This document shows, piece after piece, positions 1-27,564 of a stretch of 27,564 nt of DNA. Position 1 is the first letter of the stretch; the number at the start of each line of letters is the position of its first letter. The DNA is from a virus. The stretch spans positions 1-27,564 of IMG/VR virus record IMGVR_UViG_3300024259_000131; one strand, 5' to 3'. The position numbers and the translations under genes were made by a program. The notes under the pieces are model-generated. The model made no database searches and was not told the origin of the DNA. It saw nothing but the letters and a program-made list of their open reading frames with translations.

Positions 1-654
1 AATAGTCATTGCCGTTGCATCTGAATTGTCAACTATCCCACCATCTTCTAAATCTGTTGTTCCATCCCATCTTGGGATTACATTGTCAGTTCCTGAACCT
101 CCTACTCCACCGCTAGAAATATCTGATTTTGTGGCAATATATGTAACTGTATCAGCCCAAATCATCACGCTGTCTTGTAGCTTTAAGTACTCCCCTTCAG
201 TTAAACTCGTTTCCCCAAGAGTGTCAATTGCTCTTGCCAGTAATTCATTATCTTTTGCGTTTAATTTCCATTTTGCACTTTCATCTAAAGGGAAATAATT
301 AACCCCTCCAACACTGCCAAAACTTACATCTCCATCAACTACCGATTTATAACATCTTGCTATTTGATTTATCTGAGGGGCATAGCCTGTTCCGTGTTCG
401 TCAAATACGGTTAATGTTGTACTTGTAGAATCTGTTACCTTATAAACATTCCCAATGAAATCAACTACATAGTTTCCTACTGTTCTGTCAATCGCAGCAG
501 GGTCATTGTAGTCAATCGGGGACGCTTTGAATAAGTAAGTATCCGTAGAAACAACAACCATGCTGTCGGGTATGAATCGCCAATCAACAGAACGGTACTG
601 AGCCTGTGCGAATACAGAAATAAATATGAATAATATAAAAAGTAGTTTTTTCAT
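1..654 (-). CDS. Putative tail fibre protein with signal peptide (partial)
   Basis: An open frame of 218 codons starts at ATG 654 and runs off the left edge without a stop. The N-terminus is a classic Sec signal: MKK, a hydrophobic stretch, then FAQA before Gln19, the predicted cleavage point. Around residues 195-210 it has DNVIPRWDGTTDLEDGG, a pattern I know from phage tail-fibre stalks just before the C-terminal tip or chaperone region; that part lies outside the window. The start overlaps the stop of the upstream gene as ATGA, so the two are probably translated together. Its place at the end of the tail module fits a fibre. A Sec signal on a fibre is odd. The fibre call is an inference; the signal peptide is clear. 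Confidence 0.6.
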   Translation of the reverse strand, partial: MKKLLFILFIFISVFAQAQYRSVDWRFIPDSMVVVSTDTYLFKASPIDYNDPAAIDRTVGNYVVDFIGNVYKVTDSTSTTLTVFDEHGTGYAPQINQIARCYKSVVDGDVSFGSVGGVNYFPLDESAKWKLNAKDNELLARAIDTLGETSLTEGEYLKLQDSVMIWADTVTYIATKSDISSGGVGGSGTDNVIPRWDGTTDLEDGGIVDNSDATAMTI

Positions 655-1334
655 TTAAACGTAATGTAAATTGTAATCTCCTTAGCCACCGTTGCCAAAC
701 TCTGCACCCTAGCATTATCGTCATCGTCACAGATAACACCAGAAAGTGCTGCCGACCCAAATAACTGTTGCCTTGATGTTCCTGTGTTTGCAGATACCGT
801 TGCACTAGCTACATACCTTCCTAGACTATGCTCTATATCAATGTCTGTTGTAACTGAACCTGCGACTAAATTCCACCCAGTAGGGTAGTCCGTCCCTTCA
901 ACTGCCAAATCTATCCGACCCTGAACAGTTGTTGCGTTGGGTAATGTAATCGAATAAACGACCTGTGCGCCAGACGCAGATACTAAGCTATCAACTACTC
1001 TTTGTGTGTAAAATACATCCACCGAGTCGGTGTATTCTACATATCTATCATCTATCGAAGTAGAGTCTATCCTTGACCCACTATACCACCAAACCAATTC
1101 TCCGTTAGTTGGGTAGTAAACAAGTGAATCCCATCCGTTACCTGCTCCTGTTGTCGCTAGTACATACGCCTTTGTTGCCATTATCGTATCGTTGACATCT
1201 ACCTGTGTTGTGGCACGCATTGTGTCTCCGTCAGTAATTAAATACTCAGTTGCCTCTAATGTGTATGCCTTTATCTGTGCATTAGCCGCAAATACACTCA
1301 AAATTAAACCTAATATTATTAATATCTTTTTCAT
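651..1334 (-). CDS. Secreted tail-module protein, possibly fibre-related
   Basis: A 227-residue protein with a strong Sec signal peptide (MKKILIILG, hydrophobic core, ANA before Gln20), the Bacteroidota pattern in which signal peptidase I leaves an N-terminal Gln. The mature part is rich in Thr, Ser, Val and Asp with alternating polar/hydrophobic residues, as in beta-rich fibres. A Cys-Asp-Asp-Asp-Asp stretch lies near the C-terminus, whose last strand (EITIYITFK) resembles a fibre tip. It sits between the hub/fibre-attachment genes and the partial fibre gene, with a 3-nt gap upstream and an ATGA overlap downstream. It could be a fibre, a fibre accessory or a surface-exposed lipid-free protein. 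No enzyme motif is visible. Confidence 0.55.
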   Translation of the reverse strand: MKKILIILGLILSVFAANAQIKAYTLEATEYLITDGDTMRATTQVDVNDTIMATKAYVLATTGAGNGWDSLVYYPTNGELVWWYSGSRIDSTSIDDRYVEYTDSVDVFYTQRVVDSLVSASGAQVVYSITLPNATTVQGRIDLAVEGTDYPTGWNLVAGSVTTDIDIEHSLGRYVASATVSANTGTSRQQLFGSAALSGVICDDDDNARVQSLATVAKEITIYITFK

Positions 1335-1337
1335 AAT

Positions 1338-1769
1338 CTATGCTTCTCTAAATTCATATTCCAAAATCGCCCCTGTTAAACTCTCCGCTGTTTCTATTGT
1401 CAAACTAAACCCCGTTGTTATTACAGGCGTAGCTGAACCGAAATAAAACTGTACATCCTGTGCAATCCATTTACCCGTCACAACCTCAAACATTCTGTAA
1501 ACCTTTATGTTTCCAATCCCAACGGGTGTACTTGAAAATGCAGTATCAAAAGTAACAGATACAGACTTTGACGAAAGACCTGTTAACCGCCCTTTCTCAA
1601 TGTGTATATCCGAAAAGAAATCTTCAGCAGGATACTTAAACGGTTTGCTTCCAAAATCAGCACTGTCTAATGGTAAAAACAGTGAACTTGGTGCTACATA
1701 TCCGGGGTCGCCAGAGTCAAGCTGTAAGTAAGTATCTAAATCTCGTATTCTTTCTTGTAAGTTTGCCAT
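1338..1769 (-). CDS. Small tail-tip or fibre-attachment protein
   Basis: A 143-residue protein without a signal peptide. The N-terminus is helical (MANLQERIRDLDTYL) and the rest is beta-rich, with a segment SVSVTFDTAFSSTPVGIG near residue 70 that resembles strands of small beta-sandwich domains ending phage fibres or receptor-binding proteins. It ends in EYEFREA. It follows the hub gene after 2 nt and precedes the first signal-peptide gene by 3 nt. By position it could join the hub to the fibres. I cannot assign a family with certainty. Confidence 0.5.
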   Translation of the reverse strand: MANLQERIRDLDTYLQLDSGDPGYVAPSSLFLPLDSADFGSKPFKYPAEDFFSDIHIEKGRLTGLSSKSVSVTFDTAFSSTPVGIGNIKVYRMFEVVTGKWIAQDVQFYFGSATPVITTGFSLTIETAESLTGAILEYEFREA

Positions 1770-1771
1770 AA

Positions 1772-4378
1772 TTATCCAAAATCAAATTGTGTGTCAACTG
1801 CCCCTGTAAAATCTCCAATTTCGCTTACCATTAAAATAAAAGTATCAGTGTTCGCATCTGAACCAAACCTATACTTTAACGATACCCTTGTTGTTTCTTC
1901 TTCGAGATTGTGTTCAATGGATTCTATTCTGCCTATTCCAAGTTTACTCTTAAAATAGTCATAATCGTAAATCCCTTTAAGTAGAAATTCTTTCCCAACT
2001 TTAGTACGCGAAGTAATGTCAAATTCAACATCATTCCCGTTTATTGTGCCTTCTAAAAAAACACCCTCGTATTTATATCTGTTAAGTAAAGTGCTTAATG
2101 CTAAATTTCCGTTCTCAAACGATACATTCGCTACTGGCACGTTTGCAACTGCAACCTCATTGTCTGAATCGTAGTTCAAAAGAATAACACCGTTTTCTAT
2201 GTCAGATGGATTTTCTATGCAATACCGAATATCAGTAGTTGTTTTCTTTGTAGAGATTGTCGCCCTTATGTCCTCATTTCGCTTATTAGAGACTATCTTT
2301 TCGTAAGTGATTATATTCTCCGTAAAATCTTTATACCCTGCGTTTGCTATCTTAAAGTCGATAATAGAAAACATTTCTGATTTCTCGTAACTCCATGATG
2401 ATATTTCTGACAATAACTGTATGTTTTTATCATAAGGTGTCTTTGGGTCTAATTCGGAATCCCTTGGTGTAACTACATCTAACACTTCTTTTGCAATGTC
2501 GATATATTTTAAGTGTTCGATTTTTAACGTACCTGTATCTGCTTCTATCCACCAAAATATCTGATTGTTAAACAGTGCTTTTAGGTCTGCCATAAAATCC
2601 TTGAACGTCAAAGCCAGTGTTGCATCATCAGAATCAACATTTACATCTTGTAGCTGATAGGTATGCGCCCCAATTATATTGTTTAGAAAGTTTTCCTGAC
2701 CTGTGAAATAGTTTATTCCTGTTGCCACTGTAATCAACGAGTCGGTATCATTCCAAAAGAAAGTAGATTCTACATCGTAGTTAACGAGTGAAGCGTGTGT
2801 TCCGTTGTAAACAGTTTTTATAATATCATAAAGACTTCTTCCCGACAAAGTAACCGATTCATCAGACGATGGGTAGTTTTTTAGCTTAGAGGAATTAAGA
2901 CTTTCGTCCCATTCAAATCCACTATTACTGCCACCGTTTGTATCTATCGAACCTTTAGTCCACGTTGTTATCGAACCATCGAAAGGTTTTTTAATCCAAA
3001 GTCTTACATCTCCGTCTATTTGTCCTGTATCAGTCCATCCACTACCAACAGGTGTGCTGCCATCGTTCTTTTCCCATGACTCGAATCTTGAGAATCTACA
3101 TAAAGCCCTTGTTCGTATTTTCATCTTTGGGAAAAGCCAATTAGGTTTATACTCCGTAGTATAAACAGTAATATCGGAAAGTTCAAATCCTGCACCCTCC
3201 AATGCTGTTTCCATGCCAGTAACGTATAGTCCAATAAGTGGTACTGTCTCGTATCCGTTTTCAGTCCACAACGTTATATCTTGTCTTGTACTCTCAGGTG
3301 CAAAAGAATTTTCTGTTAATAGTTCGTCTTTAGGTGAACCGTTAGCATTAAAGTACGAATCTAATGTAGGTATTTCTGTCTCAAACTCAGTTTTTTCAAT
3401 ACCTGCATTCCTACCGTGAAGTACATCTGTCCAAATGTCGTAATGTTGTAGATACGTTGCTTGAATGTTTGCATCAACTTGAGAAGTACTATAAGGTTCT
3501 GCTGAATATCCTACGTTAATAACTACGTTGTTGTATTCTATTGATTCATTAGATTCTAAAATAGCAACAACTTTGACGTAGTGTCCTAATGGCACAGTTA
3601 CATCAGCAGAGTACGTTGAAGCAAGATGTCCGTATGCTCCCTCTCCCAATAAAATTACCTGTTGCAATGAATCGCTACCATCATATACGCGTATCTTAAA
3701 ATCAATACGCTGAATAGTGAATATATTGATTACCTCAGCATCTATAACCATTGTTATTGTAGCATCATATTCCTTAGTAGCATAAGATAATATCGCCCCA
3801 GAAATCCCCGATGTTCCTGCATCAGAATCCCTCGCTTCGTCTATATCCGAAGATACTTTTATTACAGGTATGCTATGACTTGCTGTGAAAACATCTCCTA
3901 TGTATAAAGAATCAATTACCCATTTAGCACTCCTTGTCTCAAAAGCACCAAACACATTCACCTCTGTATCCCAGTTTTCGACTAAATCAGTGTATTGGTC
4001 TAAGATAGTAGGAGTTACCGTTACTATCTTTTTGTCATCGTCAAATTCACAGTCGTTTGCACCAAAATATCCGATTATCTCATTAGAAGTGTCAGGGTCA
4101 ACCAAATCTGTTGAAATGGTAATCTTAATCCTTATCTCTTGGCTTATTTCAGCTTCGTTTATTAAATTGTAAGTTCTGTAAGCATCTAAAGACGTATCTG
4201 TGTAAAGTTTTGGATTATTGGTAAAAGTTACCTTACCGAAAGATTGTCGCGTAAACATTTCATCCGAAAATGGTGTACGTTTAAATTCACTTATGTCAGG
4301 ATAACACTGAAACCAATTGTCCTCAGTGCCGTCAACCGTAACATCTAAATAAACCTTATATCTCTCGTCAAAACTCAT
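1772..4378 (-). CDS. Tail hub / tip protein (large, downstream of distal tail protein)
   Basis: An 868-residue protein and the second-largest gene here. Its place after the tape measure and a distal-tail-like gene, and before the fibres, is that of the siphovirus tail hub that closes the tube and anchors fibres. The sequence is Asp/Thr-rich and beta-rich, with aromatic clusters; a region near residue 600 (IFWWIEADTGTLKIEHLKYID) resembles hub domains of the gp27/tail-associated-lysin scaffold. I see no lysozyme or peptidase motif. The start ATG at 4378 lies at the very end of a copy of the ATAGA-N5-TCTAT dyad, and a TACTTTTG -7-like box lies just upstream, so this gene may begin a separately controlled tail-tip transcript. 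Confidence 0.6.
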   Translation of the reverse strand: MSFDERYKVYLDVTVDGTEDNWFQCYPDISEFKRTPFSDEMFTRQSFGKVTFTNNPKLYTDTSLDAYRTYNLINEAEISQEIRIKITISTDLVDPDTSNEIIGYFGANDCEFDDDKKIVTVTPTILDQYTDLVENWDTEVNVFGAFETRSAKWVIDSLYIGDVFTASHSIPVIKVSSDIDEARDSDAGTSGISGAILSYATKEYDATITMVIDAEVINIFTIQRIDFKIRVYDGSDSLQQVILLGEGAYGHLASTYSADVTVPLGHYVKVVAILESNESIEYNNVVINVGYSAEPYSTSQVDANIQATYLQHYDIWTDVLHGRNAGIEKTEFETEIPTLDSYFNANGSPKDELLTENSFAPESTRQDITLWTENGYETVPLIGLYVTGMETALEGAGFELSDITVYTTEYKPNWLFPKMKIRTRALCRFSRFESWEKNDGSTPVGSGWTDTGQIDGDVRLWIKKPFDGSITTWTKGSIDTNGGSNSGFEWDESLNSSKLKNYPSSDESVTLSGRSLYDIIKTVYNGTHASLVNYDVESTFFWNDTDSLITVATGINYFTGQENFLNNIIGAHTYQLQDVNVDSDDATLALTFKDFMADLKALFNNQIFWWIEADTGTLKIEHLKYIDIAKEVLDVVTPRDSELDPKTPYDKNIQLLSEISSWSYEKSEMFSIIDFKIANAGYKDFTENIITYEKIVSNKRNEDIRATISTKKTTTDIRYCIENPSDIENGVILLNYDSDNEVAVANVPVANVSFENGNLALSTLLNRYKYEGVFLEGTINGNDVEFDITSRTKVGKEFLLKGIYDYDYFKSKLGIGRIESIEHNLEEETTRVSLKYRFGSDANTDTFILMVSEIGDFTGAVDTQFDFG

Positions 4379-4391
4379 AGACTTTATCTAT
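4377..4391. promoter_or_regulatory. Operator-like dyad copy 1 (ATAGA-N5-TCTAT)
   Basis: A perfect 5+5 inverted repeat, read on the minus strand as ATAGATAAAGTCTAT, whose last two bases are the AT of the hub gene's start codon. A TAnnTTTG-type -7 box (TACTTTTG, minus strand, 4392-4399) directly abuts it upstream, so it would occupy the transcription start and the beginning of the coding region. The same dyad occurs four more times in the window. Confidence 0.6.
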
Positions 4392-4399
4392 CAAAAGTA
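4392..4399 (-). promoter_or_regulatory. Candidate -7 promoter box before tail hub gene
   Basis: TACTTTTG on the minus strand matches the Bacteroidota -7 consensus TAnnTTTG, 13 nt before the hub start codon. I do not find a good TTTG -33 box at the expected 19-21 nt upstream, so it is weaker than the promoters at 22953 and 17065. Confidence 0.35.
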
Positions 4400-4408
4400 A
4401 TAAAAATA

Positions 4409-5173
4409 TTAGATATTGTTATAACTTTGTAAGTAATCTTTTTGTTTAAATTTCAAATTTATTATATAAATATCGTTCCCGAAATCCTCTTGCTTTTCCG
4501 TGTGCTGAATATCGTAAACCTCAACAGCATCACCTTTCCATGTAACTGTAACCGTTCCGTTTATTTCCAATACAGCTAATCTTGCTATGAAATTAAGCGT
4601 TTTGTTATATCCTGTTACAACAAATGTCTTAACTATATTACTCGATGCCGAAGCAGGAATATCACCGTAAGTCTTTTCGTCACCAACAACTTTCAACTCA
4701 AATTCTTCGTCAGGTAAGATAGTATCTAAATACACAGCATAAGTAAAACTGTCTAATGGAAATCCACCTATTGCAATACCGTCAACTGCTGCTGAAATCT
4801 TTAGGTAGTCGGTTACGGTTGTTCGCCAACAAAAAACATCACTGAACATATCAGTTCCGTCATAAGTTACCTTTAAAGAGTATTTTCCATCATCCTCGCT
4901 TGTTGTCGTTGCTCCTGTTAGTTTTATAATACTATATGCCGTTCCTTCGTTATTCGTTTCATTAGATACCGTACAAGACCCTGTTTTTATCTGTACATCA
5001 TCTATGTCGTAAAGGTAATAAGTGGCGGTTGTTATCGTGTCTGCAATTACCACCTGAAAGTCAGGTATCGCATCCGTTACAAAATGATGCAATATATTTT
5101 CATTGCCAGTGTTATCATACTGCCTGTTTGCCTTCGTTGAATACCAACCTAATGTACCAAAAGAATATATCAT
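4409..5173 (-). CDS. Distal tail-like protein downstream of tape measure
   Basis: A 254-residue beta-rich protein directly after the tape measure gene; its ATG overlaps the tape-measure stop as ATGA. This is the position of the distal tail protein (Dit), which forms the ring joining the tube to the hub in siphophages. The N-terminal MIYSFGTLGWYS and a beta-sandwich-like middle (YLYDIDDVQIKTGSC, then GKYSLKVTYDG) fit a structural protein made of small Ig-like folds. It ends in a lysine/aspartate-rich tail. Dit sequences diverge strongly, so the call rests mostly on gene order. Confidence 0.5.
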   Translation of the reverse strand: MIYSFGTLGWYSTKANRQYDNTGNENILHHFVTDAIPDFQVVIADTITTATYYLYDIDDVQIKTGSCTVSNETNNEGTAYSIIKLTGATTTSEDDGKYSLKVTYDGTDMFSDVFCWRTTVTDYLKISAAVDGIAIGGFPLDSFTYAVYLDTILPDEEFELKVVGDEKTYGDIPASASSNIVKTFVVTGYNKTLNFIARLAVLEINGTVTVTWKGDAVEVYDIQHTEKQEDFGNDIYIINLKFKQKDYLQSYNNI

Positions 5174-8070
5174 ACTTTAAATTTCCCTTCGTATCCTTTA
5201 CGTGTTACTATCTTGTACCCATTCTGATAAACAACCGAATCAGTTTTCTTGTCCCTAATGTCTCTTAGGTATGAGTTTGTTCTACTCATGTCAACCGAAT
5301 TGTAAGTTGAGTTTATCGCTTGTTGTGCCAATATCCTTGATGTTTCATCGTGTGGAATAATCTCAGTACCTAATGGAACACCGCTTAACACACTCGCTTT
5401 GTTTGGAGTTAAGAATGTTTCTCCGCTTGGTGTTATTCCTAGTTCAACACCCTTTTCACCTGCTACTATGCTATCGGTTGACGTTATGCCACCTTCTGCA
5501 AATTGGGGTAATGGTGCTGATAATGCTGCTGCTAATTGTGCTGCACCTATCGCTGCCACCGCTGCGGTTAATACTCCTGCTGAAATACCAAAATCAAATT
5601 TAGGTACTTGCGCCCAAATTCCTATTATTGATTGTGCTGTGCTTAATCCAATATTAAATGCTGCCTGTGCTTTTGCTGCAATCGCTTGTCTTTTGGCTAT
5701 CTTGCGTTCCTCTTTTTCAAGTTTTCTTTTTGCTACAAGTTGAGCAGCAACAGAATCACCTGCGAGTTGCATGTCCCTGTCGTACCTGTCTTGCGCTCGT
5801 TGGGATTGATTATCTGAAAATTGCTGTTGTATGTCGAATGCAGCATTAGCACTATCACCTATAAAGTTAAGTGTATTTTGCAATTCTTCTCTTTTAAGTC
5901 TTTCTGTTTCAACAGCACCTTTGCGAATTGTCTTTTGTAATTCTTCTTCTAATTGTTTTTGTTTTTCAGCAGCAGCCTCTTTCTCAGACAATAATGTTTT
6001 ATCACTATCAATTATATCTTGTTGTAACCGATATTCAACCCCTAATAATTCAGTTGCTAATTTTACTTCTGTTGCTTTTCTTTTTGAAGCTCTATTTTTT
6101 GAATCTACTAAATCTTTTGTATATTTTGTGGCTATGGCTGCTCTTTCATCATTTGCTGTTGATATAAGTTCAGATATAGCTGCATCACTTTTATACTGTA
6201 AATATTCATCGTCTAATTCACGCAACCTTGCGTAAAGATTTGCTTTTTCAATTTCCGTTAAATTATTATATAATCTACCTCCTTTAAGATTTGACAAAAT
6301 ACGTTCCCTGTCTAATGCAATTAACTCTTCAGTATTTCCTCTCGCTAAAGATAATCTTTGTATCCACCACGCCTCTATAACTTCCATTGCGCTTTCGTAT
6401 CCACCCTCTATTTCTACAAATTCAGCATTTAACTCTTCTGCCGTTTTTTGTGATATTGACACTAATTCATCAGGAGTAAATGGTTGCGACTTTATGGTAT
6501 TAAAATATTCTGTTAATTTTTTTATTACACCAGATATAGCACTTGTTTCTTGTTTTCTAGCATCAACCATTTTTTGTGCATTCAATAGCGGTGCAGCAGC
6601 AGTTAATCCTAATGTCTGATTTATTTTCTCAAGTCCTTTTGCACCGCCCTTGCTTAACGCTAATATATTGAATAACCTATGACTAAAACTGTTTGCTATA
6701 TCATCCCTTTCTTCCTCTGATTTTTTTAATTGCTCTGATTGAAAAATTTGGTCTTTCTGTAAATTACCTATTAGTTCTATCGTTTTGGCTCTTTTCTCTT
6801 CTGCTGTTCCTGCATCGTTTATTAATAAGAAAGCCTCAGATAACATTTTGTTTTCTTTGGAACGTATAATATCGCCTCCGTCTTGCATCGCCTCTCTTAT
6901 CTTTTCAATAGATGTAGCTATTAAATCTAATCCTTTTGCTATGATTGGCGCTGCTTCCATTTCTTTGACAAAATCTTGCCACGATAGGGTAAGTCTCGTT
7001 TGTGCCGCAATAAGTGTATCAACTCTTTTAACGTTTTCTATGCCAAATGCTTTCTCTAGCTGAATTGCAAATTTAGGCAATGCCTCGGATGATAGAATTT
7101 CACCCTTTTTTAGCATTTTGTCTAACTGAGGTATAGTGACACCTATTGCATCTGCCATAATACCAAAAGCACCGGGAATCCTTTCACCTAACTGCCGTCT
7201 CAATTCTTCTGTCGTAACCTTACCCTTAGATAACATCTGTTCTAATGCTAAATAAACACCAGTAAGTTCGTCTGTTCTTAATCCAAGAACACCTGCTGCC
7301 TTTGTTACCGACTCAAAAATATCTTGTGTTACCTTAGCTGAAAGATTTGATTGTTTTGCTGCTGCTATAAATTTTATGTACCTGCTAGTTGTAGAAACTA
7401 ATTCAGCACCGTAAGCCTTTGTTATTCTACTTAAAAAATCATAAGTTGCAGATAACTCTAAATTATCAACAATTACCTTTTTCATGGCAAAGTCTATCGA
7501 ATCTAATTGCTTGGTTGTGGTTACAATGCTATTAAATACCCTGATTGCCTGATTTACTCCAATCATAGATAAAAGATAAATACCTGCTGATTTTGCTAAG
7601 TTTTTAAAAGATGTTGATAGTGATTTATTTCCTTTTAATGCTTTTTGCCTGTCTCTTTCTGCTTGTCTTGCTGCAACAGCCCTTTCTCTTGCCAACTTTT
7701 TTTCTGTTGCCGCAACTCGTTTATAAGCTGCAACACGTTCTGCCATATCCTTTTTGAAATCAGTATTTTCTTTTTTCTTTTGTGCTGATGCTGCCTTTGA
7801 TGTAGCTATTAAAGTATCAGATGTTTCTTTGGCTCTTTGTTTTTCAAGTGCGAGTAAACTTGTAAATTCTTTTGTATTTTTCTTTAGTCCTTCAAATGCA
7901 ATTTCTGTTTTTTTAGCATCTTCTGATAATTTTTTTAGTCCACTGTCTTTCACGCCCGACTTCATCTTCTTAGCCTCTGCTAATATCTTCTCAAATTTAA
8001 GCACAATCTCAGAAAACACCTTTAAAGCATCTTCACTAATTATATCCGTTTTAAGAATCTTTCCGCTCAT
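5170..8070 (-). CDS. Tape measure protein
   Basis: A 966-residue protein that sets tail length and is packed inside the tube before ejection. Residues 1-150 are Lys/Glu/Ala-rich coiled coil. Residues around 200-345 carry the conserved tape-measure domain: TSRYIKFIAAAKQSNLSAK, then LRTDELTGVYLALEQMLSKG, EELRRQLGERIPGAFGIMA and a QLEKAFG end. A long charged coiled-coil middle follows, then hydrophobic segments near residues 795-850 (AKAQAAFNIGLSTAQSIIGI; GVLTAAVAAIGAAQLAAAL) and a FAEGG turn common at the end of such proteins. By the usual rule of about 0.15 nm per residue the tail would be roughly 145 nm. It overlaps the chaperone frame upstream by 20 nt and the next gene downstream by 4. Confidence 0.93.
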   Translation of the reverse strand: MSGKILKTDIISEDALKVFSEIVLKFEKILAEAKKMKSGVKDSGLKKLSEDAKKTEIAFEGLKKNTKEFTSLLALEKQRAKETSDTLIATSKAASAQKKKENTDFKKDMAERVAAYKRVAATEKKLARERAVAARQAERDRQKALKGNKSLSTSFKNLAKSAGIYLLSMIGVNQAIRVFNSIVTTTKQLDSIDFAMKKVIVDNLELSATYDFLSRITKAYGAELVSTTSRYIKFIAAAKQSNLSAKVTQDIFESVTKAAGVLGLRTDELTGVYLALEQMLSKGKVTTEELRRQLGERIPGAFGIMADAIGVTIPQLDKMLKKGEILSSEALPKFAIQLEKAFGIENVKRVDTLIAAQTRLTLSWQDFVKEMEAAPIIAKGLDLIATSIEKIREAMQDGGDIIRSKENKMLSEAFLLINDAGTAEEKRAKTIELIGNLQKDQIFQSEQLKKSEEERDDIANSFSHRLFNILALSKGGAKGLEKINQTLGLTAAAPLLNAQKMVDARKQETSAISGVIKKLTEYFNTIKSQPFTPDELVSISQKTAEELNAEFVEIEGGYESAMEVIEAWWIQRLSLARGNTEELIALDRERILSNLKGGRLYNNLTEIEKANLYARLRELDDEYLQYKSDAAISELISTANDERAAIATKYTKDLVDSKNRASKRKATEVKLATELLGVEYRLQQDIIDSDKTLLSEKEAAAEKQKQLEEELQKTIRKGAVETERLKREELQNTLNFIGDSANAAFDIQQQFSDNQSQRAQDRYDRDMQLAGDSVAAQLVAKRKLEKEERKIAKRQAIAAKAQAAFNIGLSTAQSIIGIWAQVPKFDFGISAGVLTAAVAAIGAAQLAAALSAPLPQFAEGGITSTDSIVAGEKGVELGITPSGETFLTPNKASVLSGVPLGTEIIPHDETSRILAQQAINSTYNSVDMSRTNSYLRDIRDKKTDSVVYQNGYKIVTRKGYEGKFKV

Positions 8071-8803
8071 TTTCCTCTTTTATGCTTTTTAAAATAGCAG
8101 CCCACTCTTGCAGTAAAATGTCGCTATTAACTTTGTAATCTCTTTTTCTTACCTGTGCCATCATAACGTAAAAATCAACAGGCTTTTCTTCTTTTGGTTT
8201 ATCAGTAGTCTTTAAATCGTGATTAGTAATCCTACCTTTTATCTTTTGTTTTATTTTAGATAAGTCACCTTTTAGTCCTATTTCCTCTAAAGCGTCCCAT
8301 CCTGAGTCTTGTCCCAATTCTGCCAACATTACTGCTGCTTTCATTTCAAGTAACTCGCAGTCCCACTTAACGTCCTTTCTAACGCCCTTTACGAACTCGT
8401 TAAACGAACTTTCATCTATGTACTCATAATATTCAGACGTTATCGCTTTCCATGCCGTGTGTGCGTTCTCATTCGTTTCCTTCTGATTCTTTTTCAGCAA
8501 GTTCATCGCTGATTCCCATTTTAGGTTTAACTTTGGCAGACTTTCGCTTAATTCTTTTGGGGATAGGCTCTCTAACTGTTTCTGTTCGGTCTGTATCTCC
8601 GATAACGCTTTCTGTATCCGATAAAATACTTTCGCTTTTATTTCCTCGAAACTCAATAAGTTCGACAAATCCGTTACTTCCGACACTTTCTTTGTTTTCC
8701 GTAAAGTCGTAAATCTTTTTACCCACGCCACGAAGCGAAAATACGTGTAAAACAACATCGACTTCCATTTCTTCGGAATACCTAACAGCCAAACTTTTGA
8801 CAT
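8051..8803 (-). CDS. Tail assembly chaperone, frameshift extension (gpGT-like)
   Basis: This frame is open from 8803 and overlaps the 124-residue chaperone gene in another phase, then continues alone from 8468 to 8051 and into the tape-measure start. This is the layout of the lambda G/GT pair, where a programmed frameshift makes a longer chaperone that binds the tape measure. The unique part, about 140 residues, is charged and helical (TSEYYEYIDESSFNEF; a DSGWDALEEIGL stretch; VDFYVMMAQVRKRDY). Relative to the upstream gene the frame is +1 (equal to -2), not the common -1. The region 8469-8803 of this frame may be only shadow. Independent initiation at an internal ATG near 8510 is possible. 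The pairing is well supported by position; the frameshift itself is inferred. Confidence 0.65.
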   Translation of the reverse strand: MSKVWLLGIPKKWKSMLFYTYFRFVAWVKRFTTLRKTKKVSEVTDLSNLLSFEEIKAKVFYRIQKALSEIQTEQKQLESLSPKELSESLPKLNLKWESAMNLLKKNQKETNENAHTAWKAITSEYYEYIDESSFNEFVKGVRKDVKWDCELLEMKAAVMLAELGQDSGWDALEEIGLKGDLSKIKQKIKGRITNHDLKTTDKPKEEKPVDFYVMMAQVRKRDYKVNSDILLQEWAAILKSIKEENERKDS

Positions 8804-8843
8804 AATCCTTATCTTTCCTTTTTTCGTTATTACAACAAGCCAT
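8469..8843 (-). CDS. Tail assembly chaperone (gpG-like)
   Basis: A 124-residue protein directly upstream of the tape measure region, in the place of the short tail chaperone. It starts MACCNNEKRKDKDYVKSLAV; the middle is beta-like (EVDVVLHVFSLRGVGKKIY) and the C-terminal half is charged and low-complexity (IPKRIKRKSAKVKPK), like the linker before chaperone frameshift sites. It ends at TGA 8469, while a second open frame overlaps it from 8803 and continues to 8051. No enzymatic motif is seen. The call rests on position and overlap architecture rather than recognised sequence. Confidence 0.6.
   Translation of the reverse strand: MACCNNEKRKDKDYVKSLAVRYSEEMEVDVVLHVFSLRGVGKKIYDFTENKESVGSNGFVELIEFRGNKSESILSDTESVIGDTDRTETVREPIPKRIKRKSAKVKPKMGISDELAEKESEGNE
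8489..8495 (-). other. Candidate frameshift site (G AAAAA G)
   Basis: On the minus strand the short chaperone frame reads GAA-AAA-GAA here, shortly before its stop. A 2-nt backward slip of tRNA-Lys within the A-run re-pairs fully and enters the frame reading AAG-AAT-CAG that continues to 8051. It is not a canonical X-XXY-YYZ heptamer, and a +1 shift elsewhere in the overlap is not excluded. Confidence 0.35.
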
Positions 8844-8854
8844 AATCTTTATTT

Positions 8855-9310
8855 TTAATATCCAAGTTCTGCTCTTATTTTTTTAAGCAACGTATCTATC
8901 ATTATTTTGATTAAAAAGTCTAAGTTCTCATCGGTAAGACCATAAACATTATATTCTGCTGAACCAACAAACAAATCACCACCTTTTTCATCAGATGATT
9001 CTATCAGTAACCCATCACCTTCCAAGACAGTTTTAAATCCATCAAAGAAATCACCTTCGTTAAAATAGTTCCAATGTGGAGATATTGCATTATTGTAAAT
9101 TCCAGCAGCTATTTTGCTTGACACATAAGCTCTCGATTTTATGCTACCCGTGTGGCTTGGTGTTGGTTTCCCATCTGCCATTAACCCATCAAGTAACTGT
9201 TGTTGGTTCATGTCTATAATAGTCGGTGACATTTCCCTTAACATCTCACCCACTAATTTCCAAATATCCAACTTCTTAAAACGACTTATCTGTTGCTCAA
9301 TCTTATCCAT
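8855..9310 (-). CDS. Tail-module protein between tube and chaperones
   Basis: A 151-residue protein that is helical at both ends (MDKIEQQISRFKKLDIWKLV; LDFLIKIMIDTLLKKIRAEL) with a Gly/Asp-rich centre. It lies between the tail-tube gene and the chaperone pair, 34 nt downstream of the tube stop and 11 nt upstream of the chaperone start. Proteins here are usually tail assembly or minor tail factors. I do not recognise the family. Confidence 0.5.
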   Translation of the reverse strand: MDKIEQQISRFKKLDIWKLVGEMLREMSPTIIDMNQQQLLDGLMADGKPTPSHTGSIKSRAYVSSKIAAGIYNNAISPHWNYFNEGDFFDGFKTVLEGDGLLIESSDEKGGDLFVGSAEYNVYGLTDENLDFLIKIMIDTLLKKIRAELGY

Positions 9311-9344
9311 CTAAAAAATAAGGGGCTTTTAACACCCCTTTATT
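9311..9344 (-). terminator. Short hairpin after tail tube gene
   Basis: The 34-nt gap after the tail tube gene contains AGGGG-cttttaaca-CCCCT on the plus strand (5-bp stem, 9327-9343 approximately). On the minus strand it forms the same stem, followed by TTATTTTTTAGATGG, so it could act as a partial terminator that lowers transcription of tail genes relative to the abundant tube protein. Confidence 0.45.
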
Positions 9345-10223
9345 TTATGATATAGTGCCTAATGTTATTTTTCCACTTGATATTACCTTCACTGTGTCAA
9401 TCCTATCAACAGGGGATGCTAAATCAACAAAATAACCCGTTGCGAATGTTGAGGAAATAGTATATCTACCACGAACAGTTGCGCTCTCAGCAACCGCAGT
9501 TACCGCCACTGGAGTTGACCCATTTAAGTTAGTGAAACTAAGTACTCCTGTATCATCTATGCCACTAATTTGTTTGGTTTGTCCACCACAATCAGCAGTT
9601 ACATCAACCACAACCGCATCAGATGCTTCTGTGACCATTGTTACCGTAACTTCAGTCAATCCATCAACGTCATCAACATCCCATGCCATTTTACGAGAAT
9701 AATCGTACTCATTCAAATCTTTGTCAGATTTTAAGTCGATAACAATTTTTACCATTTCGGTATCTGCCATTGTAGGGATATTCCCTTTCTCGATGTTCAC
9801 GTTCTCTAAACGAATAGGAACAATGTTCACCCCTGAGTCAACGGTACGCCCACGAATTACATCGCCATAAACTAAGTAGATTCCCTCTTGGAAGCCCCTG
9901 AAGTTTAGGAGTTGCTTTTTAACACACTCGTTAACATCAAATGAAACCGCAAAACGGTAGTTTCCCTGCTCCATTAGTCGTCTTGAACCATCGTCATAGT
10001 CTTTATAAGTAGGTTCTGTTGACAAGTCCTCAATCGCCTTCATATTCTGTAAAGGAAAGACCTGTTGTGCCTCTACATCATCATCCCAAGTAGCTTCTAA
10101 CAAAAAGTTAGCTGCCGTATTGGTGTTTCCGTCTATTGCGAACATGATTCCAGTAGGCTTACCGAATCTGCTGTTTTTATCGCAATAGTTTTGTCCTGTG
10201 TATCCTGTTGTACTACATGCCAT
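9345..10223 (-). CDS. Major tail tube protein with C-terminal Ig-like domain
   Basis: A 292-residue protein in the tail tube position, after the neck proteins and before the chaperones. The first about 190 residues read as a tube domain (GIMFAIDGNTNT, QQVFPLQNMKAIEDLSTEP, YRFAVSFDVNECVKKQLL). The last about 100 residues are a Thr/Val-rich beta-sandwich (TEVTVTMVTEASDAVVVDVT, then SGIDDTGVLSFTNLNG), of the kind that decorates the outside of tail tubes in many siphophages. The gene ends just before a short hairpin-like repeat (AAGGGGCTTTTAACACCCCTT) in the gap to the next gene. The call is mainly positional with fitting composition. Confidence 0.6.
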   Translation of the reverse strand: MACSTTGYTGQNYCDKNSRFGKPTGIMFAIDGNTNTAANFLLEATWDDDVEAQQVFPLQNMKAIEDLSTEPTYKDYDDGSRRLMEQGNYRFAVSFDVNECVKKQLLNFRGFQEGIYLVYGDVIRGRTVDSGVNIVPIRLENVNIEKGNIPTMADTEMVKIVIDLKSDKDLNEYDYSRKMAWDVDDVDGLTEVTVTMVTEASDAVVVDVTADCGGQTKQISGIDDTGVLSFTNLNGSTPVAVTAVAESATVRGRYTISSTFATGYFVDLASPVDRIDTVKVISSGKITLGTIS

Positions 10224-10227
10224 AATA

Positions 10228-10773
10228 TTAACAATTATTGTATTTTTTAACTTTTAAATTTTTAATTCGTATCTCAATCGCATCAAGGTAATCGTTGAAC
10301 GCTGAACCATCAACCCCAAAGATTGCCTCTTTGCCCCAAAAGACTCTATCGTACTTACTGTATTCTATGTCCGCTTTTGATGTTATATTAAGATAATTAC
10401 TTCTTACTATGCTCCCCAATAAATATTGCCATATAGGGTAAAGAATCGGCTTAAATGAATAAGTATAACGCAAATCACTTGTGTAACTCGGATTGGTGTC
10501 AGTAATAATAAGAATCTTTATTTCGGGTAGTTCATACTCGTATGATTCTCTTTCTACACTCACCTCTTCAAAGTCTTGCAACAAAACAATAAGTGGATAT
10601 TTCTTCGTCCTTTCGGTTGAATCGGTGTCTTTGATTGTAAGTCGCTTTAATACGTCAAGAATGTGACCGTACATAAAATAAGGCTTTTCCTCATTCGTAG
10701 GGTCGTATGATTCCTGAACATTTGCAACTATGTCCTCAAAAACATCAACAAAATATCTACTGTTTACTGTCAT
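10228..10773 (-). CDS. Neck / tail-completion protein
   Basis: A 181-residue protein between the head-tail connector and the tail tube, where tail terminator or completion proteins lie. It is alpha/beta: an N-terminal helix (FVDVFEDIVANVQES), a strand-rich middle (YPLIVLLQDFEEVSVERES; EIKILIITDTNPSYT), and a Lys-rich end (RIKNLKVKKYNNC). The alternation of buried strands and a long helix fits the tail-terminator fold. The start overlaps the upstream stop by 4 nt. Family assignment by sequence alone is uncertain. Confidence 0.5.
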   Translation of the reverse strand: MTVNSRYFVDVFEDIVANVQESYDPTNEEKPYFMYGHILDVLKRLTIKDTDSTERTKKYPLIVLLQDFEEVSVERESYEYELPEIKILIITDTNPSYTSDLRYTYSFKPILYPIWQYLLGSIVRSNYLNITSKADIEYSKYDRVFWGKEAIFGVDGSAFNDYLDAIEIRIKNLKVKKYNNC

Positions 10774-11381
10774 ATTCCAAATGCGTTAATCTTCCATAAA
10801 GGAGTGAAAACCCAATCGTCATAACTTGCTACATTAGCTAACAAAAAGTTGTATGCGCTAGGTTCAGGAGTAACGTGGCTGTAATTACTTTTGTCCAAAA
10901 AGAAGTCCATGTATTTTTTGTAACCTCTGTTTTGTTCACCGTGTATCTTAACCAAATTATTCCAAGAACTAACCATCTTAACTGTCGCTGCATGAGCAAC
11001 TGAATTTTCACCCTTTCCTCTTCTTTCTCCTAATCCTGAATTGAAACTTTCTACATTCTTTCGTTTTTGATAGTACACGTAATAGGCGATTGGAGAAACC
11101 AACTCGGTATTAATCAATCCTTCCCATTTAGTGCTTATAGTATTTCCACAGTAATCGAACGAGAACTCAGCACCTTCTATTAAATCACCATAAACAGTAT
11201 AAGTACCACTGTCTATCTCTACCTGAACAGCCTTCCATAAGGTGTATCCAAGTAATAATTTGAGATATTCAGGTTCATACCTAACTATTCCTGCTGTTAA
11301 CGGTGCTGCCAATTCTACTGTTGACCCAACGGGAACATCTATGTCACGAACGAAATATGTATTATCAATCAGGTTTGCCAT
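10770..11381 (-). CDS. Head-tail connector protein
   Basis: A 203-residue protein after the capsid block. Key segments are EYLKLLLGYTLWKAVQVEI, a DYCGNTISTKWEGLINTELV core and VSPIAYYVYYQKRKNVESFN, patterns I associate with the adaptor proteins of Bacteroidota siphophages: a largely helical neck protein under the portal. It is followed with a 4-nt overlap by the neck/completion gene and preceded by the 49-residue gene. No catalytic motif. Moderately sure of the role, less sure of the family. Confidence 0.55.
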   Translation of the reverse strand: MANLIDNTYFVRDIDVPVGSTVELAAPLTAGIVRYEPEYLKLLLGYTLWKAVQVEIDSGTYTVYGDLIEGAEFSFDYCGNTISTKWEGLINTELVSPIAYYVYYQKRKNVESFNSGLGERRGKGENSVAHAATVKMVSSWNNLVKIHGEQNRGYKKYMDFFLDKSNYSHVTPEPSAYNFLLANVASYDDWVFTPLWKINAFGI

Positions 11382-11384
11382 TAC

Positions 11385-11534
11385 TTATTTTTTCTTCTTT
11401 GCCGTTTTTGTAAAAGGCATAAATCTACCCCTGTCAATGTAGGCATCTATGGCTTCATCGTCAATCTGCAATCTCTTGCAAATCAATTCAACAGCCTTTC
11501 GATGCCTTCTCTCATTTCTTAAAGATAGTGCCAT
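11385..11534 (-). CDS. Small basic protein in head-tail junction
   Basis: A 49-residue basic protein starting MALSLRNERRHRKAVELICK and ending in a Lys run (TKTAKKKK). Its ATG overlaps the TAA of the upstream secreted gene (TAATG), indicating translational coupling, and it ends 3 nt before the connector gene. The helix RRHRKAVELICKRLQIDDEA fits a helix with a Lys/Arg face and could bind nucleic acid or the capsid. Function unknown; the start and coupling make it likely to be real. Confidence 0.6.
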   Translation of the reverse strand: MALSLRNERRHRKAVELICKRLQIDDEAIDAYIDRGRFMPFTKTAKKKK

Positions 11535-12001
11535 TAGTTGCGCTTAGAATAAACATAAACCTTTGGTATGGTAACAGCAGTTCCAGTTTGTAGATATATA
11601 AACTTCAAATAAGGATACATATAATCACTCAAACTAATCACTTCCGTGTCCATCGCGTCACCTGTTAAAGCCGCAACAGTAATCGTGTCTGTCGTACTAG
11701 CATAATTAACACCATCAGGCGAACTATAAGCAACTAAAGTTCCTCCTGCTGTTCCAGAAACAAAATCTGAATAAAGTTTTACAGTAAAGTCCTGCGTTTG
11801 TCCAGATGTTGAACGTGACTTGATTCTATAAACAAATGTCAACGTATCGGCATTCGTTAATGTATCGGCAGTCGTCCCCCAAATGTATTTGTTATACGCA
11901 TTTTGAATTATAGCATCCGTAGATACCTCAGTAGGTGTGGTTTGTGCGTTAACAGAAACCATCACCAACATCATTGATAAGAAAAATAATAATTTTTTCA
12001 T
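11534..12001 (-). CDS. Signal-peptide protein next to the major capsid gene
   Basis: A 155-residue protein with a Sec signal peptide (MKKLLFFLSMMLVMV, VNA before Gln20), followed by a beta-sandwich-like mature part with repeated Thr/Ser strands (TLTFVYRIKSRSTSGQTQDF; SDFVSGTAGGTLVAYSSPDG; YLKFIYLQTGTAVTIPKVYV). It lies 17 nt after the capsid gene and before the connector genes, where capsid decoration proteins often lie. The mature part would suit a decoration or head-fibre domain, but a signal peptide would send it to the periplasm. This makes it unusual. The signal peptide is clear from the sequence; the role is inferred. Confidence 0.6.
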   Translation of the reverse strand: MKKLLFFLSMMLVMVSVNAQTTPTEVSTDAIIQNAYNKYIWGTTADTLTNADTLTFVYRIKSRSTSGQTQDFTVKLYSDFVSGTAGGTLVAYSSPDGVNYASTTDTITVAALTGDAMDTEVISLSDYMYPYLKFIYLQTGTAVTIPKVYVYSKRN

Positions 12002-12018
12002 TTTAAACTTTTTTAATA

Positions 12019-13353
12019 TTAAGCTCCATCATCAATAGCCGCAACATCAGTAGCAATTGCATCTGAATAAATAACAGCAGCCTTATCCCTAACACCAAAT
12101 GCGTTACGAACTTTAATTACAACTGTTTTCTGTCCTTCAGTAAAGTCAGTTCCGTTGTATCCAATTTCCATTGTCATATCAGAACGTTTACCAATCATTA
12201 ACTGCTTTTGGTCAACAACAGCAAGTGTGTCTGCTGTAATTGCAGTAGAAGCAACGATTCTCATTCCAAACACATAAGCTGGATTTCCAAGAGTGTCCCA
12301 ACGTACCCTACGGTCGTTTACAGAGTTGTCATTCGCATCTTTAACAGCCGCCAAATTGTCAACATCAGTTGGATTCATGATTACAATATTCGGACGGTAT
12401 TTGTTGCCCTCGCACTGCAATTTTGCTTTAGCAATAAGGTCAATCACATTAGCACCTGTTACGGTATTAGTGTAAGTGACTGTCGCAAAGTCGGTATGTT
12501 TGTTTGCCGTAAACAATCCTGCAATATCAGTTGAGTCATCACCTGAAGTACCTAAAATCTTACCATCAATTGAATCTAAAATTTTATCAGGGGCAGTAGC
12601 AGCAATCTCGTCCATTGCCTCTTCTAAGTCATCTAGTGTCTCATCAGACAAAGTGAAATAAGTAGCATTGTAAAATGACTTAAATTCAACAGTCTTGAAT
12701 AAGAAACTTGATTGACTTGATGCAGAACCTTCAGTTTTTGTTCCTGAACCGTCTTCATAAGTGTAAACTACCAAAATCGACATTGTTGGTCGCGTGATAG
12801 TTTTCATTGGCATCCAATCGAATACGTGAGGATAGATTGTTAACGGAATACCTACTCTCTGTGGGTCTAATTCAGTCAATCTAACAGTAGCAACGTTACT
12901 CTGAACGATGTTACTCTCTAACATATCAACAGCCGACTTAATAGTAAACGTAGGTGTTGTTCTGTTTCCTTTTTCAGTGAAGTAGTCTTTAAGAGACATT
13001 CTCTTACCGTAGTCATCATTCTTTTCAACAAGAACGTCACTCTTCGCCATGATAGCATCTTTAATCGCTTCACGGAAATTCTTAGGTTTGGCATCTTCGG
13101 TGATTTTACCATCACGAAGTTCTTTCAACTCCAAACTGTTTTTGTTCGTTGCTTCAACAAGGTCGTCAACACTCGTTTTCAATGTAGCCATGCCATCTTT
13201 ATCCAATGAATCGGCAATTGCCTTATTTAATTCGTCAACCTTTTTGTCCAACTCTGCTTTTGTTATAGATTCTTTATTGGAATCTGTAATAAGCCCTTTG
13301 ACTTTTGCTTCAATCTCTTGCAGTAAAGCCGCTTTTTTTTCTTCTTCAGTCAT
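12019..13353 (-). CDS. Major capsid protein, HK97 fold with N-terminal delta domain
   Basis: A 444-residue protein. Residues 1-105 are a Lys/Glu-rich coiled coil, the delta domain that acts as the built-in scaffold and is removed by the protease. The rest follows the HK97 capsid pattern: an N-terminal arm (FREAIKDAIMAKSD), MLESNIVQSNVATVRLTELD, an SASSQSSFLFKTVEFKSFYN stretch leading to the long spine-helix region (SDETLDDLEEAMDEIAA), a P-domain end, and the A-domain strand set ending in KTVVIKVRNAFGVRDKAAVI. It lies 7 nt after the protease gene. Capsid calls of this kind are reliable from gene order and the EFK/ADE-type strands. Confidence 0.9.
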   Translation of the reverse strand: MTEEEKKAALLQEIEAKVKGLITDSNKESITKAELDKKVDELNKAIADSLDKDGMATLKTSVDDLVEATNKNSLELKELRDGKITEDAKPKNFREAIKDAIMAKSDVLVEKNDDYGKRMSLKDYFTEKGNRTTPTFTIKSAVDMLESNIVQSNVATVRLTELDPQRVGIPLTIYPHVFDWMPMKTITRPTMSILVVYTYEDGSGTKTEGSASSQSSFLFKTVEFKSFYNATYFTLSDETLDDLEEAMDEIAATAPDKILDSIDGKILGTSGDDSTDIAGLFTANKHTDFATVTYTNTVTGANVIDLIAKAKLQCEGNKYRPNIVIMNPTDVDNLAAVKDANDNSVNDRRVRWDTLGNPAYVFGMRIVASTAITADTLAVVDQKQLMIGKRSDMTMEIGYNGTDFTEGQKTVVIKVRNAFGVRDKAAVIYSDAIATDVAAIDDGA

Positions 13354-13360
13354 TTTCTTA

Positions 13361-14176
13361 TTATTTAAAAATGTTATTAGTTAAAAAATCGTAATCGAGT
13401 GCATCTTGCGGCTCGTTATTTTGCTTGTGAGTGCTTATTTGCGGCTCACTGTTTTTCTGTAATGGCGGTGTTGCATCATTCGCACCAAAAAGAACCAAAC
13501 TGCCCTCTTTGTATATTTTCGCTTCTGATACAATCCACATGTAACCTCGTTCCTCTGCAACATCTTTGTTCGCTACCTTATCAATATATTTGTCAAATAA
13601 TGCCTTTTCTGCCTTATCGTCTTGCTCGTCACTGTTGATTGCAAGGTCTATTTTAACGTACATTAGCCTGATTGAGTGTTCTATGTCCTCACCGTCTTTA
13701 TACGCTAAAAAAGCATCGTTATTCGTCTTCTCTGTTATGGTAGATTCAAACACTAGCACCTCAGTAGAACCTTTGTAGTCTTTTCCAAGACTAGACCAAT
13801 CTACCGCTTCAACAGACACGGAAACGTCTTTCGGATAAGCTACTATGCTGCCTATTTTAAGGTCGTGGTTAATTATATGATATGTTTTTCCGTTTTGTTC
13901 TTTTGCTGATTTACCCCAAGCACCGTCAATTATCAAATCACCGTCAAAGTCAAGATAGTTTGTGGTGTTCATGGCAACCTTTACAGTATCACCAAATTTC
14001 AAATCCTCTGGTTCAGCCTTTTGTGCTACCTTCGGTTTTATAGACAAATTAATACCATCGGATGATTTTATCTGAGACTTTTTAAGTCCAATTAATTCAT
14101 CTTTTTTAGCCTTTAGTGCAAAAAACATTTCTTGCTTTGTGGCAAATTCCAGATTTAATTCTTTGCAATATTCCAT
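13361..14176 (-). CDS. HK97-type prohead protease
   Basis: A 271-residue serine protease that cuts the capsid delta domain during maturation. The fold of this family shows: FDGDLIIDGAWGKSAKEQ near residues 77-93, NHD with His104, and EHSIRL with the nucleophile Ser168. The C-terminal about 60 residues are a charged tail (STHKQNNEPQDALDYDF) that may interact with the capsid. I choose ATG 14176 because it overlaps the TGA of the small Lys-rich gene (TGATGG); a GTG one codon earlier is open but unlikely. It precedes the major capsid gene, as in HK97-like phages. His-Ser pair and position make the call strong. Confidence 0.85.
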   Translation of the reverse strand: MEYCKELNLEFATKQEMFFALKAKKDELIGLKKSQIKSSDGINLSIKPKVAQKAEPEDLKFGDTVKVAMNTTNYLDFDGDLIIDGAWGKSAKEQNGKTYHIINHDLKIGSIVAYPKDVSVSVEAVDWSSLGKDYKGSTEVLVFESTITEKTNNDAFLAYKDGEDIEHSIRLMYVKIDLAINSDEQDDKAEKALFDKYIDKVANKDVAEERGYMWIVSEAKIYKEGSLVLFGANDATPPLQKNSEPQISTHKQNNEPQDALDYDFLTNNIFK

Positions 14177-14271
14177 CACTTTAAGATTATGTTTTTATTC
14201 TCTTTAATAAACTTCTTCTTATCCTTTAGAAGTTTTTTCTTGTCTATTATTTTTTTCTTATCTGTTTCCAT
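14176..14271 (-). CDS. 31-residue lysine-rich peptide
   Basis: ATG 14271 to TGA 14176 encodes METDKKKIIDKKKLLKDKKK followed by 11 more residues: about 13 of 31 are Lys. It starts 1 nt after the upstream stop and its stop overlaps the protease start (TGATGG), so both ends are in operon-like contact. Such a basic peptide could bind DNA or the portal/capsid interior. It might also serve only to couple translation of the protease. Small, but the tight fit on both sides favours a real gene. Confidence 0.55.
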   Translation of the reverse strand: METDKKKIIDKKKLLKDKKKFIKENKNIILK

Positions 14272-14272
14272 C

Positions 14273-14602
14273 TTATGTAGTTATTGCCCATAAATTCAAT
14301 GTACCGTCAGCACCAGATGGAGGCACTATTTTTATCTTTAAATTAGTGGCGTTTATCCCAAATACATTCGTATTATCAGACTCATTGCCTACTAATTTTG
14401 ATATAATATCTTTTTTCCTGCGGTCAGGTAATTGGTGATAGTCCTCACCGCCAACCTGAACCCACCATTCCAATGCAACAACCTGTGCCGTATCAGTGGC
14501 AACAGTTGATTTCCACGATAGGTTTACGTTCTCTGGACTAGCAATAACATCTGAGAATGTTGCTCCACCCGATAAATCGTAATCTTCTTTTATTAATGCC
14601 AT
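14273..14602 (-). CDS. Small beta-rich head-module protein
   Basis: A 109-residue protein between portal and protease. It has beta-strand-like segments (SWKSTVATDTAQVVALEWWV, then LKIKIVPPSGADGTLNLWA) and no signal peptide. The sequence starts MALIKEDYDLSGGATFSD. It lies 12 nt after the portal gene and 1 nt before the Lys-rich peptide. It could be a capsid decoration or minor head protein; I cannot place it in a family. Confidence 0.5.
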   Translation of the reverse strand: MALIKEDYDLSGGATFSDVIASPENVNLSWKSTVATDTAQVVALEWWVQVGGEDYHQLPDRRKKDIISKLVGNESDNTNVFGINATNLKIKIVPPSGADGTLNLWAITT

Positions 14603-14614
14603 GATATTTGTTTT

Positions 14615-16015
14615 TTAATTATTCTCACTTTTGCTAATAGTGTAGTTTCCTTTAATTATTTGTATCTCATTCTCGTTCATTTGTGTTATTCGTTTCTTCG
14701 CCCACGCCTCGTTTACAGCAGGATTACCAAGTTCTTGCAACCAATGATTATAAGTAATAGCACCCGAAAAGAATAACTCTTTCTGTACAATATTTATATT
14801 CCTGTTTGTTTCTGAACGGTCTTTTACGTTTTCTTGAAGTACTGGTATATGGTCGAAACTATTTATATACTCATATCCAAAGTCTCTTGTTTTTAGCCAA
14901 TCATTAATGTCATCGGTTCTGTCTTTAGACTCAGGAATTGTTGTGTTCTGATACATTCTGCGCTCAGAACTTTCCTGATTCTCAAACGTAGCACCTTTCA
15001 TGTATAACTTAACAAGAACCTCTGGCACTCCGTATCTCTCTGCAACAACCATTGCATCAGAAGATATTTCATTTAAAAGCCCCAACTTCCTAACGTCTTG
15101 GTCTATACTGTGAACCGATATGTTATGACGAGTTACCATAAACTGGTCTTGTCCTTCCAAAAAGCCGTAATTTGTTTTCAGGTCTTTTTGAACTTCTGTT
15201 TTTTCGTCACTATCCATCGGAACACTACCAACGTTTCCGTCTTTGTTGTTGGTAGAGATTATAGCCCTCATCCCTCGCTCCTTGGCTATAACATTCCTAC
15301 TTTCGTATGCTATCTTAATGTTTGATAAAGCCCATGCCAAAGAAACCTGTCTCGACTCTCCTAGTACTAAGTCTGACGGTGTTTTTAGCCTTACATTTGG
15401 TTCTTTCCTGTGAAGTATTTCGTTTGTCGTGAAATTCTTCTTATAGGTGTTCCATTCCCATTCCCATCCTTTGATTATTGAGTCAATACTCGTTGAATCA
15501 AAATACTTCCCAGTGGTTACAGGCTTCATATATTGCGACCATACCGCCCACATATAAGCAATATCCCTTATGTTTACATCGTTTGTCGCACTATTGCCAT
15601 AAATATACCCATTGCCAAATACATCTTTAAAAATCGACACCAAAGAAAGAAACTCTTTTGTGGATTGAAGTGGATTTGGGTTATTCTTTAACCGAAACAT
15701 CTGTTTCAGTATATGGTCATTACTTTTTGTATTCCTAAAGTCTTTGTCCGTTATTATCTCACCGTTCTTTATATTCCTAACACTTATTACTGCATTTGCT
15801 GAGTAATCTGCCTTCATGTTTATCACAGAAGAAAGAACGGGATTGGTCCTATATTCATTTTCTAGCTCAGATTGACTATCCAAAGAAGTGTAGAATGGTT
15901 TCCCTGTCACCAATGAACGTATTGCAGAAGACACAGCAATATTGGACGCAGACTTTGAAGTCCTGCCATTAATCAATTTTTCTGCGACTTTAAGCCTAAA
16001 CTTTTCAAAAGCCAT
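14615..16015 (-). CDS. Phage portal protein, HK97-like
   Basis: A 466-residue portal: the dodecameric ring that docks TerL and is the DNA channel. Features are VSSAIRSLVTGKPF near residue 30, NPVLSSVINMKADYSANA, DVFGNGYIYGN, the LKTPSDLVLGESRQVSLAWA region that begins the stem, GQDQFMVTRHNISVHSIDQD, and an ERYGVPEVLVKLYMKGATFE block before the C-terminal crown, all typical of HK97-family portals. Length fits the usual 400-500. It has its own promoter candidate at 16037-16069, so transcription of head genes can start here. Confidence 0.85.
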   Translation of the reverse strand: MAFEKFRLKVAEKLINGRTSKSASNIAVSSAIRSLVTGKPFYTSLDSQSELENEYRTNPVLSSVINMKADYSANAVISVRNIKNGEIITDKDFRNTKSNDHILKQMFRLKNNPNPLQSTKEFLSLVSIFKDVFGNGYIYGNSATNDVNIRDIAYMWAVWSQYMKPVTTGKYFDSTSIDSIIKGWEWEWNTYKKNFTTNEILHRKEPNVRLKTPSDLVLGESRQVSLAWALSNIKIAYESRNVIAKERGMRAIISTNNKDGNVGSVPMDSDEKTEVQKDLKTNYGFLEGQDQFMVTRHNISVHSIDQDVRKLGLLNEISSDAMVVAERYGVPEVLVKLYMKGATFENQESSERRMYQNTTIPESKDRTDDINDWLKTRDFGYEYINSFDHIPVLQENVKDRSETNRNINIVQKELFFSGAITYNHWLQELGNPAVNEAWAKKRITQMNENEIQIIKGNYTISKSENN

Positions 16016-16036
16016 AAATATAAACTATATTTTTTA

Positions 16037-16069
16037 CAAAGTTAATAAATAAAATTGAATAAAGCGCAA
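16037..16069 (-). promoter_or_regulatory. Candidate promoter for portal / head operon
   Basis: On the minus strand TTG (16069-16067), 22 nt, then TAACTTTG (16044-16037) fits the Bacteroidota -33/-7 pattern, though the spacer is a little long. The -7 box ends 21 nt before the portal start. A dyad of the ATAGA-N5-TCTAT class (16090-16104) lies about 20 bp upstream of it. Confidence 0.5.
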
Positions 16070-16089
16070 CTATTGACTTTGTTTTTAAT

Positions 16090-16104
16090 ATAGAATAAAT
16101 CTAT
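16090..16104. promoter_or_regulatory. Operator-like dyad copy 2 (ATAGA-N5-TCTAT)
   Basis: A perfect 5+5 inverted repeat, ATAGAATAAATCTAT on the plus strand, in the intergenic region between the divergent portal gene (minus) and the small gene at 16202 (plus), so it can serve either. It is about 20 bp upstream of the portal -33 candidate. Confidence 0.6.
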
Positions 16105-16178
16105 GAAGAATGTGACCTCATCGAATTTGAATAATAGGACATATAATTCATAACAAGAAATTACGAATCATATCTCTC

Positions 16179-16195
16179 GTTATCGGTCAGTTTTA
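16179..16195 (+). repeat. 17-bp inverted repeat, left arm
   Basis: GTTATCGGTCAGTTTTA, 6 nt before the ATG of the plus-strand membrane gene. Its inverted partner (16 of 17 bases identical) lies at 16934-16950, 10 nt before the minus-strand gene start. Together they bound a 772-bp segment. They may be a shared promoter or regulator site, or the ends of an inserted element. Confidence 0.55.
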
Positions 16196-16201
16196 AGAAA
16201 A

Positions 16202-16465
16202 ATGGAGGAATGGGGGCAAGAAAAGATGATGGGAAAAGACAAAAAATATAGAGGGATGAAGATAGTTCATAAACAAACAAGAAAGAAACAGCAAAATCAA
16301 TCTAAATTGCCGTCATCTTTTATATTACCAAGCTCCCAGAAACCAAGTAATACAACAAACATACAAAGGAAAAGGCATATTACAATTGTCATATTGATGA
16401 TTTTAGGGATTGTTGTGGTATTACTGATAGCTTATTTAGAAGGGATGTTTGGCAGAGGAGTCTAA
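16202..16465 (+). CDS. Single-pass membrane protein (plus strand insert)
   Basis: An 87-residue protein running against the head operon. The first 58 residues are basic and hydrophilic (HKQTRKKQQNQSK), followed by a transmembrane segment near residues 60-79 (ITIVILMILGIVVVLLIAYL) and a short EGMFGRGV tail. It is therefore a tail-anchored-like protein with a positive cytosolic domain by the positive-inside rule. It starts 6 nt after the left 17-bp repeat. Such accessory genes between structural genes are often morons. Function unknown. Confidence 0.55.
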   Translation: MEEWGQEKMMGKDKKYRGMKIVHKQTRKKQQNQSKLPSSFILPSSQKPSNTTNIQRKRHITIVILMILGIVVVLLIAYLEGMFGRGV

Positions 16466-16490
16466 ACCGATTCATTGAACTAAATTTTAT

Positions 16491-16507
16491 TCAACGCTTT
16501 GCGTTGA
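16491..16507 (+). terminator. Hairpin between the two plus-strand insert genes
   Basis: TCAACGC-TTT-GCGTTGA is a perfect 7-bp stem with a 3-nt loop, 26 nt downstream of the membrane gene stop. It lacks a strong T-tract after the stem, so it may be a weak terminator or a leader structure for the next gene. Confidence 0.4.
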
Positions 16508-16537
16508 GTTGATACTAAATATTTAAAACTAAAAATC

Positions 16538-16708
16538 ATGACAAAAACAGAACAAAACATTGAAGTAATTTTAAATTCTCTAATGGTTATAGAGGCAAAA
16601 CTAGATGCCTTAGTTGACAAAAGTTTTGATGAAGAAGAAATGACGGACTTCAATGAGAAATTTCATCTTCACATTCAGGAGGTGCGAGAAAGATGGAGCA
16701 CATCCTGA
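16538..16708 (+). CDS. Small acidic helical protein (plus strand insert)
   Basis: A 56-residue protein, MTKTEQNIEVILNSLMVIEA then a Glu/Asp-rich run and a basic end (HIQEVRERWSTS). It looks like one or two amphipathic helices. Its leader is A-rich (ATTTAAAACTAAAAATC) with no Shine-Dalgarno site. The last 34 bp overlap the 3' end of the convergent gene from 16923, so transcripts of the two overlap antisense. Function unknown. Confidence 0.5.
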   Translation: MTKTEQNIEVILNSLMVIEAKLDALVDKSFDEEEMTDFNEKFHLHIQEVRERWSTS

Positions 16709-16923
16709 ACAAACCGCTTCGCAGGAACAGGAATATTGTCTTTCAAGTCTCGCCCAATATGCAAAGCAGCTTGGTTGAGAATATCAGGAATACCAATATC
16801 CCATCCATTTTTTTTAAGTACTATGTGTGATTTATAAATTGATGCCATAGCACCGTATAATTCATTAAGCGCAGATTCTACTTCTGTTGATACAATATCT
16901 TCTTTTTTTATTTGTCCACTCAT
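16675..16923 (-). CDS. Small protein of the TerL-portal insert (minus strand)
   Basis: An 82-residue, mainly helical protein (STEVESALNELYGAMASIYK; WDIGIPDILNQAALHIGRDL) with no recognised domain. Its start is 10 nt from the right 17-bp repeat, and a good promoter lies at 17065-17095, with a 130-nt leader in between. It converges on the plus-strand gene at 16538, overlapping its 3' end by 34 bp. It could be a regulator or adaptor; I cannot name it. Confidence 0.5.
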   Translation of the reverse strand: MSGQIKKEDIVSTEVESALNELYGAMASIYKSHIVLKKNGWDIGIPDILNQAALHIGRDLKDNIPVPAKRFVQDVLHLSRTS

Positions 16924-16933
16924 GGATGAAGAA

Positions 16934-16950
16934 TAAAACCGACCGATAAC
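16934..16950 (-). repeat. 17-bp inverted repeat, right arm
   Basis: Plus-strand TAAAACCGACCGATAAC, the inverted match of 16179-16195 with one mismatch (G for A on the minus reading). No target-site duplication can be seen at the outer edges. Confidence 0.5.
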
Positions 16951-16982
16951 AAAGTGTATATTTAATTGTACTTTAGTTACTT

Positions 16983-17064
16983 ATTAACGGTTTATGTTAT
17001 AGAACGATTGATTAATATTAAAAACTTTCTTTCGTGTACAACTAAACATACACAAACCGTTATT
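16983..17064 (-). promoter_or_regulatory. Inverted pair AAYAACGGTTTRTGT in leader
   Basis: Arms ATTAACGGTTTATGT (16983-16997) and ACACAAACCGTTATT (17050-17064) are inverted with 13 of 15 matching bases. The right arm directly abuts the -7 box of the promoter at 17065. They could be two operator half-sites or a long-loop leader stem before the 82-residue gene. Confidence 0.4.
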
Positions 17065-17095
17065 CAAAGGTAAGAAAATTTAGTTAAAACACAAA
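17065..17095 (-). promoter_or_regulatory. Promoter downstream of terL (minus strand)
   Basis: Minus strand TTTG (17095-17092), 19 nt, TACCTTTG (17072-17065): an almost ideal Bacteroidota promoter. It lies just after the terL stop, so it starts the next transcript (82-residue gene, then possibly the portal operon). Confidence 0.65.
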
Positions 17096-17097
17096 TA

Positions 17098-18867
17098 TTA
17101 TTTTAAGTGCTGCTTCATCAGCCTTTTAACAACGTATGCCATACTTGGCAATATATTCGCAGCGCACGACTCATTTGCCCCCGACTCAGTAGTATATGCG
17201 TTTAGTTGCTGCATGAAACTCTTATAATAAGTGCTTTCATTGCCTTTCTCAAACACAAAATAGTCTCTTATAAACCCTGATTCACTGATTATCATATTAT
17301 CCTCTTGGGTAAATTCCTTAATCGTCCTTACGGGAATACCCAAAACCTTTAACTCTTTAGCAAAAGCAAGAAACGAAGGCGAACATTCTACAAACACCCT
17401 CTTTGCACCAACGAATTTGTCTTTTATTTGCCCTAAATTATCACTCGGAAGCATACTATTGAAAATACAGTCTGTTATGAATATCTTTTTGTCCTTAATC
17501 TTAGCGTGTAACCCCAAAAAATTGTAATCAGTGTTCTTGCTGTTCGTACTTGTTAGTTTTATGTAAGCAAAATCATAACTATCGGTGAAATCGTATTCCT
17601 TCCAGTATTTTAGATTATCGCGATTGAATATCTCTGAATCTGAATAAACACCAACTGGAAACAAGTGAGTGAACCCGTAAACCAACGCATCTAGCCGATT
17701 TGGTGACTTATCACCAACCGCACCAGTGTAATTACACATTTCTTCCTCCGCATCAGGAAATCCACCTACATGACTTATTCTGTCGCTGTCGTAAATTGCC
17801 GATATTGGTTCTGCCCTGAGCAACTTACCTTTAGTGGCGTGTATTCCCTTGACAGGAATGTTCTCGTCCGCAGTCTGGATGGTGTGTTTTACCATGTCTC
17901 CGCCCTGATTTGTCTCAGCAACTACCCAATTAGCATCCCATTTATTATACAAAGAAACAACTTTCTTGCTCCACTCTTTTGGGGTGTAAATACCTGAAGA
18001 ATCTTGCAATAAATATCCCCTATCGTCAAACCCCTTGCCCGTTACTACTATTCCAGTTTCGTCAGATGACATCTTGGCAGTAGTAGCAGGGTCAACAGAA
18101 ATAACAACCTCTTTTAACTCAGGATGAACCGTAACCCTATTCCTGTTAAAATTAGACTCAGTGAACAACGCCCCTAGTTCATCATCTGAAAATTCACCGT
18201 CCAAGAAACGTTTTCGCTGTTTAGCAGGTAAAGACTGAAGCATCTCAATGTAATCATCTGATATGTTCTGCTCATTGTCAGCAGGGTTCATTTTTAATTC
18301 ACCATACTGTTCAGGATTCTTTAGTAAAGTCTTGTCTGACGGCTCTAAGTGCTTGAAGAAAATCTGATACGACCAATGCGACTTCTTTGGTGGGTTTTCG
18401 TCTAGGAATATCCTGTTTACTAATCCTGACTTCTGTGCAAGCCTTGTTTTTAAGATAGTGTAAGCATCATAAGCAATCTGTGAACACTCATTGTACCATA
18501 TTGTAGAAAATTCCGTTCCGAGTATCTTCTCTAGCCCACGACTCTCGTCTATACCAGAGAAATGTATCTCACTACCATTGGCAAACGTAGCATAGAAATC
18601 CTGTTTGTTTAACTTGTAGTCAACACCCATTATCTCCGCAACCTCAGGGAATGTCTCATTCACAATAGACTTCTTTACATCAGAAAAATGTAGCCTAACT
18701 ATAACATGACGAGACTTCTTTTTCAATGCCCTGTAAATTATCAGAAACATTATGATAAAAGATTTTCCACTTCTAGAGCCTCCGTAAAGTAGTGTAAACT
18801 TGTTACTTAGCAACGTATCAAGTGCTTTTTCCTGTTTTGGGTTCTTGTTAAAATCTATATTCGTCAT
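17098..18867 (-). CDS. terL: Terminase large subunit with duplicated RNase H-like domain
   Basis: A 589-residue packaging motor. The ATPase has Walker A GGSRSGKS at residues 29-36 and a Walker B-type strand with catalytic Glu127 (STIWYNECSQ). The nuclease domain shows Asp259 (SVDPAT), Glu318 (VVAETN) and Asp393 (NRLDALVYG), completing it by about residue 405. A further about 165 residues follow, from YDFAYIKL to the end, and repeat the same pattern: strands of an RNase H fold (NTDYNFLGLHAKIKDKKIFI), an acidic strand (VFVECSPSF, Glu494) and a final helix (ESCAANILPSMAYVVK). The first catalytic Asp is absent, and the last is Asn571 or missing. Standard TerL proteins end after the first nuclease. 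Its ATG overlaps the radical SAM stop (ATGA). Confidence 0.92.
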   Translation of the reverse strand: MTNIDFNKNPKQEKALDTLLSNKFTLLYGGSRSGKSFIIMFLIIYRALKKKSRHVIVRLHFSDVKKSIVNETFPEVAEIMGVDYKLNKQDFYATFANGSEIHFSGIDESRGLEKILGTEFSTIWYNECSQIAYDAYTILKTRLAQKSGLVNRIFLDENPPKKSHWSYQIFFKHLEPSDKTLLKNPEQYGELKMNPADNEQNISDDYIEMLQSLPAKQRKRFLDGEFSDDELGALFTESNFNRNRVTVHPELKEVVISVDPATTAKMSSDETGIVVTGKGFDDRGYLLQDSSGIYTPKEWSKKVVSLYNKWDANWVVAETNQGGDMVKHTIQTADENIPVKGIHATKGKLLRAEPISAIYDSDRISHVGGFPDAEEEMCNYTGAVGDKSPNRLDALVYGFTHLFPVGVYSDSEIFNRDNLKYWKEYDFTDSYDFAYIKLTSTNSKNTDYNFLGLHAKIKDKKIFITDCIFNSMLPSDNLGQIKDKFVGAKRVFVECSPSFLAFAKELKVLGIPVRTIKEFTQEDNMIISESGFIRDYFVFEKGNESTYYKSFMQQLNAYTTESGANESCAANILPSMAYVVKRLMKQHLK

Positions 18868-20069
18868 TGTTTGAAGTATTTTTCAGTAACAGCAAAGTAT
18901 TTGCCTGCAAGATAATGAATCGTATCGACAATTTCCTTACTCGCACGTTTTGTTTTTGGTAGGATAATACCATTATGGGAATAAACATCTAGCCCGTGTC
19001 TTAGTATCTCATGATACATGTCGCTTACAGGAAAGGCATACGCACGATTTAAGGACACATGGTCTAGCCCTAGCTTTCGGATATTAACAACATTCAGAAT
19101 CATATCGTATATCGACTCTTCTGGCAAACCAACGATGAAACTACCAACTGTTTTTATGCCATATTTGTAACACGCCTCTAGTGCGGTCATTGTTTTTCTA
19201 TAATCAGTTCCCTTGCTTACAGTTCTCAATATTTTGTCGCTTGTGTGTTCTATCCCAAACCAAATAACAGAACACCCACCATCGGACATTATTCTTGCTG
19301 TCTCATCGTTGATAGCATCGACCCTACTCTCACACTTCCACATAACAGGCATATCATTACAAATAGCAGTTAGTCTTTTCTTGCTTATAGTGAAATTGTC
19401 CTCTCGGAAATAAATACTCTTAGTGCCTATCGTTCTTACTAGATATTTAACCTCGTCAACTACATTCTCAGCACTACGCATTGTGTATTTCTTGTCCCAA
19501 ATTATCCTTGACGAACAAAACGAACAGTCATAAGGACAACCCCTTGATGATATAACAGTATCTGTCGGAAAATCTAACCACTTCTCATGCCGATTATAGT
19601 CTTTTAAAACAACTCCACCCCTGTAAGGATACAATAGGTCATCTAAATTCTTTTTACGGCTTAAATTAACTATCTTATCACGAGACTTAAAATCATAATC
19701 ATCTGCCTCACCTATCACAATCTGACTGAATTTAGTGTCGTACATATCGTAATTCACAGTAGCATTCGCACCACCGTAAATAGTAAATACACCGTTTTGC
19801 ATCAACGTCCACGACAAACTAACTGCTTGCTCTGACTCAAATATAGTTCCACCAAACCCTACCACATCATAATTTTTTAGTCTGAAATACAACTCAACAT
19901 CGGTCATGTTATTAACACGATTGTCGATAAAATCAATGTCAGCGGGTGAATTAGCTACAATAGAAAGCATCCCAAGCGGTAACAAAGACTTTTTGGGGCG
20001 TGTCTCTACTACTCCATCAAATTCTCTAGGTAACAGATTACCCCTCGGATAGACTAACGCAATCTTCAT
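18864..20069 (-). CDS. B12-binding-like radical SAM enzyme
   Basis: A 401-residue enzyme. The N-terminal about 130 residues fit the B12-binding Rossmann domain of this class (PRGNLLPREF, YGGANATV at 98-105, IGEAD at 119-123), without the DxHxxG His that binds cobalt in the base-off form. The radical SAM core has Cys178-x3-Cys182-x2-Cys185 (RGCPYDCSFC), then FGIEH at 271-275 and a GSFIVGLPEES block at 309-319. Known members methylate or rearrange unactivated carbons. Its ATG overlaps the upstream glycosyltransferase stop and its stop overlaps terL, so it is in one translational unit with both. In a phage it is unusual; a sugar or glycan substrate is inferred from neighbours. Confidence 0.85.
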   Translation of the reverse strand: MKIALVYPRGNLLPREFDGVVETRPKKSLLPLGMLSIVANSPADIDFIDNRVNNMTDVELYFRLKNYDVVGFGGTIFESEQAVSLSWTLMQNGVFTIYGGANATVNYDMYDTKFSQIVIGEADDYDFKSRDKIVNLSRKKNLDDLLYPYRGGVVLKDYNRHEKWLDFPTDTVISSRGCPYDCSFCSSRIIWDKKYTMRSAENVVDEVKYLVRTIGTKSIYFREDNFTISKKRLTAICNDMPVMWKCESRVDAINDETARIMSDGGCSVIWFGIEHTSDKILRTVSKGTDYRKTMTALEACYKYGIKTVGSFIVGLPEESIYDMILNVVNIRKLGLDHVSLNRAYAFPVSDMYHEILRHGLDVYSHNGIILPKTKRASKEIVDTIHYLAGKYFAVTEKYFKQ

Positions 20070-20659
20070 ATCGAATCTATCATTTTGTGTAACTTATATT
20101 CTCGGTATAACCGCCTTAGTTTTCGGTAAACAGGGATATTACAAGACCTATAAGACGTATGTGTTCTCCGGGTGCAAAAAATCTTGTCAACATACTTAAA
20201 CTTATCCGAGTACTGAAGTAATAAATGCCACCAATAATAATCAGCACCATGAACAATATTAGGATACGGTGCTTGCTTCGCCAACCAACCCTTCATTATT
20301 ACCCCAGAATAAGGAATAAAATTGTATTTCAAAAATAACTCCTTATCAAAATCACGACTCCGATATAACTCTCTTGTTGTTGGACTGTAATTAAGCGTAT
20401 TTCCGTAAACTAAATCATAATCTTTTAAGTACTTCACATTATCTAACCAACCTTCACAAGCGGTATCGTCAGCATCGAGCAAAGCCACTATATCATCGTC
20501 CTTAACCCCTGACAACATCCTGTTCATTACAACACCCTTACCCTCATCGAACTCGTCAATCGAAAGTATGTGTACACAATCCATATTATTAGTAGAAGAT
20601 AAACACGAATCTATAAATTCCTTGTGCCTATTTCCGCAAGCCGTTAATACTTTTATCAT
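20066..20659 (-). CDS. GT-A family glycosyltransferase
   Basis: A 197-residue glycosyltransferase of the GT2-like type. The start VLTACGNRHKEFIDSCLSS is the usual nucleotide-sugar strand/loop; the DxD motif is LLDADD at residues 60-65, followed by GWLDNVKYL. Farther on it has SGVIMKGWLAKQ and an acceptor-region HGADYYWWHLLLQY. It lacks a membrane anchor. It is shorter than many GT2 enzymes, but both ends look complete. Stop overlaps the radical SAM start (ATGA); the start overlaps the preceding GT-B-like gene by 32 nt. It probably adds a sugar to a phage-modified acceptor; the acceptor is unknown. Confidence 0.75.
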   Translation of the reverse strand: MIKVLTACGNRHKEFIDSCLSSTNNMDCVHILSIDEFDEGKGVVMNRMLSGVKDDDIVALLDADDTACEGWLDNVKYLKDYDLVYGNTLNYSPTTRELYRSRDFDKELFLKYNFIPYSGVIMKGWLAKQAPYPNIVHGADYYWWHLLLQYSDKFKYVDKIFCTRRTHTSYRSCNIPVYRKLRRLYREYKLHKMIDSI

Positions 20660-21278
20660 TATTCTCTATAAATTTAATAATATCTTCCACATTAGGATTT
20701 TCCTTCGACCAGTAATAAGGAATGTCATTCTTCTCACACTCAATTACCATCCTAGGATAGCCATCGTGACGATTTGGGCGAATCATTACATCAATAAAAG
20801 GATAAACCTTCGACATATCTGCATCACCATTTGCCTCGATAACATTAATGCCCCTAGAAGAAACAACATCTAGTATGTTTTCAACCTTCTTCGCATTAAA
20901 CCAATCGTGTGTGAAATTACCAACAACATCTTGCATCACATCGTAGCCATATACCCAATCCTTGAAAACCTGATTAGAACCCAATCCACGATAATACAAA
21001 ATGTTAAAACTCCTATGAGCCTTCTTAACAAACTTCTCATCATACAAGGGCGGGTCAACCAAAACCTTTATAGCACTCTTTAACCGCAAAGGTCGAAGCT
21101 CATCTATCAAATGTTCTGACACAACATAAAAACCCTCTACGAATAAATCACACAGCTTAATAAACACAGTGTAACCTAACATGTAAAAATACTTGCTGAA
21201 CTTAGTTGGGAATTTTCGACCACCTACCAACCTTGTCGCAAACAATACATCCGAACCAGTAAACATTAATCTCGACAT
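20628..21278 (-). CDS. GT-B-like (GT4-type) glycosyltransferase
   Basis: A 216-residue protein with a C-terminal motif typical of GT4 enzymes: DVMIRPNRHDGYPRMVIECE, where the Glu of ECE corresponds to the E-x7-E donor-binding element. Upstream are FNILYYRGLGSN and a TSxxGINVIEAN-like strand. The N-terminal half is shorter than in full GT4 enzymes, so it could be a minimal form. It ends 32 nt inside the next gene, and its start is 4 nt after the 37-residue membrane gene. The order places it with the GT-A and radical SAM genes as one cassette. Confidence 0.6.
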   Translation of the reverse strand: MSRLMFTGSDVLFATRLVGGRKFPTKFSKYFYMLGYTVFIKLCDLFVEGFYVVSEHLIDELRPLRLKSAIKVLVDPPLYDEKFVKKAHRSFNILYYRGLGSNQVFKDWVYGYDVMQDVVGNFTHDWFNAKKVENILDVVSSRGINVIEANGDADMSKVYPFIDVMIRPNRHDGYPRMVIECEKNDIPYYWSKENPNVEDIIKFIENNDKSINGLRK

Positions 21279-21282
21279 AACA

Positions 21283-21396
21283 CTAAATTAACCCCCAGTG
21301 AATAGTAAAATAAATAATCTCAGCCAAAGATAATAACAAACCAATAGAAATAACTACGGCTATTATAACCTGACTCTGTCGCTTAATCTTTTTCAT
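21283..21396 (-). CDS. 37-residue single-span membrane peptide
   Basis: ATG 21396 to TAG 21283 encodes MKKIKRQSQVIIAVVISIGL plus 17 more residues, with a transmembrane stretch from about residue 10 to 32. It starts 4 nt after the 99-residue gene and ends 4 nt before the glycosyltransferase start. A basic N-terminus and one hydrophobic span fit a membrane anchor or a small membrane toxin/holin-like peptide. Only its fit in the row of genes and its composition support it. Confidence 0.55.
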   Translation of the reverse strand: MKKIKRQSQVIIAVVISIGLLLSLAEIIYFTIHWGLI

Positions 21397-21400
21397 AGAT

Positions 21401-21700
21401 TTATAATTTATACTTTTCTTGTAATCTTTTTAGTTCATTCAACTCCAGAAGCTCACGACTAGCATTGAAACGTCTCTCCTTCTCAATTCTTTCATTGCAC
21501 TCTTCTACTGTCTCTACCCTAGTAGATATTGCGTTAATTTCAGTATTAGCACAGTCATAGTAAACATTAGATTCAATATCAACATGAGTCGCACCAAGTT
21601 TCTCTATTGCGTCTAAATCATCACGCAACTGCTTTATAGAAACACCACATAACCAATCAAGGGCGTAATCTATCTTGAAATCTAATACTAACTTTTCCAT
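21401..21700 (-). CDS. Small alpha/beta protein, first gene behind promoter B
   Basis: A 99-residue protein (MEKLVLDFKIDYALDWLCGV), then a KLGATHVDIESNVYYD segment and a Glu/Arg coiled-coil end (NERIEKERRFNASRELLEL). The segment GATHVDI followed by a paired RxET (RVETVEEC) is a pattern I have seen in small phage proteins of unknown role. It begins a run of six tightly spaced genes to terL. Its start is 14 nt after the -7 box of promoter B, which is next to a dyad. Confidence 0.55.
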   Translation of the reverse strand: MEKLVLDFKIDYALDWLCGVSIKQLRDDLDAIEKLGATHVDIESNVYYDCANTEINAISTRVETVEECNERIEKERRFNASRELLELNELKRLQEKYKL

Positions 21701-21714
21701 AATCTATTTTTAAA

Positions 21715-21746
21715 CAAAGATGCAAAAACTATACGCAATATACAAA
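21715..21746 (-). promoter_or_regulatory. Promoter B (for GT/radical SAM/terL genes)
   Basis: Minus-strand TTTG (21746-21743), 20 nt, CATCTTTG (21722-21715): a Bacteroidota promoter with one mismatch in the -7 box. The dyad at 21746-21760 touches the -33 box. Confidence 0.55.
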
Positions 21747-21760
21747 TAGAATTTATCTAT
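21746..21760. promoter_or_regulatory. Operator-like dyad copy 3 (ATAGA-N5-TCTAT)
   Basis: Plus-strand ATAGAATTTATCTAT, directly upstream of and touching the -33 box of promoter B. A further half-site-like AATAGAGA sits at 21776-21783. Confidence 0.6.
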
Positions 21761-21935
21761 CGAAAACGTAAATCTAATAGAGAGCATGAAAAAGATTTTT
21801 GGGATGGGGGGTGTGGATTTTAGGAGGGGATTTCATATCTACTACATAAATAAGCCTCGCATAGTAATAAACCCTTTTTCATTTCGGGGTACGGGGTCGC
21901 GTGTGTGTGTTCGGTGGTCGCGGTTGGATATACTA
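21761..21935. other. Non-coding G-rich tract near terS
   Basis: No minus-strand gene is convincing in this stretch. The plus strand is G-rich (runs at 21801-21829: GGGATGGGGGG, GTGTGG, GGAGGGG) and then carries ACGGGGTCGCG and a GT repeat at 21899-21912. Base use is unlike the AT-rich flanks. Given the nearness of terS, a packaging site is possible, but that is an inference. Confidence 0.4.
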
Positions 21936-22121
21936 TTATCGTTTCTTTATTCTGTTTATTGCAGACTCGAAATATATCTCAAAATTATTGTATTTATGGA
22001 AGGTGTTGGACTGTCTCCAAGTTGCTATCGTGTTCCTGTTTATGTTCAGGTAGTTAGCCGCTCCGGTTGCTGTTGTGAATATCTCGGCTGTTCTCTCCTT
22101 AGTGTTTACTATTACATACAT
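21936..22121 (-). CDS. Small HTH-type DNA-binding protein
   Basis: A 61-residue protein between terS and promoter B. MYVIVNTKERTAEIFTTATG is followed by AANYLNINRNTIATW, which reads as a helix-turn-helix: a short helix, a turn and an Asn/Arg-Asn-Thr-Ile recognition helix. The end is basic (INRIKKR). It resembles NUMOD1-like or MerR-type small HTH domains found in phages. I choose ATG 22121; the frame is open to a GTG at 22154, with a weaker leader. It is a candidate reader of the repeated dyads, by proximity only. A plus-strand frame over the same bases has poor composition and was left out. Confidence 0.6.
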   Translation of the reverse strand: MYVIVNTKERTAEIFTTATGAANYLNINRNTIATWRQSNTFHKYNNFEIYFESAINRIKKR

Positions 22122-22205
22122 ATTCTTATCTACATTATTATATTTACTATGCACCTATCGCGAGTAGATGCATGGTTTGCCCTCCAAGGGTGCTATTATT
22201 CTATT

Positions 22206-22271
22206 AATTCACGATATTAAACAATAAAACCGAATCAATCAATGTTAACCCGGTTCTCTATCGTGTGAATT
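22206..22271 (-). terminator. Nested hairpin downstream of terS
   Basis: Outer arms AATTCACGAT (22206-22215) and ATCGTGTGAATT (22260-22271) enclose an inner AACCG/CGGTT pair (22228-22232, 22251-22255). On the minus strand the inner stem is followed by TTTATTGTTT, so it can work as an intrinsic terminator of the terS transcript. Only 5-10 bp stems with large loops, so moderate confidence. Confidence 0.45.
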
Positions 22272-22279
22272 ACACAGTT

Positions 22280-22762
22280 CTATTCATTGTCAAGTTTCCC
22301 CTTTAGTCCTTCATCAACTACATTCACAGATATGTTCGTGTTTGTGGCTTTTACCTCGTGTTTGTCTGTGAGTCCTTGCAACCTGCTAACTATTAGTGGA
22401 TTCATTAGTCCGGCGGTCGCACCGTTTATTTGATTCTTTGCTATCTTTAGCTTTGCACGTGTAATAATATCGGATAACTGATTTATTAGATTAACATTAT
22501 CCTCTCCCTTTTTATTGTTTTCATTGCTTGGCTTCCTGTCTTTGTGGTATAAGTCATAAAATGTGTCAACGTCTAAATTTATGTCATAGCATAGGGCTTG
22601 GATGCTATATACTACTGGCATAGGAACAGGTAGTATTTTCCCTGCTTCTTTGCCTGTCTTTACTACTTCGTTTTTTATTAGTGGGTTGTTGTCGGCATAT
22701 TCAAAATATTTATTAATCTTGCTTTGTAGTTGTTCTGGTGTGTATTTATAAGGTCGTGCCAT
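22280..22762 (-). CDS. terS: Terminase small subunit
   Basis: A 160-residue protein that recognises the packaging site and feeds DNA to TerL. The start MARPYKYTPEQLQSKINKYF is the well-known opening of the gp3/Terminase_3-like small subunits, with an HTH-like region next (IQALCYDINLDVDTFYDLYH) and a C-terminal oligomerisation part with ATAGLMNPLIVSRLQGLTDK, conserved in this group. It has an unspaced neighbour upstream (59-residue gene) and a hairpin downstream. Unlike most phages, it is separated from terL by about 3.4 kb of other genes. Confidence 0.88.
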   Translation of the reverse strand: MARPYKYTPEQLQSKINKYFEYADNNPLIKNEVVKTGKEAGKILPVPMPVVYSIQALCYDINLDVDTFYDLYHKDRKPSNENNKKGEDNVNLINQLSDIITRAKLKIAKNQINGATAGLMNPLIVSRLQGLTDKHEVKATNTNISVNVVDEGLKGKLDNE

Positions 22763-22767
22763 TGTTA

Positions 22768-22947
22768 TTAATTTAGTATTGTTTCAAAGTAATTGTTTTG
22801 AATGTCGAAGGTGGCTAGTTTGTAAACTGTTATTACTTGCTTTGTTCCGATTGTGAACTCGTACCAGTCTGGAAGGTTTTTAATCTGTGTACTTCCTGTG
22901 CTGGTTAATTGCAAATCTTTGTTATCTATTAAGCTCTCTCTATTCAT
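22768..22947 (-). CDS. Small protein, first gene of the packaging transcript
   Basis: A 59-residue protein (MNRESLIDNKDLQLTSTGST...) of unknown function, ending FDIQNNYFETILN. The strand-like middle (WYEFTIGTKQVITVYKLATF) suggests a small beta protein. I choose ATG 22947, because promoter C ends 5 nt before it; a longer frame to 23037 would begin upstream of the promoter and is unlikely. Its transcript would begin close to or at the start codon. It ends 5 nt before terS. Confidence 0.55.
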   Translation of the reverse strand: MNRESLIDNKDLQLTSTGSTQIKNLPDWYEFTIGTKQVITVYKLATFDIQNNYFETILN

Positions 22948-22952
22948 TAGCA

Positions 22953-22983
22953 CAAAGGTATAGATTTTATCTATAATATGCAA
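22953..22983 (-). promoter_or_regulatory. Promoter C (packaging transcript)
   Basis: Minus-strand TTG (22983-22981), 20 nt, TACCTTTG (22960-22953): a near-ideal promoter. A dyad copy lies inside the spacer (22960-22974). The -7 box ends only 5 nt before the start codon at 22947, so the mRNA would have almost no leader. Confidence 0.7.
22960..22974. promoter_or_regulatory. Operator-like dyad copy 4 (ATAGA-N5-TCTAT)
   Basis: ATAGATTTTATCTAT, extended by one pair on each side, placed between the -33 and -7 boxes of promoter C. A protein bound here would compete directly with polymerase: the best evidence that the dyad is an operator. Confidence 0.65.
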
Positions 22984-22992
22984 GTTTTGAGG

Positions 22993-23004
22993 TGTTTTAT
23001 AACA
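22993..23004. promoter_or_regulatory. Dyad TGTT-TTAT-AACA, copy 1
   Basis: A 4+4 inverted repeat within a 12-bp match (GTTTTATAACAT) to the copy at 23109. Placed 10 bp upstream of promoter C's -33 box. Confidence 0.45.
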
Positions 23005-23108
23005 TGTTTTCGGTGTTGAAAGTATGACTTTTGTCATATCGTAGTTTCAGTGATTTATTAATTTAGGGGTATTAATGAGACAGTGGTCTGAGTGCCACTA
23101 GCCGCACA

Positions 23109-23120
23109 TGTTTTATAACA
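23109..23120. promoter_or_regulatory. Dyad TGTT-TTAT-AACA, copy 2
   Basis: Extended here to ATGTT-TTAT-AACAT. Together with the copy at 22993 it suggests a second, different regulator site in the divergent region. Confidence 0.45.
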
Positions 23121-23328
23121 TATCGGCAGGAGCTTTTCCCTGTATAATGCAGGACACGCAGCGCGACAACGTTCAACCACTCGCGCCAACGATTGACAGC
23201 CGTATAAGCTCGTTACTGCCTGACAGGACAAACAGAGAAATTTCAAAGTTCCGTGAATAGCATAGAAGCGGCTCTGACTCCAGCGAGTATAAAACAGGTA
23301 CTGAGCAAATAAAGTGATGATTCAAGCG

Positions 23329-23368
23329 GTTTGATTACTGCCATGCGAGTTTGATTGTTTGCCATGAC
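23329..23368 (+). repeat. Near-tandem 20-bp repeat
   Basis: GTTTGATTACTGCCATGCGA and GTTTGATTGTTTGCCATGAC are adjacent and share GTTTGATT and TGCCATG blocks. Two iteron-like copies only. Confidence 0.5.
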
Positions 23369-23379
23369 GTACCGCTGCC

Positions 23380-23427
23380 GCCTGATTATGTTTTAGCAAC
23401 AGGAAAAGACCGTTTCTTTTATCAGGC
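23380..23427 (+). promoter_or_regulatory. Stem-loop GCCTGAT/ATCAGGC
   Basis: Seven-bp arms (23380-23386 and 23421-23427) with a 34-nt loop, 27 nt before the first plus-strand gene. It could be a leader structure or binding site. Confidence 0.35.
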
Positions 23428-23453
23428 ACAAATTAACTTTAAAGATTAAAATT

Positions 23454-23711
23454 ATGGAAGATATTAAAAAAGTTTTCGCGGTAAAAATAGCCGAATCGGT
23501 TATTAATGAGATTGAAACAAAATATATTAAATCTGAAAATAGATTTGATTTAGAAATTAGAAAAGGTAATTTGACCAGAGTACACAAAGGAACAGATAAC
23601 GAAGGTTTTATAATTACCGGCTATATTGCAAAAAAATACAAAGATAGATTTAACAAAGTTTCTTTTTGTGGAGTATATCCTGACTGCCTTAAAAATGAAT
23701 TATTTTATTAA
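23454..23711 (+). CDS. Small protein, first of the plus-strand cluster
   Basis: An 85-residue protein (MEDIKKVFAVKIAESVINEI) of unknown function. It is alpha/beta with Gly-Asn and a GFIITGYIAKKYKD block, and a C-terminal GVYPDCLKNELFY with two Cys near the end. The leader TTAAAGATTAAAATTATG is A/T-rich without a Shine-Dalgarno site. It is followed 4 nt later by the first copy of the conserved hairpin. It leads the rightward cluster, so it is the best candidate for an early gene. Confidence 0.6.
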   Translation: MEDIKKVFAVKIAESVINEIETKYIKSENRFDLEIRKGNLTRVHKGTDNEGFIITGYIAKKYKDRFNKVSFCGVYPDCLKNELFY

Positions 23712-23714
23712 TAA

Positions 23715-23751
23715 ACCACCTCGCAGTTAACCTCTGCGGGGTTTTGTTGGT
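23715..23751 (+). ncRNA. Conserved intergenic hairpin, copy 1
   Basis: Outer ACCA/TGGT pair around the stem CCTCGCAG/CTGCGGGG (8 bp, with a T-G wobble) and loop TTAACCT, followed by TTTTGT. Starts 4 nt after the stop of the 85-residue gene. Copies at 24968 and 26643 keep CCTCG, CGGGG and the TTTTG tail, while the upper stem differs with matching base changes. May be a terminator or a cis RNA element. Confidence 0.55.
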
Positions 23752-23783
23752 ATAAATCAGATATTAATTAAAATTATAGAATT

Positions 23784-23900
23784 ATGAAAAAATTAACTAC
23801 GTTACCAATTGAGGACAAAATTATTATTTCTCTGGAAGTATTAACTGTTGTTGCTTGGGTTGTTTGTGTTTTGGGTATTGTTTTAAATCACTTAAATTAA
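23784..23900 (+). CDS. 38-residue membrane peptide
   Basis: ATG 23784 to TAA 23900: MKKLTTLPIEDKIIISLEVL followed by a hydrophobic span rich in Val (TVVAWVVCVLGIVL) and NHLN. One predicted transmembrane segment at residues 14-34. It is too short for automatic calls, but the leader (AAAATTATAGAATTATG) and the next gene 6 nt later support it. Function unknown. Confidence 0.55.
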   Translation: MKKLTTLPIEDKIIISLEVLTVVAWVVCVLGIVLNHLN

Positions 23901-23906
23901 AATATT

Positions 23907-24206
23907 ATGAAATTACACGAAATTATTAATTCAGTACTAAATGATGAGGAGCTACAACTTGAAAAATTAGCTCCTTATAAAAACTCGCTTTATACCTATT
24001 TTAAAGACTATTTTTGTTACGAGCCCGTTATTATGGTTACTTTCGTTTGTAACGCCTTGCAGGGCTGCAAAATTGTTTCCTCGAATGAATTTAATGAGGC
24101 AATTTGCGACTATTTGGAAGACTATGATTGTAGTAACGAAGACAGCAAAAATTTCAGCGAATATGAGACTATTTGCGCTAACTCTATAATGTTAGCAGAC
24201 TTTTAA
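23907..24206 (+). CDS. Small acidic protein of unknown function
   Basis: A 99-residue protein: a helical start (MKLHEIINSVLNDEELQLEK), a YKNSLYTYFKDYFCYEP segment, a hydrophobic strand (VIMVTFVCNAL) and a strongly acidic C-terminal half (YLEDYDCSNEDSKNFSEYE). Five Cys residues are spread out, not arranged as a zinc motif. Located 6 nt after the membrane peptide and 94 nt before the next gene. Strongly acidic small phage proteins are often DNA mimics, but nothing in the sequence proves that. Confidence 0.55.
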   Translation: MKLHEIINSVLNDEELQLEKLAPYKNSLYTYFKDYFCYEPVIMVTFVCNALQGCKIVSSNEFNEAICDYLEDYDCSNEDSKNFSEYETICANSIMLADF

Positions 24207-24212
24207 CATTTC

Positions 24213-24271
24213 ACCCGGTTTAAATTACTTGAAAATAGAGTAATATATTTAACTGCGAAGTTAGGCCGGGT
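24213..24271 (+). terminator. Structured intergenic region with nested stems
   Basis: ACCCGG near 24214-24219 pairs with CCGGGT at about 24266-24271, and ATTACT/AGTAAT forms an inner stem; then TTTTTAAACC follows. It resembles the other intergenic elements in starting CACC, but lacks the CCTCG/CGGGG core, so I do not group it with them. Confidence 0.35.
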
Positions 24272-24300
24272 ACTAATTTTTAAACCTTAAAATTATTATT

Positions 24301-24630
24301 ATGAAAACAAAAAAGTTAATAACTAGAAAAGAGTACATGAACAATTCAAGCGAATTACATCATGTGTATTATTTGCAATTTGCAACCCAATCAACAGAAC
24401 GATTTATTTTGGAGTCATTAACAATAGAAGACATTAAACACGCGTTGAACAGTGGGGATGAGCATCTAAATGAAATAAAAATACCATTCAACAATATGGG
24501 CAGGGGCGGCTCTTGGTGGTGGGACGATGCCCCTATTAATATAAGTTTATTAAAAGAGCTGGGGGAAAATAACTCAGCGGCAACACATACATGTGTTGCA
24601 AAAGCTATGGCAAAAAAATTAACTATTTAA
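24301..24630 (+). CDS. Small protein with Tyr/His N-terminal region
   Basis: A 109-residue protein. MKTKKLITRKEYMNNSSELH then HHVYYLQFATQSTERF, followed by DEHLNEIKIPFNNMGRGGSW and WWDDAPIN. The pattern xxRKEYM...HxxYYxQFxT...DEHxNxI recalls small conserved proteins I have seen in Bacteroidota phages and mobile elements, of unknown function. It is a stand-alone alpha/beta domain. Tryptophan-rich centre (SWWWDD). No catalytic motif is assigned. Confidence 0.6.
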   Translation: MKTKKLITRKEYMNNSSELHHVYYLQFATQSTERFILESLTIEDIKHALNSGDEHLNEIKIPFNNMGRGGSWWWDDAPINISLLKELGENNSAATHTCVAKAMAKKLTI

Positions 24631-24665
24631 GCCAAAGATGTACAAACGATTTTAAAAACTAAATT

Positions 24666-24950
24666 ATGAAAACTAAAAGAATTCAAAACAGTACTTTGTT
24701 GAAAGTTGGCTGGTTGCCAGCCACAAACACAAATGGAGCAAGGATTAGATTTGTACAATGTAATTCTAAAAAAAGAAAAATTATTTCAGGAAATATTAAT
24801 CTTGAGCTAATTGATTTTGTAAGTGATATTTTAGACAAAAATAGCAGTGTTAAAAGTTATTCTGTTGCGGTTGATAATACACAAAACAATTTTTATTTGT
24901 TTAATGTCGATTTTGTTGGTAATTCATTTGAAGACCTTTTAAATTTTTAA
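24666..24950 (+). CDS. Small protein with N-terminal GWLPATNT motif
   Basis: A 94-residue protein starting MKTKRIQNSTLLKVGWLPAT, then NTNGARIRFVQC. The GWLPATNT-type opening followed by a basic strand occurs in small proteins of Bacteroidota mobile elements, in my recollection, without assigned function. The rest is beta then helical (NLELIDFVSDILDKNSSVKS). Leader AAAACTAAATTATG is A-rich. Followed 17 nt later by hairpin copy 2. Confidence 0.55.
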   Translation: MKTKRIQNSTLLKVGWLPATNTNGARIRFVQCNSKKRKIISGNINLELIDFVSDILDKNSSVKSYSVAVDNTQNNFYLFNVDFVGNSFEDLLNF

Positions 24951-24967
24951 AAAACATCTCCTACGAA

Positions 24968-25006
24968 TCACCTCGTTTATTTCGGTAAACGGGGCTTTGT
25001 GGGTGA
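24968..25006 (+). ncRNA. Conserved intergenic hairpin, copy 2
   Basis: Stem CCTCGTTTA/TAAACGGGG (9 bp with one T-G wobble) around the loop TTTCGG, with an outer TCA/TGA pair and the tail CTTTGTGGGTGA. Same lower stem, wobble and CACC/GGTG flanks as copy 1, upper stem fully different but still paired. Confidence 0.55.
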
Positions 25007-25029
25007 AAAACAACTATAAAAAACAAAGC

Positions 25030-25227
25030 ATGAAAAATTTAAAAAACATCACCCAAAAAAAAGTATTTTACGGATACATTTATCCAGTATTCGCAAAGGA
25101 ATTTTTAATCGAGTGCCAAACCTATGAACAGTTTGCACGGGTTGTAAGTAATGTATTTATTTTGACTCCTGAACAGTGGAACTCTGTTTTGTTGGAATGG
25201 GAGCTAAAAGAGGATATTTTATCCTAA
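25030..25227 (+). CDS. Small protein, likely start at 25030
   Basis: A 65-residue protein: MKNLKNITQKKVFYGYIYPV, then FAKEFLIECQTYEQFARVVS and an acidic end. The frame is open to a TTG at 24997, but that lies inside hairpin copy 2; ATG 25030 has the leader AACTATAAAAAACAAAGC, which recurs before later genes. Function unknown; followed by a 196-bp gap with dyad copy 5. Confidence 0.55.
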   Translation: MKNLKNITQKKVFYGYIYPVFAKEFLIECQTYEQFARVVSNVFILTPEQWNSVLLEWELKEDILS

Positions 25228-25265
25228 AAAACAATACGTCAAAGAACGTAAAAAACTGATTACCA

Positions 25266-25273
25266 CAAAGGTA
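25266..25273 (-). promoter_or_regulatory. Antisense -7-like box
   Basis: Minus-strand TACCTTTG next to dyad copy 5, but no gene follows on that strand and no -33 box sits at the expected distance. Possibly a start for an antisense RNA or chance. Confidence 0.2.
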
Positions 25274-25289
25274 CAAAAAATTAACGACA

Positions 25290-25304
25290 ATAGAGAAAAT
25301 CTAT
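25290..25304. promoter_or_regulatory. Operator-like dyad copy 5 (ATAGA-N5-TCTAT)
   Basis: ATAGAGAAAATCTAT, extended to CAATAGA...TCTATTG (7+7 bp), in the gap before the 401-residue gene. It is the longest-armed copy, which favours true dyad selection. Confidence 0.6.
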
Positions 25305-25374
25305 TGATAAAAAACAAACATAAAAAACAGGCATTGCATGGTTGCTACTTCCAGTCTAAAAAACTGGTAAAAAA

Positions 25375-25382
25375 TAAGTTTG
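25375..25382 (+). promoter_or_regulatory. Candidate -7 box for the 401-residue gene
   Basis: TAAGTTTG matches TAnnTTTG, 41 nt before ATG 25424. No TTTG at the right distance upstream, so it is weak. Confidence 0.3.
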
Positions 25383-25423
25383 ATTCTTATTGTGCCACAA
25401 ATTTAATTTTAAAAAACAATCAA

Positions 25424-26629
25424 ATGAAAAAAACAGAAGTTATCGAAATATTCAAAACTAATTTCGATAAAAAAAACAAGTTAAACAGGTTAAACAAATC
25501 AATTAACAGTGACATACTGGACAAAATTGAACATGGGTTAACCCTTGAAAGTTTGGAGGTAATTACAAAGGACTTACCAGTATTTAAGTACTATTCGCAA
25601 ATTACAATACATGGTTTGTTTCCTGAAGTTACCAATAACTATTGTTTTGGATATAAAAACATATTCCAGAATAAAAACAAATCTATTGGTGTTCGCTGGA
25701 GTGCCATTGATGAGATTAAACGTAAAAAAATGAATGCTTTTTTGAAACATTCAGATTATTTTTATCACCGCAATAGTACTGAACATTGTTTCAGGATAAC
25801 AAAAAGAGTTAACGAACAGAATTACACTTCCATTTTAGCAGACCTGAAAACCAAACTTGAAAAAATTGACACCTCTTTATTTTTCGGACATAAACAGATT
25901 TATGCAGCCGTTGGAATGTGGGGTGACAAATATTTAGTTTTACAGTTTTCTATTGATGCAATTTATGATAAAAATATATCTGTTTTATTGAATAAAATGG
26001 GTTACACAAAACAATGGTTAACGGAAAAGATTAACGAACAAAACAGTGCTGAAGTTGCCCGTAAAAAAGAATATGAATTAAGTGAAATTGCTGAAGACAA
26101 AAAACAAAAAGAAACTTGGGGCAAATCACAAAAAGATATTGATTTCCTGAATGAAAATTATAAAAAAGTAACCTCTATTGATGCTGGTATTTATTTGAAA
26201 CTTGAATTAAATTATCCGTACGAACAGGTTAAATTTCGGGTTGTTCGCTTAATTAAATTCGGCAAAAAAGCAAAAAGAAGTTTTTTAATATTCGATAATT
26301 TAAAAGATGCTTTAACTGTAAAAGAAAGTGATTTCAGCAATAATAAGGTGTCAAATTATCCTGTAAAAGATTTCTACTTACTGAATACAGGCGAGCCGCA
26401 AAAACCAGTTAAAACGGTTGCAACGGATGTTAAATCGGTTGGTGATATTGTTATCGTAAACTATTCAAAAAAAGCAATTGCAATTTTTGGAGATACAAAA
26501 CCTATTAAAGACAAATTAAGGTCTGCTGGTTGCCGTTTTAATGCTTATTTAACCTATCAAAACAAAAAACAGGCTGGTTGGGTTGCTCAAACATCAAAAC
26601 GTGCTGAAATTGAAGCTATATTGAACTAA
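25424..26629 (+). CDS. 401-residue protein with C-terminal GDTKPIKD-type domain
   Basis: The largest gene of the plus cluster. I choose ATG 25424 (A-rich leader AAAAAACAATCAA) over an upstream TTG. Residues about 1-180 are a Lys/Asn-rich region with ITIHGLFPEVTNNY and RHxSTEHCFR-like motifs; residues 215-245 are charged helix (RKKEYELSEIAEDKKQKE). The C-terminal about 55 residues contain AIAIFGDTKPIKDKLRSAGC, then RFN, and a GWVAQTSKRAEIEAIL end, a small domain I recall from Bacteroidota mobile-element proteins (pattern GDTKxxKDxLxxxGxRFN...GW). The role of that domain is unknown. A multi-domain accessory protein, perhaps a counter-defence or DNA-acting factor; that is a guess. Confidence 0.55.
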   Translation: MKKTEVIEIFKTNFDKKNKLNRLNKSINSDILDKIEHGLTLESLEVITKDLPVFKYYSQITIHGLFPEVTNNYCFGYKNIFQNKNKSIGVRWSAIDEIKRKKMNAFLKHSDYFYHRNSTEHCFRITKRVNEQNYTSILADLKTKLEKIDTSLFFGHKQIYAAVGMWGDKYLVLQFSIDAIYDKNISVLLNKMGYTKQWLTEKINEQNSAEVARKKEYELSEIAEDKKQKETWGKSQKDIDFLNENYKKVTSIDAGIYLKLELNYPYEQVKFRVVRLIKFGKKAKRSFLIFDNLKDALTVKESDFSNNKVSNYPVKDFYLLNTGEPQKPVKTVATDVKSVGDIVIVNYSKKAIAIFGDTKPIKDKLRSAGCRFNAYLTYQNKKQAGWVAQTSKRAEIEAILN

Positions 26630-26642
26630 TATTAATCACCTT

Positions 26643-26679
26643 CACCGCCTCGAATAGCAATATTCGGGGTTTTGGTGGT
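26643..26679 (+). ncRNA. Conserved intergenic hairpin, copy 3
   Basis: CCTCGAATA-GCAA-TATTCGGGG: a 9-bp stem with a perfect GNRA (GCAA) tetraloop, with outer CACC/GGTG and a TTTT tail. It starts 14 nt after the 401-residue gene. The best-formed of the three copies. Confidence 0.6.
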
Positions 26680-26720
26680 AAAAGACAAAAGTATTTTATT
26701 ATTAATTTAAACTATAAAAA

Positions 26721-26927
26721 ATGAATTTAATTACACGCTTTAAAATTGTAGCTCTTTTGGTTGTCCAAATGGATTTACCTGAAGTATATCAGCGAAAAGT
26801 TGACGTTGTGGCTCAAATGATTGACAAAAACAGTGAATACAAGTTAAATGGTTTAATGCTATTGGAAGCAATGGTATTGGATTATGTTGAGAAAATGGAA
26901 TTGATTGAAGATATTAATTTAAACTAA
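26721..26927 (+). CDS. Small helical protein
   Basis: A 68-residue, mainly helical protein (MNLITRFKIVALLVVQMDLP; QRKVDVVAQMIDKNSEYKLN), then an acidic tail. The leader is the recurring AACTATAAAAA directly before ATG. Ends 10 nt before a membrane peptide gene. Function unknown. Confidence 0.55.
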   Translation: MNLITRFKIVALLVVQMDLPEVYQRKVDVVAQMIDKNSEYKLNGLMLLEAMVLDYVEKMELIEDINLN

Positions 26928-26937
26928 AAAACTAACC

Positions 26938-27039
26938 ATGATTGACTACATTTTAAACCCGTACTTTCTGGTTAACGTCCTTTGGATGCTAACTTTTGTT
27001 ATTATCTCTTTAATTTTCACTAAAAAACGTAAAAAATGA
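26938..27039 (+). CDS. 33-residue membrane peptide
   Basis: ATG 26938 to TGA 27039: MIDYILNPYFLVNVLWMLTF followed by VIISLIFTKKRKK. One transmembrane span with a basic C-terminus. Its stop overlaps the next start as ATGA, which supports it. Too short for standard calls. Function unknown. Confidence 0.55.
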   Translation: MIDYILNPYFLVNVLWMLTFVIISLIFTKKRKK

Positions 27040-27176
27040 AACACAAATTAATTGCCTTCTGGCTTGACTTCGTTAACAACTTCCTGACCATCGAAAAGTA
27101 TGCTGAATATCATGGCATAACTGAAATTGAAACTGAAATAATGCTTTCCGCAGGTAAAAAACTAAGCGAGGCATAA
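27036..27176 (+). CDS. 46-residue protein coupled to the membrane peptide
   Basis: ATG 27036 overlaps the previous TGA (ATGA); the protein is MKHKLIAFWLDFVNNFLTIE, then KYAEYHGITEIETEIMLSAG and KKLSEA. It looks like an amphipathic helix with a Glu-rich end. Function unknown. Confidence 0.55.
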   Translation: MKHKLIAFWLDFVNNFLTIEKYAEYHGITEIETEIMLSAGKKLSEA

Positions 27177-27186
27177 AAAACGGTTC

Positions 27187-27206
27187 TGTGACCCCATGTG
27201 ACCCCA
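27187..27206 (+). repeat. Tandem 10-bp repeat (TGTGACCCCA)2
   Basis: Two perfect adjacent copies of TGTGACCCCA in the 91-nt gap after the 46-residue gene. May be a protein-binding site or an accidental duplication. Confidence 0.6.
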
Positions 27207-27267
27207 TTTAAGACACTATCTTTTAAAAAACAACGAAACATACGTTAAACTATAAAAAACGCTTAAA

Positions 27268-27441
27268 ATGAATAAAACAATTGTAAAAAATGGCAGGAAA
27301 ATAATTGGGTTTGCATATAAAAACTCAATGGGAGAATTTTACTATGCTTTTGGGAAACCTTCTGCAAGTGAATATATCTCGTTTAAATGCAATAGTATTA
27401 ACGATGGAGTTAGTAAAATACAATTATACAGTAACTCATAA
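27268..27441 (+). CDS. 57-residue protein of unknown function
   Basis: ATG 27268 to TAA 27441 encodes MNKTIVKNGRKIIGFAYKNS, then MGEFYYAFGKPSASEYISFK and a CNSINDGVSKIQLYSNS end. Beta-like, Tyr/Phe-rich. The leader AAACTATAAAAAACGCTTAAA is the recurring one. The minus-strand frame in the same bases has poor composition and was left out. Confidence 0.55.
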   Translation: MNKTIVKNGRKIIGFAYKNSMGEFYYAFGKPSASEYISFKCNSINDGVSKIQLYSNS

Positions 27442-27453
27442 AAAACTATAAAC

Positions 27454-27564
27454 ATGGCACTAAAAAAATGGAACAGGAAACATTCCACCGAAGACAATTG
27501 GACTAAAGAAGAAACGCAAAAGTATCTCCACAACCGAGCTAAAAAAGCCGTAAAAAACGAAGGT
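27454..27564 (+). CDS. Small Lys/Trp-rich protein (partial, cut by window end)
   Basis: ATG 27454 begins MALKKWNRKHSTEDNWTKEE, then TQKYLHNRAKKAVKNEG to the last base, with no stop. The leader is AAACTATAAAC. Trp and Lys/Arg enrichment suggest a nucleic-acid-contacting helical protein. Only 37 codons are seen, so nothing more can be said. Confidence 0.45.
   Translation, partial: MALKKWNRKHSTEDNWTKEETQKYLHNRAKKAVKNEG

Follow-up and report, generated by a model that had tools for sequence, protein, structure and literature searches.

The window analyzed here is the whole of the presented stretch of DNA, 27,564 bases of a viral record. With Pfam and PHROGs, portal, capsid and tape measure proteins were recognized in it along with TerL and TerS, and because these were identified we take the window to be the structural region of a tailed phage and not a bacterial fragment. 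On the minus strand, the genes run in the order TerS, a 99-aa open reading frame (ORF), a 37-aa ORF, a GT-B-like glycosyltransferase (GT), a GT-A-like GT, a radical SAM enzyme (rSAM) and TerL (Table 1). The GT-B and GT-A genes overlap by 32 nt, the GT-A and rSAM genes by 4 nt, and the rSAM and TerL genes by 4 nt, ATGA (TTCAAACAATGACG). The ORFs, the overlapping three-gene cassette and the overlap of the rSAM stop with the terL start are exactly as an earlier, sequence-only reading of this DNA had claimed. The cassette does not directly adjoin terS, from which the 99-aa and 37-aa ORFs, both on the same strand, separate it.

Table 1. Features of the cassette and its surroundings in the window
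Feature	Position	Strand	Evidence
TerL, 589 aa	17098-18867	-	PF04466, 1.4e-21; start codon overlaps rSAM stop by 4 nt
Putative B12-type radical SAM enzyme (rSAM), 401 aa	18864-20069	-	PF04055, 1.9e-18; C178xxxC182xxC185; PF02310 weak, E 0.0057
Candidate short GT-A / GT2-like glycosyltransferase, 197 aa, D62-A-D-D65	20066-20659	-	PF00535, E 8.2e-4, below cut-off
Probable GT-B / GT4-like glycosyltransferase, 216 aa, tentative	20628-21278	-	motif RPNRHDGYPRMVIECEKNDIPYY; tblastn E 0.06
Putative 37-aa ORF with one apparent transmembrane stretch, upstream of GT-B	21283-21396	-	translation
99-aa ORF, first of putative unit	21401-21700	-	ORF listing
Promoter candidate, Bacteroidota-like TTTG-N20-CATCTTTG, upstream of 99-aa ORF	21715-21746	-	suggestive only
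TerS (GP3_package)	22280-22762	-	PF16677, 2.5e-14; phrog_606, 1.4e-20

The 99-aa ORF showed no credible family match in Pfam or PHROGs. The promoter pattern upstream of it (TTTG-N20-CATCTTTG) occurs twice in the window against 4.8 matches expected by chance, a count that is not significant. Between TerS and the cassette lies a further minus-strand ORF of 72 aa (21936-22154) with a NUMOD1-like match below cut-off (E 3.2e-4). On the opposite strand, a 441-aa ORF (25304-26629) gave a weak winged-helix match only and no PHROG.

The C178-x3-C182-x2-C185 motif was verified in the translation of the rSAM gene, and its score of 67.6 bits against PF04055 is well above the cut-off of 29.5. This places the protein in the radical SAM superfamily, an assignment that we regard as certain on the strength of profile and motif. 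The B12-binding domain described in the sequence-only reading is sub-threshold in the window protein and clear in its relatives. PF02310 had no match on the whole rSAM and stayed below cut-off on the trimmed N-terminus, whereas the relatives gave E-values of 2e-9 to 9e-14, with L038, L039, L048 and L193 above the cut-off.

The best NCBIfam models for the rSAM were HpnJ and ApyD, with top scores of 104 and 102 bits. These are far below every family cut-off (HpnJ, AprD4, ApyD and PhpK), so that the protein is a member of none of these families. The substrates of HpnJ and AprD4 are sugar-like. The rSAM core is common to the window enzyme and HpnJ (TIGR03471), but with a cut-off of 577.6 bits the former is a non-member. 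The core is also shared with AprD4 (NF033070, PDB 6fd2), which is the closest solved structure, and with the B12-rSAM methylases ApyD and PhpK, although none of these cut-offs was reached. The sole match among isolate phages was gp36 of Streptomyces phage SF3, a B12-binding radical SAM protein (26.7% over 47%). It differs in having thymidylate kinase and NUDIX genes as neighbors with no annotated GT nearby, and it falls outside the clade of the window rSAM.

For the GT-A gene, the GT2 profile PF00535 gave a partial match (63-132) of 19.8 bits against a cut-off of 23.3, and 1.4e-5 in a one-record search. Its best phage relative is a 198-aa protein of L204 (4258-4854; E 0.004, compared with 0.16 at best for the reversed-sequence control), which Pfam places above the GT2 cut-off at 7.5e-6. 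GT-A had no match among isolate phages, even with E-values of up to 1 allowed, and none in plasmids. We consider its assignment to GT2 marginal. In the case of the GT-B gene, a C-terminal motif, RPNRHDGYPRMVIECEKNDIPYY, resembles the GT4 donor site. The top two tblastn matches in plasmids, both sub-threshold, are a family-4 glycosyltransferase and a glycosyltransferase. No GT family in Pfam matched it, and neither isolate phages (E up to 1) nor 395 Bacteroidota genomes yielded a match, the latter in a search without a positive control. Profile comparison also revealed no relation to the GT-B-like proteins of L024, L028 and L036. Single-sequence AlphaFold models had pLDDT values of 45 and 34, too poor to use, and the model of GT-B was poor. 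Its product is thus only tentatively a GT-B / GT4-like glycosyltransferase. Of the two GTs claimed earlier, GT-A was upheld marginally, whereas GT-B draws on the motif and sub-threshold matches.

Single-protein scans of viral contigs with the rSAM, GT-A and GT-B returned no relatives, but rSAM alignment queries did find them. Among the matches listed, viral relatives reached E-values of 1e-58 to 1e-56, compared with 3e-38 for the best cellular one; the best 80 loci per scan were retained, so sampling is incomplete. In a tree, the window rSAM groups with L185, L188, L189 and L191 (100/99), and this group is nested in a 17-member, all-viral clade (98/91) with the sampled cellular rows outside. 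The 15 distinct clade records besides the window are L185, L186 (contig of L020), L188, L189 (identical to L021), L191 (a near copy of L022), L192 (L023), L193, L194, L195 (L024, with L196 a near copy), L197 (L028), L204, L206 (L036), L209 (L038), L212 (L039) and L218 (protein family of L048). As judged by alignment and tree, the window rSAM is assigned to a phage lineage. Rather than lying mainly in bacterial chromosomes, its closest relatives are viral among the matches listed, and the tree agrees. Recent capture and misassembly were also considered and rejected; in codon usage, the cassette departs from the phage core no further than single core genes do, and there was no sign of misassembly.

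Two observations concern other viral rSAM proteins. In an 850-aa phage B12-rSAM ORF (L226, 6363-8915), the B12-binding and rSAM domains are separated by a LAGLIDADG-like domain, which may represent an intein or a homing endonuclease. A second viral clade (L029, L031, L033, L034 and L044) has the order GT2, GT2, rSAM, epimerase and GT near structural genes, as read by eye.

We compared the synteny of the terS-terL region in TerL kin L002, L003 and L004 (69, 50 and 71%, respectively), where the cassette is absent from this place. In L003 and L004, the stretch from TerS to TerL spans 4-5 kb and is occupied by other ORFs, among them, by reading, an exonuclease, homing-endonuclease types and an adenine methylase. 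In L002, TerL is immediately preceded by two small ORFs and one that is exonuclease-like. Since close phage kin without the cassette carry other cargo there, the terS-terL gap is a slot for accessory cargo, and an overlap of 4 bases is nothing out of the ordinary. The earlier view that this insertion is unusual does not hold in light of the two kin with other accessory genes at the site. Likewise, the proposed coupling to the packaging motor was not sustained, as the ATGA overlap signifies common translation or transcription at most and no functional link to the motor. Elsewhere in its genome, L004 has a different radical SAM protein of 287 aa (L264, 1184-2047). In L027, a 1110-aa ORF after TerS (8019-11351) starts like an intein-interrupted terminase by eye (CFHGETLIPTDKGYKQIRDIESGDRVLSFN). 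The sequence-only reading had also assigned the phage to Bacteroidota. A Bacteroidota host was not confirmed by TerL, which gave one match, at 31% identity, in 395 Bacteroidota genomes.

The association of rSAM with GTs is most direct in five phage proteins that have GT2, B12-binding and Radical_SAM domains in one chain. These are L038 (1224 aa, GT1-GT2-GT2-B12-rSAM), L039 (908 aa), L048 (1276 aa), L193 (945 aa) and L246 (824 aa), the last being outside the tree sample. By comparison, only two of the best 80 cellular rSAM loci have an rSAM ORF longer than 700 aa, and GT domains are absent from both. GT2 proteins are encoded by all but one of the 15 distinct clade records besides the window (14 of 15), and the record without one is a fragment of 11.8 kb. 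No GT2 was found in either of the two kin phages that lack the cassette. The order GT-B-like, GT2, rSAM is repeated in L024 and L028 (ORFs read) and inside the L038 fusion (Pfam). After the rSAM, a PIG-L de-N-acetylase is encoded in L021, L022 and L185 (Pfam) and in L188 (by reading), which suggests that the sugar may be an N-acetyl sugar.

Pfam domains were also tallied for proteins picked by size near the rSAM. The window-side clade yielded 9 GT2, 7 GT1-like and 9 methyltransferase matches in 79 proteins, the second viral clade 18 GT2 and 7 epimerase matches in 76, and the cellular control 9 GT2 and 13 rSAM matches in 67. GT neighbors are therefore common around cellular rSAM relatives too, and GT linkage alone is not phage-specific. 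Phage relatives fuse the two activities and GT2 recurs across the clade, in agreement with the earlier proposal that rSAM and GTs form one unit. Taken together, these comparisons indicate that the rSAM and GTs very probably work in one glycan pathway. Alternatively, the rSAM could act on something other than a glycan, such as a peptide or cofactor, with the GTs as independent cargo in the same accessory slot. That slot does hold unrelated cargo in kin phages, and the rSAM domain is also highly similar to peptide- and phosphinate-acting families (ApyD and PhpK). However, the five GT-B12-rSAM fusions and the presence of GTs across the clade speak against this explanation, which we consider quite unlikely.

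Combinations of this kind have precedents. Marine phages are enriched in radical SAM and GT genes (PMC7150976), and pelagimyophages, like the window, carry GTs and radical SAM gene cassettes together, there in a host-recognition variable region, according to the accessible portion of that report (PMC7029224). Pelagimyophages are, however, large T4-like phages with these genes in a tail-fiber region, and that portion of the report contains no GT-rSAM fusion or packaging-gene context. No description of phage GT-B12-rSAM fusions was found in the literature searched, subscription journals lying outside it.

Within much of the 17-member clade, the rSAM/GT unit lies among terminase, portal, capsid or tail genes. 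In L188 it is surrounded by TerL (phrog_2, 4.7e-33), portal (DUF4055) and capsid (phrog_283) genes, and L204 has TerL and portal genes near it. A terminase in L023, capsid and connector genes in L038, a tail protein in L048 and a TerL relative in L039 are likewise near the rSAM unit. Head-completion and tail assignments in L036 and L193 were made by eye only, PHROGs being without match there, and no structural gene was identified near the rSAM in L194, L195 and L197, for example. Some nearness is to be expected in any case, as a small phage genome consists largely of structural genes.

The function proposed here for the cassette, from B12 use and the chemistry on the sugar to the time of expression and the target, is inferred. 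The two GTs would assemble a short glycan, and the B12-type rSAM would carry out a radical-based modification of a sugar in that glycan. C-methylation is the most likely reaction, with dehydration, epimerization and ring contraction as alternatives; the methylated sugar of the sequence-only reading is likewise something that we infer. The cassette would be made late, together with the packaging, capsid and tail genes, and the finished glycan would be placed on a virion protein. A virion protein is the most likely recipient, since units related to this one lie repeatedly among genes for packaging, capsid and tail, with which they would be co-expressed; we regard the virion as target as very nearly an even call. 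The complete account, a glycan cassette of phage lineage that is carried as cargo and expressed late, with an rSAM-modified sugar and the virion as likeliest target, is the one that we favor, tentatively and with somewhat less than even confidence. There is a parallel in mycobacteriophages, where glycans occur on capsid and tail tube subunits (Freeman et al. 2023, cited in PMC12619734) and phage-encoded GTs are taken to add them. It differs from the window in that no radical SAM enzyme is described there, as far as the available part of PMC12619734 extends.

Phage GTs are known to glycosylate DNA and host surfaces as well as virions. The cassette enzymes could instead act, during infection or lysogeny, on the polysaccharide of the host cell surface, and this remodeling would block superinfection or alter the receptor. 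Consistent with this, L185 has neighbors encoding a GT9 heptosyltransferase and a GT17, the neighbors in the wider family include epimerases (7 proteins) and DegT (3), and the window unit contains the small transmembrane ORF. The GTs of the pelagimyophage host-recognition region have also been interpreted in this way, in the accessible portion of PMC7029224. On the other hand, the cassette forms one overlapping block with terL and is hence expected late, when host remodeling would be least useful, and no flippase or polymerase gene was recognized among the examined window ORFs. Gene position favors the virion, whereas envelope-type enzymes in some relatives favor the envelope; we consider host-surface remodeling unlikely, though it ranks second to the virion.

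DNA, which the sequence-only reading had also named, is the least likely target. Here, the cassette would glycosylate a hydroxymethylated base in phage DNA before packaging, as protection against restriction. The cassette adjoins the terminase, DNA methylase genes lie near some relatives, and virus-encoded GTs hypermodify DNA (Pyle et al. 2024, Cell Rep 43:114631, as related in the available part of PMC12619734). Nevertheless, a thymidylate synthase/hydroxymethylase homolog (PF00303) was found in only two of 31 relative or kin viral records, a set with many fragments that does not include the window record, itself a fragment, and both are large phages outside the 17-member clade. This weakens the case for DNA and leaves it very unlikely. 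A Tet/JBP search returned zero matches including the controls and is hence uninformative.

With the virion as the preferred target, a wider proposition can be stated, namely that phages evolved a B12-rSAM family of their own dedicated to glycan synthesis. The family would occur as GT-rSAM cassettes or single-chain GT-B12-rSAM fusions close to genes for head and packaging, and would place radical-modified sugars on virions. We view this as rather doubtful, but if true, virions would bear sugars with radical modification of a kind not known from viruses. A radical SAM family of phage lineage that is linked to GTs, in some cases within one chain, would suggest that viruses make glycans containing radical-modified sugars. 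Phages would gain a chemistry with no known precedent in virion decoration, and the family would supply enzymes for sugar C-functionalization. The fusion proteins are direct test objects, as several pathway steps would sit in one gene. A fusion of another type was observed in L204 (1509-2804), where methyltransferase and GT2 domains are joined in one phage protein.
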